Shown here piece by piece: positions 1 to 64,000 of a stretch of DNA of 64,000 bases. The position numbers were made by a program, and so were the translations under genes. Position 1 is the stretch's first letter; each line of letters opens with the position of its first letter. This stretch comes from Chloroflexota bacterium (GTDB lineage Bacteria; Chloroflexota; Anaerolineae; Anaerolineales; Villigracilaceae), in NCBI GenBank assembly GCA_016223135.1, contig JACRPQ010000015.1, forward strand, positions 186,001 through 250,000. The letters are read 5' to 3'. Below the pieces are notes generated by a model, which was given only the letters and a program-made list of their open reading frames with translations, did not search any database and was not told the DNA's origin.

Positions 1-720
1 CGCGTGAATTTGTCCGCGCCCGAGGGTTGTCCCTTTTGCCAGCGTATCGAGCCAGCCAACGATGTAATCGTAGTGCGGGGCATGTTCGAGCAGGTCGCTC
101 AGGTGCCGGCGGAGAGTCGGCACGTGCCAGGCGTCCACGGCTATCAGTCCAGAATGGATGCGTTTCATTTTCAAGGTGATGGTTGTGAAGACGCCCAGCA
201 TCCCCAGTCCGCCGATCATGGCGTAGAACAAGTCGGCGTTTTTCTTTGGCGAGCAGGTGACCAGCGCGCCGGTGGGGAGCAGGGCGGTGAATTCGGTCAC
301 GTGTTCGCCAATGGTGCCGGCGTGAAAATTGTTCTTGCCGTGGATGTTCGCCGCAAGACAGCCGCCCAGGGTGGTCTTCATTGTGCCGGAGACGACGGGG
401 ACCCACCAGCCGTCGGGTTCGACGCGCTTCCATAAGTCTTCGAGGGTGACGCCTGCCTCGCATCGGACGACGCCGGAGGCTGGATCCCAATCGAGGATGT
501 GATTCATCCCGCTCATATCGAGGACGATACCGCCGCCGTTGAGCGACACGTCGTTGTAACTGATGCCTGTACCGCGCGCGGTGACGGTCAGCCCGTATTT
601 TTTGGCGAGTTGAAAGGCTTCGTGGAGGTCTTCGGTCTTTTCGATTTTGATTCGATAGCAGGTCGCTTTGAGCGAATGCCCGAAATTTTCGAGTTGTGCA
701 AAACGGGTGGTGAGGTTCAT
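1..720 (-). CDS. FAD-linked oxidoreductase, DprE1-like (partial, C-terminus off the window)
   Basis: Only the first 240 residues are present. The reverse-strand reading starts MNLTTRFAQLENFGHS and contains an FAD-binding PCMH-type region (residues about 40-180, with GTGISYNDVSLNGGG). It also has the motif IHGKN followed by HAGTIGEHV, which closely resembles the flavin-linking segment of decaprenylphosphoryl-beta-D-ribose 2'-oxidase (DprE1). That family oxidises polyprenyl-phosphoryl ribose, and a partner short-chain dehydrogenase then reduces the product to the arabinose epimer. Such an SDR lies directly upstream (808-1593), which supports a two-step epimerase pair. The frame is open back to the SDR stop, but 720 is the first ATG. 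No clear ribosome site is visible, so the start is moderately certain. Confidence 0.8.
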   Translation of the reverse strand, partial: MNLTTRFAQLENFGHSLKATCYRIKIEKTEDLHEAFQLAKKYGLTVTARGTGISYNDVSLNGGGIVLDMSGMNHILDWDPASGVVRCEAGVTLEDLWKRVEPDGWWVPVVSGTMKTTLGGCLAANIHGKNNFHAGTIGEHVTEFTALLPTGALVTCSPKKNADLFYAMIGGLGMLGVFTTITLKMKRIHSGLIAVDAWHVPTLRRHLSDLLEHAPHYDYIVGWLDTLAKGTTLGRGQIHA

Positions 721-807
721 GAGGTTTGATGTGGAAACGTAAGAGATGTTCTCCAATGTGTTCAGCGGCGTTGGCGAATGCCGAGTCCGCGCGCATACAT
801 TGTGCGC

Positions 808-1593
808 TTAGAAAGACAGTCTCCTGAAAATGAAGGAGGGGATGTGACGAATGACCAGCATAATCCAACGCCAGAGGGGGGCGGTGTAGATGGTTTGCTT
901 GCGCTTCCGCATCGCGCGGATGATGTCTTCGGCGGCGCGTTCGGGTTCGATGGCAAAGGGCGTGGGTCCCTGCGCGGCTTTGAGCATTTCAGTCTTCATG
1001 AAGCCGGGCTTGACGGTCAGCACATGCACGCCGTGACGGGTGAGGCGGTTGCGCAGCGCTTCGAGGTAGGTGGTCAGCCCGGCTTTGGAGGCGTTGTAGC
1101 CGGGGTTGCCCACCCGTCCGCGGTCGCCTGCCACCGAGGAGATGCCGACAATCTGCCCGGCGCCGGCGGATTGGAACATTTCGGCGATGGGTGTGAGCCA
1201 TGCCATGGCGCCAATGAGATTGACCTCCACCATGCGGCGGTCATTTTCGAAGTTGTATTTGTCCATGCCGCCGGGCGGCAGATTGATCCCTGCCGCGTAA
1301 ATGACGAAATCCAAGCCGCCCAGTTCGGCGACGATCTTACGCAGCAGGGCAGGCGTCTTATCGTATTCGCAGACATCATGCGGATAGGCGCGGGCATAGC
1401 CGCCGCTGGCATTCAGTTGGCGGCAAAGCGCCTCCAGTTTATCTTGGCTGCGGGCGACCAGCGCGAGCGATGTTTCCTGTCCGGCAAGTTTTTGCGCGAG
1501 TGCAGCGCCCAGCCCTGTGGATGCGCCGATGATAATTCCGCGCCGGCGGGGGGTGAGCGGTGTGGTGTAAGGGGACTTTGGAAAGTCTGACAC
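808..1593 (-). CDS. Short-chain dehydrogenase/reductase, DprE2-like
   Basis: A 261-residue classical SDR. The Rossmann glycine motif GASTGLG is near residue 23, the NAG-type position is read as YAAGIN, a serine follows in GISSVAG, and the catalytic YNASK motif is near residue 167. The C-terminus is an amphipathic/hydrophobic tail (WRWIMLVIRHIPSFIF), often seen on SDRs acting on lipid-linked substrates. The start is GTG at 1593, preceded by a good GGAGG about 6 nt upstream. It is the first gene of a minus-strand pair with the DprE1-like oxidase. The inferred role is reduction of the 2'-keto intermediate to complete epimerisation of a polyprenyl-phosphate sugar at the membrane. A generic SDR function cannot be excluded. 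Confidence 0.82.
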   Translation of the reverse strand: MSDFPKSPYTTPLTPRRRGIIIGASTGLGAALAQKLAGQETSLALVARSQDKLEALCRQLNASGGYARAYPHDVCEYDKTPALLRKIVAELGGLDFVIYAAGINLPPGGMDKYNFENDRRMVEVNLIGAMAWLTPIAEMFQSAGAGQIVGISSVAGDRGRVGNPGYNASKAGLTTYLEALRNRLTRHGVHVLTVKPGFMKTEMLKAAQGPTPFAIEPERAAEDIIRAMRKRKQTIYTAPLWRWIMLVIRHIPSFIFRRLSF

Positions 1594-1735
1594 GTTTTGT
1601 CCTCCAGAAAGTTTCGCATCTCATTGTAATCCATTCATGAGTTTTGCAGTGATCTCATCGGTGGATAAGAGAATCGGCGGAGCGGTTACATCCATAATGC
1701 TGTAACGCGCATGTAATACACAAGAACGCGTGTGT

Positions 1736-1744
1736 TGCTATAAT
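1736..1744 (+). promoter_or_regulatory. Extended -10 promoter of the GGDEF gene
   Basis: TGCTATAAT is an extended -10 element about 65 nt ahead of the chosen GGDEF start. No convincing -35 is seen. Just upstream (1684-1705) lies the palindrome GTTACA-N10-TGTAAC, a possible operator. Confidence 0.5.
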
Positions 1745-1810
1745 GTGCAAGTGTATCGTCGAAGATGGAACGGGCGTTTTTGGCGATGCAGTCAACATAA
1801 TGTGAATCTT

Positions 1811-3049
1811 ATGAAAGAACAGGTTTTGCAAATTCTCGCGGAAGCCCGCAAACGGCTGGATGCCGCAAACGTTTCCCATTCGGAGAGGGACATTCTCTTG
1901 AAACTGATTGGTGTACTTGTCGATTCCATGCAGCACTTTACTCACAATAGCGAAGACCTGAATTCTCTTGCCCAGGCGGTTGTTGACCAGCGCGCCTTGC
2001 TTGCCCTGCTCAAACAGCAGGCGGATGAATTGGATGCGCTCAAAAAATTGAGCATCAACCTCACCTCCAGCCTCGATTTGCCCGATGTGCTGGACGCGCT
2101 CTCATCGGAAGCGCTGCGATTGATTCCCAACGCCCAGGATGTTCACATCTTCCTCTATGCCGACGGCAAACTCTCTTTCGGCGCGGCGTTGGATTTTGAC
2201 GGCAACAAAAACACCGTCTGGTCGAAGCCGCGCCCTAACGGACTGACCTACACAGTAGCGCGCAGCGGCGAGATGATCATCGTGGAAGACATGCAAAATC
2301 ACCCTCTGTTCGTAAATGTCCCCTCAAACTGGAGGGGTTCCATTATTGGTATTCCCCTGAAAACGGACGACACTGTCGTGGGGGTGATGAATCTGGCACG
2401 CTCCCAAGTGGGCGGTTTTTCTTCCTCCGAACAGCGCCTGTTGAGCTTGCTGGCAGACCAAGCCGCCGTTGCCATTGCCAACGCCCGCCTGCATCAGATG
2501 GTCAGCCGGCAGGCATACAGCGACATGTTGACCGGTCTTCCCAACCGCCGCGCATTGGATGAACGCCTGGATGAGGAAATCCAGTCTGCCCGCCGCGGCA
2601 ATTACTCTTTTGCGGTCGTCATGATGGACCTGGATGGCTTCAAAGCCGTGAACGATACCTACGGTCACATCATCGGCGATGAAGTCCTGCGCCTCGTCTT
2701 CAACCAGATGGCGCGCCGCGTCCGCACCACCGACTTCCTTGCCCGCTACGGCGGCGACGAACTGACCCTCATCCTCTCCCAGTCCGACATCGCTTCCGCA
2801 AAAGTCGTGACATCCAAAATCAGCGAAGAGATGCAGCGCATCAAATACACCCTGCCCGATAAAAAACGGCTCAACCTGAGCGTTTCCGGCGGCATTGCCC
2901 TTTACCCCGTCCATGCCCGCACCGCCTCCGACCTGCTGCGCGCAGCCGATGCGGCACTCTACCAAGCCAAAAAACATCACCGCGGCACCTTTCAAATCGC
3001 GCGCGGCGTGACCGGTCCTCTTACTTCTCACAGCATCATTGTCGAATAG
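1811..3049 (+). CDS. Diguanylate cyclase with GAF sensor domain
   Basis: A 412-residue soluble protein with a short coiled N-terminus, a GAF domain (about residues 70-230) and a GGDEF domain (about 245-400). The signature reads RYGGDEL, so the last position is L instead of F, while the catalytic GGDE part is intact. RTTD lies five residues before it, matching an RxxD inhibitory I-site. It should therefore make cyclic di-GMP from two GTP and be product-inhibited. The GAF ligand is unknown. The ATG at 1811 is chosen because upstream in-frame codons look non-coding; no strong ribosome site is visible. It stands alone, ending in a hairpin before the lipid kinase gene. Confidence 0.88.
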   Translation: MKEQVLQILAEARKRLDAANVSHSERDILLKLIGVLVDSMQHFTHNSEDLNSLAQAVVDQRALLALLKQQADELDALKKLSINLTSSLDLPDVLDALSSEALRLIPNAQDVHIFLYADGKLSFGAALDFDGNKNTVWSKPRPNGLTYTVARSGEMIIVEDMQNHPLFVNVPSNWRGSIIGIPLKTDDTVVGVMNLARSQVGGFSSSEQRLLSLLADQAAVAIANARLHQMVSRQAYSDMLTGLPNRRALDERLDEEIQSARRGNYSFAVVMMDLDGFKAVNDTYGHIIGDEVLRLVFNQMARRVRTTDFLARYGGDELTLILSQSDIASAKVVTSKISEEMQRIKYTLPDKKRLNLSVSGGIALYPVHARTASDLLRAADAALYQAKKHHRGTFQIARGVTGPLTSHSIIVE

Positions 3050-3092
3050 CCTCCCTTTCTCCCGCCGGGGGTTATAATCAGCGCACATTTCT

Positions 3093-3122
3093 GACCCTAA
3101 AGGCTGCACGACCTTTAGGGTC
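3093..3122 (+). terminator. Perfect hairpin between GGDEF and lipid kinase genes
   Basis: The inverted repeat GACCCTAAAGG / CCTTTAGGGTC is an 11-bp stem with an 8-nt loop, followed by TTCTTC. It lies after a TATAAT (3072-3077), so it may be in the leader of the next gene instead of, or as well as, ending the cyclase transcript. The CCTAAAGG/CCTTTAGG core recurs at 28691 and 38337. Confidence 0.5.
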
Positions 3123-3142
3123 TTCTTCACGGAGGCGCCTCC

Positions 3143-4060
3143 ATGCATCGCAAAATCAAAATCATCCTCAACCCCATGGCAGATATGGGCAACGCCTGGC
3201 GCATTGCCCGCGACCTGCGTTCCATCACTGAAGAACACGGCGGCATAGATTGGAGCGGCACCGTCTATCCCGGTCACGCCATCGAACTGGCAAAACAGGC
3301 AGGCGAGCAGGGCTATGACCTCGTCATCGCCATGGGCGGCGATGGAACCGTCCACGAAGTGATGAACGGACTCATGCAAATCCCCGCCGAGCGCCGCCCT
3401 GTCCTTGGCGTCGTCCCCGCCGGCTCTGGCAACGACTTCGGTCATGGCATCAACGCCGCCTCATCGCCTGCTGAAGCCCTGCAGCGTGCCATTCACGGCG
3501 AGCCCTCCAGCGTGGACTTGGGACTGATGACTGCCGAAGACGGGCGCAAGGAATACTTCGACAACACCCTCGGCATCGGCTTTGGCGCCATCGTCACCAT
3601 CCGCTCGCACCGCCTGCCTCTCCTGCGCGGCTTCCTCATGTACCTCACCGCTGTCCTCCAAACCATTTTGCTCGACCACAACCCCATCCACATGCAAATC
3701 GAAGTGGACGGCAAAAGACTGGAAGAAGACATCATCTACCTCGTCCTGTGCAACGGTCCGCGCGAGGGCGGCGGCTTCCTCATCGCCCCCGATGCCAAAA
3801 TAGATGATGGACTCCTCCACTACGCCATGATTACCAACGTCAGCCGCCTCAAAATGCTGCGCATCGTCCCCGAAGTCATGAAAGGCACGCATGGGCGCTT
3901 CAAGGAAGTCACCATCGCCGCCTGCCAAAAATTCACCCTCACCGCCGACCGTCCCCTTTACATCCACGCCGACGGCGAAATCTTCTCCGGTCCCGGCACC
4001 GACCTCCGCAAAGCCTCCTTCGAAATCGTCCCCAACGCGCTCAAGGTCGTGAGGGGGTAA
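3143..4060 (+). CDS. Diacylglycerol kinase family lipid kinase (YegS/DgkB-like)
   Basis: A 305-residue protein of the DAGK catalytic family. It has an N-terminal ILNPMAD element, the nucleotide-binding GGDGTVHEVMNGL motif near residue 67, and PAGSGNDF near residue 95, which is the classic order in YegS, DgkB and sphingosine kinases. It transfers the ATP gamma-phosphate to a lipid hydroxyl, probably diacylglycerol, feeding phosphatidate back to phospholipid synthesis at the inner membrane face. Length is typical. The start follows GGAGGCGCCTCC, which contains a good ribosome site. The true lipid substrate cannot be told from sequence. Confidence 0.88.
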   Translation: MHRKIKIILNPMADMGNAWRIARDLRSITEEHGGIDWSGTVYPGHAIELAKQAGEQGYDLVIAMGGDGTVHEVMNGLMQIPAERRPVLGVVPAGSGNDFGHGINAASSPAEALQRAIHGEPSSVDLGLMTAEDGRKEYFDNTLGIGFGAIVTIRSHRLPLLRGFLMYLTAVLQTILLDHNPIHMQIEVDGKRLEEDIIYLVLCNGPREGGGFLIAPDAKIDDGLLHYAMITNVSRLKMLRIVPEVMKGTHGRFKEVTIAACQKFTLTADRPLYIHADGEIFSGPGTDLRKASFEIVPNALKVVRG

Positions 4061-4063
4061 ACA

Positions 4064-4130
4064 GGTGTACAGGTAGACACGTATACAGGTACAATGCATG
4101 TGTACTTGTTTACCTATTTACTTGTATCCG
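4064..4130. repeat. Inverted pair of degenerate 8-bp repeats
   Basis: About four units of the type ACAGGTRN are followed, after a short centre, by units in the opposite sense (TGTACTTG, TTTACCTA, TTTACTTG). The whole block can fold as a hairpin between the lipid kinase and helicase-associated genes. The unit matches the larger octad array at 25972-26083. Confidence 0.7.
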
Positions 4131-4137
4131 TGCCCCC

Positions 4138-5790
4138 ATGCCCGACCTCTTTCACTCCCTCCTCAAACAGGATATTGGACACCTCCGCATCATCGCGGAA
4201 CTTTGGGGAATTGAACTGACCTCCGCCGCAGCGGAAGGCGCGCTGGAGGAACTCTGCGCCTCCCTCCTCGACCCGAACCTGCTCGCCGAAATCCGAGCCT
4301 CTCTGCCGCCCGAAGCGGATTCCGCCCTCGCCTTCCTCATCCACACGGGCGGACGAATCCCCTGGGCGACGTTCACGCGCAAATACGGCGACATACGCGA
4401 AGCCGGCGCAGGCAAACGCGACCGCGAAAAACCCTATCTCCACCCTGTCTCCGCCGCCGAAGTCCTCTACTACCGCGGCTTGCTCGCCCGCGCTTTCTTC
4501 GACACCCAAAAGGGACCGCAGGAATTCGCCTACATCCCCGACGACCTGCTTGCCTTGATGCAGACAGCCACAGAAGAACCGTCAGCAAAGACCGCCGCTC
4601 CCTCTTCAGAGCCACTCGGACGCCCCGCCTCCCCCGGCGAACGCGGACGCGAACTCCCCGCTAGCGACTCCATCCTCGACGACGCCGTCACCCTGCTGGC
4701 GGCATTGCGTCTCGGCATGGAACCGCCTGCAACAAACGTCCCTCATCTCATCCTGCGGGCATTTCTGCAAGCCGCCAACATTCTCGACGACAAAGGAACG
4801 CCGCAACCGGAAGCAGTGAGACAATTTTTGGAAGCGCCCCGCCCGCAGGCGCTCCAACGCCTGCAGGAAGCCTGGCAGGCGAGCGAAACCTTCAACGAAC
4901 TCAAACTCGTGCCCAGCCTCGTCTGCGAAGGCGAATGGAACAACCAACCGCTCGAAACGCGTGAATTCCTCCTCAACCTGTTCGGTGAAATTCCCCCCGG
5001 CAAGTGGTGGAGTTTGGGCGCCTTCCTGCGCGGCATCAAACAAAACTACCCCGACTTTCAACGCCCCGCCGGCGACTACGACTCGTGGTTTATCAAACGC
5101 GCCGCCGATGGCGTGTACCTGCGCGGCTTTGCGCACTGGGACGAAGTGGATGGCGCGCTGGTCAAATTCTTCATCACGGGCATTCTGCATTGGCTGGGGG
5201 AGGTGGATTTATCCATTGCCGAAGGGGCGGCGGAACCGACTGCTTTTCGCCTCAGGTCACATGTCGAAAGTCAAAGGTCTGACATTCGACTTTCGACGTT
5301 TGACGAAACAGGAAAAATAAAAGTTTTATCGAACGGAAGAATCAACATGGAAAGAACCACCCCGCGGGTCGTCCGTTATCAGATTTCGCGCTTTTGTGAA
5401 TGGGAAGAACCACAAGCTGACGTGTACCGCTATCGCATTACCGTGCGCTCCCTCGCCAAAGCCAAAGAACAAGGCTTGCAAGCCGCGCATTTGCTTGTTT
5501 TGCTGTCGAAGCATTCCGATGCGGGAGTTCCGCCCTCGCTGGTCAAAGCCCTCAAACGCTGGGACGTTCACGGGACGGAGGCGCGGGTGGAGACTCAGGT
5601 CGTTTTGCGGGTGAGCAGTCCCCAGGTCCTGGAAGAGATGCGTAAATCCAAAGCGGCAAAATTTCTGGGCGAGATGTTAAGTCCGACGGCGGTCATCGTC
5701 AAAAGCGGCGCCATCCAAAAAGTGATGGAAGCCATGACCGAGTTGGGATTGTTGGCAGAAGATAATACTATGACTCAGAAAGAAGAATAA
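4138..5790 (+). CDS. Helicase-associated (XPB/Ssl2 N-terminal-like) domain protein
   Basis: A 550-residue protein without a helicase motor. The C-terminal third (about residues 370-540) has the pattern typical of the helicase-C-3/XPB-like associated domain: VLSNGRINMERTTPRVVRYQ, then RFCEWEE, YRYRITVRSLAKAKEQG, and a terminal LGEMLSPTAVIVKSGAIQKVMEAMTELGLL. The N-terminal part looks helical, with winged-helix-like character. In other bacteria this domain accompanies XPB-type helicases, but none is seen here. The function is therefore unknown, possibly nucleic-acid binding. A 35-bp inverted heptad-like insert (5263-5297) encodes a linker around residues 376-387. Confidence 0.65.
   Translation: MPDLFHSLLKQDIGHLRIIAELWGIELTSAAAEGALEELCASLLDPNLLAEIRASLPPEADSALAFLIHTGGRIPWATFTRKYGDIREAGAGKRDREKPYLHPVSAAEVLYYRGLLARAFFDTQKGPQEFAYIPDDLLALMQTATEEPSAKTAAPSSEPLGRPASPGERGRELPASDSILDDAVTLLAALRLGMEPPATNVPHLILRAFLQAANILDDKGTPQPEAVRQFLEAPRPQALQRLQEAWQASETFNELKLVPSLVCEGEWNNQPLETREFLLNLFGEIPPGKWWSLGAFLRGIKQNYPDFQRPAGDYDSWFIKRAADGVYLRGFAHWDEVDGALVKFFITGILHWLGEVDLSIAEGAAEPTAFRLRSHVESQRSDIRLSTFDETGKIKVLSNGRINMERTTPRVVRYQISRFCEWEEPQADVYRYRITVRSLAKAKEQGLQAAHLLVLLSKHSDAGVPPSLVKALKRWDVHGTEARVETQVVLRVSSPQVLEEMRKSKAAKFLGEMLSPTAVIVKSGAIQKVMEAMTELGLLAEDNTMTQKEE
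5263..5297. repeat. Intragenic inverted heptad-type repeat
   Basis: GTCGAAAGTC and GACTTTCGAC form a perfect 10-bp inverted repeat around a 15-nt centre that also holds AAAGGTC/GACATTC units. The unit type is the same as the intergenic heptad arrays near hisF/hisI. It is read in frame as a polar linker. Confidence 0.6.
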
Positions 5791-5791
5791 C

Positions 5792-6124
5792 ATGTACGTG
5801 CTGAAATTCTTCCAACCGAACCAATTAAAACTTGGAGTTTTTCTTTTGGTTGGATTTTTATCATCAATAACCTCCTATGGGTTTCAAGCCACAACAAAGA
5901 TAACATGGGATGAATATCATGGATTTCCCTTTGCTTTTATAAAACTGACTGGGTGCTATGGTCCGTGTTATCAAGATAAAATCGGTTACAGATATTTAAT
6001 TGATGTTTTCGATCTCAATATGTTCTTGTTGAATATGTTGATCTGGTATGTGATTGCCTGTCTCTTTGCCTATGGTCTTTCGACCATCCGCAAAGTTAAG
6101 GCGATTGTCACTGACAAGAGATGA
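5792..6124 (+). CDS. Small membrane protein of unknown function
   Basis: A 110-residue protein beginning 2 nt after the previous stop. It has two hydrophobic segments (about residues 12-31 and 78-98) flanking a polar stretch with the cysteines of GCYGPC. Base composition is clearly more AT-rich than its neighbours, and it uses rarer A/T-ending codons, which suggests recent acquisition. No family is recognised. The ribosome site is the AGAAAGAAG run at the end of the upstream gene. It could be translationally coupled to that gene. Confidence 0.6.
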   Translation: MYVLKFFQPNQLKLGVFLLVGFLSSITSYGFQATTKITWDEYHGFPFAFIKLTGCYGPCYQDKIGYRYLIDVFDLNMFLLNMLIWYVIACLFAYGLSTIRKVKAIVTDKR

Positions 6125-6199
6125 CAATTGCTTGTACACATCTCGCTATAATAATCACGCCTGAAACATCAATCTCTAATTCTCTCTTCAGGAGTCCCC

Positions 6200-7378
6200 A
6201 TGTCCAAACTCGATTGGCTTACACAGGAAATTGAAGGCTTGAAAGAGCAGGGCTTGTACAACCGCATCCGCACGATTGGCTCGGCGCAGGGCGCACGCCT
6301 GAAGGTGGACGGCAAGGATGTGCTCAATTTCTGTTCGAACAATTATCTTGGTCTGGCGAATCATCCCAAACTGGTGCAAGCCGCCAGCGAGGCGATGAAG
6401 AAATACGGCGTCGGTCCCGCCGCAGTGCGTTCGATTGCCGGCACGACCGACCTGCATGTGCAGCTGGAAGAGCGGCTCGCCAAATTCAAAGGCGCGGAGG
6501 AAGTCATCACTTTCCAATCGGGCTTCACTGCCAACCTCGGCACCATCTCCGCTTTGGTTGGAAAAGAAGACGTGATTTTTTCCGACCGTCTGAATCACGC
6601 CTCCATCATTGACGGATGCCGTCTCTCCGGCGCGAAGATCGTTGCCTACGAACATAACGACCCTGCCGCGCTGGAGGACGCGATCAAGGAACACGCTTCG
6701 AACTTCCGCCGGGCTTTGATCGTCACGGACGGCGTGTTCAGCATGGACGGCGACATCGCCCCCTTGCCCGACCTGGTTGAAGTGGCGAAGAAGTACGACA
6801 TCCTCTTCATGGTGGATGACGCCCACGGCGAAGGCGTGTTGGGCAAAGGCGGACGCGGCATCGTGGATCATTTTGGCTTGCACGGCATGGTGGATATCGA
6901 GGTCGGTACGATGTCCAAAGCGTTTGGCGTGGTCGGCGGGATGGTGGCTGGTGACAGACGGATTATCGAATGGCTGCGTCAGCGCGGACGACCGTTCCTG
7001 TTCTCCTCCGCCGTCACTGCCCCCGATGCGGCGGCGTGCCTTGCGGCAGTGGACCTGCTCGAGGAATCCACCGCGCTCGTGGATAAACTGTGGGACAACG
7101 CCCGATACTTCAAAGAGGAAATGAAAAAGCTTGGCTTCGATACCGGCGTCAGCCAGACGCCCATCACACCGGTCATGCTTGGTGAGGCGCCGCTGGCGCA
7201 GCAGTTCAGCCGCGAACTGTTCGAGGAGGGCGTGTTTGCGATGGCAATCGGTTATCCCACCGTGCCGAAAGGCAAGGCGCGGATACGCGTCATGATTTCC
7301 GCCTCCCACGACCGCGATGATTTGGGTCAGGGGCTGGAGGCGTTTGCAAAAGTGGGGAAGAGGCTGGGCGTGATATAG
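6200..7378 (+). CDS. kbl: Glycine C-acetyltransferase (2-amino-3-ketobutyrate CoA ligase)
   Basis: A 392-residue alpha-oxoamine synthase of fold type I PLP enzymes. Landmarks are [53 protein letters not shown] with the PLP-contacting Asp and His, and [12 protein letters not shown] with the Schiff-base lysine. Length and N-terminus fit Kbl, which splits 2-amino-3-ketobutyrate with CoA to glycine and acetyl-CoA in threonine breakdown. The related BioF is possible, but no biotin genes are near. No threonine dehydrogenase lies next to it. A TATAAT (6147-6152) and a CAGGAG ribosome site precede the gene. Confidence 0.88.
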
Positions 7379-7388
7379 AAATGGGATG

Positions 7389-7435
7389 GGGCTGGAGAAA
7401 CCACTTTCCTGCTTCCCTCACGGCTTCTCCAGCCC
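7389..7435. terminator. Convergent hairpin after kbl and cbiO
   Basis: GGGCTGGAGAA (7389-7399) and TTCTCCAGCCC (7425-7435) form an 11-bp stem. The right arm is also the end of cbiO. There is no T-tract, so termination is only likely. Confidence 0.4.
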
Positions 7436-8128
7436 ATGCTCGTTCAAGAACTTTTCATCGGAGAGAATTCTTCTCGTATCCCCATCCGCCACGATGAGAC
7501 CCTCATCCATCACGATCATGCGTGGGAACAACTCCTCGACCATCCTCATGTCGTGCGTGGAGACCAGCATCGTGATTGGCAGTTCGCGCAGCAGATTGAT
7601 CAATGTCCGCCTTGCGCGCGGATCGAGTCCCGCTGTGGGTTCATCCAAGACCAGTATCTGCGGCTTCATCGAAAGCACCGTCGCAATGGCGATACGTTTC
7701 TTCTCGCCCACGCTCAAGTGATGCGACATGCGATCGCGGTAGTTCGACATGCGCACTGCCTGCAGCGCGGCTTCCACACGTTCAATCACCTCATCCTTCG
7801 GCAGTCCCATATGGAGCGGACCAAACGCCACATCCTCGAAGACCGTCGGCGAGAAGAGTTGGTCATCGGGGTTTTGGAAAACGAGTCCGACCATTGCGCG
7901 GATGGCAGGCAGATTGTCGCGCGAGAGGCGTTCGCCTGCCACAATGACCTCGCCCTCGCCGTGCAAAATTCCATTCAAATGCAGCATCAACGTGGACTTT
8001 CCCGCGCCGTTGGGTCCCACCAGCGCCGCCTTATCGCCCTCGCACAAATCGAACGAAACGCCGCGCAGCGCCTGATGATGGTCGTGATAGGAAAAGTGTA
8101 AATTGCGCACCGATAAAACGTTGGTCAT
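7418..8128 (-). CDS. cbiO: ECF-type metal transporter ATPase
   Basis: A 236-residue ABC ATPase. Walker A is GPNGAGKST, the Q-loop is VFQNPDDQLF (the QNPDDQ form typical of ECF/CbiO ATPases), the signature is HLSVGEKKR, Walker B is ILVLDEPTAGLD, and the switch histidine is in STHD. It energises uptake of a divalent transition metal together with CbiQ and CbiM. It overlaps the cbiQ stop by 4 nt and is the last gene of a minus-strand fur-cbiM-cbiQ-cbiO operon. Confidence 0.93.
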   Translation of the reverse strand: MTNVLSVRNLHFSYHDHHQALRGVSFDLCEGDKAALVGPNGAGKSTLMLHLNGILHGEGEVIVAGERLSRDNLPAIRAMVGLVFQNPDDQLFSPTVFEDVAFGPLHMGLPKDEVIERVEAALQAVRMSNYRDRMSHHLSVGEKKRIAIATVLSMKPQILVLDEPTAGLDPRARRTLINLLRELPITMLVSTHDMRMVEELFPRMIVMDEGLIVADGDTRRILSDEKFLNEHGLEKP

Positions 8129-8916
8129 ATTCTTCCAATCAGTTGAAACAATAAAATGATGAGCAGCGTCAGCGCGATCGTGACATAATCCACGCGGCGC
8201 ATCTCGTGCGGATAAATCGTGTTCAGATGACCCGTGTACCCGCGCGCCAGCATCGCGTTATAGACGCGGTCGCTGCGCTCGTAACTTCGCAAAAAGAGTT
8301 GACCTGCCATATTGCCCGCCACCTCCGCCCGCCACGCCACGCTTCCACCGGACCTCAAACCTGTCACCGCCGCCGAACGAGCCTCCCTCGCCCTGAGCAG
8401 ACGGAAGACCTCGTCCACAAGCACGAAGAGGTAGCGGTATAGGAACGCAATGATGGTGGTCAGGATGGCTGGCACACGCAAATGCTCCAGCGCATGGACA
8501 ATATCCGGAAAGCGTGTCGTCGCCACCAACAGGATTGCCATCTGCACCGACAGCCACGAACGGATGACGATGCTGACAAAGCGGAGAAGTCCCGCATCCG
8601 TGATGGTCAGTTCCCAGAATAGAAAATGGAACGTGGAAATCGGGCTGCCTGGAATGGAAAAGAGAACGGTGATTGCTGCAAGCGCGAACGGCAGGGCAAT
8701 GAATGACCTTTTGAACGTGAAAGCAAGCCCCAGATTCGAGAGGGCGTTGGCAAACAGCACGAACAACCATGAAAGCCCAAACGCCAGCCACGCGCCATCG
8801 GGCAGAAAAACGTTCGAGAAAATGAAGACAACAGTGACGATTACCTTGACGCGCGGTTCGAGGCGGTGAAGGAAACTGCCGGTGTCGTGGTAACGGTCAA
8901 AAACGTCGAAATGCAT
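8125..8916 (-). CDS. cbiQ: ECF-type metal transporter transmembrane subunit
   Basis: A 263-residue membrane protein beginning MHFDVFDRYHDTGSFLHRLEPRVKV, the usual CbiQ opening. About five hydrophobic segments follow, with two cytoplasmic coupling motifs (LRAREARSA and RSYERSDRVYNAMLARG) that dock on the ATPase. It forms the scaffold between CbiO and the substrate-binding CbiM. Coupled to cbiO by a 4-nt overlap. Confidence 0.92.
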   Translation of the reverse strand: MHFDVFDRYHDTGSFLHRLEPRVKVIVTVVFIFSNVFLPDGAWLAFGLSWLFVLFANALSNLGLAFTFKRSFIALPFALAAITVLFSIPGSPISTFHFLFWELTITDAGLLRFVSIVIRSWLSVQMAILLVATTRFPDIVHALEHLRVPAILTTIIAFLYRYLFVLVDEVFRLLRAREARSAAVTGLRSGGSVAWRAEVAGNMAGQLFLRSYERSDRVYNAMLARGYTGHLNTIYPHEMRRVDYVTIALTLLIILLFQLIGRI

Positions 8917-8960
8917 TTTGGGAGTTCCGAGGGTGTGGCGTACTCATTCGTTGACCAGCG

Positions 8961-9899
8961 TCACGATGATTTTTTCTGCAGTGTCCGCCCCGTCGCAACC
9001 ACGATGCCAATCACAATGAACGCTCCCAATATCCCAGCCAGGATGGTCGAGAGAGGCGTTTTGCCGAGGAAAGGCACAGTGTAATCGGCGATGATGTTGA
9101 ACGGCGCGGCTTGTCCGGCGTCAATGAATCCCAGGTCCGTGGCGACGCGCTCCAGCCCGTCGGGATTTGCGGAGGCGAGCGGAGAGAGCAGGATGACAAT
9201 CAGCGAAATGACTACGCCGGCGATGATCCAGCCGCGTCCGCTCTCGGCGGAAACGGAACCCTCGCCAAGCAGGTCGGGACGTGTGCGGAATATGAACGAC
9301 AGCGCGGCAACCGTGATGAGCGCTTCGCCAATGCCAATCAGCGCATGGACGCTCAGCATGGTAATTGTCACTGCTTGCAGGCTGCTGGTTCCGCTCAGCC
9401 ACAATTGCAAGGCTGTGGCGAGCGCTCCCGCCATGACCGAAAGCCACGCGGCAACACCCGCAACCGCCAGTTTTGTCGCTGTGGATTTGTTCATGACCGA
9501 GCGGTACAAACCATAACCGATGGCGGCGGTGAGCAATCCCATGTTGAAGATGTTGGCGCCCATTACGAGCAGACCGCCGTCCTGAAAGAGCAGTCCTTGC
9601 ACGGCAATAACCGCCGTCATCACCAGCATCCCCGCCCAGGGACCCAGCACGATTGCCGCCAATGCGCCGCCCAACAGGTGACCGGATGTCCCGCCTGCAA
9701 TGGGGAAGTTGATCATTTGCGCGGCGAAGATGAACGCCGCCATGATGCCCATGAGCGGCACTTGCTTCTCGCCAAGGGCTTTGTTCGTCCGCGAGACCGC
9801 CACGCCGATCACGATGACCGTGATGACCCAGCAAATAACGGAAACTGTGACGTTCAGAAAACCATCGGGGATGTGAAGGGGGGCAGGGGCGTAGTGCAT
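8961..9899 (-). CDS. cbiM: ECF-type metal transporter substrate component, CbiM with fused CbiN-like tail
   Basis: A 312-residue polytopic protein. The ATG at 9899 is chosen because AAAGGAG lies 5 nt upstream; the longer frame would run into fur. The N-terminal metal motif LHIPDGFL and the NFPIAGGTSGHLLGG segment are characteristic. The C-terminal part, ASANPDGLERVATDLGF followed by a final helix, corresponds to the PDGL/CbiN-like module, so no separate cbiN is needed. The substrate is Co2+, Ni2+ or possibly Zn2+. Unusually, seven residues precede the HIPDG motif, whereas CbiM normally starts MHIPDG with the N-terminal amine ligating the metal. Confidence 0.9.
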   Translation of the reverse strand: MHYAPAPLHIPDGFLNVTVSVICWVITVIVIGVAVSRTNKALGEKQVPLMGIMAAFIFAAQMINFPIAGGTSGHLLGGALAAIVLGPWAGMLVMTAVIAVQGLLFQDGGLLVMGANIFNMGLLTAAIGYGLYRSVMNKSTATKLAVAGVAAWLSVMAGALATALQLWLSGTSSLQAVTITMLSVHALIGIGEALITVAALSFIFRTRPDLLGEGSVSAESGRGWIIAGVVISLIVILLSPLASANPDGLERVATDLGFIDAGQAAPFNIIADYTVPFLGKTPLSTILAGILGAFIVIGIVVATGRTLQKKSS

Positions 9900-9913
9900 G
9901 TTATCTCCTTTTG

Positions 9914-10336
9914 TTACTGGTTCTGGCACTGCGGGCACACGCCGAAAAAGGTCACATGACTTTCAATGTTGGTGAAGCCGCTTGCGGCTTCCAGCGTTTG
10001 ATAGAGGGGAGCGAGCAGGCTGTGTTCCACTTCGAGCTCCGCTTTGCACAGGCGGCACACGATGTGGTGATGGTCGGCGGCGGCGATTTCGTAGGTCAGG
10101 TGACCGCTTCGGTCATGGGAGGAACGTACCAATCCGTTTTCCGTCAGAAATTCGAGCGTGCGATACACAGTCGGTTCGGTCAACCCTGGCAGTTCTTGGA
10201 CGGCTTTTTTGAAAACATTCAGCGGGGAGAGGTGTGTTCCCTCATGACACAGCACATGCAAGATCGCCAGCCGTTGAGGGGTCATACGGAAACCGCGGGC
10301 GCGGAGTTGGGGCGCGTAGCGGGCAGAGCAGGACAT
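9914..10336 (-). CDS. Fur-family metalloregulator
   Basis: A 140-residue Fur/Zur/Nur-type repressor. The winged helix covers about residues 1-80 (RMTPQRLAILHVL; TVYRTLEFL), then the HHH-IVCRLC region and a C-terminal CPQC. The two CXXC pairs form the structural zinc site. The ATG at 10336 is preceded by AAGGAG; a longer frame exists but has no ribosome site. It is the first gene of the cbiMQO operon, so it probably represses metal uptake when its metal is plentiful. Which metal it senses is not decided by the sequence. A palindrome at 10349-10362 is a likely autoregulatory operator. Confidence 0.9.
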   Translation of the reverse strand: MSCSARYAPQLRARGFRMTPQRLAILHVLCHEGTHLSPLNVFKKAVQELPGLTEPTVYRTLEFLTENGLVRSSHDRSGHLTYEIAAADHHHIVCRLCKAELEVEHSLLAPLYQTLEAASGFTNIESHVTFFGVCPQCQNQ

Positions 10337-10348
10337 AAGGCTCCTTAC

Positions 10349-10362
10349 TGCAAGTTTTTGCA
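10349..10362. promoter_or_regulatory. Candidate Fur-family operator
   Basis: TGCAAGTTTTTGCA is a perfect inverted repeat (TGCAA-N4-TTGCA) 13-26 nt upstream of the fur start, where a repressor would block initiation. The size and symmetry suit a Fur-family dimer. Binding is an inference. Confidence 0.5.
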
Positions 10363-10443
10363 ACAATGTTTAGTACGCATGGTCCCCCAAATTCTTACAT
10401 TTGTTCGCTTGCGTTTACTGCAAAACCCGCCACAAAAAATACG

Positions 10444-10491
10444 GAGCGCACAGAGTTCCTGATTCATACTTTTCTGGACTCTGTGCGCTCT
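10444..10491. terminator. Hairpin upstream of the fur operon
   Basis: GAGCGCACAGAGT and ACTCTGTGCGCTC form a perfect 13-bp inverted repeat around about 20 nt, in the 280-nt gap between the dnaC-like remnant and fur. Without a clear T-tract it could be a terminator or a small inverted element. Confidence 0.4.
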
Positions 10492-10518
10492 GCCGTAAAC
10501 AAGTCTTGTTGCCGCGGC

Positions 10519-10640
10519 GTCATCCTTTTGCGGTTTTTCGGGAAGTGGATTTCTTTGTCTTTGCCTTGTGGCGGTAGGGAGGCATGTCAATGACGCAGAC
10601 GGCGGATTTGCCGGCATCCAGTAAAGATGGTTGCGACGCC
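10519..10640 (-). pseudogene. Remnant of a second dnaC-like gene (C-terminus only)
   Basis: Positions 10519-10621 match 11743-11845, the end of the intact dnaC-like gene, over 103 bp with no gaps and about ten differences (roughly 90%). Read on the minus strand they give LDAGKSAVCVIDMPPYRHKA and end SRKTAKG-stop, nearly the same C-terminus. QPSL just before it resembles YPSL of the intact gene with four residues missing. The rest of the gene is absent; hepT begins immediately beyond. Confidence 0.75.
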
Positions 10641-10646
10641 GTCTGT

Positions 10647-10985
10647 CTATTCGCCTAGAAGTTTCTTGACTTGTTTCTTCAGTGGGGGTAAATCGTGTTT
10701 GACCGTGTCCCAAATGATATTCAGGTTGACATCCCGATAATCGTGAACGATTTTGTTTCGAATCGCTCGCATGAACCTCCATGGCAGTTCGGGGTGACGT
10801 TCTTGAAACTCGTCAGAAACATTGTTCGACGCCTCGCCAATGATTTCAATTTGGTGCATAACTGCGTCCTGCATCATGTGGTTTGCGAAAAAATCTTCCT
10901 TCTTCACCCCGCGCAGGTAACTCTCTATGCGTTTGATGGCATCCAATACATCGCCGAGATAGGTCAGGTCAAGTTTGTTCTTCAT
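10647..10985 (-). CDS. hepT: HEPN-domain ribonuclease toxin (HepT-like)
   Basis: A 112-residue all-helical DUF86/HEPN protein. The catalytic motif RX4HXY is present as RNKIVHDY (about residues 84-91). In the HepT-MntA class the HEPN protein is the toxin, a metal-independent RNase, and is inactivated by adenylylation of this tyrosine by MntA. It overlaps mntA by 17 bp and lies downstream, the normal order. A genomic defence or stability role is inferred. Confidence 0.88.
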   Translation of the reverse strand: MKNKLDLTYLGDVLDAIKRIESYLRGVKKEDFFANHMMQDAVMHQIEIIGEASNNVSDEFQERHPELPWRFMRAIRNKIVHDYRDVNLNIIWDTVKHDLPPLKKQVKKLLGE

Positions 10986-11352
10986 ACAAGACCACTTTAT
11001 CCTTCTCGATGTACGGCTTGCGGCGTGGATTAAGCCCTTCCTCCGTCACCAAATCCACCCTGCGTCCTAATTCTTTTTTGAGTTCTTGTTCCAACCGAAT
11101 AACTTCAAATAATCCAAGCGCCGGGCGCAAATGGGACGGTTTGAGCGCTACCAACAGGTCAATGTCGCTGTCGGTGGTCTCTTCGCCGCGTGCATACGAG
11201 CCAAAAATGGAAACTCGCTTCACGTAAGGCTTTAATAACGGGATAATTTTCCGCTCCAGTTGGGCAAAACGATTCTTTGTATCCCCAGCGCCTCGCTTGG
11301 AGGGCGCTGGGTTTGAGCGAGTCTTCGTGGAACGAGAGGCTGTTTGTGCCAT
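10969..11352 (-). CDS. mntA: Minimal nucleotidyltransferase antitoxin (MntA-like)
   Basis: A 127-residue protein with a basic, low-complexity first 25 residues followed by a MNT fold. The motif GS-X10-DXD is exact (GSYARGEETTDSDIDLL), as needed for the adenylyltransferase that AMPylates HepT. A later acidic residue in RVDLVTEE fits the third carboxylate. It is transcribed ahead of hepT with overlap. The upstream 390 nt contain a MITE copy (11408-11560) and no other gene. Confidence 0.87.
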   Translation of the reverse strand: MAQTASRSTKTRSNPAPSKRGAGDTKNRFAQLERKIIPLLKPYVKRVSIFGSYARGEETTDSDIDLLVALKPSHLRPALGLFEVIRLEQELKKELGRRVDLVTEEGLNPRRKPYIEKDKVVLYEEQT

Positions 11353-11407
11353 GTTTGAATTATATCAGGCGCGCGCTGCTCATCGTGACCAGCTTCTCTG
11401 CTGTATC

Positions 11408-11560
11408 TATGGCTTTCTCAAAGTCTGGATGCGAGCCTTCTTTGTACACGGATTTCGCGGAATGAATGGATTTCTTTCCGTTTTTCACGGAGAATTCCAT
11501 ATCATCCGTGCGATCCGTGTACAAAAATTGATTCCGTCAAGCGATAATGAGAAAGCCATA
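11408..11560 (+). mobile_element. MITE family 1, copy A
   Basis: A 153-bp non-coding element with perfect 13-bp terminal inverted repeats TATGGCTTTCTCA / TGAGAAAGCCATA. It is flanked by the exact 10-bp direct repeat CTGCTGTATC on both sides, a target duplication. Inside, TTTGTACACGGAT pairs with ATCCGTGTACAAA, so the element folds into nested hairpins. Further 153-bp copies lie at 19247 (inverted) and 38425. No transposase is encoded. The remainder of the 11353-11743 gap holds nothing recognisable. Confidence 0.85.
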
Positions 11561-11743
11561 CTGCTGTATCTGCCCAAATGAGATTATCCCAGCGCTGAGG
11601 AGCATTTCTTGCGCTGCGAGCGCTGCGAGCGCAGACGGCTGTGATCCAATGTTGGACCCGCTTGTACAAAACCTTCGAGACGTTTCACATTAAAAACGCC
11701 GGCAAAGAATTGCCGTCGTCATTTGAGGCTGCGCCAAGGATTG

Positions 11744-13273
11744 TCATCCTTTTGCGGTTTTTCGGGAACCGGATTTCTTTGCCTTTGCTTTGTGGCGGTA
11801 GGGAGGCATGTCAATGCTGCAAACGGTGGATTTGCTCGCATCCAGAATCTTGAACCACAGGCTGGGATAGTTTTTCGCAAAACTTTCCGGGTCGAGGTTC
11901 GAGGTGATGACGGTCGGCAGGTTTTCGTAGTAGCGGTAATTCAACAGTTGATGGAGTTTATCCTCCGCCCAGGCGGAACTCATGTTGCTTTCCTTGAAGC
12001 CGTCCAAAATCAGCAGAGGCGCGGTGCGGATTTCGTAAAACCGCCGGTCGAATGAAACGTCGGCGTTGGGGCGGAAGGTCGCCTTTAGATAATCCAGCAA
12101 AACAGAAACGTCGGTCATAATCGCCTGACCGCCGTTGCCCATGCGGTAATGGCCGATGGCGGCGGCGAGGTGAGTCTTTCCGCAATGGGAAGGTCCGAGC
12201 AGGACGAGCCAGCCTTCGGGGTTGTCGGCGAAGCGGGCGGAAGCGTCGTGCGCGACACGCAGGCGGTTGATGTGTTCCTTCGTCACTTTTTCGCGCTGAA
12301 TTTCCTTATCCTTTACACTGTAGCCAGCGCCGCCTTTTCGTTCCGTAAATTTGACGGTCACGATTTCCTGACCGATTTCGTCCTCGCGCGATTCCCAGTT
12401 ATGAAAGGTCATCTCGCGGATGTCGCGCATCGAGAGCATCGAAAGCCCGGGGTTGCTGGTCTCGGTGGGATGACGGTAATCGAGGGTCAGCAGGCGGATG
12501 TGCTTGACCAGTTCCTCATCCATCAGACGAGAGCGGATGCGGCTTTCGATTTCATCCAGGATGAGGTTGGTGGTGATGACGGTCGGCAGACGGTTGATGT
12601 AGCGGTAATTGAGCAGTTGGAACAATTTTTCCTGTCCCCAGGATGTGGCGTTTTGTGTCCCAAAATCGTCAATCACCAGCAGTTGAACGTTGCGGATTTC
12701 CTCGAAGCGTTCCTCGAAACTTCCTTCGGCGCTGGCATAGCCGGCGCGCAGGCGGTCGAGCAAATCCGATGGCGTGATGAAGAGGGTGGGGGTGTTGCGG
12801 TTGACAGCCTCATTGGCGATGGCGGCGGCAAGATGCGTCTTGCCGGAGCCATAGGTGCCCTCCAGCAGCAGCCAGCCGGAGAGGTCTCTTGCAAATTCTT
12901 CACATGCCTGTCTGGCTGCCATCAGGCTATCCTTCTCGACCTGCGTGATGGCATGTTTTGCCTTGGGGTTGCCCTGCACGTTGAAATTTTCGAAGGTCAG
13001 GTGACTCAACCGTTCGAGGTTGCTCAACTCGTACAAACGCTGACGGGCGTTTTTCGTAATCTCGCTGGCGCGGCAGACGCAGGGCTCGAGTTTCCCGAAC
13101 TTCTCATGTCCCACCGGCACATCCATGCGTAAAAAACCGATGCCGCCGCAGTGCGGACAGTCCGCTTTGCCGAGCAGCGGCGCAGGTTCAATCGCGTTTG
13201 AGATATTCCTCGAACTCGCTTTTTGTGTATCGCTCTGCACTTTTTCCAGCGTCTTGTTCAGTTTTTTCTCCAT
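11744..13273 (-). CDS. Double AAA+ DnaC-like helicase loader
   Basis: A 509-residue protein with an N-terminal zinc-binding segment (CPHCGGIGF ... CVC, about residues 39-65) and two consecutive DnaC/IstB-type ATPase modules. Module 1 (about 95-290) has Walker A GTYGSGKTHL, Walker B LLVIDDFG and an RIRSRL arginine finger. Module 2 (about 310-480) has Walker A GPSHCGKTHL, but Walker B is LLILDGFK and the arginine finger region is absent, so it is probably a degenerate, non-hydrolysing copy. Loaders normally have one module (about 250-330 residues). It follows dnaB and dnaD and should help load DnaB at the origin. Its start overlaps the dnaD end by 86 bp, with AAGGAA 5 nt upstream of ATG. Confidence 0.85.
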   Translation of the reverse strand: MEKKLNKTLEKVQSDTQKASSRNISNAIEPAPLLGKADCPHCGGIGFLRMDVPVGHEKFGKLEPCVCRASEITKNARQRLYELSNLERLSHLTFENFNVQGNPKAKHAITQVEKDSLMAARQACEEFARDLSGWLLLEGTYGSGKTHLAAAIANEAVNRNTPTLFITPSDLLDRLRAGYASAEGSFEERFEEIRNVQLLVIDDFGTQNATSWGQEKLFQLLNYRYINRLPTVITTNLILDEIESRIRSRLMDEELVKHIRLLTLDYRHPTETSNPGLSMLSMRDIREMTFHNWESREDEIGQEIVTVKFTERKGGAGYSVKDKEIQREKVTKEHINRLRVAHDASARFADNPEGWLVLLGPSHCGKTHLAAAIGHYRMGNGGQAIMTDVSVLLDYLKATFRPNADVSFDRRFYEIRTAPLLILDGFKESNMSSAWAEDKLHQLLNYRYYENLPTVITSNLDPESFAKNYPSLWFKILDASKSTVCSIDMPPYRHKAKAKKSGSRKTAKG

Positions 13274-13874
13274 GCGTTCCTTCTTCTTTCCAACGCTTTA
13301 AGATCGCTTCACAATACTTCCAATTGCGTTTGTTGTTCTTGACCGCCCGTTCGATGGCTTCGGCAATCCATTCGGCGGGATACAACGCTTCCGCATCCTT
13401 CAGCGTATCTGCAATCAGCGGCGTGAGCGGACCGATGTTCTCCTCGTACAACCGAAATACATTCGGGCGTTCCAACGGCGGCGCAGAGGGGCTGTGCGAG
13501 GGGTCCCACTTGCCGCTTTCCAATGCCTGGACTGCGGCTCGTCCTCTTGGCGAATTCAGGAAAAAGTACACCTTCGCCTCTTTCCGTCCCTCCTGGACTG
13601 CGCTTCGGAGCGACGCCTTGAGCAGGCTCCCGCGCTTCACGGCTTTTTCCAACCCGCGCGTGATCTCCTCGGCGCTCAACCCCAACGCCTTGACGTCGAA
13701 ATCCAGCCTCGTCAACGCTCGAAACGGACCTTCCATCTGCCCGGCGCGCCACAAAAAGTATAACGTCACCTTCAACTCTCCCACATCTTCGATTTCTTTC
13801 AACAGGTGATGAAAGAACGAATCGGGAAGTTGGGTGAAGGTTTCGGAGTCGGTAAAGCCTTTGAATTTGTTCAT
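13188..13874 (-). CDS. dnaD: DnaD-domain replication initiation protein
   Basis: A 228-residue protein. The N-terminal half is a winged-helix region (MNKFKGFTDSETFTQLP ... LTRLDFDVKALGLS). The C-terminal DnaD/DnaB_2 domain (about residues 145-205) contains YEENIGPLTPLIADTLK, followed by the characteristic YPAEWIAEAIERAVKNNKRNWKYCEAILKRW. DnaD-type proteins bind origin DNA and recruit the helicase and loader. Start 13874 is chosen because GGAGAGGGAG precedes it and the longer reading is the shadow of dnaB. It lies 40 nt after dnaB and overlaps the dnaC-like gene. Confidence 0.9.
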   Translation of the reverse strand: MNKFKGFTDSETFTQLPDSFFHHLLKEIEDVGELKVTLYFLWRAGQMEGPFRALTRLDFDVKALGLSAEEITRGLEKAVKRGSLLKASLRSAVQEGRKEAKVYFFLNSPRGRAAVQALESGKWDPSHSPSAPPLERPNVFRLYEENIGPLTPLIADTLKDAEALYPAEWIAEAIERAVKNNKRNWKYCEAILKRWKEEGTHGEKTEQDAGKSAERYTKSEFEEYLKRD

Positions 13875-13914
13875 TGCATACTCCCTCTCCTTTGGGAGAG
13901 GGCAGAGGTGAGGG

Positions 13915-15291
13915 CTATTCGTTCGGTTTGAACACCCTCGTCGCCGCGTTCTCGAACTTTGCCAACGCTCCGCGGAAGACCAATTCCACGCTTCCCACCG
14001 GACCGTTGCGATGCTTCGCCACGATAATCTCCGCCACATTCTGCTTGACCGTGTCCTTCTCGTACTGGTCCGGGCGGTAGATGAACATCACGATGTCGGC
14101 GTCCTGTTCCAGACTCCCCGACTCTCTCAAATCCGAAAGGACGGGGCGTTTGTCTGAGCGCTGTTCGACGGCGCGTGAGAGTTGAGCCGCTGCCAACACC
14201 GGCACGTTCAATTCGCGCGCCAAAATCTTCAGGTTGCGCGAAATGTACGAGACCTCCTGCACGCGGTTGTCTGTGCGCACGTCCCCGCCCATCAACTGGA
14301 GGTAATCCACAATGACGAGGTCGAGACCAAACTCCATGTGCAGGCGGCGGCACTTCGTCCGCAGTTGCAGCGGGGTGATGGCGGGCGTGTCGTCGAGATA
14401 GATGTGCGTATCGCCAAATACTTCGATGGCATGGGTGAAGAGGGGCCACTCATGCTCCTGCAATTTGCCCGTGCGCAGGCGCTGCGAGTCAATGCCCGTC
14501 TCCTGGGCGATGAGACGCTGTACCACTTGCTCGTTGGACATTTCCAGCGAAAAAATCGCCACGTGTTTTTTATGGGTCAGCCCGGCGTTTTTTGCCACCG
14601 AAAGCAGAAAGCCCGTCTTACCCTGACCGGGACGCCCGGCGATGATGAGCAGGTCGGAGGGCTGAAGCCCGGTCAGCATCTTGTCGAGGTCAATGAAGCC
14701 GGTCGGCACGCCGACGATTTCATCGGGGCGCTTGGCGAGGTCATCAATGCGGTCGTAGTAACTGCTTAGGACGTCCTTGATCGGCTGAAGGTCATGTTTG
14801 AGCCGCCGTTCGCTGACGTTGAAGACCGCCTTCTCCGCCTCGTCCATCAAATCGTCCACCGAGGTCTTTTCGTTGTAGGCGACCGAGGCGATCTGATTGG
14901 CGGCGTGGATCATCTTGCGGCGGATGGAGTATCCCTCCACGATGCGCGCGTATGCCTCGGCGTTGAGCGACGACGGCACCTGATTGACCAGCGACGTGAG
15001 GTACGCCGTGCCGCCGATTTCGCTCAGTTGACCGCGCCGTTCCAGTTCGTCGGCAACCGTCAACAGGTCAATGGGGATGCGTTGTTCGTGCAGGCGGTTG
15101 AACGCCTCCCAAATCCATTTGTGGCGGTGGATGTAAAAATCGTCCGCGCTCAGGAATTGGGCAATGTCATAATACACTTCGGGATTAATAAAAACCGCCC
15201 CTACGACGGCTTCTTCGGCTTCCCGGCTGTGCGGCACTGCCGTTGATGGGGCGGGGGCGGTGGATTCTTCAGGGGGCAGGTAGTCGGTCAT
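13915..15291 (-). CDS. dnaB: Replicative DNA helicase DnaB
   Basis: A 458-residue hexameric helicase. The N-terminal DnaB domain (SREAEEAVVGAVFINPEVYYD) is followed by a linker and a RecA-like motor with Walker A AGRPGQGKTGF, Walker B LDLVIVDYLQLM and an arginine finger region near KHRNGPVGSVELVF. It unwinds DNA at the fork. The start overlaps the stop of the BFN gene by 4 nt (ATGA), so bfn-dnaB-dnaD-dnaC-like are one minus-strand operon. Confidence 0.96.
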   Translation of the reverse strand: MTDYLPPEESTAPAPSTAVPHSREAEEAVVGAVFINPEVYYDIAQFLSADDFYIHRHKWIWEAFNRLHEQRIPIDLLTVADELERRGQLSEIGGTAYLTSLVNQVPSSLNAEAYARIVEGYSIRRKMIHAANQIASVAYNEKTSVDDLMDEAEKAVFNVSERRLKHDLQPIKDVLSSYYDRIDDLAKRPDEIVGVPTGFIDLDKMLTGLQPSDLLIIAGRPGQGKTGFLLSVAKNAGLTHKKHVAIFSLEMSNEQVVQRLIAQETGIDSQRLRTGKLQEHEWPLFTHAIEVFGDTHIYLDDTPAITPLQLRTKCRRLHMEFGLDLVIVDYLQLMGGDVRTDNRVQEVSYISRNLKILARELNVPVLAAAQLSRAVEQRSDKRPVLSDLRESGSLEQDADIVMFIYRPDQYEKDTVKQNVAEIIVAKHRNGPVGSVELVFRGALAKFENAATRVFKPNE

Positions 15292-15875
15292 GTTTTCTTG
15301 GGTGTATCGGAGGGTTTCTCGTCGTCGGGTTTATCGCTGTTGTCGAGTTTATCCAGATCGAGTTTGCCGAGGAAGTCTTCGAAGATGGACAACCTTGCGT
15401 TGCTTTCATCGGACAGGGGAACCGGCTCGCTTCGAGCGGCTTTTTCCCCACCCTCAGGCAGGTTCTCATCCGGCGTGATGCCTGCCTCCTCCATCACGTG
15501 CGGGTGGACGAAGATTGGCACATGCGCCCGCACTGAAAGCGCAATCGCATCAGATGGGCGCGAGTCGATGTGCACCTCGTGTCCATTCACCTCTGCGACA
15601 ATGGCTCCGTAGAAGATGTCGTTTTGCAGTTTGACGATTTCAATGCGAACCACGCGGGCGTTGAACGCCTCGAAGACATTCTTGAGCAGGTCGTGTGTAA
15701 GCGGACGGCTCATTTCCACTTCCTGCAAGGCTACTGTGATCGCCTCCGCCTCATACGGTCCCACCCAAATGGGCAAAAAGCGATCGGCGTTTTTTTGCTT
15801 CAGCACCACAAGACGCTGAGGTGTCATCAAATGCACGCGGACGCTGTCAATTTGAACTTCAATCATTTCGGGCAT
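15288..15875 (-). CDS. Bifunctional nuclease (BFN/DUF151) family protein
   Basis: A 195-residue protein. The first 135 residues are the BFN domain (VRIHL-like VRVHLMTPQRLVVLKQ, FLPIWVGPYEAEAI, HVDSR-like HIDSRPSDAIALSVRAHVPI). The last 60 are acidic, with a UVR-like helix (SDESNARLSIFEDFLGKLDLDKL) and a low-complexity tail. Family members are nucleases or stress factors in plants and bacteria; the cellular substrate is unclear. It is the first gene of the replication operon, with TTGGAG ahead of ATG. Confidence 0.85.
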   Translation of the reverse strand: MPEMIEVQIDSVRVHLMTPQRLVVLKQKNADRFLPIWVGPYEAEAITVALQEVEMSRPLTHDLLKNVFEAFNARVVRIEIVKLQNDIFYGAIVAEVNGHEVHIDSRPSDAIALSVRAHVPIFVHPHVMEEAGITPDENLPEGGEKAARSEPVPLSDESNARLSIFEDFLGKLDLDKLDNSDKPDDEKPSDTPKKT

Positions 15876-15955
15876 GGGCGCTCCAAGGGGTTGGTCATTT
15901 ATTTTAGCATTAAATCAGCGAGTTGCCAGAAAACAAAAACGCGGCTATAATCCTG

Positions 15956-15961
15956 CTCTGC
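15956..15961 (+). promoter_or_regulatory. -10 box ahead of the tRNA cluster
   Basis: TATAAT, 5 nt before the first tRNA-like sequence. No good -35 is seen. Confidence 0.4.
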
Positions 15962-15965
15962 CCAT

Positions 15966-16019
15966 CGGGGCGTGGCGCAGCCCGGCTAGCGCGTGGCGCT
16001 TGTAGCGCCAAGGTCGGAG
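15966..16019 (+). pseudogene. 5' fragment of a tRNA with UGU anticodon
   Basis: An acceptor 5' strand CGGGGCG, D-arm and complete anticodon arm (TGGCG / CTTGTAG / CGCCA, anticodon TGT, threonine) are followed by the variable loop and the start of the T stem. Sequence similarity to an intact tRNA then stops at GGAG. The missing T-arm and 3' acceptor occur at 63295-63356, so the two fragments are complementary parts of the same tRNA type. Confidence 0.7.
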
Positions 16020-16043
16020 CGACGGGTTGCGAGTTACAAAAAG

Positions 16044-16101
16044 AATACCGGTAGTTTATATCGGGGCGTGGCGCAGCCCGGCTAATACCGGTAGTTTATA
16101 T

Positions 16102-16123
<22 letters not shown>
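16044..16123 (+). repeat. 40-bp tandem duplication carrying a tRNA head
   Basis: The 40-bp unit from AATACCGG through CAGCCCGGCT occurs twice in direct succession (16044-16083 and 16084-16123). Each unit holds the first 22 nt of the tRNA. Only the second continues into a full tRNA-Pro; the first leaves a third incomplete tRNA start at 16062. Confidence 0.85.
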
Positions 16124-16177
<54 letters not shown>

Positions 16178-16182
16178 AGCCA

Positions 16183-16210
16183 AGAGACTCTCGCAAGAGG
16201 GTCTCTTTTT
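16183..16210 (+). terminator. Intrinsic terminator after tRNA-Pro
   Basis: AGAGACTCTC-GCAA-GAGGGTCTCT followed by a T5 run. Confidence 0.85.
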
Positions 16211-16370
16211 GTTTGGCTAGCACGTGGCGCTGAGAGAGTCAGCGGCACAGCGGATGTTCTCTAACGTCCGCTCAACATTGCTCCGTAATAGTAGATGAGT
16301 TCCCAAGATTTTCCTGAATCTCGTGTGAGCATCCTGCTTGCAATCCCCGTATCATTCGAGTATCCTTGAC

Positions 16371-16470
16371 GGCGGGAGTGGTTAGGTCCCGGTGGGCTTC
16401 CTGGTCTTCAAAACCTGTGGCGGGTCGCGTTGCGAGCCGCGGTGGGTTCGACTCCCATCCACTCCCGCCT
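16371..16470 (+). tRNA. selC: tRNA-Sec (UCA)
   Basis: An about 100-nt tRNA-like sequence with an 8-bp acceptor stem GGCGGGAG/CTCCCGCC (the complementarity extends to 11 bp). The anticodon loop is CTTCAAA (anticodon TCA, which reads UGA). A very long extra arm (GGCGGGTCGCG-TTG-CGAGCCGC type) and a T-arm GTGGG-TTCGACT-CCCAT follow. Length, long acceptor and long variable arm are the hallmarks of selenocysteine tRNA and exclude an ordinary serine or leucine tRNA. selA, selB and selD are not in the window. The 160-nt spacer before it holds nothing recognisable except weak hairpins. Confidence 0.88.
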
Positions 16471-16523
16471 GATTTTTGATATGCCGCAATCTCGATGAAC
16501 GATTGTCTCTCCAAAGGTGCCAC

Positions 16524-17753
16524 ATGTCCCTGCCTGATTTGGAAGTTTTGAACCATTACGTTGCGCAAGTCTTTCGCATTGAGGATATTACCAGCGGCGA
16601 GCCGGGCAAATGGCTGATGCGCTATCGCGGAGAATTCTTCAGCGAAGATACCGCCGCCGCTTATGACCAACTTGCAGAGCGGGTGAAACCGTATGGCTTG
16701 ACGCCGCTCTTTCGGAAGGAGGGGGAGAGGCAGGTCATTTATCTGACGCAAATGCCGGCTGTTCCTCAACCCCGGGCGCGGCTGTACGTTCATGTCATCC
16801 TGTTCCTGCTGACGGTTTTCAGCATGTTGTTGATGGGCGTGGACGTGCCGCCCGAAGCCCTGCCGTCCGACGGCTCCTTTCCGCTGACTCTTTTACTCAA
16901 GAACCTGTTCACCGGCTGGCCCTTCGCCCTGAGCATGATGGGCATTTTGCTCGCTCATGAAATGGGACATTATCTCGCGTGCCGCTACTATGGCGTCCCT
17001 GCAACGCTGCCGTTCTTCATCCCCGCGCCGCTCATCAGCCCGCTGGGAACGCTGGGCGCTTTCATCGCCATGCGCGGCATCCCCAAGAACAAACGCATCC
17101 TGTTCGATGTGGGCGTGGCGGGTCCCATTGCCGGACTGGTGGTTGCCATCCCCGTTTTGTTTTTGGGGCTTTCCCTCTCCCCGCTGGGACCGATCGAGCC
17201 GCTGGCAGGCGGTTCTTCCGGCTTTTTGGAAGGGAACTCGCTCTTTTACCTCTTCGCCAAATACTTGGTCTTTGGCAAATTGCTGCCCCAGCCCGTGAGT
17301 TATAACGGTCTTTCGCCGGCGTTGTATTGGGTGAGGTATTTCCTCTCCGGGCAGCCGATTCCACTTCACGGCTTGGATGTACAGCTTGACTCGGTGGCGC
17401 TGGCTGGCTGGGCAGGCTTGCTGGTGACGGCGCTCAACCTCGTCCCGGTTGGCACGCTGGACGGCGGTCATGTGGCGTATGGTCTTTTCGGCGAGAAGGC
17501 GCGCCGCATCTTTCCAATAGCAATGGGCGTCTTGATTGCTTTGATCTTTCTGCCCGCCCTGCTGACCTTTTCCTTCGGCACGTTCAATTTCAGTTGGCTG
17601 TTGTGGGTGTTCATCCTGTTCTGGCTGGGCAACGTCCGCACTCAACCGCTGGATGACATCACGCCGCTCGACCCGTCCCGCCGCGCGCTGGGATTCTTCA
17701 TGCTGCTGGTATTCGTCCTGCTTTTCACCCCGATTCCGATGGTAGCGTATTGA
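16524..17753 (+). CDS. M50 (site-2 protease family) membrane metalloprotease
   Basis: A 409-residue protein with a soluble N-terminal domain of about 95 residues (SLPDLEVLNHYVAQVFRIED ... GLTPLFRKEGER), then six or more membrane helices. The zinc site HEMGH lies in one helix and the third ligand motif NLVPVGTLDGGH in a later one, the defining pair of S2P proteases. The N-terminal domain resembles those of plant EGY-type and cyanobacterial homologues. The ATG at 16524 is chosen because AAAGGTG lies 5 nt upstream. The substrate is unknown. The stop overlaps the next start (TGATG). Confidence 0.88.
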   Translation: MSLPDLEVLNHYVAQVFRIEDITSGEPGKWLMRYRGEFFSEDTAAAYDQLAERVKPYGLTPLFRKEGERQVIYLTQMPAVPQPRARLYVHVILFLLTVFSMLLMGVDVPPEALPSDGSFPLTLLLKNLFTGWPFALSMMGILLAHEMGHYLACRYYGVPATLPFFIPAPLISPLGTLGAFIAMRGIPKNKRILFDVGVAGPIAGLVVAIPVLFLGLSLSPLGPIEPLAGGSSGFLEGNSLFYLFAKYLVFGKLLPQPVSYNGLSPALYWVRYFLSGQPIPLHGLDVQLDSVALAGWAGLLVTALNLVPVGTLDGGHVAYGLFGEKARRIFPIAMGVLIALIFLPALLTFSFGTFNFSWLLWVFILFWLGNVRTQPLDDITPLDPSRRALGFFMLLVFVLLFTPIPMVAY

Positions 17754-19219
17754 TGGAGATGTTCCCTTTCCGCCCATTGACGCTGCAGAAATCGCCGGTT
17801 AACAAGAGAGAACTTTCCGAGCGAAGGCGGCGCTCTTTGATGCTGACCGTCCTTCTGCTTGTTTTCCTCGCTTCTTGTACGCCGCCCACGCCGCGGAGCG
17901 CTGTCGCGGTCACCCCAAGCCCGCCGGCGACAGAAACGCCGTCAGCGGCGCCGACGCCCACAGAAACGGTCAACAGGCTCGAGGTCGAGAAAGAGGCGCT
18001 GCGCGGGGCGCAGGTCACGGTGTGGCATCCATGGTTTGGCGCGGAGGCGAGTCTGTTCGAACTGCAAGTCGCGCAGTTCAATGCGGTCAACGAATGGGGC
18101 ATTGTCGTCCGCGCCGAGGGGAAAGGGAATTTCAGCGAGTTGTTCGCGCAAACCGACGCGGCACTGCAAGCCGGCGCGCTTCCCAGCATGGTGATTGCCC
18201 TGCCCGAACATGCGGCTGGCTGGCGGGAGCAAGTGGTTGACCTGAATCCTTATGTGCATGATCCTGTCTATGGAATGACGGCGCTGGAGATGTCGGAATT
18301 TCCGACGGTGATTTGGATGCAGGATGAGGTGGACGGCGTGCGCCTCGGCATGCCTGCCCAGCGGACGGGACGCTTCCTGCTCTACAACCAAACCTGGGCG
18401 CGCGAACTGGGGTTTTTCTCTCCGCCTCAAACTTCTTTTGACTTTGAAGAACAGGCATGTGCGGCAAACAAGGCTTTGGCAGGCGACGCCGACCCGAACA
18501 ACGACGCGCTCGGCGGCTGGCTGATTGATGCGCACGCAATGACGCCGCTGGGCTGGCTCTTTGCTTTTGGCGGCGGGGTGCAGGAGGGGGCAGGGTATGA
18601 TTTTCTTTCGCAGGAAAATATTGAGGCATTCAAGTTCCTGAAAGTGTTGCAGCAAAAGGGATGTGCCTGGGTGCCTTCGTCTGCCCTGTCTGCGGCGGAA
18701 CGTTTTGCCGGGCGGCAGGCGTTGTTTGTCGCTGCCAGCCTGGAGGAGTTCCCCGATTACGCGCGGGCGTTTGGCTCACGGGGCAGCCGGGATGAATGGG
18801 TGGCGCTGCCGTTTCCGGGTCCGGAAAGAAGCGCGTTTGCAGTGTATGGCTCATCGTTTGTGGTCTTCGAGTCGGATGAAGTGACGCAACTTGCTGCGTG
18901 GCTGTTCATCCGCTGGATGCTGGGGGCGGAGAATCAGGCGCGATGGGTGCAAAGCACGGCGCTACTCCCGCTTCGCGCCTCGACCTTGAACCTGCTGGCT
19001 GCTTATGAGGCTGAGCATCCGCAATGGGCGCAGGCGGTGAAACTCCTGCCGAATGGGCAGACGACGCCGAAACTCGCCTCGTGGCGTGTGGTGCGCGTGA
19101 TGCTTTCAGACGGTTTCCGCGATATGTTCGACACCATCCGCCATCCCGATTGGACCGACGGACAGATGCCCGCCGTGCTGAAGCAGATGGAAGATACGGC
19201 GAACGAGTTGAATCGGTAA
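17753..19219 (+). CDS. Extracellular solute-binding lipoprotein (family 1, sugar-type)
   Basis: A 488-residue protein with a basic N-terminus, a hydrophobic segment ending LASC (lipobox, Cys near residue 42) and a Pro/Thr-rich tether. The rest has the pattern of family-1 ABC binding proteins: VTVWHPWFGAEASLFELQVAQFN, LPSMVIALPEHAAGW, and GDADPNNDALGGWLID, which looks like a calcium-type loop. No permease genes adjoin, so the ligand and partner transporter are unknown; an oligosaccharide is the usual substrate. Translationally coupled to the protease gene by a TGATG overlap. Starts at 17750 (TTG) and 17759 (ATG) are alternatives. Confidence 0.8.
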   Translation: MEMFPFRPLTLQKSPVNKRELSERRRRSLMLTVLLLVFLASCTPPTPRSAVAVTPSPPATETPSAAPTPTETVNRLEVEKEALRGAQVTVWHPWFGAEASLFELQVAQFNAVNEWGIVVRAEGKGNFSELFAQTDAALQAGALPSMVIALPEHAAGWREQVVDLNPYVHDPVYGMTALEMSEFPTVIWMQDEVDGVRLGMPAQRTGRFLLYNQTWARELGFFSPPQTSFDFEEQACAANKALAGDADPNNDALGGWLIDAHAMTPLGWLFAFGGGVQEGAGYDFLSQENIEAFKFLKVLQQKGCAWVPSSALSAAERFAGRQALFVAASLEEFPDYARAFGSRGSRDEWVALPFPGPERSAFAVYGSSFVVFESDEVTQLAAWLFIRWMLGAENQARWVQSTALLPLRASTLNLLAAYEAEHPQWAQAVKLLPNGQTTPKLASWRVVRVMLSDGFRDMFDTIRHPDWTDGQMPAVLKQMEDTANELNR

Positions 19220-19246
19220 GCCGGCGTTCCAAAGGTGTGAAGCCGT

Positions 19247-19399
19247 TATGGCTTTCTCATTATCGCTTGACGGAATCAATTTTTGTACACGGATCGCACG
19301 GATGATGCGGAATTCTCCGTGAAAAACGGAAAGAAATCCGTTCATTCCGAGAAATCCGTGTACAAAGAAGGCTCGCATCCAGACTTTGAGAAAGCCATA
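19247..19399 (-). mobile_element. MITE family 1, copy B
   Basis: 153 bp, opposite orientation to copies A and C. Terminal repeats TATGGCTTTCTCA / TGAGAAAGCCATA are perfect. The flanking 10-bp direct repeat GTGAAGCCGT is exact on both sides. It lies in the 286-nt gap after the solute-binding protein gene. Confidence 0.87.
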
Positions 19400-19505
19400 G
19401 TGAAGCCGTTGAGGCGTTTTGCTGTCGAGACGTTTGCGTGGTAAATTCGTATTGATTCTCATAGCAGGGTGTTTCCTGCCTTGAAATTCATCGGAGGAGT
19501 GTGTC

Positions 19506-20210
19506 ATGCCCCAATCTCAATATCGCGCCCGACAAATCGGCGCAAAAACGCACGAGGTCGTGGAATATGACCATGACGAATCCAAGCCCGGCAAGCCGCT
19601 GCATATATTAATCCCCGGCGGGCTGGTGGCACTGGCGGCGCTGGCGGTCATGGCGCTGGTGGCGTATCTGACGTGGGTGGAGGGACAGGTGGAGCAGACC
19701 ACAGGTCTGGCGTTGATTGGGATTCTCTTCCCGTTTTATGTGGGCGGCGTGTTCCTGTTTAGTTACGGGTATGAGTTGTATAACGTCCCGCGCGCCATTC
19801 GCCTGACGGCAATCATCGTCTTCCTGACGGTGGCGGCGATTGTGATTGTGGCGGTGCTGTTCCTTGTGCTGGCAGGCGGAGGGAAACTGCCTGAAAAGTC
19901 GAAAGGTTCTTCGGAGGGGAAATCGAAGGTGAAAGCGGATATTGCCCGTTCCTCTTCGTCTTCTGCGCAGGGGCGGGGCATACCCAACCTGGGGAATGTG
20001 GTGGTGCTGGGCGGCGGGCGCACGCGCGAAGTGACGCGCGAAATCGTCACCGAAAAGAAGGTGGAGGTGCCGGTCGCGCCGCGCGCAGTGGACTGCCCCT
20101 ATTGTCAACGGTCGTATGTGCCCGCTGAGCACAATTACGCCTGTCCGGCGTGCGGGGCGGCAACGCCGAAGGAGTTGATCGAGGAATCGCAGGCGCCGAG
20201 AGAAAAATAG
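19506..20210 (+). CDS. Membrane protein with C-terminal zinc ribbon
   Basis: A 234-residue protein of unknown function. Three hydrophobic segments (about residues 33-57, 68-88 and 95-120) are followed by a Ser/Lys-rich linker and a cytosolic-type zinc ribbon, CPYCQRSY ... CPACG (about 199-220). The start follows GGAGGAGTGTGTC. No family name is assigned. The zinc ribbon suggests a protein- or nucleic-acid-contacting tail on a membrane anchor. Confidence 0.7.
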   Translation: MPQSQYRARQIGAKTHEVVEYDHDESKPGKPLHILIPGGLVALAALAVMALVAYLTWVEGQVEQTTGLALIGILFPFYVGGVFLFSYGYELYNVPRAIRLTAIIVFLTVAAIVIVAVLFLVLAGGGKLPEKSKGSSEGKSKVKADIARSSSSSAQGRGIPNLGNVVVLGGGRTREVTREIVTEKKVEVPVAPRAVDCPYCQRSYVPAEHNYACPACGAATPKELIEESQAPREK

Positions 20211-20245
20211 GTCAATGAGCAGTTGTGGTAAAATACCGCTCGCAT

Positions 20246-20317
20246 GCGGGAGTCGCCAAGCGGTAAGGCATCAGCCTTCCAAGCTGACATTCGCGGGTTC
20301 GAATCCCGTCTCCCGCT
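20246..20317 (+). tRNA. tRNA-Gly (TCC)
   Basis: Acceptor GCGGGAG/CTCCCGC and anticodon arm TCAGC-CTTCCAA-GCTGA (anticodon TCC). T-arm GCGGG-TTCGAAT-CCCGT; discriminator T. Confidence 0.95.
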
Positions 20318-20320
20318 CTT

Positions 20321-20397
20321 GATCAGTGAGCAGTGATCAGCTTGTCAGTCATCAGTAGTAGAACATGCTGCTGCACTGACTGCTGGTCACTGATTGC
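20321..20397. repeat. Inverted heptad-type repeats between tRNA genes
   Basis: TGATCAG/TGAGCAG/TGATCAG units are followed by TCAGTCATCAGTAG, and then by the inverse CACTGACTGCTGGTCACTGAT. It is a hairpin-prone spacer of the same kind as the other short-unit arrays. Confidence 0.55.
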
Positions 20398-20412
20398 TTT
20401 ATAACCGAAATG

Positions 20413-20485
20413 GGGCCCATGGCGCAGCGGTTAGCGCAGGCGACTCATAATCGCTTGGTCGCAGGTTCGAATCCTGCTGGGCCCA
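20413..20485 (+). tRNA. tRNA-Ile2 (CAT, lysidine-type)
   Basis: Acceptor GGGCCCA/TGGGCCC, anticodon arm GGCGA-CTCATAA-TCGCT, variable TGGTC, T-arm GCAGG-TTCGAAT-CCTGC. The segment from GCAGGCGACTCATAATCGC through TTGGTCGC matches bacterial ileX-type minor isoleucine tRNAs, in which C34 becomes lysidine. An elongator Met tRNA is the alternative. Confidence 0.8.
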
Positions 20486-20488
20486 CTT

Positions 20489-20545
20489 TTTACGATTGTA
20501 GATTGACCATTTTAGATTGTGCCGTGCTGCAACACGGCATTTCGT
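20489..20545. repeat. Heptad units and hairpin after tRNA-Ile2
   Basis: About four heptads (ACGATTG, TAGATTG, ACCATTT, TAGATTG) are followed by the hairpin TGCCGTG-CTGCAA-CACGGCA and a TTTCG run, which could end tRNA transcription. Confidence 0.5.
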
Positions 20546-20575
20546 GTTAATACAAAAAACCATTAGGATGAAACC

Positions 20576-20725
20576 ATGAACCCTTACCTCGCCACCCTTC
20601 TCACCTTTGCCATCGCCATCGCATTCCTGCGCCTGATGGACTTGTTTGCTCAGCGCGGCTGGATTAACAGCAAACTTACTTATGCTGATCCACGGTATTT
20701 TGTATTTATATGGAGGCTCTTTTAA
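20576..20725 (+). pseudogene. Truncated, frameshifted copy of the downstream phosphatidate-cytidylyltransferase-like gene
   Basis: The first 33 codons (MNPYLATLLTFAIAIAFLRL ... AQRGWINSKL) are almost the same as the start of the intact gene at 22288. Similarity continues in a different frame (LIHG versus LIHI) and is then lost; the reading stops at 20725. The gene between the two copies is a GT87-like protein, so a duplication or insertion broke this copy. Confidence 0.75.
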
Positions 20726-20792
20726 CCTCTCGCTTACGACACAAATCGCAGTCAGGTTAAAACAATCTCATCTAGGACTTCGAGGACAACAC

Positions 20793-22277
20793 ATGTCAAC
20801 TCACAAATTAGGTCGAATTTTCATCATCAGCGGTGTAATTGTCATCCTTGCTTCAGTGCTGGTTGATTGGATTGGAGTGGGTGACCAAACGATCGGGTCC
20901 AGCCAGTTGGCAGGGATTATGGTGGGAATATTCGTCGCGGTGACCGGCTTCAGCCTGGCGTTCTTGGCGGTGGATAAGGCTGTGGATTGGCGGGCAGGCT
21001 TGCGGTCTGCGTTGAATCGCTTGCTGGACATGCCGGTAAGTATCTGGGTGGTCATGGGCTTTTTGGGGATCTTTATCCTCTTCTTTGTTGCGCCCATGTT
21101 CCTCAACACAGACTGGTCCATGCGGTATTTCGTCAAATACCTGCCTGACCGGCGTCCCATCGGGCTGGACCTGCGGACTACGATGGGCGTTGTCACGCCG
21201 TGGGTTCAGACGCGCGAGTCGCCGTATCCCGACCTTTTCTATCCGCCGCTGACCTATATTCTGTTTGCGCCTTTGTCGCTCCTCAATTACCCAGCTTCTT
21301 ATGTTTTGATCACATTCCTGACTCTTTTCAGTTTTTGCGCTCTTGCAGCGCTGGCGGCGCTCCTGCTCGCCCCCGGCAGGGACCGTTCCATCATCATGTT
21401 GTTCTTTGTATCGGGATTGGTGTCTTACGGGTTTCAATTTGAACTGGAGAGGGGACAGTTCAACGTTATCACGTTTTTTTTGTGCGCGCTTGCGGTGTAT
21501 ATCTTTCACCGGTATTATGAATTTCGATACCTGGCATACCTGTTGTTTTCCGCCGCAATCCATATCAAACTGTACCCTGCCATTTTCATTCTGACCTTTG
21601 TGCGGGACTGGCGCGATTGGAAATCGAATCTCAAGCGCTGGTTTGGACTGGGCGCGTTTAACTTTGCCCTGCTCTTTGCCCTTGGGTATCGTGAATTTCT
21701 GGGATTCGTTGACACCGTTATGATCCAGATCCGCACGCCCAGTTGGACATGGAACGGGAATCACTCCCTGCAGGCATTCATCTTTAACTTCATGCGAGAT
21801 GGATACGGTCTGGTCTCACCCGCCACACTTGCTGCCCTGCAACGGAATTCGGGCACAATCACCTACATCCTGCTGGGGATTATCCTTGCTTGCATCTTTG
21901 CCGTTGTGATTCGCGCCTATCTCCTTAAGGAAAACGGATTCAATCCTTATATCTTCGGCGTTTGCACGCTCGGAGCGCTCATCATTCCGACCAGCAACGA
22001 TTACACCCTGCCGATTCTTGCCGCCCCGCTGGCTTTGTTCCTTTCCAGCCTGCCTCCCATCCGCGGATTTCGGGCAAAAGTTCCGGCTATTTTGCTGATC
22101 CTGACTATCTCTGCCGCCTATGCTTCGATCCTCCTTCCGTTCAAGTACAAACCCTACTTCATGAACAATAGTTTTTTGCCTCTGCTGCTGATTCTGATCG
22201 CGGGAACTGCCCTATATTTTCTGAAAGACACGCCCTCGAATAGTCAGGTTGTAGATTTGTCGTCCAAAGCAAATTAA
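20793..22277 (+). CDS. GT87/DUF2029-type polyprenol-dependent mannosyltransferase-like membrane protein
   Basis: A 494-residue protein with about 11-12 hydrophobic segments. An early periplasmic-loop region (YPDLFYPPLTYILFAPLSLL) contains the acidic residue and YPP motif typical of GT-C fold GT87-like enzymes. A later loop, WTWNGNHSLQAF, recalls the NQS(L) signature of that family. Such enzymes use polyprenyl-phosphate mannose or similar donors outside the membrane. ATG 20793 is chosen for the upstream GAGGACAAC; longer frames start within the pseudogene. The acceptor is unknown. Confidence 0.7.
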   Translation: MSTHKLGRIFIISGVIVILASVLVDWIGVGDQTIGSSQLAGIMVGIFVAVTGFSLAFLAVDKAVDWRAGLRSALNRLLDMPVSIWVVMGFLGIFILFFVAPMFLNTDWSMRYFVKYLPDRRPIGLDLRTTMGVVTPWVQTRESPYPDLFYPPLTYILFAPLSLLNYPASYVLITFLTLFSFCALAALAALLLAPGRDRSIIMLFFVSGLVSYGFQFELERGQFNVITFFLCALAVYIFHRYYEFRYLAYLLFSAAIHIKLYPAIFILTFVRDWRDWKSNLKRWFGLGAFNFALLFALGYREFLGFVDTVMIQIRTPSWTWNGNHSLQAFIFNFMRDGYGLVSPATLAALQRNSGTITYILLGIILACIFAVVIRAYLLKENGFNPYIFGVCTLGALIIPTSNDYTLPILAAPLALFLSSLPPIRGFRAKVPAILLILTISAAYASILLPFKYKPYFMNNSFLPLLLILIAGTALYFLKDTPSNSQVVDLSSKAN

Positions 22278-22287
22278 AGGCATGTAT

Positions 22288-22989
22288 ATGAACCCCTACC
22301 TCGCCACCCTTCTCACCTTTGTCATCGCCATCTCTTTCCTGCGCGTCATGGATTTCCTCGCCCAGCGCGGCTGGATCGATGGAAAGCTCAGCCGTAAACT
22401 CATCCACATCGGCACCGGACCCATCTTTGTGTTGTGCTGGCTGATGTTTCCCGACCTTCCAATTTCCCGTTACCTTGCTGCGCTGGTTCCTCTGCTCATC
22501 ACCCTTCAATTCATTCTGGTTGGTACAGGCGTAATCAAAGATGAAGCCGCCGTTCAAGCAATGACCCGCACAGGCAACCCGCGTGAAATCCTGCGTGGAC
22601 CACTGTTCTACGGCGTGATGTTCGTCCTGCTCACCGTCATCTACTGGAAGGATTCGCCCATCGGTATCACCGCGCTGATGATGATGTGCGGCGGCGACGG
22701 CGTGGCAGACATCGTCGGGCGGCGCGTCCAATCGCCGAGACTCGCCTGGTCCCGCGAAAAAAGCGTGGCGGGGTCGTTGAGCGTCTTCACTGGCGGCGCG
22801 CTGATGACCGCCTTTATCCTGTTTGTTTATATCAAGGCAGGCGTCTTTGCCGCGCCGCTCCAAGCCTATCTTATCCCGCTCTTCGGGGTTGCGTTGGGAG
22901 GCATGTTGATCGAGTCGCTGCCTTATAAAGATATTGACAACATCACCCTTACGGTGGTCTCTGCGGTCATCGGGCATTTGATGTTCTAA
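22288..22989 (+). CDS. Phosphatidate cytidylyltransferase / phytol-dolichol kinase family membrane protein
   Basis: A 233-residue protein with six to seven membrane helices. Family signs are RKLIHIGTGPIF near residue 34, GDGVADIVGRR near 135, WSREKSVAGSLSVF near 153, and a terminal DNITLTV. The last motifs are shared by CTP-dependent lipid kinases (phytol/dolichol kinase) and CDP-diglyceride synthase. Absence of the full CdsA signature favours a polyprenol or phytol kinase. Start 22288 has AAGG 7 nt upstream; the ATG at 22282 is too close. Confidence 0.75.
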   Translation: MNPYLATLLTFVIAISFLRVMDFLAQRGWIDGKLSRKLIHIGTGPIFVLCWLMFPDLPISRYLAALVPLLITLQFILVGTGVIKDEAAVQAMTRTGNPREILRGPLFYGVMFVLLTVIYWKDSPIGITALMMMCGGDGVADIVGRRVQSPRLAWSREKSVAGSLSVFTGGALMTAFILFVYIKAGVFAAPLQAYLIPLFGVALGGMLIESLPYKDIDNITLTVVSAVIGHLMF

Positions 22990-23021
22990 AAGTACGCTGC
23001 ATTGCCCGCTGCCCTTTTGTC

Positions 23022-23050
23022 TTGTCAATTTCTCCCGCCGTTGGTATACT
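23022..23050 (+). promoter_or_regulatory. his operon promoter
   Basis: TTGTCA (23022-23027), a 17-nt spacer, and TATACT (23045-23050) make a near-consensus sigma-A promoter. Transcription should start about 23057, just ahead of the leader peptide ATG. Confidence 0.8.
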
Positions 23051-23060
23051 GCGTCCCACT

Positions 23061-23147
23061 ATGAAATCCTTGTTCGCGCATGTTCATCGCCATCATTTCA
23101 CCAACCCCCTGAATGACCAGGCGGTTCGTTTGCGCTTACAAGGCTGA
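23061..23147 (+). CDS. hisL: his operon leader peptide (attenuation)
   Basis: A 28-codon open reading frame, MKSLFAHVHRHHFTNP..., with four histidine codons (all CAT) at positions 7, 9, 11 and 12. It begins about 4 nt after the predicted transcription start, so it is nearly leaderless, and no ribosome site is visible. It ends with TGA at 23145-23147, 25 nt before a terminator stem that precedes hisG. His-rich leader peptides sense charged tRNA-His by ribosome stalling. Too short to be found by ordinary gene callers. Confidence 0.8.
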   Translation: MKSLFAHVHRHHFTNPLNDQAVRLRLQG

Positions 23148-23197
23148 TTTTATTCGACCTCTCTGCACAGCAAACCCCGGTCAGACCGGGGTTTTTT
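23086..23197 (+). promoter_or_regulatory. his attenuator: pause stem, antiterminator and terminator
   Basis: ATCGCC (23086-23091, inside the His codons) can pair with GGCGGT (23120-23125). The adjoining GTTTGC (23128-23133) can pair with GCAAAC (23170-23175), which includes the 5' arm of the terminator. The terminator is AAACCCCGGT (23172-23181), loop CAG, ACCGGGGTTT (23185-23194) and a T run to 23197. A ribosome stalled on His codons would cover the first segment, free the second to pair with the terminator arm and allow read-through into hisG. This is the classical enteric layout. Confidence 0.75.
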
Positions 23198-23223
23198 GTT
23201 ATCTCAAACTTGAGGAATGTATC

Positions 23224-24225
23224 ATGCCAGTAAATCCGAATATTCGTCTTTCCCTTCCTTCAAAGGGCCGCCTGCAAGAGGGAGCGCTTAATTTTCTCTC
23301 CGCCGCCGGACTTTCCGTGTTCAAGCCCAACCCGCGTCAGTATCAGGCTGAGATGCCCGCCCTGCCCGATTTGGGCGTTATCTTCCAGCGCCCCGGCGAT
23401 ATTGTTGTCAGTGTGCGCCAGGGAAGCGTGGACTTTGGTATCACCGGTCTCGACGTCATCGAAGAGAAGCGCGGCGAAAACGGAGAAGTCATCGTCTTGC
23501 ACGATGCGCTTGGTTTCGGTCACTGCGCGCTGACGCTTGCCGTCCCCGAAGGTTGGGAACAGGTTACCGATATTGCCTCGCTCAAGGCGTTTGCCGCCTC
23601 GCTCGCCCGTCCCTTGCGTGTGGCAACCAAATTTCCTGCCCTCACCGAGCGTTTCCTCAGCCGCCATGCAATTCCCCACACCCTGATTGCCGCTGAAGGC
23701 ACGCTCGAAACGGCGCCGACCATCGGCTACGCCGACATCATCTCGGACCTGGTTTCATCGGGACAGACCTTGCAGGATAACCGCCTGCGCGCCTTGCCGG
23801 ATGGGGTGATTCAACCCTCGCAAGCCGCCTTGATTGCCAACCGTAAAGCCTTGCAAAAGCGTCCCGATGTGCTGGAAATGGCGCGCCGCCTGCTCGAATA
23901 CATCGAAGCACATTTGCGCGCCAAAGACAACCTGCTGGTGGTTGCCAACATGCGCGGCGAAAGCCCCGATGCCATCGCCCAAAAGATGTTCTCGCAGACT
24001 TCTGTCGGCGGGTTGCAGGGACCGACCATCAGCCCGGTCATCACGCGTGAATCCAAGCGCGGCTGGTATTCGGTGACGGTGGTGGTACGGCGCGACCATC
24101 TTCCGCAAGCCATTGGCGAATTGAGAGCCATCGGCGGCAGCGGCATCATCGTCTCACCGCTCACCTACATCTTCGAGGAAGAGCCGCCGCGTTATCGCGC
24201 CATGCTCGCAGAGCTGCAAAAATGA
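23224..24225 (+). CDS. hisG: ATP phosphoribosyltransferase (long form)
   Basis: A 333-residue protein catalysing the first step of histidine synthesis, ATP + PRPP to phosphoribosyl-ATP. It starts PNIRLSLPSKGRL and carries GSVDFGITGLDVIEE, the PRPP region EGTLETAPTIGYADIISDLVSSG, and a C-terminal ACT-like regulatory domain (about residues 245-333), so it is the feedback-inhibited long form not needing HisZ. ATG 23224 has GAGGAATG upstream. It overlaps hisC by 4 nt. Confidence 0.95.
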   Translation: MPVNPNIRLSLPSKGRLQEGALNFLSAAGLSVFKPNPRQYQAEMPALPDLGVIFQRPGDIVVSVRQGSVDFGITGLDVIEEKRGENGEVIVLHDALGFGHCALTLAVPEGWEQVTDIASLKAFAASLARPLRVATKFPALTERFLSRHAIPHTLIAAEGTLETAPTIGYADIISDLVSSGQTLQDNRLRALPDGVIQPSQAALIANRKALQKRPDVLEMARRLLEYIEAHLRAKDNLLVVANMRGESPDAIAQKMFSQTSVGGLQGPTISPVITRESKRGWYSVTVVVRRDHLPQAIGELRAIGGSGIIVSPLTYIFEEEPPRYRAMLAELQK

Positions 24226-25313
24226 ACATCCGCCCGCATCTTGAATCCATTCCGCCGTACGTTCCCATCGAACCCTTCGAGGTTCTCTCGGCGCGTGTGG
24301 GACGTGCCCCTGAGCAAATCGTCAAACTGGACGCCAACGAGAATCCCTATGGTCCGCTGCCGGTTGTCCGCGAGGCGTTGGGCAAACTGGATTTCCCGCA
24401 CATCTATCCCGATCCCGAAAGCCGCGCCCTGCGGACTGCGCTGGCAAAGTTCACCGGCGTGGACGAGGCATACCTGCTGGCTGGCGCCGGCGCAGACGAA
24501 CTGCTCGACCTGCTCATGCGCGTCTTTCTCGAACCGGGCGACTGCATCCTCTCCTGCCCGCCCACCTTTGGGATGTATTCATTCGACGCGGGACTCAACG
24601 CCGCGCGCTGTATCGAAGCGCCGCGCAATCGGGATTTCTCGCTGGATATGGAAGCCATCCGCAAAGCCGTAGAAACATATCGTCCCAAATTGTTCTTCCT
24701 CGCCTCGCCCAACAATCCAGACGGTTCGCTGATTCCGCCCGAAACGCTGGATGAAATCTTATCCCTGCCCACGCTGGTCGTGCTGGACGAAGCCTATATC
24801 GAGTTTGCGGGCGAACATCTCGGCGCGAGTCTCAGCCGCATCCGCGAGGCGCCGCAGCGCAAAAACTTGATTGTGTTGCGCACATTCAGTAAATGGGCTG
24901 GGCTGGCAGGCTTGCGGGTCGGCTACGGCGCGTTCCCCGCCTGGCTGATGCCGACGCTGTGGAAATGCAAACAGCCCTACAACGTCAACGTGGCAGCCAG
25001 CGTTGCGGCGCAGGTCTCGCTGGCGCACGCCGCCAATCTGGAGGCAATCGTGGAGAAATTGAAAAGTGAACGGACGAGATTGCTGGCGGCGTTATCGGAA
25101 ATCCCCTATTTGCAGCCCTATCCCACCCAATCGAATTTCATCTTGTGCCGGGTGATTGAAAGAGACGCGGCGGAACTCAAATCGAAACTGGCAGCCGAGC
25201 ATGGCGTTTTTATCCGCTACTTCGACAAGCCCGGCCTGCGCGACCATATCCGCATCAGCGTGGGCAGACCGCAGGATACCGAAGTCTTACTCGATGCGCT
25301 CAGGAAGTTGTAG
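24222..25313 (+). CDS. hisC: Histidinol-phosphate aminotransferase
   Basis: A 363-residue fold-type I PLP aminotransferase. LDANENPYGP is the N-terminal signature. AGAGADELLDLLMR is the phosphate-binding region, SPNNPDGS and VVLDEAYIEFAG carry the cofactor Asn and Asp-x-x-Tyr, RTFSKWAGLAGLRVGYG contains the Schiff-base lysine, and the C-terminal arginine is in HIRISVG. It transaminates imidazole-acetol phosphate with glutamate. Coupled to hisG by overlap. Confidence 0.95.
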   Translation: MNIRPHLESIPPYVPIEPFEVLSARVGRAPEQIVKLDANENPYGPLPVVREALGKLDFPHIYPDPESRALRTALAKFTGVDEAYLLAGAGADELLDLLMRVFLEPGDCILSCPPTFGMYSFDAGLNAARCIEAPRNRDFSLDMEAIRKAVETYRPKLFFLASPNNPDGSLIPPETLDEILSLPTLVVLDEAYIEFAGEHLGASLSRIREAPQRKNLIVLRTFSKWAGLAGLRVGYGAFPAWLMPTLWKCKQPYNVNVAASVAAQVSLAHAANLEAIVEKLKSERTRLLAALSEIPYLQPYPTQSNFILCRVIERDAAELKSKLAAEHGVFIRYFDKPGLRDHIRISVGRPQDTEVLLDALRKL

Positions 25314-25372
25314 TGAGAGTGAATAGTTGAAAGTCGGCTAACCTTTGACCTTCGACTTTTGACCTGAAGGAG
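25314..25372. repeat. Short heptad array between hisC and hisB
   Basis: GTTGAAAGTCGGC is followed by about four heptads CCTTTGA, CCTTCGA, CTTTTGA, CCTGAAG. The unit type is the same as the arrays flanking hisI, and the two halves are partly inverted. Confidence 0.55.
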
Positions 25373-25377
25373 AAAAA

Positions 25378-25965
25378 ATGAGAACAGCAGACATATCCCG
25401 CCGGACAAATGAAACGCAGATTGAAATCAAACTGAACTTGGACGGCGCAGGCGCGCATGACATTTCCACCGGCATAGGTTTCCTCGACCACATGCTGAGT
25501 CACCTCGCCGTGCATGGACTGTTCGACCTGAGCCTGCAGGCAAAAGGCGACCTGCACATTGACGTTCACCACACCGTCGAAGATGTGGCGCTGGCGCTGG
25601 GGCAAGCCTTCGACGCGGCGCTGGGCGACCGCAAAGGCATCGTCCGCATGGGCGATTGTTTTGCGCCGATGGACGAGACGCTGGCGCACGTCGCGGTGGA
25701 TTTGTCCGGCAGACCCTATGCCGTTATCCAAGCCGAATGGCATACGCCCTACGTGGGAAATATCCCGGCGGCGTTATTTCCGCACTTCTTCGAGTCGTTT
25801 GCGGTGACGGCGCGCTGTAATTTGCACGCACGCGTGTTGTACGGGCGCGACGACCATCACCAGGCTGAGGCGCTGTTCAAGGCTTGGGCGCGCGCGCTGG
25901 ATATGGCGACGCAGATGGACATCAGGCGGGCGGGAAAGATTCCGTCCACGAAAGGTGTAGTGTGA
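25378..25965 (+). CDS. hisB: Imidazoleglycerol-phosphate dehydratase
   Basis: A 195-residue monofunctional HisB. The metal-binding repeats [32 protein letters not shown], and [38 protein letters not shown] are all present. It dehydrates IGP to imidazole-acetol phosphate. No phosphatase domain is fused, unlike the enteric enzyme. Preceded by AAGGAG. Confidence 0.96.
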
Positions 25966-25971
25966 TACCTA

Positions 25972-26083
25972 CCTGTGTACGTGTATACAAGTACACAGGT
26001 ACACAAGTACACAGGTACACAAGTACACAGGTACACAAGTACACAGGTACACAAGTACACAAGTACACAGGTACACAGGTAAG
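25972..26083. repeat. Octad tandem array between hisB and hisH
   Basis: About thirteen units alternating GTACACAG and GTACACAA, headed by inverted units (ACCTACCTGTGTAC). All three plus-strand frames across much of it stay open, one giving repeats of the TGTQVHKY type, because 8-bp units triple to 24 nt. It ends 11 nt before the hisH ATG. Confidence 0.85.
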
Positions 26084-26093
26084 CAAGGAAAAC

Positions 26094-26708
26094 ATGAAAG
26101 AAATCATTCTCATTGATGCCGGCACGGGGAATCTGCGCTCGGTGCAGAAGGCGCTGGAAAGCCTCGGCGCAAACGTGCAGAGAACCGATGATCCGCAAAA
26201 AGTTCGCGCGGCGAAAAAAGTTGTCCTGCCGGGCGTGGGCGCGTTCGGCGATTTCATGACGGGACTGCGGGCGCGCGGACTGGATGATGCAGTCAGGGAT
26301 GCGGCGGCGCGCGGTGTGCCGTTGCTGGGAATCTGCGTGGGGATGCAGGCGCTGTTCGAAGTCGGTGAAGAGATGGGCGAGTATAAAGGCTTGGGGTTGC
26401 TGCCAGGCAAGGTGGTGAAATTTGCCGATTCGCTGTCGGTGAAGATTCCGCATACGGGGTGGAATCAGGTCGAGGTTCAGAATGATGCGGGCTTGTTTCG
26501 CGGAATCCGTTCCGGGGCGTATGTCTATTTCAATCACTCGTATTACTGCCGGGCGTGGAATTCATCCGATGTCATCGCAACCACCGATTACGGCGACAAG
26601 TTCACGTGCGCAGTGCAACGCGAAAATATTTTCGGCGTTCAGTTTCATCCCGAAAAGAGCCAGCGGGTGGGGCTGCAACTCTTGAAGAATTTTTTGGAGG
26701 CAGAATGA
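26094..26708 (+). CDS. hisH: Imidazole glycerol phosphate synthase, glutamine amidotransferase subunit
   Basis: A 204-residue class I amidotransferase. DAGTGNLRSVQKALE is at the N-terminus, the catalytic cysteine is in LLGICVGMQALFE, and the His-Glu pair is in GVQFHPEKSQ. It delivers ammonia to HisF. ATG 26094 is chosen since AAGGAA lies 4 nt upstream; the long frame upstream is only the octad array. Stop overlaps hisA by 4 nt. Confidence 0.95.
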   Translation: MKEIILIDAGTGNLRSVQKALESLGANVQRTDDPQKVRAAKKVVLPGVGAFGDFMTGLRARGLDDAVRDAAARGVPLLGICVGMQALFEVGEEMGEYKGLGLLPGKVVKFADSLSVKIPHTGWNQVEVQNDAGLFRGIRSGAYVYFNHSYYCRAWNSSDVIATTDYGDKFTCAVQRENIFGVQFHPEKSQRVGLQLLKNFLEAE

Positions 26709-27415
26709 TTGTTTATCCCGCCATTGATTTGCGCGGCGGCAAGGTGGTGCGACTGAAACAAGGCGACCCCGCGCGCCAAACCGTTTACAGCAGCGACCCC
26801 GCCGAAACCGCGCGGCGTTGGCTGGAGGCGGGCGCGCGCTGGCTGCATGTGGTCAACCTGGACGGGGCGTTCGGTGAGAGCGAGGATGCAAATCTCTCTG
26901 CGCTCGAAGCAATTTTGAGTCTCGGCGCGTGCGTGCAATTTGGCGGCGGTCTGCGCTCGCTGGAGGCGATTGCCCGCGCGCTCGACTTGGGCGTGAGCCG
27001 CGTCATTTTGGGGACGCTCGCCGTCGAGGACCCCGCTCTGGTCGCGCAGGCGTTGACTCGCTTTGGCACGGAGAAAATCGCGGTGGGAATCGACGCGCGC
27101 GATGGACTTGTCCGCACGCGCGGATGGCAGACGGACGGCGGCGTGCCAGCCCTCGACCTCGCGCTTCAAATGCGGACCCTGGGCTTGCGTACCGTTATCT
27201 TTACCGACATCCGCCGCGACGGCTTGGGCGGCGGGCTGAACCTCCCTGCCACACGCGAACTGGCGCAGGCGAGCGGGTTGGATGCCATCGCCTCGGGCGG
27301 CGTGCATACGCTTGAGGATGTGCGCGCCGTGAAAGAGGCGGGGCTGGCGGGCGTCATCATCGGACGCGCGCTGTATGACGGCACGGTTGAGTTGGCGAGC
27401 GCGTTGAAGGTCTAA
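26705..27415 (+). CDS. hisA: ProFAR isomerase
   Basis: A 236-residue (beta-alpha)8 enzyme. It begins [21 protein letters not shown], with the catalytic Asp in AIDLRGG and the second in AVGIDARDG. Phosphate-binding motifs are FGGGLRS and [11 protein letters not shown]. Overlaps hisH (ATGA). Converts ProFAR to PRFAR. Confidence 0.95.
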
Positions 27416-27435
27416 AGTTGAAAGATTGGAGTTTT

Positions 27436-28200
27436 ATGTTGGCAAAACGAATCATCCCCTGCCTCGACATCAAGGACGGGCGCGTAGTGAAAGGCGTGAA
27501 CTTCGTCAACCTGCGCGATGCGGGCGACCCGGTGGAACAGGCGCGGCTGTATGACCAGCAGGGCGCGGACGAGTTGGTCTTCCTCGACATTTCCGCCACG
27601 CACGAGGGACGCAAGACCACGCTGGAATTGGTCAGCCGCGTGGCTGAGACGGTGTTCATGCCGCTGACGGTCGGCGGTGGAATCCGCGAGGTGGAGGACA
27701 TGCGCGGCTTGCTGCTGGCAGGCGCGGATAAGGTCAGCGTCAACTCGGCGGCGGTGCGGCGTCCCGAACTGCTCTCGGAGGGCGCGGCGCGTTTTGGCGC
27801 GCAGTGCATTGTGCTGGCGATTGACGCGCGGCGCAGGAAGAACGCGCCTGGCTGGGAAGTGTATGTCAACGGCGGGCGGATTCCAACCGGCATGGACGCG
27901 CTCGAGTGGGCGGCGCGCGGCGTGACGCTGGGCGCAGGCGAAATCCTGCTGACCAGCATGGACGCCGACGGCACACTGGCAGGCTACGACATTGCCCTGA
28001 CGCGCGCCGTTGCGGAAGTGGTCTCTGTGCCGGTCATCGCTTCGGGCGGCGCAGGGACAATGGCACACTTTGCCGAAGTCCTGACCGATGGCAAAGCCGA
28101 CGCCGCGCTTGCCGCTTCGTTGTTCCACGATGGAAAGTTGAAAATCACCGAGTTGAAGAAAGAATTGCAAAACTGCGGTGTGACGATTCGATTGAGCTGA
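27436..28200 (+). CDS. hisF: Imidazole glycerol phosphate synthase, cyclase subunit
   Basis: A 254-residue (beta-alpha)8 cyclase. It begins [23 protein letters not shown]; catalytic aspartates lie in CLDIKDG and AIDARRR, and phosphate motifs are VGGGIRE and ASGGAGTM. It makes IGP and AICAR from PRFAR and ammonia supplied by HisH. ATG 27436 with TTGGAG upstream is preferred over an upstream in-frame TTG. Confidence 0.95.
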
Positions 28201-28382
28201 AAGTCAAAGGTCAAAAGTTAAAGGTCAAAAGTCAAAAGTCAAAGGTTAAAGGTCAAAAGTTGTAACATCTGTGCTCCTTGACCTGCGACTTGCGACCTGT
28301 GACTTGCGACTTTCGACTTGCGACCCGCGACTTGCGACCTGTGACTTGAAACTTGTAACCTGTAACCTGGAACCTGAAACCT
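28200..28382. repeat. Head-to-head pair of heptad arrays between hisF and hisI
   Basis: 28200-28262 carries about nine heptads of the type AAGTCAA/AGGTCAA. 28281-28382 carries about fifteen heptads of the type TGCGACT/TGCGACC/TGTAACC in the inverse sense, and they run straight into the hisI ATG. The two halves are complementary around an 18-nt centre and could form a very long imperfect hairpin in his mRNA. Confidence 0.85.
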
Positions 28383-28694
28383 ATGGAAATCAAATTCGAC
28401 TCGAACGGACTCGTCCCCGTCATCGTTCAGGACGCGGAAACAAACGAAGTGTTGACGCTGGCATACATGAACGCCGACTCATTGCGCCTGACGCTCGAAA
28501 GCGGCGAAACATGGTTCTGGTCGCGCAGCCGCAGGGAGTTGTGGCACAAGGGCGCGACCTCCGGCAACACCCAGCGCGTGGTCGAAATCCGCGTGGATTG
28601 TGACGCCGATGCGCTGCTGGTCAAAGTCCTGCCCGCAGGACCCGCCTGTCACACCGGAAACCGCACCTGTTTTTACCGCAACATCAGATCCTAA
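28383..28694 (+). CDS. hisI: Phosphoribosyl-AMP cyclohydrolase
   Basis: A 103-residue monofunctional His[20 protein letters not shown] and [22 protein letters not shown] are family signatures. Metal ligands are in [12 protein letters not shown] and the two cysteines in [13 protein letters not shown]. It hydrolyses PR-AMP to ProFAR. Just upstream, the heptad array replaces any recognisable ribosome site. Confidence 0.95.
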
Positions 28695-28825
28695 AGGTGT
28701 TGCTTTAAATCCTCATGTTACGCGGTAGCACGAGATTTATCTCGCGTTTTCAGGCGACATGAACCCCCTTCAGGGACGATGTGTCGCACTACGAAGAAAC
28801 TGCGTAAGGCGAGTTAAACCTTTAG
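28691..28825. repeat. 135-bp inverted-repeat element in the hisI-hisE gap
   Basis: The ends are CTAAAGGT (28691-28698) and ACCTTTAG (28818-28825). Inside lies a second inverted unit, 28718-28807, TTACGCGGTAGC...CTGCGTAA, with the hairpin CGAGA-TTTA-TCTCG. The inner unit recurs at 61127-61198. The remaining gap (28840-28955) has another imperfect inverted repeat, CACCGATAAACACAGATA against TATCTGTGGTG. Confidence 0.7.
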
Positions 28826-28964
28826 AAAGAAATTCGTCTATAACCACCGATAAACACAGATAAAAGGATTTGGGAACGTTTTAGCGGCAGTATTTTCCAA
28901 GAATCGGTGTGTATCCGTGTGTATCTGTGGTGAATCCTGATTCTAGAGTCCCCGGGAGAACAAA

Positions 28965-29240
28965 ATGAGCATTCAACGACTGTTCGATGTGATTGAAAAT
29001 CGCAGGCAGAATCCCAGCGAGGAATCCTACACCTCGCGCCTGTTTGCAGAAGGCTTGCCGAAGATTGCGCAGAAAGTCGGAGAGGAGGGAACGGAAGTTG
29101 TGATTGCCGCCCTGGCGCAGGATGACGAGCGCCTGATTGAAGAAGTGGCTGACCTGACCTACCACACCCTCGTCCTGCTCGCCGCGCGCGGGCTGACTCC
29201 CGCACACGTCCTCGCCGAACTGGAGAGACGCCGCCGATGA
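28965..29240 (+). CDS. hisE: Phosphoribosyl-ATP pyrophosphatase
   Basis: A 91-residue MazG-like helical enzyme. NPSEESYTSRLFAEGLPKIAQKVGEEGTE and EEVADLTYHTLVLLA hold the metal-binding ExxE and ExxD residues. It cleaves PR-ATP to PR-AMP. HisE and HisI are separate genes here. Overlaps the next gene by 4 nt. Confidence 0.95.
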   Translation: MSIQRLFDVIENRRQNPSEESYTSRLFAEGLPKIAQKVGEEGTEVVIAALAQDDERLIEEVADLTYHTLVLLAARGLTPAHVLAELERRRR

Positions 29241-30355
29241 ACCGCATCATTCTGTTGGACATTGACGGCGTCCTCGTCCAGCCCGGCGGATACCGCGCCG
29301 CGCTGCGCGCCACCCTCCAGCGCTTCATTGACCCTGCCTTTGAGATAACGGAAGACGATTTGAGCGACTTGGAAATGCGCGGCATCACCAGCGAATGGGA
29401 CATGGCGCCCCTCCTGCTCGCTTCCTACTGGGACTTTATCCTGGCGCGGCAGCCCATGCCGAATCTCCCCTCGAACGTTTCCCACGCCGCGCGCGAAATT
29501 CAGAGCCGCCGCCGCGTGGATGTGCCGAAACGACTGCCCATCCCCGCCTTCCCATTGACAGCCGGGCAATATCCTGCCGAAAGCGCCTTCCGCGCCGGTC
29601 TCTTCCCCTCCATCCCTGACGAACTGCGCAAAAACCTGCTGACCGAAACACGCAGCATCCACAAGTCCGAAACCATGCGCACCTTCCAGCACTTCACGCT
29701 CGGCAGCCGGCATTTTGAAGAGACCTATCGTCTGCCGGCGGAATTCGAGACCGAATCATTGCTTTTGAAATATGACCGCGCCAACATGGACGATACCATC
29801 CGCGCCGCGCTCCAAGGGGCAGGCAATCATCTCGCGGCATTCACGGCGCGTCCCTCCCGCCCCCCGCGCGAAGTGAGCGGCTCGGCGCTCGGCTACGCTC
29901 CCGAAGCGGAACTGGCTCTGGAACTGGTCGGCTTGCAAAATATCCCCCTGCTCGCCTTCGGTAAACTGGAATACCTGGCTGCCCGGCATCAACTCGATGC
30001 GGAGGTCTTGCTGAAACCTTCCTCCTTCCATGCTCTGGCTGCGGCGTTAGCCGCCTGGACGGGCGAAGAACTCGCCGCCCTGCGAGCGGCTTACGATTGG
30101 CGCAATAGCGGCGCGCTGAACGGACGCTTTAGCGCCCTGCCCGCCTCGTTCGAATTGATTGTGGCGGAAGATACGTTGAGCGGCATCCGCTCGGCGCAGG
30201 CGGCTGGCGAGATTCTGCGGGCGGGCGGCTTCCACGTCACCTTCCGCCCCTTTGGGTTGACTTGCGGCAGTGCAGCCAAAGCCGGCGCCTTCGACCGGGC
30301 TGGCGTGCCGCGCTATGCAGATTGGCAGTCACTGGTGGAAGCGATGATGCGGTAA
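29237..30355 (+). CDS. HAD-superfamily hydrolase in the his operon
   Basis: A 372-residue protein opening with RIILLDIDGVLVQPGG, the DxD nucleophile motif of HAD phosphatases. Later SFELIVAEDTLSGIRSAQAAGE resembles motif IV with acidic residues. Between them is an unusually large insert (about residues 40-250) with no recognised domain. It overlaps hisE by 4 nt, so it is co-translated with the pathway. The operon has no HisN or HisB-type histidinol-phosphatase, so this is a candidate for that step. That assignment is inference from position only. Confidence 0.65.
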   Translation: MNRIILLDIDGVLVQPGGYRAALRATLQRFIDPAFEITEDDLSDLEMRGITSEWDMAPLLLASYWDFILARQPMPNLPSNVSHAAREIQSRRRVDVPKRLPIPAFPLTAGQYPAESAFRAGLFPSIPDELRKNLLTETRSIHKSETMRTFQHFTLGSRHFEETYRLPAEFETESLLLKYDRANMDDTIRAALQGAGNHLAAFTARPSRPPREVSGSALGYAPEAELALELVGLQNIPLLAFGKLEYLAARHQLDAEVLLKPSSFHALAAALAAWTGEELAALRAAYDWRNSGALNGRFSALPASFELIVAEDTLSGIRSAQAAGEILRAGGFHVTFRPFGLTCGSAAKAGAFDRAGVPRYADWQSLVEAMMR

Positions 30356-30361
30356 CGCACT

Positions 30362-30856
30362 TCAGGCTTCCGAAGGTTGAAGCCGTTTAACGAAGATTTT
30401 CAAGTCGTCGCCGGGTTTGTAAAAATCGCGGATGCTTGCCTCGTTGACAAACCCCGTGCGGAGGTAAAACTCGCGCGTGGATTCATACTCCGCCGTTCCG
30501 GAGGTCTCGGCAATGAGAAGCCGTCCGCCTGCCTGGCGCACGGCTTCTTCGCAGGCGGTCAACAGGGCGCGCCCCACGCCTTTGCGGCGGGCTTGAGGGT
30601 CCACAGCGATCCAGTACAGGTCATACACGCCGTCGGTCAGGTCGCGGTAGCCGTAAATGGCATAGCCCAGCACCTGTTCTCCCTCGCGGTACACGATGAA
30701 GTGATACCCGCTGGCTTCGGCGCCGTATTGGATATATTCGTCGAACATGGCTGGGACGGAGTCAATCTCCTCCCGGCTGAATACGCCGGCGCGGGCGGTG
30801 ATGTCGGCGATTTGCGTTTTGTCTGCTTTGGCGGCTGGGGTGATCATGAAGTCCAT
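30362..30856 (-). CDS. GNAT-family N-acetyltransferase
   Basis: A 164-residue GNAT protein. The acetyl-CoA pyrophosphate loop is VDPQARRKGVGRALL (Q/RxxGxG/A) near residue 86, preceded by the beta-4 strand LYWIAVD. The C-terminal strand STREFYLRTGFVNEASI is typical. The substrate is unknown. It converges on the HAD gene with a 6-nt gap. Confidence 0.82.
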   Translation of the reverse strand: MDFMITPAAKADKTQIADITARAGVFSREEIDSVPAMFDEYIQYGAEASGYHFIVYREGEQVLGYAIYGYRDLTDGVYDLYWIAVDPQARRKGVGRALLTACEEAVRQAGGRLLIAETSGTAEYESTREFYLRTGFVNEASIRDFYKPGDDLKIFVKRLQPSEA

Positions 30857-30957
30857 CCTGTAAATAGAGATGGTATATTGTCGCTGTATTTCTTGTTTTC
30901 GGCAAGCATTTTCTTTGGGAGTACAATAACGGCATCATTATCTACAGGAGAATGTTC

Positions 30958-32481
30958 ATGACCATTACCCTCGACGGTTCATCCCTCACGATTGAAAAAC
31001 TCGTTGCGATTGCGCGGCATAACGAAAAGGTGGAACTTGCCCCCGCCGCGCTGGAGCGCATCAAAGTCTGCCGCGCCATGCTGGAGGAGAAACTTGCCGC
31101 CAAAGAAATCATGTACGGCACGAATACGGGCATTGGCGAGTTTTCGGAAGTGGTGCTGAGCGACGAACAGGTGAGGGAATTCCAAAAATACCTCATTTAC
31201 AACCATGCAGCGGGCATTGGCGAACCCGCGCCCGTCGAATATGTGCGCGCGGCGCTGGCTTCGCGGATTAATGTCCATGCGCACGGCAATTCGGGCTGCC
31301 GCCCTGAAATCACCCTGACACTGGTGGAGATGCTGAATAAAGGCGTCACACCAGTTGTTTGTCAGAAGGGGTCGGTAGGCGCAAGCGGCGACCTGGCTCC
31401 GATGGCGCAGGCGGCGCTCCTGCTGATGGGGGAGGGAGAGGCTTTTTACAACGGCGAGCGGCTGCCAGGTCACGAAGCGATGCGGCGGGCGGGGATTCCG
31501 ATTCCGGGCTTGCAGGCGCGCGACGGGCTGGCTGCCATCAACGGCTCCAATCTGCTGACTGCCATGTCCGCCATTCACATCTACGAGATGGAGCGTCTGC
31601 TCAAGCAGGCGGAAATTGCCGCGGCGATGTCCATCGAGGCGCTGCTGGGAAATCTCAAACCGTATCACGCCAAATTGCATGAATTGCGCGGCTTCAGCGG
31701 CGCGATGACCTCTGCACGCAATATCATGAAGATCATCGAAGGCTCCGACCTGACCATCGGCAGGATGAAGACCAAAGTGCAGGACGCCTACTCGATGCGT
31801 TCCACGCCGCAGGTCATCGGCGCGGCGCGCGATGCGGTGGCGTATGCCCGCTCACAAGTGGAAATCGAGCTCAACGGCGTGGGCGATAATCCCATTTTCA
31901 TCCCCGAAGAAAAGTTGACATTGACCGGCGCAAACTTCCAGGGGACTCCCGTGTCTTTGCCGATGGATATGGCAGGCGCGGCGATTACGATGGTGTGCGT
32001 CCTCTCTGAGCGGCGCATGAACCGTTTGACGAACCCGGCGCTTTCTCAGGGACTGCCGGATTTCCTTGCCCATGAACCGGGCTTCTACTCCGGGATGATG
32101 CTCAGCCAATACACCGCCGACCATTTGATCGTCGAGCAGCGGATTTTATCCGCGCCTGCAAGCATTCAATCCATCCCCGCCGCGGCAGACCAGGAGGACT
32201 TCGTCTCGATGGGCATGAACACCGCCATCAAGAACGGGCAGATCCTTGATAACGCCTATGGCGTCATTGGCATCGAATTGATGGCGGCGGCGCAGGCGCT
32301 GGACTTCCGCGAGTTCACGCCGGGACGCGGCACACAGAAGGCGCGCGAAGTCATTCGCAAGCATGTGGCGCACTTGGATGTTGACCGCCCGCTATACAAC
32401 GATCACAATGCCATGAAGGAACTTGTGAAGCGCGGGGAGATTTTGGATGAAGTAGAGAAAGTGGTGGGAAAGTTGGAGTAG
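30958..32481 (+). CDS. hutH: Histidine ammonia-lyase (aromatic amino acid lyase family)
   Basis: A 507-residue MIO enzyme. The cofactor-forming Ala-Ser-Gly lies in GSVGASGDLAPM (residues 142-144). YGTNTGIGEFS carries the catalytic tyrosine, and GDNPIFIP and GNFQ-like GANFQG are also present. The selectivity position reads YNHAAGIGEP (N82-H83), where classical HutH has Ser-His. The His keeps it closest to histidine ammonia-lyase, but tyrosine or another aromatic substrate is possible. Start 30958 has AGGAG 7 nt upstream. No hutU, hutI or hutG adjoin; the gene stands alone downstream of the biosynthetic his operon. Confidence 0.82.
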   Translation: MTITLDGSSLTIEKLVAIARHNEKVELAPAALERIKVCRAMLEEKLAAKEIMYGTNTGIGEFSEVVLSDEQVREFQKYLIYNHAAGIGEPAPVEYVRAALASRINVHAHGNSGCRPEITLTLVEMLNKGVTPVVCQKGSVGASGDLAPMAQAALLLMGEGEAFYNGERLPGHEAMRRAGIPIPGLQARDGLAAINGSNLLTAMSAIHIYEMERLLKQAEIAAAMSIEALLGNLKPYHAKLHELRGFSGAMTSARNIMKIIEGSDLTIGRMKTKVQDAYSMRSTPQVIGAARDAVAYARSQVEIELNGVGDNPIFIPEEKLTLTGANFQGTPVSLPMDMAGAAITMVCVLSERRMNRLTNPALSQGLPDFLAHEPGFYSGMMLSQYTADHLIVEQRILSAPASIQSIPAAADQEDFVSMGMNTAIKNGQILDNAYGVIGIELMAAAQALDFREFTPGRGTQKAREVIRKHVAHLDVDRPLYNDHNAMKELVKRGEILDEVEKVVGKLE

Positions 32482-32492
32482 ATTTTTCGCAG

Positions 32493-32530
32493 AAAAAAAA
32501 TACAGCGGACAGTTCATCACTGTCCGCTGT
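32493..32530 (-). terminator. Intrinsic terminator of the zinc-ribbon gene
   Basis: The perfect 12-bp stem ACAGCGGACAGT / ACTGTCCGCTGT (32502-32530, 5-nt loop) is followed on the minus strand by eight T. It may also stop hutH transcription from the other side. Confidence 0.9.
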
Positions 32531-32534
32531 TCGT

Positions 32535-33593
32535 TTACGGTTCCACGCTGACGATGCCGCCCAGTGCGTTCATTTTCAACGTCCAGGTGCTGCCGATGGT
32601 GAATTGCTGAAACTCGGAGAGTGTTTCCGGCGAGTAGGTTTTGATTCCGTCATCGGTCGAGAAGGTGACCGTGAACTCCACGGTCTCATCTCCCAGCCGC
32701 TGGTCGCTGGTGAGGGTGGGAGTGTCGTACACGGGTTGGAGATCATTCCCTTCGAGCGTATAAGTCTGGATGGTCGTCCACTCGTCCACGGTGTAGGAGC
32801 AATAGGTTTCCGTTTCGGTGTGACATTCTTCCACTACTTCGGAGTAACCGTTGCCTTTGTCAATCGTTTTTTGTTCGCAGACCTCGCGGCTTTCGTCGCG
32901 ACAAGAGACGTTATAGGCATCCGATGGAGGACTGCCGCGTTCGTCCGTATAGTTGACCGGGCGAATCTCCTCCACCGGCACCACAGTCTGCCAGTGGACG
33001 TCAGTCACTGTCGCTTGAACGGATTGGGATGGAACGAGAAAGAGAAACAAACCCGCCACACAAACAACGGCGAAGAACGCCAGAATGCCGCTGACCAACA
33101 GCCAGTTGGTCTTTTTCTGCGCCGCCGGCTTGACCGCTCCTTCGACTGGTTGAGACACATCTGCTGAAACAGCCGCCTGCGCCTTCGGCAGCGCCGCGCC
33201 GCATTGCACACAAGTGGATTGATTGCCGGGATTCTCGGCTCCGCAATTGGCGCATTTGATGACCTTTGGCGGAGGCGGCGGCGCGGTCATTACCTGACCT
33301 GCCTGACGCGCCTTGCCTTCTTTCAAGTCTGCGCCGCATTGCGAACAAGTGGTGGCTGTGGCGGGATTGCGCGTGCCGCAAAACCCGCAGTGAATGTCCG
33401 CGCCTGCCTGCGCCGCTTGAATCTGCTTTTCGTCTTTCACAAACTCCTGCTCGGACGGCAGTTCGAACTTCACATCTTCCGGCTGCGGCGCGCCGCAGTT
33501 TTCACAGGCTTGCACGCTGCCGCGGTTGCGTGTGCCGCAGTTCGGACAGGTCCATTGATTTTCAACATAACCGAGGGTGCGTTTGCGGGTCAA
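32535..33593 (-). CDS. Membrane protein with three N-terminal zinc ribbons
   Basis: A 352-residue protein. Three CxxC...CxxC ribbons lie in series (WTCPNCGTRN..ACENCG, IHCGFCGTRN..TCSQCG, IKCANCGAEN..TCVQCG) within the first 150 residues. One membrane helix follows (about 166-190), then an extracytoplasmic domain of about 160 residues with a Cys-rich stretch (SCRDESREVCEQ ... ECHTETETYCSY). No function is recognised. The start is TTG at 33593, with AAGGAG 7 nt upstream and TATAAT at 33625-33620. The upstream TTG at 33620 overlaps that promoter and is rejected. Confidence 0.72.
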   Translation of the reverse strand: MTRKRTLGYVENQWTCPNCGTRNRGSVQACENCGAPQPEDVKFELPSEQEFVKDEKQIQAAQAGADIHCGFCGTRNPATATTCSQCGADLKEGKARQAGQVMTAPPPPPKVIKCANCGAENPGNQSTCVQCGAALPKAQAAVSADVSQPVEGAVKPAAQKKTNWLLVSGILAFFAVVCVAGLFLFLVPSQSVQATVTDVHWQTVVPVEEIRPVNYTDERGSPPSDAYNVSCRDESREVCEQKTIDKGNGYSEVVEECHTETETYCSYTVDEWTTIQTYTLEGNDLQPVYDTPTLTSDQRLGDETVEFTVTFSTDDGIKTYSPETLSEFQQFTIGSTWTLKMNALGGIVSVEP

Positions 33594-33634
33594 GTTGGTA
33601 CTCCTTCCGTGTGGCTGCAATTATAAAAGAAAAC

Positions 33635-34642
33635 TTACGCGAATCCATGCCACTTGCGTACTTCCTCGATGCGCGCATCGCAGTCCGGCTCGGTGTGCGG
33701 ACTTAGGTCGCGCGTCTCCAACTTCCCTTTGCCTGTCAGCGCGGCAAAGACCGCCTCCACACCGTTTGCCACGTTGAGCGGGTCGTAGCCGCCCTCGAGG
33801 ACAAAGACAACCTTCCCGCCGCAGTATTCCTCTGCCAGCGCGACGACTTTCTGCGCCACCCGCCAATAGCCCTGTGTGGATAGCCCCAGCATGGTGATGG
33901 GGTCGTTCCAATGCGCGTCGAATCCCACCGAGACGAAAATCATCTGCGGACGAAACGCTTCGACGAACGGCTGGAAGATTCGGTCTGCAGCCTGCTCGTA
34001 CACCTTGTCGCCGGCGTATGCCGGCAGCGGCACGTTGACAATCCGCTTTTTGGCGTGAGGCGCATCGGTAATCCAACCTATGCCGGGGTAGATGCCCCAC
34101 TGGTGCGTGGACAAAAACGCGGCGCGTTCGTCGTGGAAGAATGCCGCCTGCGTACCGTTGCCGTGATGAGCGTCATAGTCAATGACCATGACGCGTTCTA
34201 AACCGTGTTTGAGGGCGTCCTTTGCGGCGATAGCGATATTGTTGAAGAGACAAAAGCCCATGGCGCGGTCCGGTTCGGCGTGATGCCCCGGCGGGCGGAC
34301 AATGGCAAAAGCGTTGTGCGCCTCTCCATGCAGGACGGCGCGCGTGCAGGTGAGTACGCCTCCCGCTGCAAGCAGCGCATCGTCGAAGGATGTGGAGGTG
34401 ACGTAGGTGGGAGCGTAGTCAATGATGCCCGGCGCCTCTTCACGACAGACCTTTTCCAGCGAGGCAATCAGTTTGGGGTGGTGGACCAGGCTCACGTCTG
34501 CGGGTGAAGCGGGTTTGGCTTCCAGCAGTTCCGCCTCGAAAGAAGCCAGTTTCGGCTTCAACGCGTCCAGCCGCCCGGGTCTTTCGGGGTGATCAGGGTA
34601 CACGTGTTCAGGAGATTGCACGAAGGCGTATACGGTGCTCAT
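33635..34642 (-). CDS. Histone-deacetylase-family (AcuC/HDAC-like) hydrolase
   Basis: A 335-residue zinc hydrolase. HPERPGRL is near the N-terminus, RPPGHHAEPDRAMGFCLFNN holds the catalytic His pair, VIDYDAHHGNGTQ and VSVGFDAHWNDP hold the zinc ligands (Asp, His, Asp), and a final LEGGY follows. Bacterial members deacetylate acetyl-lysine, acetylpolyamines or acetoin-pathway proteins. The substrate here is unknown. ATG 34642 lies only 6 nt after a TATAAT (minus strand 34654-34649), so the mRNA is probably leaderless. Confidence 0.88.
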   Translation of the reverse strand: MSTVYAFVQSPEHVYPDHPERPGRLDALKPKLASFEAELLEAKPASPADVSLVHHPKLIASLEKVCREEAPGIIDYAPTYVTSTSFDDALLAAGGVLTCTRAVLHGEAHNAFAIVRPPGHHAEPDRAMGFCLFNNIAIAAKDALKHGLERVMVIDYDAHHGNGTQAAFFHDERAAFLSTHQWGIYPGIGWITDAPHAKKRIVNVPLPAYAGDKVYEQAADRIFQPFVEAFRPQMIFVSVGFDAHWNDPITMLGLSTQGYWRVAQKVVALAEEYCGGKVVFVLEGGYDPLNVANGVEAVFAALTGKGKLETRDLSPHTEPDCDARIEEVRKWHGFA

Positions 34643-34668
34643 GCGCAAATTATAGCCTTTAAAAAAAA

Positions 34669-34904
34669 CTAGCCACCCGACACTTTTGTTTTAGGACGCA
34701 GATGAACGCTGACTTACGCTGATTTAAGTTCTTGACTTACGCAAAACCTGAATTCAATCCACCAAGCTTGATTGGACTGCGCTAATTCGTTCAAAATTCG
34801 CGAAGATTGGCGTAGATTAGCGGACAAGAAAGCCATTTTGCGAAGTCCAGAAGTTGTTTTATCTGCGTTTTTCAGCGTCCCGTTTGAAACTGTCAGGTCG
34901 CTAG
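34669..34904 (-). mobile_element. MITE family 2, copy 1
   Basis: 236 bp. The left end CTAGCCACCCGACACTTTTG and right end CAAAC-type ...TGTCAGGTCGCTAG are inverted repeats (CTAGC[CG]ACC[CT]GACA). It is flanked on both sides by exactly eight A residues. The insertion lies in the T-tract of the terminator of the secreted-protein gene at 34960, whose T-run was duplicated. Internal ACGCAGAT/ATCTGCGT units are imperfectly inverted. Confidence 0.8.
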
Positions 34905-34939
34905 AAAAAAAACGATCCCCCAGACCAAGGTGATCTGAG
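34905..34939 (-). terminator. Terminator of the secreted-protein gene
   Basis: On the minus strand ATCCCTCAGA pairs with TCTGGGGGAT around about 9 nt, then T8. The adjoining MITE duplicated the T8 tract. Confidence 0.85.
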
Positions 34940-34959
34940 GGATGCGGACGCTGCAATCT

Positions 34960-35301
34960 TTACGGGGCGGCCCGTCCCGGCCCGAGCAGCGGGCAGAGGA
35001 AGAAATGATCGCCTTCGTCCATGACATCATTGCCGTTGGTGTCTATCCACCACCGTCCGCCGAGGTAACCCGGGTCGCCGGGTCCGAACTCGGTCTGCGG
35101 CTGGCCGTTCACCACCACAAGTTTTTGAAAGCGTCCCTTCATGGGGAGCGGATCGGCGGTGGCGAAGGTCTCGTAATACAGCCCCTGGCTGGTAACGTAG
35201 ATGACGCCCACAGGTCCGTTGCCGCGCCCTGCGTAGGCGGGGGAAACGGATGCCAGAGCGATTGCCAGAACGACGAACAAAATGGAAAGTTTGTGTTTCA
35301 T
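34960..35301 (-). CDS. Small secreted protein of unknown function
   Basis: A 113-residue protein with a clear signal peptide (MKHKLSILFVVLAIALASVSPAYA, cleavage after AYA). The mature part of about 90 residues ends in GGRWWIDTNGNDVMDEGDHFFLCPLLG, where DTNGNDVMDEGD looks like an EF-hand or dockerin-type calcium loop. ATG 35301 has AAGGAGTACCCTA ahead of it. No family is recognised. The 373-nt gap upstream (35302-35674) holds one hairpin, CCAGCATG-G7-CATGCTGG at 35510-35532, and no gene. Confidence 0.72.
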   Translation of the reverse strand: MKHKLSILFVVLAIALASVSPAYAGRGNGPVGVIYVTSQGLYYETFATADPLPMKGRFQKLVVVNGQPQTEFGPGDPGYLGGRWWIDTNGNDVMDEGDHFFLCPLLGPGRAAP

Positions 35302-35674
35302 AGGGTACTCCTTCTGAGTGGTTATGTTTGGTTGTGCGTGTGACGACAAGTTGACAAACCAGAGGCGCCTCCTTCCATGATGGTGGAATTCGATACGCCC
35401 AGTGTAAGGCACGCAGATTACACAAACCTTTCCATCAGGTTATGAATGAGTTAAGCGCAAATAATGAAATGTAATATCTGGGAAGGGCATAAAAAGAACC
35501 ACCGCCCTGCCAGCATGGGGGGGGCATGCTGGTCAGAGCGATGGCAGAGACACCTAATACCAGTAAAGGGGAGGGCAGGTGTCGTATTGTCAATATACCC
35601 TCGAACATTATCACCGACATTAAATAATAATTAGAAACAAGATACGAATTATCTAAATTCATCCCCCAAACATC

Positions 35675-36142
35675 CTATCCTCTTTTCCTTTCCCTGAAGA
35701 CCCTGAGCCATTCCTCCACTTCCTGAGGCGAGAGGCTGCGGTCTTCCGCTGGCTTGGATGCAGATTGGCGCGCCCGTTGGAGTTGGCTGGCAAACTCCTC
35801 CGAAGAAATGATTTCTGCTTGCGCCGCGCGCGATTCTGCCTGCACTTGCCGGTCGGAGGAAACCACCGTCCAGTTTTTGGCGCTTTTGCCCATCTTCTTC
35901 AAACGTCTGCGGATGGCTTCATCGGCGGTGGTTCCCAGCGGCACAAAATGCGCGGTCACGAGTCCCAGTTTACGGGTCCCGGCATGAGGCGCGGGAGCGC
36001 CGTCGAAGTACACCTCCACTTGGCGTCGCTCGAGGCGGCAGTATTCCTGCAAGATGTCAACCAGTTCCATTTCATCGTCCGGCGAGTCGAGGCGCAGCCC
36101 CAGTTTGGGAATCAGGTTGTGACCGTCAATCAGATAGGGCAT
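35675..36142 (-). CDS. NYN (PIN-like, YacP/Rae1-type) ribonuclease
   Basis: A 155-residue protein opening MPYLIDGHNLIPKLGLRL, where the DGHN aspartate is the first catalytic carboxylate of NYN domains. VEVYFDGAPAP and TVVSSDRQVQ hold further conserved acidic positions. Rae1/YacP proteins cleave mRNA in the ribosome; function by family only. ATG is 6 nt after TAAAAT, so it is a likely leaderless transcript. Confidence 0.82.
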   Translation of the reverse strand: MPYLIDGHNLIPKLGLRLDSPDDEMELVDILQEYCRLERRQVEVYFDGAPAPHAGTRKLGLVTAHFVPLGTTADEAIRRRLKKMGKSAKNWTVVSSDRQVQAESRAAQAEIISSEEFASQLQRARQSASKPAEDRSLSPQEVEEWLRVFRERKRG

Positions 36143-36228
36143 GTGGTTATTTTACATGGAAACGGCGTCATGCGCTTTTCGTACATTAATCAAACTCTTT
36201 TATAATCGAATTGAACAAGGAGATTTTC

Positions 36229-36585
36229 ATGGCTGATAAAAAAGACCGACAATTGATCGTCCCGCAAGGCGGCATGATACGAGACTTTGTTCTGCGCCTC
36301 AAACTTATCGGCAGGCTGATGGGCGACAAGCGCGTCAACTTCTTCCTCAAACTTTTGCCGCTGGCTTCGGTGGCATATCTCTTTTGGCCCCTGGATGTTG
36401 TTCCCGCCATTGCTCTGCCCGTCATCGGCGTGCTGGACGATGCCGCCATCCTGTGGATCGGTTCCACGCTCTTTGTGGAACTCTGTCCGCCGGAGGTGGT
36501 GCGGGAACACATGCAAGCCCTGCGCAGTAACCTCGACGAGGTGAACGACGTAATAGATGCCGACTCCACGGACGTGAATGACTGA
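36229..36585 (+). CDS. YkvA/DUF1232-type small membrane protein
   Basis: A 118-residue protein. The core LPLASVAYLFWPLDVVPAIALPVIGVLDDAAILWIGSTLFVELCP has the D-V-P and DD signature of DUF1232, with two hydrophobic hairpin segments. Function unknown. Promoter TATAAT at 36201-36206; AAGGAG precedes ATG 36229. Its stop overlaps the next start (TGATG). Confidence 0.78.
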   Translation: MADKKDRQLIVPQGGMIRDFVLRLKLIGRLMGDKRVNFFLKLLPLASVAYLFWPLDVVPAIALPVIGVLDDAAILWIGSTLFVELCPPEVVREHMQALRSNLDEVNDVIDADSTDVND

Positions 36586-37823
36586 TGCTGCAACGGCTGC
36601 TGATTTTGTTGACATTGCTGATGCTGGCGGCTTGCACAACGCAGCCGTCGCCGCTTCTTTCCCCGCCGACGCCTGACTCAACCCTCCCCGCCTTTGCCTC
36701 CCCGACGGCGCTTCCCTCCACACCGCTGCCAACCGACCTGCCTCTCACTGCCACAGTCACTCCCTCTCAACCAGCCGTAACACCTTTTCCCAACGCGGAT
36801 GATTTCACCTGGACGTTGATCGCTTCCGGTCTTGTCCGCCCGGTTGACCTTCAAGCGGATGGTTCCGGGCGGTTGTTTGTGATCGAAAAGCCCGGCCGCA
36901 TCCGCATCATCGAAAACGGGCAATTGATTGATGAGCCGTTCCTCAACATCGAAGATCGCGTCAACGACAGTTCCAATGAAATGGGACTGCTTGGGCTGGC
37001 GTTTCATCCCCATTACGCTCAAAACGGCTATTTCTTCGTCAACTACACAGGGAGCGGCGGCGATACGTTCATTTCCCGCTTCCAAGTTTCCAGTGACCCG
37101 AACAGGGCAGACCCCTCCAGCGAAGTGAACCTGTTGCGCATCAAGCAGCCCTTCCCCAACCATAACGGCGGGACTTTGCAATTCGGTCCCGATGGTTATC
37201 TCTACGCCGGGCTGGGTGACGGCGGGCTGGCGGGCGACCCGTTTGGGAACGCGCAATCGCTGAGAACGCTGCTCGGCAAAATCCTGCGCATCGATGTGGA
37301 TTCCGCCGAACCTTACGCCGTCCCGCCCGATAATCCCTTCGGCGATGAAATCTGGGCGTATGGGCTGCGCAATCCCTGGCGTATGGCATTCGATCCGCTC
37401 ACCGGCGACCTGTACATTGCTGATGTGGGGCAGGATACTTGGGAGGAAATCAATTACCTTCCCGCTGGCTCGCCCGGCGGCGTGAACTTCGGCTGGGACT
37501 ACCGCGAAGGCGCACATCCCTTCGAAGGCGAGGCTCCTGCCGGGCTAACCGACCCGATTGTCGAATACAACCATGCCGAGGGCGGATGTTCGGTCACCGG
37601 CGGATATGTGTATCGCGGTGCCATGCCCGAGTGGAACGGTATCTACCTCTATGGCGATTACTGCACCGGGTTCATCTGGGGGTTGGTGCGGCTGGATGGG
37701 GCGTGGCAGACGAAGGTCCTGTTCGATACGGATGTCAACATCACTTCCTTTGGGCAGGATAAAAACGGCGAAGTCTATCTCGTGGCAGACGGCGGCGGAG
37801 TGTATCAACTCGTCCGCAAGTAA
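36585..37823 (+). CDS. PQQ-type sugar (sorbosone/glucose) dehydrogenase-like lipoprotein
   Basis: A 412-residue protein. The lipoprotein signal peptide ends LMLAACTTQ (Cys near 17), followed by a Pro/Thr-rich tether to residue about 65. The six-bladed propeller of the GSDH family follows, with SNEMGLLGLAFHPHYAQNG, NHNGGTLQFGPDGYLYAGLGDGG, GYLYAGLGDGG-type calcium residues, and YGLRNPWRMAFDPLTGDLYIADVGQDTWEEIN. Members oxidise aldoses with soluble PQQ outside the cell. Some lack activity, and PQQ biosynthesis is not visible here. Coupled to the DUF1232 gene. Confidence 0.83.
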   Translation: MLQRLLILLTLLMLAACTTQPSPLLSPPTPDSTLPAFASPTALPSTPLPTDLPLTATVTPSQPAVTPFPNADDFTWTLIASGLVRPVDLQADGSGRLFVIEKPGRIRIIENGQLIDEPFLNIEDRVNDSSNEMGLLGLAFHPHYAQNGYFFVNYTGSGGDTFISRFQVSSDPNRADPSSEVNLLRIKQPFPNHNGGTLQFGPDGYLYAGLGDGGLAGDPFGNAQSLRTLLGKILRIDVDSAEPYAVPPDNPFGDEIWAYGLRNPWRMAFDPLTGDLYIADVGQDTWEEINYLPAGSPGGVNFGWDYREGAHPFEGEAPAGLTDPIVEYNHAEGGCSVTGGYVYRGAMPEWNGIYLYGDYCTGFIWGLVRLDGAWQTKVLFDTDVNITSFGQDKNGEVYLVADGGGVYQLVRK

Positions 37824-37868
37824 TTCAACCAAGTCTCATCCACTATAGGCGGATTGTCATCTTGATTT

Positions 37869-37895
37869 GTGACGCCTGTCACTGGCAGGCGTCAC
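37869..37895 (+). terminator. Hairpin after the sugar dehydrogenase gene
   Basis: GTGACGCCTG / CAGGCGTCAC, a perfect 10-bp stem with a 7-nt loop and no long T-tract. Confidence 0.5.
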
Positions 37896-37935
37896 GCTGT
37901 TGTCATACAATGCGGTCGTACACTGGAGGTGTCGT

Positions 37936-38154
37936 ATGGCTCAGAAACAGTGGAAGATCGTCAAGATCCGATACTGTGAGCATGTCGGGCATGAGGTGGC
38001 GCTGGAAGATCAGGTGGTGTACCCTGCCGAGCATCTTCCCGACCAGCCGCCGCGAGTGATGGCGAGCCGCTGCTCCAACGCCATGGAGTGCAACAGCCTG
38101 GATAAAATGGCTTGCGCCTGGTGCGGCACCAATCCCGACGTTCAACCCTTGTAA
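37936..38154 (+). CDS. Small cysteine-rich hypothetical protein
   Basis: A 72-residue protein, MAQKQWKIVKIRYCEHVGHEV..., with six cysteines (C14, then RCSNAMECN and MACAWCG) and two nearby histidines, likely to bind zinc. No named family. GGAGG lies 7 nt before the ATG at 37936, and TACAAT is about 25 nt upstream. Coding quality is supported by the ribosome site and the Cys pattern, not by known homology. Confidence 0.65.
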   Translation: MAQKQWKIVKIRYCEHVGHEVALEDQVVYPAEHLPDQPPRVMASRCSNAMECNSLDKMACAWCGTNPDVQPL

Positions 38155-38314
38155 ACTAAGTGGGCTGTCACACGCCCATTTGGCAAATAACTCTCTCCTC
38201 CCTCTGAGTTGGTCACTGGCTGCCCCGCCTGCGATGGCGGGGTACGCCGTTAAGCGGACGTTGCATTTTGTCTATCCCTGTAGGGCAACCCCATAAAGTT
38301 ATTCTACAACTCTC

Positions 38315-38411
38315 TACCGTACATTTCTCTCGTGAAAAACCCTAAAGGTCTTTTTGGAAATTCTCAAATTCACGAAGGGAAAGCAGACCTTTAGGGTTTC
38401 TGTGTACGGTA
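38315..38411. repeat. 97-bp nested inverted-repeat element
   Basis: Outer arms are TACCGTACA / TGTACGGTA. Inner arms are AAACCCTAAAGGTCT (38337-38351) and AGACCTTTAGGGTTT (38385-38399), a perfect 15-bp stem. It is non-coding and directly precedes MITE copy C. The flanks share TCTACAA/CCTACAA, possibly a worn target duplication. The rest of the gap from 38155 holds one GC-rich hairpin, CCCCGCC-N6-GGCGGGG near 38223. Confidence 0.65.
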
Positions 38412-38424
38412 AAGAATCCTACAA

Positions 38425-38577
38425 TATGGCTTTCTCAAAGTCTGGATGCGAGTCTTCTTTGTACACGGATTTCGCGGAATGAACGGATTTCTTTCCGTTT
38501 TTCACGGGGAATTCCGTATCATCCGTGCGATCCGTGTACAAAGATTGATTCTGTCGAGCGATAATGAAAAAGCCATA
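38425..38577 (+). mobile_element. MITE family 1, copy C
   Basis: 153 bp, same orientation as copy A. The left repeat is perfect; the right repeat TGAAAAAGCCATA has one change. Flanks share TCCTACA, but the 10-bp duplication is not exact. It sits 20 bp upstream of the pheST promoter. Confidence 0.82.
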
Positions 38578-38596
38578 TTGTCCTACAGCCCAAACC

Positions 38597-38624
38597 TTGA
38601 CATCAGCCTGTTTTCGCAGATAAT
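38597..38624 (+). promoter_or_regulatory. pheST promoter
   Basis: TTGACA (38597-38602), 16-nt spacer, GATAAT (38619-38624), about 30 nt before the T-box stem I. Confidence 0.75.
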
Positions 38625-38654
38625 AAACAGCAACAGGCGACCCCATAAAAAGCA

Positions 38655-38933
38655 TTGACAGAGGAAAGTAGGCTGGCGGAAGCCGCCAGAGAGATGGGAT
38701 GGATGCGCTGAAAGTCCCATTCGACCGAAACCAGCCGAAGTTCCCTCTCGAGCCGTTCACGTGAACGCAGCGCGGGATTAATTCCGTGCTGCCGGGTAGT
38801 GTGAACCGCAGTCCCAGCGTTACAGGGGAGGCTGATGATGGTCAGCGCTGAGTGAGCCTATTCAGGCTAATTTGGGTGGTACCGCGGGAACTCTCCCTCC
38901 CGTCCCATGTGCGGGCGGGAGTTTTTTGTTTGT
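38655..38933 (+). promoter_or_regulatory. T-box riboswitch, phenylalanine-specific
   Basis: Stem I is formed by AGAGG (38660-38664) with CCTCT, and by GGCTGG with CCAGCC. The AAAGTA bulge faces GAAG-TTC, so the specifier codon is TTC (38741-38743, Phe). The T-box sequence GGGTGGTACCGCGG is at 38874-38887. The terminator is CTCCCGTCC (38897-38905) / GGGCGGGAG (38913-38921) plus six T. Uncharged tRNA-Phe should stabilise the antiterminator and turn on pheST. Confidence 0.92.
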
Positions 38934-38964
38934 GAATATCGAATACCTCACTCTGGAGGCATGA

Positions 38965-40023
38965 ATGTTGGAACAATTGAACGACATCGAAAAAAATGCG
39001 ATGGAGGCGCTGCGTTCCGTTGCCGATCAAGCCGCGCTGGAAGCCTGGCGCGTGACGTACATCGGCCGCAGTTCGCCGTTGATGCAGGTCTTTGCGGGGC
39101 TGGGAAAACTCTCCAAGGAGGAGCGACCAGCCGTCGGGGCGGCGGCGAACCGCGTCAAGGCGGCGCTGGAGGCTGCTTTTGAGGAAAAGGCGCAGGCGAT
39201 CAAGGCGGCTGCGCTGGCAAAATCCCTCGCTGAAGAAAGGCTGGATGTGACCCTGCCGGGCAGGCCGCTTCACGTTGGGCGGCTGCATCCATCCACCCAG
39301 CAGTTGCGGCGGGTGCTGGCAATCCTCGCTGAGATGGGTTTTCAAGTGTACACCTCGCGGGAGGTGGAAACGGACGAGTTCAACTTCCAGCTGCTGAACT
39401 TCCCGCCCAACCATCCGGCGCGCGACATGCAGGATACGTTCTTTGTGGAGGCGGGCGAACGCGGCGAGAATCCAATCCTGCTGCGCACGCACACATCGCC
39501 GGGGCAAATCCACGCCATGCGTGAGTTTGCAGCGATGAACCCCGACAACCCGCCGCCCATCCGCATTGCCCTGCCGGGCATGTGCTTCCGCTATGAGCAG
39601 ATTACGGCGCGTTCGGAGATTCAATTCAACCAGGTGGAAGGATTGGTGGTGGGCGAGAATATCACCTTTGCCGATTTGAAGGGAACGTTGAACGATTTTG
39701 CGCGGCGCATGTTCGGTCAGAGTGCGCGCACGCGTTTTCGCGCTTCTTACTTCCCGTTCACGGAGCCGTCCGCCGAGATGGACGTGGAATGTTTTGTCTG
39801 CGGCGGGAAGGGCTGCAGCGTGTGCAAGAACTCCGGTTGGCTCGAGATTTTGGGCTGCGGCATGGTGCATCCGGTTGTGCTGCAAAACGGCGGTTATGAC
39901 CCAACTCGCTACTCAGGTTATGCCTGGGGCATGGGACCCGAACGTCAGTTGATGCTGCGTTACCGCATTGACGACATCCGTTATTTCTGGGGCAACGACC
40001 TCCGATTCCTGGAGCAGTTCTAA
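38965..40023 (+). CDS. pheS: Phenylalanyl-tRNA synthetase alpha subunit
   Basis: A 352-residue class II synthetase subunit. The N-terminal coiled coil (about 1-85) contacts tRNA. Motif 2 is GMCFRYEQITARSEIQFNQVEGLVV, and motif 3 is GYAWGMGPERQLMLRYRIDDIRYF. An insertion with CFVCGGKGCSVCKNSGW forms a probable zinc knuckle seen in some bacterial PheS. ATG 38965 has CTGGAGG at 4 nt. Controlled by the T-box. Confidence 0.96.
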   Translation: MLEQLNDIEKNAMEALRSVADQAALEAWRVTYIGRSSPLMQVFAGLGKLSKEERPAVGAAANRVKAALEAAFEEKAQAIKAAALAKSLAEERLDVTLPGRPLHVGRLHPSTQQLRRVLAILAEMGFQVYTSREVETDEFNFQLLNFPPNHPARDMQDTFFVEAGERGENPILLRTHTSPGQIHAMREFAAMNPDNPPPIRIALPGMCFRYEQITARSEIQFNQVEGLVVGENITFADLKGTLNDFARRMFGQSARTRFRASYFPFTEPSAEMDVECFVCGGKGCSVCKNSGWLEILGCGMVHPVVLQNGGYDPTRYSGYAWGMGPERQLMLRYRIDDIRYFWGNDLRFLEQF

Positions 40024-40124
40024 AAACGACTTACCGCGAAGACGCAAAGAACACGAAGTGAAGTAACAGAAAAGAAAGAAGAAAGAATTGTTGCGCTCGG
40101 CGGTTCAAGGAAAGAATGTGACCT

Positions 40125-42641
40125 ATGAAAATTCCTCTCTCATGGCTGAAAGATTACATTGACCTCGACGGTCTTTCCGTCGAAGAAATTGCCCGCAAGT
40201 TGACCCTTGCCGGCTTGGAAGTGGACGAAATCAAGTATGTGGGTCTGCCGATGCCCGCCTACAAGGATGGCGAACGACACGAGTTCAAGACCAGCGGCAT
40301 CTCGTGGGCGCGCGACAAAATCGTGGTGGCGGAAATCCGCGAGGTGAAACCGCATCCCAACGCCGACCGCTTGACCCTGCTCGATTTGTTCGACGGCGAA
40401 AAGGAGCAGGTGGTACTGACCGGCGCGCCGAACATCTTCCACCTGAAAGGCACGGGCAAACTGTCCAAACCTTTGAAGGTGGCATATGCCAAAGAAGGCG
40501 CGACCATCTACGACGGTCATGCCGACGGGCTGGTGTTGACCACCCTCAAACGCGCCAAGATTCGCGGCGTTGAATCGTACTCGATGGTTTGCTCCGAAAA
40601 GGAACTCGGCATCTCGGAAGAACATGAAGGCATCATCCTCCTCGACGACGATGCGCCGGTGGGAATGTCTCTTGCCGATTACATGGGCGACGCCGTGTTG
40701 GATATTTCCATCCTGCCGAACATGGCGCGCAATGCCAATGTCTATGGCGTGGCGCGCGAACTCGCCGCATTGACCGGGCGTGAACTTCGCAAGCCGCTCA
40801 TCGAATACAAGACCGAAGGCGAAGCGGTTGAAAACCTGGTTGCCATCGAAATCACTCAACCCGAACTCAACCCGCGCTTCGTGTTGGGATTGATTCGGGA
40901 TGTGGAAATCAAGCCCAGCCCCTACAAAATCCAACGGCGGCTGAGGCTGGCGGGCATTCGTCCCATCAACAACATCGTGGATGCCACCAACTACGCCATG
41001 CTCGATCAGGGCGAACCGCTGCACGCCTTCGACTATGACGTCCTCAAAGCCCGCGCCGGAAACAAGAAAGTCAAAATCATCACGCGCCCGGCGGCGGACG
41101 GCGAAAAACTCACCACGCTCGACGGCGTCGAACGGACGCTTACTCCCGGCAACGTGTTGGTTTGCGATGAACAAGGTCCGCTTTCGATGGCAGGCGTGAT
41201 GGGCGGCGCCGAGTCCGAGGTCACAGAAAAGACGCGCAACGTCCTGCTGGAGGGGGCGGCGTGGAACTTCATCAACATCCGCAAAACGGCGAAGCAGCAC
41301 AATCTCCCCTCCGAAGCCTCGTTCCGCTTTTCGCGCGGCGTGCATCCATCGCTGGCAGAAGTCGGCGTGCGGCGCGGACTGCAATTCATGGCGGAGTGGG
41401 CGGGCGGAAAGATTGCGCCCGGTCTGGTGGATGCCTATCCCCTCCCACCGAAAGAAGCGACCGTCACCGTCACCGCCAAAGACGTGAAGCGTCTGCTCGG
41501 CATTGACCTCACGCTTGAACAAATTGCCGCGCTTCTTACACGCCTCGAATTCAAATGCGAAATTGCCAATCACCAATTACTGGTGACTGCCCCCCCTCAT
41601 CGCCTCGACATTGGCGAAGGCATCGTGGGACTTGCCGACGTGCTGGAGGAGGTCGCCCGCAGTTACGGCTACGACAACCTCCCCGAAACGCGCATGGCAG
41701 ATGCGCTCCCGCCGCAGGTGGGCAACCCCGCCCACGAGTGGGAGGAGCATGTGCGCGACCTGCTGGTGAATTTGGGCTTTCAGGAAATCGTCAGTTACCG
41801 CCTCACCTCGCCCGAACGCGAAAGCCGCCTGGCAGCCTTCGATGAATACGTTGCGCTTGCCAATCCCATCGCGCCTGAGCGGCGCGTCCTGCGGCGGAGC
41901 CTCTCCGCCTCGGCGCTGGAGGCGGTGGAAAAGAACGCGCGCGCCGACTCGATTGCCCTGTTCGAAATCGGTCCCGTCTTCGAGCCGCAGCCCGGCGGAC
42001 TTCCGCACGAGCCGCGCAAACTCGTCCTGGCGATGAGCGGCTTGCGGGAAGCCCTGGCGTGGGATGTGAAGGATTCGCCCCACTTTGACTTCTACGACCT
42101 GAAGGGACGCATCGAACTCCTCCTAAGCGGGCTCCACTACCCAGACATTTCCTACGCCCCAACCGACTCTGTCCCCTACCTGCATCCCGGCAAAGCCGCC
42201 GAAGTGCGCATTGGGGGCGAGCGGGTGGGCGTCTTCGGCGAACTGCATCCGCTGGTGCGGGACCGCTACGAGGCGGGCAATGCGCCCATCCTGCTGGCGG
42301 AGTTCGACCTGGATGCTCTGCGCCGCATCCCGCCGGTCTATGGCGTTCGCCCGGTGCCGGAGGTGCCACCCGTTCTCGAAGACATTGCTGTCATCGTGGA
42401 CGAGGCGGTCCCGGCGGCGCAGGTGGAGGCGTTAATTCGTCAGACCGGCGGTAAATCGCTGGCAAACGTCAGGCTGTTCGATGTCTATCGCGGCGAGCAG
42501 ATTGGCGCCGGCAAAAAGTCGCTGGCATACAGCCTCACCTATCAATCGGACCGCACGATGACGGACGCCGAAGCCGCCGCCATTCGCAAGAAGATCGTCA
42601 AGCGGCTGGAAAACGAACTTGGCGCAAAACTGCGCAGTTGA
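40125..42641 (+). CDS. pheT: Phenylalanyl-tRNA synthetase beta subunit
   Basis: An 838-residue subunit. The order is a tRNA-binding OB domain (about 45-180), B3/B4 editing region with NNIVDATNYAMLDQGEPLHAFDYD (about 290), B5, a catalytic-like core, and the C-terminal anticodon-binding FDX-ACB domain (PPVLEDIAVIVDEAVPAAQVEALIRQ ... LTYQSDRTMTDAEA). It pairs with PheS as alpha2beta2. The 100-nt gap after pheS has no terminator. Confidence 0.96.
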   Translation: MKIPLSWLKDYIDLDGLSVEEIARKLTLAGLEVDEIKYVGLPMPAYKDGERHEFKTSGISWARDKIVVAEIREVKPHPNADRLTLLDLFDGEKEQVVLTGAPNIFHLKGTGKLSKPLKVAYAKEGATIYDGHADGLVLTTLKRAKIRGVESYSMVCSEKELGISEEHEGIILLDDDAPVGMSLADYMGDAVLDISILPNMARNANVYGVARELAALTGRELRKPLIEYKTEGEAVENLVAIEITQPELNPRFVLGLIRDVEIKPSPYKIQRRLRLAGIRPINNIVDATNYAMLDQGEPLHAFDYDVLKARAGNKKVKIITRPAADGEKLTTLDGVERTLTPGNVLVCDEQGPLSMAGVMGGAESEVTEKTRNVLLEGAAWNFINIRKTAKQHNLPSEASFRFSRGVHPSLAEVGVRRGLQFMAEWAGGKIAPGLVDAYPLPPKEATVTVTAKDVKRLLGIDLTLEQIAALLTRLEFKCEIANHQLLVTAPPHRLDIGEGIVGLADVLEEVARSYGYDNLPETRMADALPPQVGNPAHEWEEHVRDLLVNLGFQEIVSYRLTSPERESRLAAFDEYVALANPIAPERRVLRRSLSASALEAVEKNARADSIALFEIGPVFEPQPGGLPHEPRKLVLAMSGLREALAWDVKDSPHFDFYDLKGRIELLLSGLHYPDISYAPTDSVPYLHPGKAAEVRIGGERVGVFGELHPLVRDRYEAGNAPILLAEFDLDALRRIPPVYGVRPVPEVPPVLEDIAVIVDEAVPAAQVEALIRQTGGKSLANVRLFDVYRGEQIGAGKKSLAYSLTYQSDRTMTDAEAAAIRKKIVKRLENELGAKLRS

Positions 42642-42651
42642 TTTTGGGAAA

Positions 42652-42688
42652 AACGTCCCGAAGGTTTGCCAAGAACCTTCGGGACGTT
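42652..42688 (+). terminator. Hairpin after pheT
   Basis: AACGTCCCGAAGGTT / AACCTTCGGGACGTT, a perfect 15-bp stem with a 7-nt loop. T-tract is poor. Confidence 0.65.
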
Positions 42689-42731
42689 GGTGTTATACTC
42701 CGATAAATCCATTTCAATGAGGAGCAATGTT

Positions 42732-42992
42732 ATGAATAAAAATACCGGCATTCTTGCCACCGTTGCCGCCGTTATGTTGTGCGGCTGTCCGGGCTTGTTT
42801 CTTTGTCTGTTTGGGCTTGTCACAGCCACAGGCAATGGGACATTCAACGATCAGAGCCTTTCTCCTGTGGTTGGGGTCGTCCTGATCTGCTTGTCTCTCC
42901 TTTTGATTCTGATTCCGGTGGGCGTGGGCTTCTTCACTTTGCGCAAAAAACCCGAAGCGCCGGTAGATAGCGTTGTTCCTCCCACATCCTGA
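42732..42992 (+). CDS. Small two-helix membrane protein
   Basis: An 86-residue protein, MNKNTGILATVAAVMLCGCPGLFLC..., with hydrophobic segments at about 8-30 and 47-70 and a Cys-rich first segment (CGCP..C). Not recognised. TATACT (42694-42699) and GAGGAG ahead of ATG support expression. Confidence 0.62.
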   Translation: MNKNTGILATVAAVMLCGCPGLFLCLFGLVTATGNGTFNDQSLSPVVGVVLICLSLLLILIPVGVGFFTLRKKPEAPVDSVVPPTS

Positions 42993-43047
42993 TCTGTCAG
43001 AGCATTAAATAAACAGCGGCTGTCGCAAAGACAGCCGTTGTTTCGTT

Positions 43048-43272
43048 CTAGCGATCTGACAGTTTCAAATAGGACGCTGAAAAACGCAGATAAACGCAGA
43101 AAAAAATAAATCAGCGTAAATCAACCTGAATTCGGGATAAGGCTTTTAAATCGTCCCGAAGGCTTTTGACGCAGCGGGTTCGAGAGCCGAATCAGCCTTC
43201 GGGACGCTTATCCCGAACTGACGTTAAATCAGCGTTCATCTGCGTCCCAAAACAAAAGTGTCTGGTGGTTAG
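43048..43272 (+). mobile_element. MITE family 2, copy 2
   Basis: 225 bp from CTAGCGATCTGACAG to GTGTCTGGTGGTTAG. Flanks GTTTCGTT / TTTTCGTT are an 8-bp duplication with one change. The centre differs from copies 1 and 3: it carries the hairpin CGTCCCGAAGGCT / AGCCTTCGGGACG, similar to the pheT terminator stem. Confidence 0.78.
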
Positions 43273-43287
43273 TTTTCGTTTTAGGGC

Positions 43288-43920
43288 TTATTCTTTCACG
43301 ATAATGCTCAGGCTGACCGAGCAGAATTTTTCCTCGTTGTTTTGCAGTGTCCAATAGGTTGTGTAAACGCCGGGGTTCTTTGGCGCTTCCATCTCCACGA
43401 TGAATTCCGTAATGTCGGCATACTCGAGAGTCTTGGGCAGGTTGTAGGCGGCGGTGATATGGAAGCGGTCGCCGGAGTCATAGAGAAAAACCACCCGTTC
43501 GCTATCCCATATTTGCCTGCCGGTATTTTGGAACTGCCAGACGGCGTTGAAATGAGTGCGCGGGGCATAGGTCACTCCGTTGGGCGGACTTTTGAGCACC
43601 CGGCAGGCGTAATCTCTGCTGCCCGTCGCTTTGGAGGTGCTTGTGGCGATGATGGGAAGCGTTGGGGCGGTAGGGGAGATGTAAACGAGAATGAAAGTTG
43701 GGGTGGCGGTGGGGGAAGGCTGAGGGGTTGGGGAGGCTATGAAAGCGGCAGCCGCTTCGGAGGTCTGGGTGGATGCGGCGGCGGCGGTTTGAGCGACGAT
43801 GGTGGGGATAACAAGCGGGTCGAGCGTGGGGACGGCAGGCGCGGCAGGAAGAACCGGCGCACATGCGGCGATCAAAACAAGGGCAAGAAGCCACGGCAGT
43901 AGTCTGTTTTGTCGAGACAT
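43288..43920 (-). CDS. Lipoprotein with NBR1-type Ig domain (paralogue 1)
   Basis: A 210-residue protein with signal peptide and lipobox LIAACAP, an Ala/Thr/Pro-rich linker (residues 24-95), then one NBR1-like Ig domain (NAVWQFQNTGRQIWDSERVVFLYDSGDR). The WxxxNTGxxxW pattern is characteristic. Extracellular, probably an adhesion or scaffold module. Last gene of the kamA-lipoprotein-lipoprotein operon, 25 nt after its paralogue. Confidence 0.78.
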   Translation of the reverse strand: MSRQNRLLPWLLALVLIAACAPVLPAAPAVPTLDPLVIPTIVAQTAAAASTQTSEAAAAFIASPTPQPSPTATPTFILVYISPTAPTLPIIATSTSKATGSRDYACRVLKSPPNGVTYAPRTHFNAVWQFQNTGRQIWDSERVVFLYDSGDRFHITAAYNLPKTLEYADITEFIVEMEAPKNPGVYTTYWTLQNNEEKFCSVSLSIIVKE

Positions 43921-43945
43921 GCGGCGCCGGTTGTATCGTCGTTGG

Positions 43946-44596
43946 TTATTCCACTTTGATAATCAGCGAGGGGAGACAGAAGCCGCCCTCGAGTTTCCAA
44001 ACCATTGTGTAGGTTCCCGCTTTGGAGGGGGTGACGGCATCAAGCACCACTTTGAATTTTTCGCCAGGCTTCACGGCAGGCAGTTCCACAAAGGTGGTGG
44101 TGGCAAAATTTGTGCCGCTCTGGAAGACGAGGTCAGAGCCGGCGCGCCAGGGTTTCGTGCCAGTGTTGATCAGCGTCCAAACAACGTCGAAGTCTTTGTT
44201 GCGCTTCCAGACGCTGTAGTTGGCGGGGCTTTGGCTGGCGATGGCGCAGGCGTACTCGCGAGGCGCCGGCGGGACGTTACCGTTGCCGCCGCTGACGGGA
44301 GCCGCAGTGGGCGAGGGCAGGACGATGAGAGTCGCTGTCGGCGGGATGGAGGTTGGGGAGGGCAGGATCACAGCCTCGGTCTGGGTGGGAAGCGGGGTGT
44401 TGGTCGGCTGAGCCGCCTGAGCCTGTTCGGTCAATGCGTTTTGCGCGGCGACGGTCAGAGCGACGATTTCCTGCACCTGCCGCTGAATCTCCTCCGGGTC
44501 CGCGGTGGGAGCGGGGGCGGGCGCTGGCGCGCAGGCGGCAAGCAGGAGGATGCCTGCCATCAGAAAGATAAGTATGCGCTGGGTGGTTTGAGTCAT
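43946..44596 (-). CDS. Lipoprotein with NBR1-type Ig domain (paralogue 2)
   Basis: A 216-residue protein. ATG 44596 follows AAGGAGACAAA; the longer frame is not needed. Lipobox LLAACAP, a short helix (PEEIQRQVQEIVALTVAAQNALTEQ), Pro/Thr linker, then the Ig domain FDVVWTLINTGTKPWRAGSDLVFQSG and VKPGEKFKVVLDAVTPSKAGTYTMVWKLEG. Tandem duplicate of the next gene in outline. Function unknown. Confidence 0.78.
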   Translation of the reverse strand: MTQTTQRILIFLMAGILLLAACAPAPAPAPTADPEEIQRQVQEIVALTVAAQNALTEQAQAAQPTNTPLPTQTEAVILPSPTSIPPTATLIVLPSPTAAPVSGGNGNVPPAPREYACAIASQSPANYSVWKRNKDFDVVWTLINTGTKPWRAGSDLVFQSGTNFATTTFVELPAVKPGEKFKVVLDAVTPSKAGTYTMVWKLEGGFCLPSLIIKVE

Positions 44597-44613
44597 TTTG
44601 TCTCCTTGATTGC

Positions 44614-45945
44614 TTATTGTTCGTTGGGTGAGCCGTCTCCGATGCCAAGCGGAACCCATTTTTTGGCGTCTTTGAGGCGGTGCTGGATGCCATGACGGTC
44701 GTGCGTTTCGTCGAAGCCTTCGGGTTTGATGAACATCTGGTTGCCTTCCAGTAGTCCGTGAATACCTTCCTGCCCGGGTTCGGGACGTTTCTCGCCCTTG
44801 AATTTGGCGGCATGGCTGGGGGTGTAGTCGATGGGTTCCTCGTAGGTGGTGACGTAGCCTTCGTAGTTGCGCAGGACGACTTTGTGGTCGGACATGCTGA
44901 GCAGGTAATTGGGCATGACGGGGATTTTGCCGCCGCCTCCGGGCGCGTCAATGATGTATTGCGGCACGGCGTAGCCGGAGGTGTGTCCGCGCAAGCCTTC
45001 CATGATTTCGATGCCTTTGGCAACGGGAGTGCGGAAGTGCCCCGCGCCTTCCACCAGGTCGCATTGGTAGAGGTAGTAGGGGCGGACGCGGATGCGGACA
45101 AGGTCATGCACCAGTTTGCGCTGAATGTGGACGTTGTCGTTCACGCCTGCGAGCAGAACCGACTGATTGCCCAGGGGGATGCCGGCTCTGGTAAGACGGT
45201 CACAAGCCTGCGCAAGTTCCAGCGAAATCTCGTTGGAATGGTTGACGTGGATGTTCATCCACAGGGGATGGTATTTTGCCAGCATGTCGCACAGTTCCTG
45301 AGTGATGCGCATGGGCATGAAAACCGGCACCCGCGAGCCGATGCGGATGATTTCGATGTGGGGGATTTCGCGCAGGCGGGAGAGCAATTCTTCGAGGACT
45401 TTGGGCGCCAGCACGAGCGGGTCGCCGCCGGAGAGCAGAACGTCGCGGACCTGCGGAGTGCGCTTGAGGTATTCGATTTGCATCTCGAATTCCTGGCGGT
45501 TGAAGGTCTGACCGGGGTCGCCGACGATGCGGGAGCGGGTGCAGTAGCGGCAGTAGGAGGCGCATTGGGTCGTGACCAGCATCAGCACGCGGTCTGGGTA
45601 GCGGTGAACCAGCCCAGGCACGGGGGAGTGGCGGTCTTCGGCGAGGGAATCTTCCATCATGGCGGTAAAGGTCTGCAATTCCTCGGCGCGCGGGATGACC
45701 TGTTTGCGGATGGGGTCGTCGGGGTCGTTGGGGTCAATCAGCGAGATGAAGTAGGGGGTCACGTCCACGCGGAACAGACCCTGCGTATTTAATGCTTTGC
45801 GTTCCGAGTCGGTCAGGGGAAGGACTTTTTCGATTTCTTCTGCGGTGTTCAAGCGGTGACTCAATTGCCAGCGCCAGTCGTTCCACTTTTCATCGGGAAC
45901 ATCGGCGTAAATCGGCGCACGTTTGGAAACAAAAGGGGTGGGCAT
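44614..45945 (-). CDS. kamA: Lysine 2,3-aminomutase family protein (KamA)
   Basis: A 443-residue radical-SAM PLP enzyme. The iron-sulfur motif is CASYCRYC (C128, C132, C135). SAM-binding SGGDPL follows, and the PLP lysine lies in SDHKVVLRNYEG. The C-terminal domain is of full length. It interconverts L-lysine and L-beta-lysine, used in lysine fermentation or, in halotolerant microbes, for N-acetyl-beta-lysine osmolyte. No ablB or kamDE neighbours are seen. GGAGGAAAAATCTC precedes ATG. First gene of a minus-strand operon with two Ig lipoproteins. The 45946-46204 stretch upstream shows nothing recognisable. Confidence 0.92.
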   Translation of the reverse strand: MPTPFVSKRAPIYADVPDEKWNDWRWQLSHRLNTAEEIEKVLPLTDSERKALNTQGLFRVDVTPYFISLIDPNDPDDPIRKQVIPRAEELQTFTAMMEDSLAEDRHSPVPGLVHRYPDRVLMLVTTQCASYCRYCTRSRIVGDPGQTFNRQEFEMQIEYLKRTPQVRDVLLSGGDPLVLAPKVLEELLSRLREIPHIEIIRIGSRVPVFMPMRITQELCDMLAKYHPLWMNIHVNHSNEISLELAQACDRLTRAGIPLGNQSVLLAGVNDNVHIQRKLVHDLVRIRVRPYYLYQCDLVEGAGHFRTPVAKGIEIMEGLRGHTSGYAVPQYIIDAPGGGGKIPVMPNYLLSMSDHKVVLRNYEGYVTTYEEPIDYTPSHAAKFKGEKRPEPGQEGIHGLLEGNQMFIKPEGFDETHDRHGIQHRLKDAKKWVPLGIGDGSPNEQ

Positions 45946-46204
45946 GAGATTTTTCCTCCGAATGGTTTTAAAAATGGGAAACGGTAAGATGGCTGCACAG
46001 CCGGCAACGGAGGGTCATGATCGGGTCGAAAAAAGCCTGCGAATTTCGAGAGCATGTCAGTATTGTAAGAGCAAACAAAAAGCGGGTCAATGACCGCTCC
46101 TGCCGCTCGTTTGTGAATTTGTGTGCAATCAGCGAAACTTTGTGTAGAGTGCGTTCCGATGGTGATGTCATGGTACTTGTTGTCGCCGGAGGGATAACTT
46201 GTAC

Positions 46205-46452
46205 CTAGCGACCTGACAGTTTCAAAGGGGACGCTGAAAAACGCAGATAAACGCAGATGAAAACAACTTCTGGACTTACGCAAAATGGCTTTCTTGTCCG
46301 CTAATCTACGCCAATCTTCGCGAATTTTGAACGAATTAGCGCAGTCCAGTCAATCTTGGTGGATTAAATTCAGGTTTTGCGTAAGTCAAGAACTTAAATC
46401 AGCGTAAGTCAGCGTTCATCTGCGTCCTAAAGCAAAAGTGTCGGGTGGCTAG
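46205..46452 (+). mobile_element. MITE family 2, copy 3
   Basis: 248 bp from CTAGCGACCTGACAG to TGTCGGGTGGCTAG, with the exact 8-bp direct repeat ACTTGTAC on both flanks. Internal sequence is close to copy 1 read in the other direction, including AGCGCAGTCCAGTC and GGATTAAATTCAGG parts. Confidence 0.87.
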
Positions 46453-46472
46453 ACTTGTACTAAAATTATCGC

Positions 46473-46763
46473 ATGGACATTGACCATATCCAAGTTGTTC
46501 ACCAGCCGGCGGAACACCGCTTCGAGGCGCTGATTGACGGGAAACTTTGCAAACTGGATTACCTCCAAAACGGGAACCAGTTTGTCATCACGCATGTAGG
46601 CGTCCATCCCTCGCTGCGCGGGCAGGGCATTGCCGCAAAGATTGTTGAAACGGCGTTGAAATATGCCAGGGAAAACTCGCTGCGCGTGATTCCGATGTGT
46701 TCCTACGCCGCGGCGTATATCCGTCGCCACCCTGAATATGCCGACTTAACGAAGTCAGTTTGA
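46473..46763 (+). CDS. Small GNAT-like (YidJ-type) acetyltransferase
   Basis: A 96-residue protein. VHPSLRGQGIAAKIVETALKYA is the acetyl-CoA loop and helix, and LRVIPMCSYAAAYIRRHPEY is the typical end of the GCN5-related YidJ/DUF family. Only half a GNAT fold in size, normal for this family. ATG is 6 nt after TAAAAT, and MITE copy 3 ends 20 nt upstream, so the element borders the promoter. Confidence 0.85.
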   Translation: MDIDHIQVVHQPAEHRFEALIDGKLCKLDYLQNGNQFVITHVGVHPSLRGQGIAAKIVETALKYARENSLRVIPMCSYAAAYIRRHPEYADLTKSV

Positions 46764-46838
46764 CTTCACGGAGCGCGTCTTCCTTGACCGAAGGCGGCTG
46801 AAAACAAAACACGCCTGATTTCTCAAGCGCGTTTCGTT

Positions 46839-46932
46839 TGGCGGGGAGGACAGGATTCGAACCTGCGACTGAGGATTTCGCCCCAGTAACCGCTTAGCAG
46901 GCGGCCCCATTCGACCACTCTGGCACCTCCCC
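46839..46932 (-). tRNA. tRNA-Ser (GCT)
   Basis: Acceptor GGGGAGG/CCTCCCC, anticodon loop CTGCTAA (GCT), long variable arm, T-arm GCAGG-TTCGAAT-CCTGT, discriminator G and encoded CCA. Confidence 0.95.
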
Positions 46933-46942
46933 AAGGGGATGT

Positions 46943-47035
46943 ACGATTTTCGATTTACGATTCTCGATTTACGATTTTCGGTTGACGACTTTCGATTGGC
47001 AATCATACATCTGAAATCGTCAATCGTAAATCGTC
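46943..47035. repeat. Inverted heptad arrays between two tRNA-Ser genes
   Basis: Eight heptads ACGATTT, TCGATTT, ACGATTC, TCGATTT, ACGATTT, TCGGTTG, ACGACTT, TCGATTG are followed by the inverse GAAATCGTCAATCGTAAATC. The halves can fold on each other. Confidence 0.8.
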
Positions 47036-47123
47036 TGGCGGAGGGAGTGGGATTCGAACCCACGTTGGTGTGACCCAAACATGTTTTCAAGACATGCGCC
47101 TTCAACCACTCGGCCATCCCTCC
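47036..47123 (-). tRNA. tRNA-Ser (TGA)
   Basis: Acceptor GGAGGGA/TCCCTCC, anticodon arm ATGT-CTTGAAA-ACAT (TGA), long variable arm, T-arm GTGGG-TTCGAAT-CCCAC, discriminator G, encoded CCA. Confidence 0.95.
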
Positions 47124-47295
47124 ATAGGCACTCGCGAGGCGGACGAAATTTTACCATAAGTGGATGTCAGATGCGATTTTCACTGCCATTGTGGGGGAAA
47201 CTAGCTCTTCCTCCGTTTTTGTAACCTTCAGAAGTGGACTGCGTCTTTTAAACAAAGTAGGAATAATGTGTGACTGCGTGAAAGAAAGTATTGCG

Positions 47296-47664
47296 ATGAA
47301 TTTGTCTTTTTCTTTTTCAAAAACAAACAGGGGACAGGGGCTGGTGGAGTATGCGATTCTGATTGCCTTCGTGGCAGTCATCGTGATTGCCGTAATTCGT
47401 CTCATAGGTCCAAAGGTGGGGAACACTTTCAGCACAATCAACGCATCCCTCGGTCAAAGCAGCGGCGAAGATTTCGTACATGTGGCAAACGAAGGTGAAA
47501 CGTTCAGCATTCCGGCGGGCACATATGAAGTCCAGTACGGGGCAAACGGTGTTTATTACACCCAACACGTTGTCGGACCTCTCACCATGACATGCAATGC
47601 CGCCACCTTTGGCGACCCGCTTCCGGGCGTTCCGAAAAACTGTAGTATGCGCCCCGCGCCCTGA
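47296..47664 (+). CDS. Flp-type (type IVb) pilin-like protein with C-terminal extension
   Basis: A 122-residue protein. MNLSFSFSKTNRGQGLVEYAILIAFVAVIVIAVI has a basic leader, the G-QGLVEYA prepilin motif with Glu at +5, and one hydrophobic helix, as in Flp/Fap pilins. About 70 further residues with a Cys pair (MTCNAATF ... KNCSM) make it longer than ordinary Flp (about 50-60). No tad assembly genes are near. Start 47296 chosen from the pilin leader; upstream in-frame ATG 47269 is possible. Confidence 0.75.
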   Translation: MNLSFSFSKTNRGQGLVEYAILIAFVAVIVIAVIRLIGPKVGNTFSTINASLGQSSGEDFVHVANEGETFSIPAGTYEVQYGANGVYYTQHVVGPLTMTCNAATFGDPLPGVPKNCSMRPAP

Positions 47665-47772
47665 GAATTTCTTCCCCCACCCTCTTTTCGACAATCCACT
47701 CATCCAGCCGTGACAGCGGGCGGCTTGTCCAAGCGCCGCGGCATCCGCTTATTTCAAGTATAATTCCCCGCC

Positions 47773-49110
47773 ATGAAGTATCACATTTGGACCGAAGGAT
47801 GCCAGATGAACGTCGCCGACTCTCAACGTGTCGGCTCGTCCCTCGAGCATCTTGGCTACACCTTTACCGATAAAGCCGAGGAAGCGGACGTTATCGTTTT
47901 GAACACCTGCGTCGTGCGGCAGTCTGCCGAAGACAAGGCGCTCGGACGCCTCTCCAGCCTGCTCCCGCTCAAAAAGCGTAACCCCAATCTTGTCATCAAC
48001 CTGATGGGCTGCCTCGTCGGCGTGCGCGGCGCGGAAAAACTGCGCGAAAAACTTCCCTATGTGGACGTCTTTTCGCCTCCCTCCGACCCGGGACCGCTCA
48101 TCTCGTTCCTCACCCAGGGCGAAATCCGCGCCCTCGAATCGAGCGAAACCGAACGCCGCTTCGCCTACATGGACGGCGACCTGCTTCTGCCTCAACACGA
48201 GCGCGGACAAATCGTCAGCGCCCACGTGCCGGTGGTGTACGGCTGTTCGCACGCCTGCACTTTCTGCATCATCCCGTTCCGGCGCGGTGTGGAGCGCAGC
48301 CGCCCCGTGGGCGACATCGTCGCCGAAATTCGTTCGCTTGCCGCGCAGGGCGTCAAGGAAGTGACGCTACTCGGTCAAATCGTGGACCGCTACGGCAAGG
48401 ACATCCCCGACGGACCCAACCTCGCTGCTCTCCTGCGCGTCGTTCACGAAATCGAAGGCATCGAACGCATCCGCTTCCTGACCTCGCATCCCAATTACTT
48501 CACCGAAGACCTCATGGACGCCGTCGCCGAACTGTCCAAAGTCATGCCGCACATCGAAGTCCCCATCCAGGCGGGCAGCGACGAAGTGCTGGCAAATATG
48601 AAGCGCGGTTACACCCAAAAAGACTACCGCAACCTGGTTGACCTCATCCGCAAAAAGATTCCCGATTGTTCCATCGCCACCGACATCATTGTCGGCTTCC
48701 CCGGCGAGACCGAGGAACAGTTCATGGAAACCTACCGCGTCCTGGCGGACCTCAAACTGGACGTTGCCCATTTAGCCCGCTACTCCCCCCGCGAGGGAAC
48801 GGTCGCCACCCGCCGCATGGTGGATAACGTGACCGAAGAGGAAAAGATGCGCCGCTTCCGCATGTTGGAAGAGTTGCAGGAGCAGATTGTCGGCGAAATC
48901 AATAAAAAATATCTGGGGCAGACTGTCGAAGTGCTGTTCGAGGAAAAGGTCAAAAACCGCTGGAAGGGACGCACGCCTACGAATAAACTGGTCTTCGTCG
49001 AATCGGAAGAGGACCTGAAAGGCAAAATCCTGCCGGTCACTATCACATGGACGGGACCGTGGTCCATGCAGGCGAATTTACAAAGACAGCCTGAATTGAT
49101 TACAGTGTAA
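47773..49110 (+). CDS. miaB: tRNA-2-methylthio-N6-dimethylallyladenosine synthase-type methylthiotransferase
   Basis: A 445-residue protein. The UPF0004 domain has three cysteines (EGCQMN, LNTCVV, MGCLVG). The radical-SAM domain motif is CSHACTFC with IIPFRRGVERSRP, and a TRAM domain ends the protein (about 375-440). It adds a methylthio group to i6A37 of tRNA. Closest to MiaB, though RimO/MtaB-like relatives share the layout. TATAAT ends 8 nt before ATG, suggesting a leaderless mRNA. Confidence 0.88.
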   Translation: MKYHIWTEGCQMNVADSQRVGSSLEHLGYTFTDKAEEADVIVLNTCVVRQSAEDKALGRLSSLLPLKKRNPNLVINLMGCLVGVRGAEKLREKLPYVDVFSPPSDPGPLISFLTQGEIRALESSETERRFAYMDGDLLLPQHERGQIVSAHVPVVYGCSHACTFCIIPFRRGVERSRPVGDIVAEIRSLAAQGVKEVTLLGQIVDRYGKDIPDGPNLAALLRVVHEIEGIERIRFLTSHPNYFTEDLMDAVAELSKVMPHIEVPIQAGSDEVLANMKRGYTQKDYRNLVDLIRKKIPDCSIATDIIVGFPGETEEQFMETYRVLADLKLDVAHLARYSPREGTVATRRMVDNVTEEEKMRRFRMLEELQEQIVGEINKKYLGQTVEVLFEEKVKNRWKGRTPTNKLVFVESEEDLKGKILPVTITWTGPWSMQANLQRQPELITV

Positions 49111-49114
49111 TTCC

Positions 49115-49146
49115 GTAGCGCAAGATTAATCTTGCGCTACTTTTTT
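49115..49146 (+). terminator. Terminator after miaB
   Basis: The perfect palindrome GTAGCGCAAGATT / AATCTTGCGCTAC is followed by six T. Its core resembles the hairpin in the 28718 and 61127 repeats. The following 49147-49494 contains no gene that I can support. Confidence 0.88.
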
Positions 49147-49494
49147 GAGGGAGCATCACGTTAATTACGAAAAAAGTAGCAGAGGCGGGCGAGGCGTTTT
49201 TGGCGGCGTGAAGAGGCTCGCCGAGTTTGAAAAGTCCATTTTCAGTAGTTCACGAAAATTCTGTGCAGAGTACGCTCTCCCCTGACGCTTGCCCGCTCCC
49301 TCACACCTTCTCGTCAGCGATAGGTGCAGGGCAGGCGTAACGCAAATCAGACGCTAGAGAACGCCCATTCCGCGCTTGCGTGAAGCGCTGATTTTGTATC
49401 TGCCCGGACTGTTGGAAGCGCCGGATAAATCCTCCTGTTGGAGCGTTCGCGGCGCGGGGAACAGGGCTACAATATTCGGTACAAGGAAAAGCCT

Positions 49495-50220
49495 ATGAAG
49501 AGCAAACAAATTTCGTCTTTTCTGATTTATGTCCCCTATTGGATTGGGGTGCTGGCAGGGTTGTACCTGACGGTGCTCGCAGCATGGGCAGATATGGAAG
49601 CCGCTTTTTACGGCTTCAGTCGTGTAGCAGAGTCGGGGCTGCGCGGCTTCAGTTGTCCCGTATTGATGACGCGCGGCGAGGTACGCTCGATTTCGTTGAA
49701 AGTGTCCAATCCGCTGGATGTCACCCTTCGTCCCGTGATACGTGCGGAGATCAGCACACCCCTGTTAGCGGACGAGTTTCTGGAGCAATTGGAACTTGCG
49801 CCAGGCGAGACAAAACGGCTGGAATGGACGGTGGGACCCGAGAACATTGACCTGGAGCGTTTTATTTTTGCCAAGGCGCTGGTGTATTCGGTCTATCCTT
49901 TGTCCAATCAGGAGGCGACTTGCGGTATTTTTATCGTGGATTTGCCCGGCAGCGGAAGAGCGATTTTTGCGTTGCTTATTTTGCTCACGTTTGGCGGGCT
50001 GGGCTGGGGATTGTACGCGATGAGACAGGCGAGCGCTTCAAACGCTTGGATAGAAAAGCATAACCGACCGATGACGTTTCTGGCGGTGGTCATTGGGCTG
50101 GGGGTGGCAGTGAGCGCGATGGGCGGCTGGGCACCCTCCATCCTGCTGTTGGCGGTGGCAGTGTTGATGATTGTCATCCTGCTGGGTTCGTTTGCGATGC
50201 GGGAACGCAGAAGAGAATAA
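49495..50220 (+). CDS. Membrane protein of unknown function
   Basis: A 241-residue protein. One helix near the N-terminus (about 12-35), an extracytoplasmic domain with Ig-like beta pattern (GEVRSISLKVSNPLDVTLRPVIRAEIST ... LELAPGETKRLEWTV), and three helices in the last 90 residues. The middle resembles a NEW/Ig-type accessory domain. Not assigned. TACAAT at 49468-49473 and AAGGAAA support the start. Confidence 0.68.
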   Translation: MKSKQISSFLIYVPYWIGVLAGLYLTVLAAWADMEAAFYGFSRVAESGLRGFSCPVLMTRGEVRSISLKVSNPLDVTLRPVIRAEISTPLLADEFLEQLELAPGETKRLEWTVGPENIDLERFIFAKALVYSVYPLSNQEATCGIFIVDLPGSGRAIFALLILLTFGGLGWGLYAMRQASASNAWIEKHNRPMTFLAVVIGLGVAVSAMGGWAPSILLLAVAVLMIVILLGSFAMRERRRE

Positions 50221-50286
50221 TTCATCTTCTACAGAGGCTGCGTGTCTCGCACTGCGTTCCCCCCATTTTATTGCTCGACCTATCCA

Positions 50287-50904
50287 TCAGAAGACGGCGG
50301 GCGTCAATTCCCGCTGATAGAACGAGGGGAGCAGAGTGCGGTAAGAGCGCAGCGACTGGCGGATTTGCATGCGCGCCCGCGCCAGACGGCTCTTCACCGT
50401 GCCGACCGGCACCCGCGCCGCTTCCGCCGCTTCTTCGTATGACATTCCCTCCATATCCACCAGGATGACCATCAGGCGGTAATCGGGCGTCAGAGATTTG
50501 ATGCAGCGATGCAGCGCCCTTTGCAGCTCCGACATTTCGGCTCTTTCTTCTGGACCTGGGGCTGGGTCCCCCATCCATTCGGGAGACTCAATCTCCTCGC
50601 CTTCATTCGTAAACTGTTCCAGCGGCAAGCCAAGGTGACGTTTGCCGCGCCGCAGTTCGTCGTAGCTGGCATTCACTGTTACGCGCGCCAGCCAACTCTT
50701 CAAGTTCCCGCCGCGAAACGAACGGATATGCCGAAAGGCATGGATAAGCGCCTCCTGCACAGCGTCTTCCGCCAGGTTTTCATCGTGGACAATGCGCAGG
50801 GCGATGCGATACAACATATCCTGATGAATTTGCACAAGCGCGTTGAAAGCATCCAAATTGCCCCGTTGCGCCGCAAGGATGAGGGAGTTTTCTGATGTTT
50901 TCAT
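50287..50904 (-). CDS. RNA polymerase sigma factor, ECF (sigma-70 family)
   Basis: A 205-residue protein. Region 2 (about 20-90) has YRIALRIVHDENLAEDAVQEALIHAFRHIRSF. Region 4 (about 135-190) has LTPDYRLMVILVDMEGMSYEEAAEAARVPVGTVKSRLARAR. No zinc-finger anti-sigma follows, which is unusual for an ECF gene. The promoter region contains the palindrome ATGTTAC-N6-GTAACAT (50947-50966). Confidence 0.92.
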   Translation of the reverse strand: MKTSENSLILAAQRGNLDAFNALVQIHQDMLYRIALRIVHDENLAEDAVQEALIHAFRHIRSFRGGNLKSWLARVTVNASYDELRRGKRHLGLPLEQFTNEGEEIESPEWMGDPAPGPEERAEMSELQRALHRCIKSLTPDYRLMVILVDMEGMSYEEAAEAARVPVGTVKSRLARARMQIRQSLRSYRTLLPSFYQRELTPAVF

Positions 50905-50946
50905 GCTTTAATCGTACGTCCCCGCTGTTACAAGCCTGTCCCGGAG

Positions 50947-50966
50947 ATGTTACAGTTTTGTAACAT
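50947..50966. promoter_or_regulatory. Palindrome upstream of the ECF sigma gene
   Basis: ATGTTAC-AGTTTT-GTAACAT, a perfect 7+7 inverted repeat 43-62 nt before the sigma start; possible operator. A related GTTACA/TGTAAC palindrome lies before the GGDEF gene. Confidence 0.45.
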
Positions 50967-51044
50967 GGTCTTGGCAGGGCGGCGCTGATCGAGCAGCCCC
51001 AAAGGGGCATATCGAAATCTACCGCCCTGCGACCATCAATCCCC

Positions 51045-52019
51045 CTATCGTCTGGGTAAGCGGAGGGTAAAAACGGTCCCGCGCGGATCGGTTTGGCTGG
51101 AGCGCACGCCCAACCCACCGCCATGCAAAGCCGCAATGCGATTGACCAGCGCCAGCCCCAGCCCGCTCCCTTCGGTGCTGCGGGCGTTCGAGCCGCGGTA
51201 CAACTCGTCGAAGATTTTGGGCAGGTCTTCGGGCGGGATGCCCGGTCCCGTATCTGCCACTTCGATGACGATTGCCCGCCCGTCTTCCAAGGCGCGCACT
51301 TCGATTGAATCTTCGGCACAGGTAAACTTGAGCGCGTTCTCGAGGAGGTTATACACCGCCAACAGCAGCAGGTCGGGGTCGCCGGTGACGAGCGGGAACG
51401 GCGAAGGGACTTTGGGAATCAGCAGGTTGATTTCACGCTTTGCGTAAACGGGGTTGACGTGTACGGCTGTGATTACATCTTCGAGCAGCTCGGGGACATT
51501 GACCGGATACCGCTCGATGACACGCTCCTCGAGTTCGGATAACTTCCGCAAATCGTTCAACAGGCGGATGAGGCGCTCCACAGCACGGTTGGCATTCTCC
51601 ACCGCCTGTTGGCGTTCCTCTTCGGTTTTTCCCTCTTTGAGGTTGACCAATGCGGCGCGCAGACCCGTGAGCGGATTCTTGATCTCATGGTCGAGGCGGC
51701 GCATGAAGTTACGGCGGTTATCGCGCTCCGCCTGAATGTAATCGGCGTAGAGGGTGCGGCTTTGGGCAAGGTGGCGCTGGTCCCAGGCGCGGACGGCGAG
51801 GACGATGACGGTGGAGAAAAAGCCGAGCAAAAAGGCAACCAAGACAGCATTGCGGACGCTCATGCCAAAGACGATGCCCGTGAAGCCCAGTTCCACCGAG
51901 AGCAGGAAGGGAAATTCGGGGGGGAGGAAGAGGCGGGCAAGCAGGGCGAGGAGCAAGCCAATGCCAAGCGGAATTCCCAGCCAGGTGAGCCACCAGCGCC
52001 AGTCTTTGAGGCGGTACAT
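51045..52019 (-). CDS. Sensor histidine kinase
   Basis: A 324-residue protein. Two membrane helices (about 8-30 and 40-68) with a very short outside loop, then HisKA with DHEIKNPLTGLRAALVNL, N-box LLENALKFT, G1 DTGPGIP, G2 GSGLGLALV. The start is ATG 52019, where GGAGAAGG is 5 nt upstream. Forms a two-component pair with the upstream regulator, whose stop it abuts. With no sensing domain it may sense the membrane or a partner. Confidence 0.92.
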   Translation of the reverse strand: MYRLKDWRWWLTWLGIPLGIGLLLALLARLFLPPEFPFLLSVELGFTGIVFGMSVRNAVLVAFLLGFFSTVIVLAVRAWDQRHLAQSRTLYADYIQAERDNRRNFMRRLDHEIKNPLTGLRAALVNLKEGKTEEERQQAVENANRAVERLIRLLNDLRKLSELEERVIERYPVNVPELLEDVITAVHVNPVYAKREINLLIPKVPSPFPLVTGDPDLLLLAVYNLLENALKFTCAEDSIEVRALEDGRAIVIEVADTGPGIPPEDLPKIFDELYRGSNARSTEGSGLGLALVNRIAALHGGGLGVRSSQTDPRGTVFTLRLPRR

Positions 52020-52020
52020 G

Positions 52021-52740
52021 TCAGCCTTCTCCATGCACGGCGGCGATGAAGCGGTAGCCCTCGCCGGGGATGGTTTCGATGAAACGCGGTTCGGCAGGGT
52101 CGTCGTTCAGGGCGCGGCGGAGTTCTGCCACGCGCGTATCCACCGTGCGGGTGCCGGCAGGATATTCCCAACCCCACACCACCTCCAGCAGGCGCTCGCG
52201 GGTAACGGCTTCGTCGGGGTGGGTCATCAGATATTCGAGGACTGCCAGGGCTTTGGGGGTGAGTTCCAGCGGCTTGCCGTCGAGGGTGGCGCGGCGGGCG
52301 CGCCGGTCAAGGACGAGGTTTTCGGCGGTCAGGAGCCAGGCGGTGGAGAGTGAGCGTTCGCCGGGGCGGGCGCGCCTCAGCACGGCGCGGACTCTTGCCA
52401 GCAGTTCATGGGGATCGAAGGGTTTGTTGAGGTAGTCGTCTGCGCCTTCTTCAAGGGCAAGCGCCCGTTCGGATGCCTCGCCAACCTGGGTGAGCAGAAT
52501 TGTGGGAATCCAGATGCCGGCTTTGCGCAAACGGCGCAAGGTCTCGCGCCCGTCCATGCGGGGCATAAGCACGTCGAGGATGATGAGGTCGGGGTGGTGC
52601 TTTTGGGCTTTGTCGAGGGCGCTTGCGCCGTCGGAGACGACCAGCACGTGGAAGCCGGCGCGTTCGAGGAAGGGCGCAAGGCTGTCGGCGATGGTGGGAT
52701 CGTCGTCGGCGAGGAGAAGGGTAGGACGGTCGTGGGGCAT
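52021..52740 (-). CDS. OmpR/PhoB-type response regulator
   Basis: A 239-residue protein. Receiver domain with acidic pair in LLADDDPTIAD, phosphorylation Asp in LIILDVLMPRMDG, and conserved Thr/Lys in LLTQVGEAS and LNKPFDPHELLARV. The C-terminal winged helix has LELTPKALAVLEYLMTHPDEAVTRERLLEVVWGW and RTVDTRVAELRRALND. It is phosphorylated by the adjacent kinase. Confidence 0.93.
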   Translation of the reverse strand: MPHDRPTLLLADDDPTIADSLAPFLERAGFHVLVVSDGASALDKAQKHHPDLIILDVLMPRMDGRETLRRLRKAGIWIPTILLTQVGEASERALALEEGADDYLNKPFDPHELLARVRAVLRRARPGERSLSTAWLLTAENLVLDRRARRATLDGKPLELTPKALAVLEYLMTHPDEAVTRERLLEVVWGWEYPAGTRTVDTRVAELRRALNDDPAEPRFIETIPGEGYRFIAAVHGEG

Positions 52741-52797
52741 GGCATTTCCCTCACCCTGTCCCTCTTCCCGAGGGGGAGAGGAAGTTCAGGGGTGAGA

Positions 52798-52824
52798 AAA
52801 GCCTGGTCACGGGGACCAGGCTTT
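52798..52824 (-). terminator. Terminator of the large NBR1-Ig gene
   Basis: AAAGCCTGGTC / GACCAGGCTTT, a perfect 11-bp stem. The minus strand continues TTTTCTC. Confidence 0.8.
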
Positions 52825-52845
52825 CGGTCGGGGTGGAAGCGGGGG

Positions 52846-55359
52846 TCAGCCGGTCCAATCGAAGGTGTTGATGATTTGCTCAAAGATGGCGGATTCGACG
52901 GCTTTGTCAAAGACCGGCGGAGGAGTGGGGTAGTTGCCGGGGTTGGTGGAGTGCAGGATAAAGGTAAGGCTGACGCAAGTGTTGTTGGATTCGGCTGAGT
53001 AGGCGACGAATTCGTAGATGTTGCCGGCGCCGGCGCCGACGCCACTTTCTTTGAAGAATTGGACGCCGTTGATGGTAACGGTTTCGGTGGCGGCAGGTTC
53101 GCCGCCGATGTCGGGTGAGCGGCAGACGGCGAGTCCTTCGGTGACGGTCACGTCGAGGTATTTTTCGCCCAAATTGGTGCCGGCGGTGACGATGGGCAGG
53201 GCGATGCGGACGTGGCTATCGGACTGGTCGGAGAGAGGCGCGCCGGAGGGATAGCGGAACTCAAAGCCGTATTTGTTGTTGAAGTAGCGCTCCATGCCGC
53301 TGGTGGAACTTTGGGTGGCGGTGGAGGCGGGAGCGGATGTGGCAGAGCCGCTCGAGGCGCGATAGATGCGCGGTCCGACCCACAAGGCGCGGTCGCCAGT
53401 CGGCGAGCCGTAGGCGAGGGCGGTGAGGATGAATTTGACGTCTTTGCCTGCCAGGGGGGTGAGGTCCACGTCCACGTTGTAGACGCCGCCTTCATAGCGT
53501 TCGAGGAAGGGACCCCAGAAGGTTTTGATGGGGTCGGAGCCGGTCTGGTAGTCGAGGCGGAAGACGACGTAGCAGTTGGTCGCGCCGTAGGCGCAGTTGA
53601 TGGTGGCTTGGAAGCGGTCGCCGCTCTGGACTGTGAAGGCAGGGTAGATGCCCTGAATGTAACCGTCCTGTTTGTTTTGGGGGAAGGTGATGAGTCCCTG
53701 GCGGGAATCGGTGGCGCCGTTTTCCAGTTTGGGGCTGGTCACTTTGAGGACGAAGCCTTTGGCATCGCCGTCGGTGCCGGGGCAGGGGAGGGCGCCGGTC
53801 TGTGCGCCGCTGAACCAGGATGCGGCGCAGGCGTTGGCGGCGAAGTCATAGGCGGTGCCAGCCTGCGGGGTGGGGGTGGCGGGAGGTGTGACGGTCGCTC
53901 CGCCGGGGGTGACGGTTGCGGTGGCAGGGGCGGGAGTGACGGTCGGTCCGCCGGTCACTTTGATTTCGACCCACCAGGGTTTGTTGGCTTGCGCGCCGAT
54001 TCCGAAGAGAGCGCCGGAAGCGTTCTTGAACATCCAGTAGCCGCGATAGGTGCCGGGCGAGGAGGGAGCGGTGAGGTTGATGGAGATGTCCACAGTCTCG
54101 CCGACGGCGACGTTCTTGGTGAAAGCGGCGGAGGATGCGCCTCCCATGCGCTCGCCGCTGAAGAAGACGAATTGGTAGGAGGTGGTCCAGGCGCACGTGC
54201 CGACGTTCTTCAGCCGCCAGGTCTTGGTGAATTGAGCGCCAGGCTGAACGACTGTGCCGTCGGGGAAGTTGACGTCAGCGACGAATTGCACTTTGTCGCA
54301 GGAGGAGGGCGGCACGGTGGGGGTGATGGGGGCGGGTGTTTTGCTGGGCGTGGGGGTGGGCGGTGTGCCGGTCACGGTGGGCGGCGGAGGGGCGATACCC
54401 TTGCGCGTGATGACCGGGTTGCCCCACAGGGCGCGGTCGCCGCTGGGCGAGCCGTAGGCGGAGATGTAGAGGATGAAGCGGACTTCCTGCCCTGCCAGCG
54501 GCGCAAGGCTGATGTTGGCGTTGTAGGTCTGCCCTTCGAAGCGTTCGCGGAAGGTCCAGAAGGTTTTGATGGTGCTGCCGACTTTGTAGTCGAGGCGATA
54601 AGTCACGTAGCAGGTGGTTGCGCCGAATTCACAGCCGACGGTGGTCTGGAAGTAGTCGCCGGCGTCCACTTTGTAGGCGGGGTATTCCGCCTGGATGAAT
54701 CCGTTCGTGATGTTTTGGGGGGCAAAGAGCAGGCTGGGTTTGGAAAGTTCCACGCCGCTTTCGAATTTGGCTTTGTCTTTGAGGAGGGCAAAACCTTTGG
54801 CGTCGCCATCCTGACCGGGGAAGGTCAGCCCGCCGGCGCCGCTCGACCAGGTGGCGTCTTTGGCGCTGGCGGCAAAGTCATAAACGATGCTGCCGCTGGG
54901 GGCGGAACTGGTGACGTTGATTTCGACCCACCAGGCTTTGTTGGCGGCTGTGCCGATGCCGAAGAGCGCGCCGGACGCATTCTTGAACTTCCAGTAGCCG
55001 ATGTAACGCCCGGCGGTCGTGGGGGCAGTCATGTCCACGCTGATGTCAATGGTCTGACCGGGTTTGACTTCCGACGGGAATTTGACGGAGGCAGGGGCGC
55101 CCATCTGCGCGCCGGAGTCAAACACCAGCGAGTAGGAGGTGGTCCACGTGCAGGTGCCGATGTTCTTCAATCGCCACGTTTTCTTGAAGGCTGCGCCGGG
55201 CTCGAACTTGGTTCCATCGGGCACGGTCACGTCGGCGACGAATTGCGCCCAGTCGCAGGCTGCTGCTGAGGCGCTGGAGGGCAAGGCCAACGCGGGCAGC
55301 AGGGAAACCACAAGCGCAATCAATAGCATGAAGGAGGTGATTTTTGTGCGGGAAGTCAT
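52846..55359 (-). CDS. Large secreted protein with two NBR1-type Ig domains
   Basis: An 837-residue protein with a signal peptide (MTSRTKITSFMLLIALVVSLLPALALPSSASA). Two repeats of an about 300-residue unit follow. Each unit has an NBR1-like Ig domain (KTWRLKNIGTCTWTTSYSLVF; KTWRLKNVGTCAWTTSYQFVF) and then a beta-rich domain ending in a shared GSP-x-GDRALW motif. A Pro/Thr linker joins the units. The last 130 residues form a different domain (RYFNNKYGFEFRYPSGAPLSDQ). AGGAAAA precedes ATG 55359. Probably a surface or matrix protein; function not known. Confidence 0.8.
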   Translation of the reverse strand: MTSRTKITSFMLLIALVVSLLPALALPSSASAAACDWAQFVADVTVPDGTKFEPGAAFKKTWRLKNIGTCTWTTSYSLVFDSGAQMGAPASVKFPSEVKPGQTIDISVDMTAPTTAGRYIGYWKFKNASGALFGIGTAANKAWWVEINVTSSAPSGSIVYDFAASAKDATWSSGAGGLTFPGQDGDAKGFALLKDKAKFESGVELSKPSLLFAPQNITNGFIQAEYPAYKVDAGDYFQTTVGCEFGATTCYVTYRLDYKVGSTIKTFWTFRERFEGQTYNANISLAPLAGQEVRFILYISAYGSPSGDRALWGNPVITRKGIAPPPPTVTGTPPTPTPSKTPAPITPTVPPSSCDKVQFVADVNFPDGTVVQPGAQFTKTWRLKNVGTCAWTTSYQFVFFSGERMGGASSAAFTKNVAVGETVDISINLTAPSSPGTYRGYWMFKNASGALFGIGAQANKPWWVEIKVTGGPTVTPAPATATVTPGGATVTPPATPTPQAGTAYDFAANACAASWFSGAQTGALPCPGTDGDAKGFVLKVTSPKLENGATDSRQGLITFPQNKQDGYIQGIYPAFTVQSGDRFQATINCAYGATNCYVVFRLDYQTGSDPIKTFWGPFLERYEGGVYNVDVDLTPLAGKDVKFILTALAYGSPTGDRALWVGPRIYRASSGSATSAPASTATQSSTSGMERYFNNKYGFEFRYPSGAPLSDQSDSHVRIALPIVTAGTNLGEKYLDVTVTEGLAVCRSPDIGGEPAATETVTINGVQFFKESGVGAGAGNIYEFVAYSAESNNTCVSLTFILHSTNPGNYPTPPPVFDKAVESAIFEQIINTFDWTG

Positions 55360-55500
55360 TGCATTTTCCTCTTTTCCATCCAATGCACAGGGACGTGCAA
55401 AACGAGCCAAAAGTTCCACTTTAATGGAGTATAACGTTTCTCGAGTGATTGTTCAATGTCGCAAACATGACTCTTTTTCCTTATGCCCACAGGGGCATTG

Positions 55501-55506
55501 TATAAT
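55501..55506 (+). promoter_or_regulatory. -10 box of dinB (leaderless type)
   Basis: TATAAT followed by 6 nt and then ATG; no room for a ribosome site. Confidence 0.6.
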
Positions 55507-55512
55507 GAAATC

Positions 55513-56703
55513 ATGCCGCGCACGATTCTGCACCTCGACCTGGATGCTTTTTTCTGCGCTGTGGAGGAGATTCAAAATCCATCCCTGCGCGGCAAGCCGT
55601 TTGCGGTGGGCGGCAAGCCGAATGAACGCGGGGTGGTCGCCTCCTGCTCGTATGCGGCGCGCAAATTGGGCGTGCGGAGCGCCATGCCGATGAGCCGCGC
55701 GGTGCGTCTTTGCCCGGGCTTGATCATCGTGCCGGGGCGTCATCGTTTGTATGGGGAAGTTTCCAAAAAAGTGATGGACATCCTTCACAGCCAAAGCGGA
55801 TTGGTGGAACAAATCTCGATTGACGAAGCCTTTCTGGATATTTCGGATCTTCGCGATGACCCCGAACGCTTCGCCCGCGGACTTCAAGCCCGCATCCGCG
55901 ACGAATTGCATTTACCCTGCTCGATCGGAGTCGCTTCGAACAAACTCGTGGCGAAGATTGCCACCGAAGTGGGCAAAACCGCCGCCTTGAAACGCATCAA
56001 AGAACGGGATGTGGCGAAGCCTCCCAATGCAGTGACCGTTGTCCCGTATGGAAAAGAAGCGGCGTTTCTCGCTCCTTTGCCGGTGGAGATGTTGTGGGGC
56101 GTCGGTCCCAAAACAGCGCAGCGTTTGTCTGCGTTGGGTATTCATACCATTGGCGAACTTGCACAGCGGCATGAGAGCGAACTGGTCCGCTTGTTTGGCG
56201 AAAACGGACGCGACCTCTCGCGTCATGCGCGAGGGATTGACAACCGTCCGCTGGTGACCGAACGCGAGACGAAGTCAGTCAGCCAGGAGACGACCTTTGC
56301 GGTGGATGTGGTGAGCGAGCGCAGACTGGAAAAGACACTGCGCGAGCAAGCGGCGGAGGTGGCGCGGCAGTTGCGCCGCGAACATCTGGCGGGTAGAACA
56401 GTCAAATTGAAAATCCGCTGGCCCGATTTCACCACCCTGACGCGCCAGACCACCCTCCCCACCCCTACTGACCTTGAAGACGAGATTGCGGCAAACGCGT
56501 TGAGATTGATGCGGCAAGTGCGCAAGCCCAATCAGCCGGTGCGGTTGATTGGAGTGGGCGTGAGCGGGCTGGGACCGCCCGTCCGCCAGTTGGGGCTGTG
56601 GGAAAAAGATACTGAAAAATTGCGCAGGTTACAGGCGGCGGTGGATACCTTGCAGGAGAAGTATGGCAGGGAGGTCATTCACCGCGGCGAGGAGCTGCCA
56701 TAA
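55513..56703 (+). CDS. dinB: DNA polymerase IV
   Basis: A 396-residue Y-family translesion polymerase. ILHLDLDAFFCAVEE and QISIDEAFLDISD hold the catalytic acids. CSIGVASNKLVAKIATEVGK and LWGVGPKTAQRLSALGI (helix-hairpin-helix) follow, then the little finger domain. No SOS box was recognised upstream. ATG lies 6 nt after TATAAT. Its stop overlaps the next ATG. Confidence 0.95.
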   Translation: MPRTILHLDLDAFFCAVEEIQNPSLRGKPFAVGGKPNERGVVASCSYAARKLGVRSAMPMSRAVRLCPGLIIVPGRHRLYGEVSKKVMDILHSQSGLVEQISIDEAFLDISDLRDDPERFARGLQARIRDELHLPCSIGVASNKLVAKIATEVGKTAALKRIKERDVAKPPNAVTVVPYGKEAAFLAPLPVEMLWGVGPKTAQRLSALGIHTIGELAQRHESELVRLFGENGRDLSRHARGIDNRPLVTERETKSVSQETTFAVDVVSERRLEKTLREQAAEVARQLRREHLAGRTVKLKIRWPDFTTLTRQTTLPTPTDLEDEIAANALRLMRQVRKPNQPVRLIGVGVSGLGPPVRQLGLWEKDTEKLRRLQAAVDTLQEKYGREVIHRGEELP

Positions 56704-57122
56704 TGAGCGTGAAGACGATGACCATAGCGCTTCAAACGCGCGGCGACGCCGATATGCACGACATCACCGATCGAATTGCCCAAGCCGTTTCTCAAAGCGG
56801 GTTGAGGGCTGGCGTCGTGACGGTGTTCTGTCCGTCCTCCACCAGTGCAGTGACCGCCATCGAATATGAAAGCGGCGCCTTGAGCGACTTGCGGAGGTTG
56901 TTTGATGAAATTGCTCCGCAGAATCGCGAGTATGCGCACAACGCCCGCTGGCACGACGGCAACGGGCACAGCCATGTGCGCGCGGCGCTGCTCGGCGCCT
57001 CGTTGACCATCCCCTTTGTGGAAGGTCAATTAACGCTGGGGACGTGGCAGCAGGTCATTTATGTGGATTTCGATAACAAGCCGCGAAGGCGGGAGTTGAT
57101 TCTGCAGGTGATGGGGGAGTAG
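56703..57122 (+). CDS. YjbQ-family protein (UPF0047)
   Basis: A 139-residue protein. FCPSSTSAVTAIEYESGALSDLRRLFDEIAP, HNARWHDGNGHSHVRAALLGAS and LGTWQQVIYVDFDNKPRRRELILQVMG are the full signature; the His residues bind metal. A weak secondary thiamine-phosphate synthase activity has been described for members; the true role is unclear. Overlaps dinB by one base (TAATG). Confidence 0.9.
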   Translation: MSVKTMTIALQTRGDADMHDITDRIAQAVSQSGLRAGVVTVFCPSSTSAVTAIEYESGALSDLRRLFDEIAPQNREYAHNARWHDGNGHSHVRAALLGASLTIPFVEGQLTLGTWQQVIYVDFDNKPRRRELILQVMGE

Positions 57123-57230
57123 CCGTTTTGTTTTCTCGAAGCGGGGGATATTTTTCATTGTGCGTGTATCTCGCCTTGGTGAAAGTGCGGCTATAATCCC
57201 ACCGCATCACAAAGGAGACCTACACTCATC

Positions 57231-57995
57231 ATGCTCACACCTCTTCAATACATCTTCGTTACGCTCGCCGCGCTGGCGGCGGGAGCGGTCAATGCGCTCG
57301 CTGGCGGCGGGACGCTCATCACCTTTCCGACGCTCACCTTTTTGGGAGTGCCGGCAGTCGCCGCCAATGTGACCAACACGGTGGCGCTCTGCCCCGGTTA
57401 TTTTGGCGGGACTTTGGCGCAGTGGAATGATTTGCAAGGGCAGAAGCGCAGGTTGTGGCTGGTTGTCCCTGCCAGCATCGTTGGCGGGCTGCTTGGCGGC
57501 TGGCTGCTTTTGCAAACGGGAGAAAAACTCTTTCGCGATCTGGTGCCTTACCTCATTCTGCTGGCTTCGGCGCTGTTGGCGGTTCAGGACCCTGTCCGCG
57601 CGTGGTTGACGCGGCGTATGACCTCGGGGCAGGGAGGGCAGTTGGAAACCATCACCTGGCTGCCGGTCACGCTGGCGTCTGTTTATGGCGGATATTTCGG
57701 AGCAGGGTTGAGTGTGATTGTGCTTTCGGCATTGGGCTTGACGCTTGAAGACACGCTCACGCGCCTTAACGCGCTCAAACAAGCGGTGGCTTTCTCGGTC
57801 AATGTTGCCGCCGCGGTGTATTTTCTGTTTTCCGGGCAGGTGCTATGGTCCGCCGCTTTGGTAATGGCAATCGGCGCGTTGCTCGGCGGCTGGCTGGGCG
57901 GCAGGCTGGCAGGCAAAATCAAACCGTCCACGTTGAGGTGGACGGTGGTGACAATCGGCGTCATTGTTTCGATCGTTTATTTTGTGCGGGGATGA
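57231..57995 (+). CDS. TauE/SafE-family sulfite exporter-like permease
   Basis: A 254-residue protein with seven to eight helices. [40 protein letters not shown] is the first TauE repeat, and [26 protein letters not shown] the second. It exports or imports small organic or sulfur anions; the substrate is undefined. TATAAT (57190-57195) and AAAGGAG precede it. Confidence 0.87.
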
Positions 57996-58014
57996 AACCC
58001 CTTTGCGGGTAATT

Positions 58015-58371
58015 TCAAGAAACGTTTTTACCCCTCGGGACGGGCACGACCGCCGTGTCGTCAAAAAGCGAATCGGTGTAAGTTCGCTTCGACGCAGACG
58101 GTCGAATTGTAGGCGGACGCCAGTTGGCAACAATGTGCCGGTAAACGTCGGGCAGATGATGCTCCAAAAGAGCCATTGCCCGTGCATACTGGGCGTATGC
58201 CGCGCCGTTCAATCTGTGCGGCTTTCTCAGCCCGGCATGGATCGCGCCAGCCAGCGCCAGCGCTTCGGGCGGCGAAATCTCGCGCGATTCCAGCAAAGAC
58301 TGAAACAACGCAAGCATATCGGAAACAGCGGCGGGATGGATTAACTCCCGGAACGATTCTGGTTTGGGCAT
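58015..58371 (-). CDS. Hypothetical protein
   Basis: A 118-residue mostly helical protein (MPKPESFRELIHPAAVSDMLALFQSLLE...), ending in a basic polar tail. No recognised family. The start may be ATG 58371 or GTG 58380; either way it touches the upstream gene, with which it probably forms an operon. Confidence 0.55.
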   Translation of the reverse strand: MPKPESFRELIHPAAVSDMLALFQSLLESREISPPEALALAGAIHAGLRKPHRLNGAAYAQYARAMALLEHHLPDVYRHIVANWRPPTIRPSASKRTYTDSLFDDTAVVPVPRGKNVS

Positions 58372-58373
58372 GT

Positions 58374-58655
58374 TCAGCACACTTCCCCGTCCTCATCCAC
58401 GTAGCAGTAATCGCCCTGGAACAATTGCCAGTCGCGCCACAGCACAGCCAGTTCCTTGATGTAGGCGGGAATGTTTCCGCCGCTGACAATTCGCTCGTTA
58501 TTGGTCAACACGGGCAGAGACGTTTCTGCGCCAAACAACGCGGCGGCTTCTGCCGCGCCAATCACCACGCGTTCATAGCCGAGCGCCATCTCGCGGAATT
58601 CGGCTTCGATGGCGTCGGCGGCTGGACTGTGCGCTTCACGGTAGAGTTTGATCAT
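58374..58655 (-). CDS. Glutaredoxin-like thioredoxin-fold protein lacking the CxxC
   Basis: A 93-residue protein. It starts MIKLYREAHSPAADAIEAEFREM, a beta-alpha opening as in glutaredoxins and GST N-domains, but the CxxC position reads HSPA. LPVLTNNERIVSGGNIPAYIKELA carries the cis-proline and following strand-helix. It is therefore a redox-inactive glutaredoxin-like fold. Two cysteines occur only at the C-terminus (YCYVDEDGEVC). Function unknown. Divergent from the DUF6504-like gene. Confidence 0.62.
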   Translation of the reverse strand: MIKLYREAHSPAADAIEAEFREMALGYERVVIGAAEAAALFGAETSLPVLTNNERIVSGGNIPAYIKELAVLWRDWQLFQGDYCYVDEDGEVC

Positions 58656-58694
58656 CGCTCGTCTTTCTAGGGTAAGATTATACCCGCATCATCC

Positions 58695-59057
58695 ATGAAA
58701 CTCGTCCCGCTTCACTTTCTCGACCAGCCGATTCAGCCTCTCTTCGATGCGCCTCCCGCCCTCGAAAAGACTCCCAACTGCCCGAACGGATTCATTTGGG
58801 AGGGAAAAACCTACCGCGTGACCGAAATGCTCTCGGCTTGGACAGATTTCAAACGGCGCGGACGGATGGCACAGAACATGCGCCCTGCCCATGCGGCGCT
58901 TGCCTCCTCGCGCGGGTCGTTGAACGTGGGCAGGTTTTACTTCCGCGTGCGTGTGGATACGGGTCAAATCTTCGATATTTACTACGACAGAACCATGAAG
59001 AACGTGGACGACCGCAAGGGTCAATGGTGGATTTATCAGGAGATGGGAGAAGGCTGA
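58695..59057 (+). CDS. DUF6504-like hypothetical protein
   Basis: A 120-residue protein. QPIQPLFDAPPALEKTPNCPNGFIWEGKTYRVTEMLSAWTDF and FYFRVRVDTGQIFDIYYDRTMKN fit the DUF6504 pattern, a small beta domain often found near DNA repair polymerases (dinB is 2 kb away). TGATG overlap with the protease gene. Function unknown. Confidence 0.65.
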   Translation: MKLVPLHFLDQPIQPLFDAPPALEKTPNCPNGFIWEGKTYRVTEMLSAWTDFKRRGRMAQNMRPAHAALASSRGSLNVGRFYFRVRVDTGQIFDIYYDRTMKNVDDRKGQWWIYQEMGEG

Positions 59058-59770
59058 TGGAACAGGAACAATTACCGGCGGCGAAAGAAGCGGCGTATGT
59101 CGTCCCGTGGAAGCCGGTGGATCACTGGGTCGGTGTCCTGCTTTTGGCGTTGATTGATCTTTCTTTGTTTGCCGCCGCCTCGCAGGGAATGGGGGTGCGG
59201 CTCGCGCAAAATGCCGGGCTGATCCTCATTCAGTTGGCGTATCTCTTCCCGCTGGTGGTCATCTTTGCCTATCGGCGTGTCCATCCAAAAGCGCTTGGGT
59301 TCGGGCGGTTCGAGTGGAGCGCGCTTGGCATCGGCTGTGGGCTTCTGCCCCTCGCGTATCTGTTCATCATGGCGCACAACATCCTGCTCATGTTGTTGGG
59401 CGTGGATCCGCAGGGCGCCCGCATTTTGGAATTGTTCTCTGCGCTCGAATCGCCCATATGGTTTCTGCTGGTTGGCGTCATTTTTGCGCCAATGGTCGAG
59501 GAGCTTTTCTTTCGCGGCTTTCTCTTTCAGGGCTTTCGTCAGCGATATGGCTGGGTCAAGGGGGCGTTATTGAGCTCGCTCATCTTTGGCGCGGCGCATC
59601 TCGACCCCGCCGCCTTCCTGCCGACTGCCGCGCTCGGTTTTCTGCTCGCTTACATGTATCACCGCACCAACTCAGTTTGGGTTCCCATCCTCCTGCACGT
59701 GCTGGTCAACGCGTTTGGGTTGTGCGCCGCCTATGCCGCCACACAATTGCCGGGCGTCATTCCCGTGTAA
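59057..59770 (+). CDS. CPBP-family intramembrane metalloprotease
   Basis: A 237-residue protein with about seven helices. The Abi/CAAX-protease motifs are APMVEELFFRGFLFQGF (EExxxR), SLIFGAAHLDP and PILLHVLVNAFG (HxxxN). It probably cleaves or matures a membrane-linked substrate; some members act in bacteriocin immunity. Overlaps the previous stop; its end overlaps the convergent ndh gene by 14 bp. Confidence 0.88.
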   Translation: MEQEQLPAAKEAAYVVPWKPVDHWVGVLLLALIDLSLFAAASQGMGVRLAQNAGLILIQLAYLFPLVVIFAYRRVHPKALGFGRFEWSALGIGCGLLPLAYLFIMAHNILLMLLGVDPQGARILELFSALESPIWFLLVGVIFAPMVEELFFRGFLFQGFRQRYGWVKGALLSSLIFGAAHLDPAAFLPTAALGFLLAYMYHRTNSVWVPILLHVLVNAFGLCAAYAATQLPGVIPV

Positions 59771-61007
59771 TCAGCCGCACCTGATTGTCATAGAAGAAAT
59801 ATTCCCATGCCCAGTTGATAAGCACCATCAAGCGATTGCGAAAACCGATGATGCGGTAGATGTGCAGTCCCACCCAAATCAGCCATGCCAACAGCCCGCT
59901 GAACGACAATCCCCAAATCCGCGCCACTGCCGCATTACGCCCAATCGTTGCAAGCAAGCCGGGGTCTTTGTAGCGGAACGGTTTTTGCTCCATGCCCCTG
60001 ATGGCACGCAGGATATTCTCTGCCGCCGCTTTCCCTTGCTGAATCGCCACCGTCGAGAGCATGGGAAGCGGCTGACCGTTCCCGTTTTCGAGATATGCCG
60101 CGTCGCCGGTGACATACACCTCGGGATGACCCGGCAACTGCAGCGTCGCCGCGCTTCTCACCCGACCTGAACCTGCCGCCTCCACCCCCAGCCTTTTCGT
60201 AATCCCAGCGGCTCTCACGCCGGCCGTCCAGATCAACGTATGGGTTCGAATCTCCGTCCCGTCCGCCAGCAGCACGCGTTGACCGTTGTAATCCGTCAGC
60301 CTCGCGCCGAATTTGACCTCCACATTCTTCTTTTGCAACAACTTGAGTGTTGCCTTGCGTAGTTCATCGGGGTAACTGGCGATGAGGGCATTCCCCGCCT
60401 CGAGCAGAAGCACGCGCGCCTCGCGGATGTCCAACTCGGGATACTCCTTCCGCATCACATGCGAGATCAATTCCGCCAGTGCGCCGGATGTTTCCACGCC
60501 GGTCGGTCCGCCGCCCACTACGACAAAGGTCAGCATAGCGCGGCGTTTTTCCTCGTCCGCTTCGCGGCTGGCTTTCTCGAACATCTTCAGGAGATGATTG
60601 CGCGTGGCGACCGCGCTTTCGATGTCCTTGATTTGGAAGCCATTTTCCCGCACCGACTCCATGCCAAAGAACTCCGTCTCTCCGCCTACAGCAAGGATGA
60701 GGTAATCGTAGGCGATGACCGAGCCGTTCAATTTGACGTACTTTGCATCGAAGTCAACGGAAGTCACTTCGCCCATCTGGAAGGTCAGGTTCTTTTGTTT
60801 GCGGAAGATGGTGCGCAGGGGGTAGGCAATTTGCGAGGGGACGAGCCCTGCAATGGCGACCTGATAGAGCAGAGGCTGGAAGAGGTGATAGTTGTTCCGG
60901 TCCACGAGCGTGATGCGGACGGGGGCGTTTTTGAGGCGTTTGGCGGCAGTCAGCCCGGCGAAGCCGGCGCCGACAATGACGACATGGGGGAGTTCTCTGG
61001 TGTTCAT
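59757..61007 (-). CDS. ndh: Type II NADH dehydrogenase
   Basis: A 416-residue flavoprotein. Dinucleotide motifs are VVIVGAGFAGLTAAKRL (FAD) and FVVVGGGPTGVETSGALAEL (NADH), and VYVTGDAAYLENGNG contacts FAD. The C-terminal membrane-anchoring helix is WAWEYFFYDNQ. It transfers electrons from NADH to quinone without proton pumping. CAGGAAACC precedes ATG. Confidence 0.92.
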   Translation of the reverse strand: MNTRELPHVVIVGAGFAGLTAAKRLKNAPVRITLVDRNNYHLFQPLLYQVAIAGLVPSQIAYPLRTIFRKQKNLTFQMGEVTSVDFDAKYVKLNGSVIAYDYLILAVGGETEFFGMESVRENGFQIKDIESAVATRNHLLKMFEKASREADEEKRRAMLTFVVVGGGPTGVETSGALAELISHVMRKEYPELDIREARVLLLEAGNALIASYPDELRKATLKLLQKKNVEVKFGARLTDYNGQRVLLADGTEIRTHTLIWTAGVRAAGITKRLGVEAAGSGRVRSAATLQLPGHPEVYVTGDAAYLENGNGQPLPMLSTVAIQQGKAAAENILRAIRGMEQKPFRYKDPGLLATIGRNAAVARIWGLSFSGLLAWLIWVGLHIYRIIGFRNRLMVLINWAWEYFFYDNQVRLITRE

Positions 61008-61126
61008 GGTTTCCTGCTTTCAAGTGTCTTGGTCATCCCACTGGGAGCGGGGTTTTAATTGTGAAATTATTCACTTGTATTTTATACCAAGATGGTCTAA
61101 ATTGTCAATTTGTTTCTTAACTCACC

Positions 61127-61198
61127 TTACGCGGCAGCGCGAGATTTATCTCGCGCGTTCAGGCGACATAAATGTTGCGCTACGAATAAACTGCGTAA
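61127..61198. repeat. 72-bp TTACGC-GCGTAA inverted-repeat element
   Basis: Shares ends and hairpin core (GCGCGAGA-TTTA-TCTCGCGC) with 28718-28807 but lacks an 18-bp middle part of that copy. It lies in the gap between ndh and the MBL gene, where nothing else is seen. Confidence 0.72.
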
Positions 61199-61304
61199 CA
61201 TCAGTTCTTAAATCTCTTGCAGTTGCAATTCGTACGGGAACAAACAAAAAAGCGACGGGGGGGGAAGCCGTCGCTCAAGGTATGCCAAATCGAGACTGAA
61301 TCAA

Positions 61305-62006
61305 TTATCGGCGGGGGTGGAGGCGGTCGAATTCGGCAATTTCTTTGTGCATCACTTCAACGGGGAAGTCCATGCCGTGCGCGGGGTAAATCCGCTTGAT
61401 GTCCATCGGCAGAATCTTCTTCCAACTTTCAACGACCATGCTGATGTCGTCTGCCAGGATGGGCAGACCCGGCGTGAGGCGCAGATACCAATCGTTCATT
61501 GCCATGTCGCCCACGAAGGCATCGCCTGTTTCCGCCACGATGCTGACATGACCCATCGAGTGACCGGGCGTGTACACCACTTTGGCGGGGATGCCGTAGC
61601 CGTCGAGCGATATGCCGTCGTCGCCGAGGACAAGGTCTGCTTTGACAGGGGGAAGTTTGGAATGGATGAGGGCTTTCGCCAGCGCGCTCATGGCGCGTCC
61701 GTAGGCGTTGACGCCGGCGGGAAACGGCGGCGCTCCGCTCTCGACCCAAGGCTGGTCGCGGTAATGGACGGCGACTTTTGCGCCGCTGATTTGCTGGATG
61801 GGGTACAGGGAGCCGATGTGATCCCAGTGCCCATGAGTGAGGATGATGAGAGAGATTTCCTTCGGGTCAAGGCGCAGGCGTTCCATGCCGCGCATGAAGG
61901 CTCGGATACCGCCCTGCGCGCCGCCATCAATGAGGATGGCGCGCTCACCGCGCAGGAGGTAGCAGTTGCAAATACCCACAGGGATGCGGTGGAAGGTGAA
62001 GGTCAT
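61305..62006 (-). CDS. MBL-fold metallo-hydrolase
   Basis: A 233-residue protein. Metal motif THGHWDHIGSLYPIQQ (HxHxDH), HSMGHVSIV, FVGDMAMND and YPAHGMDF supply the remaining ligands. Start 62006 is preceded by AGGAG at 6 nt; longer readings overlap the esterase. Glyoxalase II-like hydrolase; substrate unknown. Confidence 0.9.
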   Translation of the reverse strand: MTFTFHRIPVGICNCYLLRGERAILIDGGAQGGIRAFMRGMERLRLDPKEISLIILTHGHWDHIGSLYPIQQISGAKVAVHYRDQPWVESGAPPFPAGVNAYGRAMSALAKALIHSKLPPVKADLVLGDDGISLDGYGIPAKVVYTPGHSMGHVSIVAETGDAFVGDMAMNDWYLRLTPGLPILADDISMVVESWKKILPMDIKRIYPAHGMDFPVEVMHKEIAEFDRLHPRR

Positions 62007-62043
62007 AGAGACTCCTGAATGAGCTGATGGTGGCATGTTTTGT

Positions 62044-62943
62044 TCATGGCTGCGGCACGCTCCACTGTTCGGCGTACCAGCGGATGTATTCCTCCACATG
62101 GGCAGACCAGTATTCCTCGGTGTGCGCGCCGCTGTACAGACGCCACTCGTGAATGAGTTCATTTTCGTTGAATTGCGCTTCAAGTGCGACAGCCATGCGC
62201 CATTCCTGGTCTTTGTCGCCGATGTCCAAGAAGACGCTGGGGCGGTAGGCGGGAGGAATCTCGGCAATCCATTTTGAGATGTGGGAGGCATCGCCCTGAA
62301 GGACGGCGGGGGAGTGTAAGCCAATGACGCCGAACAGGTCCCAGCGGGTGAGACCGAGGCGGAGCGCCCAGCCGCCTCCGCGTGAGAGACCGCCGATGGC
62401 GCGATGGCTGCGGTCGGGGAGGGTGCGGTAGGCGGCGTCAATGTAGGGGATGAGGTCGTTCACCAGCCGCTGACCGAATCCCGCGCCGGGCGGGAGGTTC
62501 CAATAGCGGTCGTCGGGGAAGACGATGATGAAGGGCTGCGCCTCGCTGTCGAGGAGGAGCGTATCGAGCGCATCGGTCGCGCCGAGGCGGATCCACTGGT
62601 CGGCGGTGTAGGTCTGTCCGTGCAGGAGGTAGAGGACGGGGTAGCGCCGGTCTGGGTCTTCGTCATAGCAGGGCGGCAGGTAGATGAAATATGCCTGAGG
62701 AGGCGTGGTGGTTTCGAGCAGTCCTTCCTCAATGCTGCCCGTCTGGCTGAGACAGGTCGGCGGGGTGGGGGTGGATGTTTGGGGAGGCGGGGAAGGGGTG
62801 AAGGTGAGGGTCGGTTCGGGGGTGGATGTGGGAGGAAAAGGAGAGGGGGTGGAGCGAGGCGGTTCGGCGGGCGAGCAGGCGGAAAGTCCGAAGAGAAGCG
62901 TGAGCAGGAAAACGCCATGCGCTGCCGCTTGACGGGTGTTCAT
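62044..62943 (-). CDS. Esterase lipoprotein (esterase D / enterochelin-esterase-like fold)
   Basis: A 299-residue protein with lipobox GLSACSP (Cys near 23) and a Pro/Thr-rich tether. The alpha/beta-hydrolase has YPVLYLLHGQTYTADQWIRLG, nucleophile GLSRGGGWALRLG, and a later GAHTEEYW with the catalytic His. Extracellular ester hydrolysis; substrate unknown. ATG 62943 is 7 nt after TATAAT, likely leaderless. The box overlaps an opposite-facing TATACT before tRNA-Pro. Confidence 0.85.
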   Translation of the reverse strand: MNTRQAAAHGVFLLTLLFGLSACSPAEPPRSTPSPFPPTSTPEPTLTFTPSPPPQTSTPTPPTCLSQTGSIEEGLLETTTPPQAYFIYLPPCYDEDPDRRYPVLYLLHGQTYTADQWIRLGATDALDTLLLDSEAQPFIIVFPDDRYWNLPPGAGFGQRLVNDLIPYIDAAYRTLPDRSHRAIGGLSRGGGWALRLGLTRWDLFGVIGLHSPAVLQGDASHISKWIAEIPPAYRPSVFLDIGDKDQEWRMAVALEAQFNENELIHEWRLYSGAHTEEYWSAHVEEYIRWYAEQWSVPQP

Positions 62944-62975
62944 CCCAAGCATTATACTCGCCGCACTCATCCTAT

Positions 62976-63050
62976 CGGGGCGTAGCGCAGCCCGGTTAGC
63001 GCGCTTGCTTTGGGAGCAAGAGGTCCCGGGTTCGAATCCCGGCGCCCCGA
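62976..63050 (+). tRNA. tRNA-Pro (TGG)
   Basis: Acceptor CGGGGCG/CGCCCCG, anticodon arm CTTGC-TTTGGGA-GCAAG (TGG), T-arm CCGGG-TTCGAAT-CCCGG, discriminator A. Confidence 0.95.
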
Positions 63051-63053
63051 CAG

Positions 63054-63294
63054 ATGTTTTATGTATATGTAATCTACAGTGAGCGTCTTCAACGTTATTA
63101 TGTTGGTTCGACGCAGGATGTTGAAAATCGCCTGCGAGAACATAATGCGGGGAAGTCCAAATCAACAATTGCAGGCTTGCCTTGGGAACTGGTTCATGTT
63201 GAAGAGTTTTTGACGCGATCCGAGGCGATGCTGCGCGAAAAAAGGATTAAGGCGCGTGGGATTGGACGGTATCTTTCTGATCTTGGGAAGATAG

Positions 63295-63305
<11 letters not shown>
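63054..63305 (+). CDS. GIY-YIG endonuclease-domain protein lodged among tRNA genes
   Basis: An 83-residue single-domain nuclease. YVYVIYSERLQRYYVGSTQDVENRLREHNAG contains the Y-x-Y and Y-V-G GIY-YIG positions and the conserved Arg; LREKRIKARGIGRYLSD follows. It starts 4 nt after tRNA-Pro, and its stop codon TAG lies inside a truncated tRNA. AT-rich relative to its surroundings. The position suggests a tRNA-targeting selfish or homing element. Confidence 0.82.
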
Positions 63306-63359
<54 letters not shown>

Positions 63360-63440
63360 GTGACCAGCCGCAGAGACACGAAACACGAGGTGTTTTTGTG
63401 TCTTTGTTGTTTAATGCTAAAATTTGCGCGGAGAATAATT

Positions 63441-63743
63441 ATGGCAGAAAAAATCGACGGAATCATTGAAGCCGTCCGTTTCAAGAACGGACAAATTGTC
63501 CTGGCGCGCGTTTATGAACGCCGCGGAGCGTCGTTTTCGGATTGTATATTGATTGAACGCAAAGACCTGCTGGAACGAATCAAGAGCGGGAAGAAGTTCG
63601 TGACCGGTTCGCGCAAAGAGTTTTGGGGCGGCACATTCGAGGTGGGCAAGCCCGTGCGGGTCGTAACGCATGACGGCAAAGAGTTCCTTTCCACCCGCGA
63701 AGGGGCGGAACGCGACGAACTGGAAAACGTGCCGGTCTTCTAG
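63441..63743 (+). CDS. Hypothetical protein
   Basis: A 100-residue beta-rich protein (MAEKIDGIIEAVRFKNGQIVLARVYERRGASFSDCILIERKDLLERI...). No family recognised. ATG 63441 follows GGAGAATAATT. The longer frame upstream reads through the tRNA remnant and is rejected. Confidence 0.68.
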   Translation: MAEKIDGIIEAVRFKNGQIVLARVYERRGASFSDCILIERKDLLERIKSGKKFVTGSRKEFWGGTFEVGKPVRVVTHDGKEFLSTREGAERDELENVPVF

Positions 63744-63767
63744 CCCGCTTTATCCTACAGGCATATC

Positions 63768-64000
63768 TTGTCCACTTTCTTATCTGTCGTTATTCCGGCG
63801 CACAACGAGGAGAACCGCCTGCCCGCTTCACTGGAGCAGGTGGCTGGCTTTCTGACGCGGCAGGCGTTTTCTTTTGAAATCATCATTGTCGAGAACGGCA
63901 GCGCCGACCGCACGCTCGAAGTGGCGCAGCAATTTGCAAAACAGCATGAACATGTCCGCGTGATTCAGAGCGAGCGCGGTAAGGGCGCGGCGGTGCGGCG
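63768..64000 (+). CDS. Family 2 glycosyltransferase (partial)
   Basis: The first 77 residues, LSTFLSVVIPAHNEENRLPASLEQ ... EIIIVENGSADRTLEVAQQF ... SERGKGAAVR, match GT-A fold enzymes of the dolichyl-phosphate glucose/mannose synthase type (SVVIPAHNEE, ENGSxD, GKGAAVR). The start is TTG at 63768. The rest lies beyond the window. It probably builds polyprenyl-phosphate sugars, possible donors for the GT87-like enzyme. Confidence 0.82.
   Translation, partial: MSTFLSVVIPAHNEENRLPASLEQVAGFLTRQAFSFEIIIVENGSADRTLEVAQQFAKQHEHVRVIQSERGKGAAVR

Follow-up and report, generated by a model that had tools for sequence, protein, structure and literature searches.

A probable histidine leader-peptide attenuator with a near-leaderless start, conserved in part of the Anaerolineae

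Introduction

In enteric bacteria, the hisL region (RF00514, His_leader) combines a short ORF of His codons, competing stems and an intrinsic terminator, all placed before hisG. Another leader peptide precedes ilvBNC in Corynebacterium glutamicum, for which Morbach 2000 is reportedly the work cited. According to passages of two papers, its start codon lies one nucleotide from the transcription start with no ribosome site (PMC11857589, PMC10272879), and attenuation there has mutational support, as told in PMC11857589. Similarly, the attenuator RNA of Sinorhizobium meliloti trpL is described as starting with the AUG of the leader ORF (passages of PMC7298713), and short cysteine-rich upstream ORFs have been noted at the message start in mycobacteria, where attenuation is proposed only (passages of PMC4633059). 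Histidine attenuators have also been predicted in the Bacillus cereus group, the Eubacteriales (Peptostreptococcaceae and a relative) and the Erysipelotrichales (passages of PMC9413887, whose abstract gives 17 species). The original prediction for the locus studied here, which called such attenuation best known from Proteobacteria, therefore understates its spread into the Firmicutes.

For Chloroflexota, leaderless genes, as judged from the spacing between −10 box and start codon, were reported in 4 of 12 Chloroflexi genomes, at about 4.7% of genes (passages of PMC3160421), so such an arrangement would be unusual, not foreign, in the phylum. Among the titles, abstracts and passages of open-licence papers that were searched, we found no his attenuator and no leaderless leader peptide for his in Chloroflexota; PMC9413887 names Chloroflexi in its reference list only, and the passages of PMC4833913 mention them solely when commenting on groups represented by few genomes. 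Since the search covered open-licence papers only, this absence is no proof. Here, we describe an element upstream of hisG in the window, that is, the whole stretch of 64,000 nucleotides analysed from a Chloroflexota bacterium of the Anaerolineae, which is highly likely to be a ribosome-mediated transcription attenuator of the his operon.

Results

A leader ORF and a terminator ahead of hisG

All features of the locus lie on the forward strand. The first gene of the operon is the long form of hisG (ATP phosphoribosyltransferase; 23224–24225; TIGR00070, TIGR03455), with hisC, hisB, hisH, hisA, hisF and hisI downstream on that strand (24222–28694). The promoter (23022–23050), TTGTCA-N17-TATACT, was read directly, as the original prediction had it, and was also picked up by a consensus scan: the −35 element TTGTCA lies at 23022–23027 and, after a 17-nt spacer, the −10 element TATACT, with TG ahead of it, at 23045–23050. 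It is conserved in alignment A1, which comprises the 36 leaders of the nearest relatives out of 107. Judged by spacing, transcription would start at A23058 or C23057, leaving a predicted 5′ untranslated stretch of about 3–4 nt (23057–23060). Between this promoter and the first gene lies a short ORF with many codons for the regulated amino acid, MKSLFAHVHRHHFTNPLNDQAVRLRLQG (23061–23147; ATG at 23061, TGA at 23145–23147). Direct reading gives the 28 codons that had been claimed, with CAT at codons 7, 9, 11 and 12 (23079–23081, 23085–23087, 23091–23093 and 23094–23096).

The leader stop is separated from the hisG start by 76 nt, within which the previously proposed 10-bp stem and T-run were confirmed as an intrinsic terminator (23172–23197), composed of a hairpin with 10 pairs and a 3-nt loop (23172–23194) and the T-run. 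Its pairing is kept in 99.6% of the cells of A1. The RNA from 23057 to 23202 folds at −49.1 kcal/mol, as against −31.6 ± 3.4 kcal/mol for shuffles (z = −5.1). The hairpin ends about 30 nt ahead of hisG and forms that sequester the ribosome site without terminating are known (passages of PMC9413887), as would suit translational attenuation, in which the hairpin mainly governs access to the hisG ribosome site. The T-run after the hairpin, an intrinsic-terminator pattern kept in relatives, and the position of GAGG (23212–23215) ahead of hisG, outside the terminator hairpin, argue against this reading, which we consider improbable, and point to termination of transcription.

Other features of the window were also recorded. 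The spacers of the his operon before hisH (25983–26081) and before hisI (28200–28382) are filled by tandem repeats with a unit of 7–8 bases and multiples thereof. A histidine ammonia-lyase gene (30952–32481, forward; PRK09367, E 9e-163) lies about 2.3 kb past the operon, and a selenocysteine tRNA is encoded at 16374–16466 (forward; RF01852, 70.2 bits).

Distribution among Chloroflexota

The element was at first a single-genome observation, as a chance neighbourhood of an ORF and a terminator would be. We evaluated the regions upstream of hisG in other genomes. The hisG searches covered 41 relatives (19 matched), 396 genomes of the class (287 matched) and 400 of the phylum (309 matched), and for hisG in the named genome collection the best 80 of 156 relatives were kept. 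These provided 203 distinct upstream regions, 103 left from 127 loci after deduplication and 100 chosen by us (60 from the class, 40 from other classes), of which three were too short (L019, L034, L062), leaving 200. A leader was called as an ORF of 8–50 codons with at least three His within 8 residues, and a terminator as a terminator-like hairpin starting between 25 nt before and 110 nt after the ORF stop. Both were present in 112 of the 200 regions: 90/100 in the nearest set (L001–L127), 22/60 deeper in the class (L128–L187) and 0/40 in other classes. Ten shuffles of each region gave 7/1000, 5/600 and 1/400 in the same order, and the reverse strand gave 0, 1 and 0. With these controls and the conservation in relatives, a chance combination is exceedingly improbable.

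A called leader with terminator was missing in 10 of the 100 near regions and 38 of the 60 deeper class regions. Among the near misses, four contain a His-rich ORF with no called terminator in range (L030, L031, L038, L110), three have a candidate with two His only (L035, L039, L045) and three lack any His-rich candidate (L052, L057, L082). No Rfam family matched at 20 loci without a called leader and terminator. Firm cases came from 18 of the 32 sampled families of the class (105 loci with a family code), and other families gave none in several tries (f18 0/11, f25 0/6, f34 0/6, f30 0/5), indicating that part of the class carries the device. The leader is present in Ornatilinea apprima P3M-1 (L106) and Levilinea saccharolytica KIBI-1 (L109), both of which are in culture.

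Two side observations concern the genomes themselves. In the genus of the window genome, PF01634 (HisG family) was unmatched in 14 of 18 genomes, mostly at least 90% complete, and the his genes seem to have been patchily lost (or gained) there. The contig of L052, which has no called leader, is titled Alphaproteobacteria and carries a hisG 82% identical to that of the window; our guess is that it is misbinned.

The histidine codons of the leader peptides

The His runs of 107 leaders (here and in all 107-leader counts below, the doubtful L128, L153, L162, L040 and L161 are left out) contain 300 CAT and 167 CAC codons and no CAA or CAG, although selecting the runs for their His partly accounts for the lack of Gln. 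When the cut was tightened to four of 8 residues, His was found in 73 of 100 near regions, with Val (11) and Pro (10) next. The peptides have a median of 26 residues (13–35) and a median of five His (3–8). The density of 3–7 His within 8 residues would also fit a metal-binding small protein that happens to precede hisG. The peptides are, however, just 13–35 residues long, and in the nearest family the residues past the His run, GGTCGGGA, GACCGGGA and GACCAGGC, co-vary with the terminator arm, CCCCGACC or CCCCGGTC, which points to RNA pairing. We regard a metal-binding protein as very unlikely.

A near-leaderless start in the relatives

In 112 leaders, the promoter search covered the 80 nt ahead of the start codon plus 5 nt inside, and 110 of them yielded a promoter. 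The promoter spacer is 17 nt in 86/110, and the script score is at least 9 in 102/110. The best promoter ends 5–12 nt ahead of the start codon in 101/110, where about 10 would be expected by uniform placing; the distance from the −10 box to the ATG is exactly 10 nt in 59, and 11 leaders are outliers. CA occupies positions −4/−3 in 47 of the 59 leaders with the 10-nt distance, and Shine-Dalgarno-like 4-mers precede the leader start in only 2/112.

Since the initial choice of start codons had been partly guided by a nearby −10 box, the spacing was recounted for starts picked without regard to the promoter. If the start is taken to be the most upstream in-frame ATG, the promoter lies at 5–12 nt in 77/102 (10 nt in 45), and if it is taken to be the ATG nearest the His run, in 88/107 (10 nt in 55); the spacing is also plainly visible in the 36 leaders of A1. 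Transcription starts 6–8 nt downstream of a −10 box, and the measured spacing would thus leave a 5′ untranslated region of about 0–5 nt. The −10 box directly before the ATG, without a Shine-Dalgarno sequence, is the sequence pattern of a leaderless mRNA. Because the spacing holds even with the blind choice of starts, the predicted near-leaderless start, first noticed at the window locus, is conserved in the relatives and not an oddity of a single genome.

Competing helices

The 5′ arm of the window terminator (23176–23182) is the partner of an antiterminator strand, GACCAGG (23115–23121, within a segment to 23124 that overlaps the 3′ side of a protector stem). On A1, this helix corresponds to columns 130–136 with 210–215 and 220, and 97.6% of its cells are paired, compared with at most 64.5% when the register is slid. 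The cells changed on both sides number 32, versus 12.8 ± 5.2 in shuffled alignments, and 0/500 shuffles reach 32. Two of the five covariation measures do not exceed the shuffles, namely the pairs changed on both sides (2; reached by 331/500) and the further pair types (6; reached by 500/500). The main forms are GGTC/GACC (17) and GACC/GGTC (13), with GATC/GATC once. On the HisG tree, these changes come down to three independent pairs when supported branches are counted; of the pairs, two or three point in the same direction, none against it and the rest are neutral, which is too few for significance. The antiterminator and the terminator are mutually exclusive, with compensated pairs that stem from few independent events inside one family. 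The alignment of relatives for His codons and covariation, proposed in the original prediction, has with this reservation largely come out in its favour (112/200 regions; 97.6% paired).

Other families have other helices, such as CTCGAAGG/CCTTCGAT (L036) and ATTCGGGAGG/CCCCCCGAA (L037). Across the leaders, the segment pairs with its own arm at −13.9 kcal/mol and with the arms of other leaders at −11.25 kcal/mol. The own pairing is in the best tenth in 52/107 when segments are swapped (median rank 0.11) and in 40/107 when arms are swapped (median rank 0.14).

For the window, the register taken from the alignment contains a single mismatch, A23119/C23178. The duplex of lowest energy (−16.1 kcal/mol) leaves A23119 bulged out and, in a register moved by one position, gains GGT/ACC and TTGC/GCAA, thereby extending further 5′ along the terminator arm. 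The two pairings originally put forward, ATCGCC (23086–23091) with GGCGGT (23120–23125) and GTTTGC (23128–23133) with GCAAAC (23170–23175), are present and in order, but neither is the conserved pairing. The former sits within the 5′ hairpin of this leader. The latter was rejected as the conserved antiterminator, which is 23115–23121/23176–23182, and is close to a local extension of it, since the computed duplex comprises TTGC 23130–23133 with GCAA 23170–23173; similar extensions occur in L002 and L020.

Between the His codons and the antiterminator segment, the protector stem is formed by CCCCTG (23106–23111) with 23118–23121 and 23123–23124. It is paired in 93.1% of the cells of A1, and here too the same two covariation measures are not above shuffles (308 and 283 of 500 reach them). 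An outer stem joins GCGC at 23076–23079 to GCGC at 23132–23135, straddles the His codons, and appears in both the A1 consensus fold (36 sequences) and the single-sequence fold. RNAalifold, unaided, returned part of the protector stem together with the outer stem from the 36 sequences. A stem that overlaps the control codons and hides the antiterminator strand is therefore present, and its opening by a stalled ribosome would be the step that the model supplies.

T-boxes and leaders of other operons

The window also contains a T-box leader (38646–38910, forward; RF00230, 108.6 bits), and the ORF that follows it at 38965 matches pheS over its first 212 residues (TIGR00468, E 1.9e-35); the score is below the whole-protein cut-off because only part of the protein was given. 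Inspection by eye also shows a T-box-like leader (GGGTGGCACCACGAGA, followed by a terminator) ahead of trpE in the same genome (L232, ~1320–1375) and in L230, with no Rfam family at gathering score. The his leader could itself be a histidine- or tRNA-binding riboswitch, for instance a T-box, its His-rich ORF being a coincidence. We assign this a very small probability, as the Rfam search that finds the T-box at 38646–38910 gives no match at the his leader at gathering score, either to RF00230 or to any other family. T-box and His_leader are both missing from the window's list at E ≤ 5, and RF00514 has no match in L001, L003, L053 or L098, which were among ten loci searched. Moreover, the His-rich ORF recurs in 112/200 regions, compared with less than 1% of shuffles. 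One genome thus appears to employ T-boxes for Trp and Phe, and a leader peptide for His.

The same kind of scan was applied to trp and leu genes. Among 16 trpE loci, a Trp-rich ORF with a terminator-like hairpin was found in L228 only, and was rejected as a trp leader because it resembles part of a coding region. Among 26 PF00682 loci (a leuA-type domain, also present in other enzymes), there was one weak call, L256. The scan left out L244, L264 and L270, and early contig ends put the upstream stretch in the wrong place for L233, L254, L255 and L272, which was corrected for L233 and L254 only. The repeat for L233, considering ORFs alone, gave just two overlapping ORFs with two Trp, and that for L254 gave nothing.

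A folding model with a ribosome on the leader

We modelled the transcript cut at the end of the terminator 5′ arm, with a ribosome set on each codon in turn, whose footprint, from 15 nt ahead of the A-site codon to 12 nt past it, was barred from pairing; both this footprint and the truncated transcript were our choices. With the ribosome on codons 1–4 of the His run, the pairing between arm and leader has a modelled mean of 0.56–0.58 and peaks at the start of the run (0.58). It is nearly as high on the seven codons ahead of the run (0.47–0.57), falls to about 0.22–0.24 at 9–16 codons past the run start, and rises again to 0.42 at twenty codons, where there are fewer leaders. In 77/107 leaders, pairing is higher on the His run than on the last four codons by over 0.1, and the reverse holds in 4/107. 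The pairing at the run has a median rank of 0.82 among all windows of its leader and is in the top fifth in 60/107. In the leader of the window itself, the pairing is 0.86 at codon 12 and 0.28 at the stop. The model therefore sets the His run apart well from later codons and not from earlier ones, as would be expected if a stem closes behind the ribosome.

Swapping the terminator arms between leaders lowered the modelled pairing from 0.566 to 0.440, the cognate arm being better in 80/107 (Wilcoxon p = 3.4e-7, relatedness ignored). In a version with shuffled spacers, the stalled pairing exceeded the stop-codon pairing by more than 0.2 in 60/107 leaders, with one reversed; the corresponding numbers for 642 shuffles were 175 and 41. 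The stalled pairing was above all six own shuffles in only 41/107, and among 13 leaders listed, L006, L007, L015, L053 and L086 have a stop-codon pairing at least, or nearly, as high as the stalled pairing. This shuffle version of the folding test is only partly convincing.

Discussion

The element is real and conserved, and is very probably a his attenuator. The promoter, the ORF, its codons and the terminator are directly seen, as are both competing helices and how well they are conserved, and together they make the case strong at the level of sequence. The comparison supports the control by ribosome stalling originally proposed, for which the following steps, from the start site through translation and stalling to altered read-through, are inferred. 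Transcription would start about 0–5 nt ahead of the leader AUG (3–4 nt in the window), so that ribosomes would load at the 5′ end of the RNA without a Shine-Dalgarno sequence. When charged tRNA-His is plentiful, the ribosome would move past the His codons, the stems 23076–23079/23132–23135 and 23106–23111/23118–23124 would close behind it, or the ribosome would cover the segment, and the terminator (23172–23194) would form and end transcription ahead of hisG. When charged tRNA-His is short, the ribosome would stall at codons 7–12 and keep the stems open, allowing GACCAGG to pair with the newly made terminator arm; the terminator then could not form and hisG would be transcribed. In the absence of translation, the stems would close, making termination the default.

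We tentatively suggest, while holding it to be somewhat less than an even chance, that near-leaderless initiation has been selected as a functional part of this Anaerolineae attenuator class. The 5′-end AUG may load the first ribosome as the RNA emerges, and without loading the RNA would shut into its terminating form. If so, the switch would sense both the histidine supply and the capacity of the cell for leaderless (70S) initiation, in a phylum where our literature searches turned up no account of leader-peptide attenuation. The roughly 100 natural variants of one attenuator make the coupling of leaderless initiation, stalling and termination testable. The comparison places his leader-peptide attenuation in at least 18 of the 32 sampled Anaerolineae families. 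In addition, the seeming protein conservation of the residues after the His run tracks an RNA helix in the nearest family, a caution for surveys of small proteins.

Leader-peptide attenuation and leaderless leader peptides are each already known elsewhere, and specialists should find the element moderately surprising: the device is familiar, its host group is large and new, and its near-leaderless start hardly varies. As described in passages of PMC9413887, the Firmicutes systems likewise have a His-rich leader peptide and a terminator plus antiterminator before his operons, outside Proteobacteria; they differ in phylum, leaderless starts go unmentioned in those passages, and the likeness is one of description, not of alignment. 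The ilvBNC leader shares the start at the 5′ end, but concerns branched-chain amino acids in Actinobacteria. The trpL leader concerns tryptophan in Alphaproteobacteria, and its peptide is described as also acting in trans (passages of PMC7298713). The mycobacterial upstream ORFs are likewise rich in the codon of the regulated pathway, with cysteine instead of histidine (passages of PMC4633059). Like enteric hisL, the window has a His-codon ORF, competing stems and an intrinsic terminator ahead of hisG, whereas its four His codons form an interrupted run and its leader ATG lacks a Shine-Dalgarno sequence and lies about 3–4 nt after the predicted transcription start.
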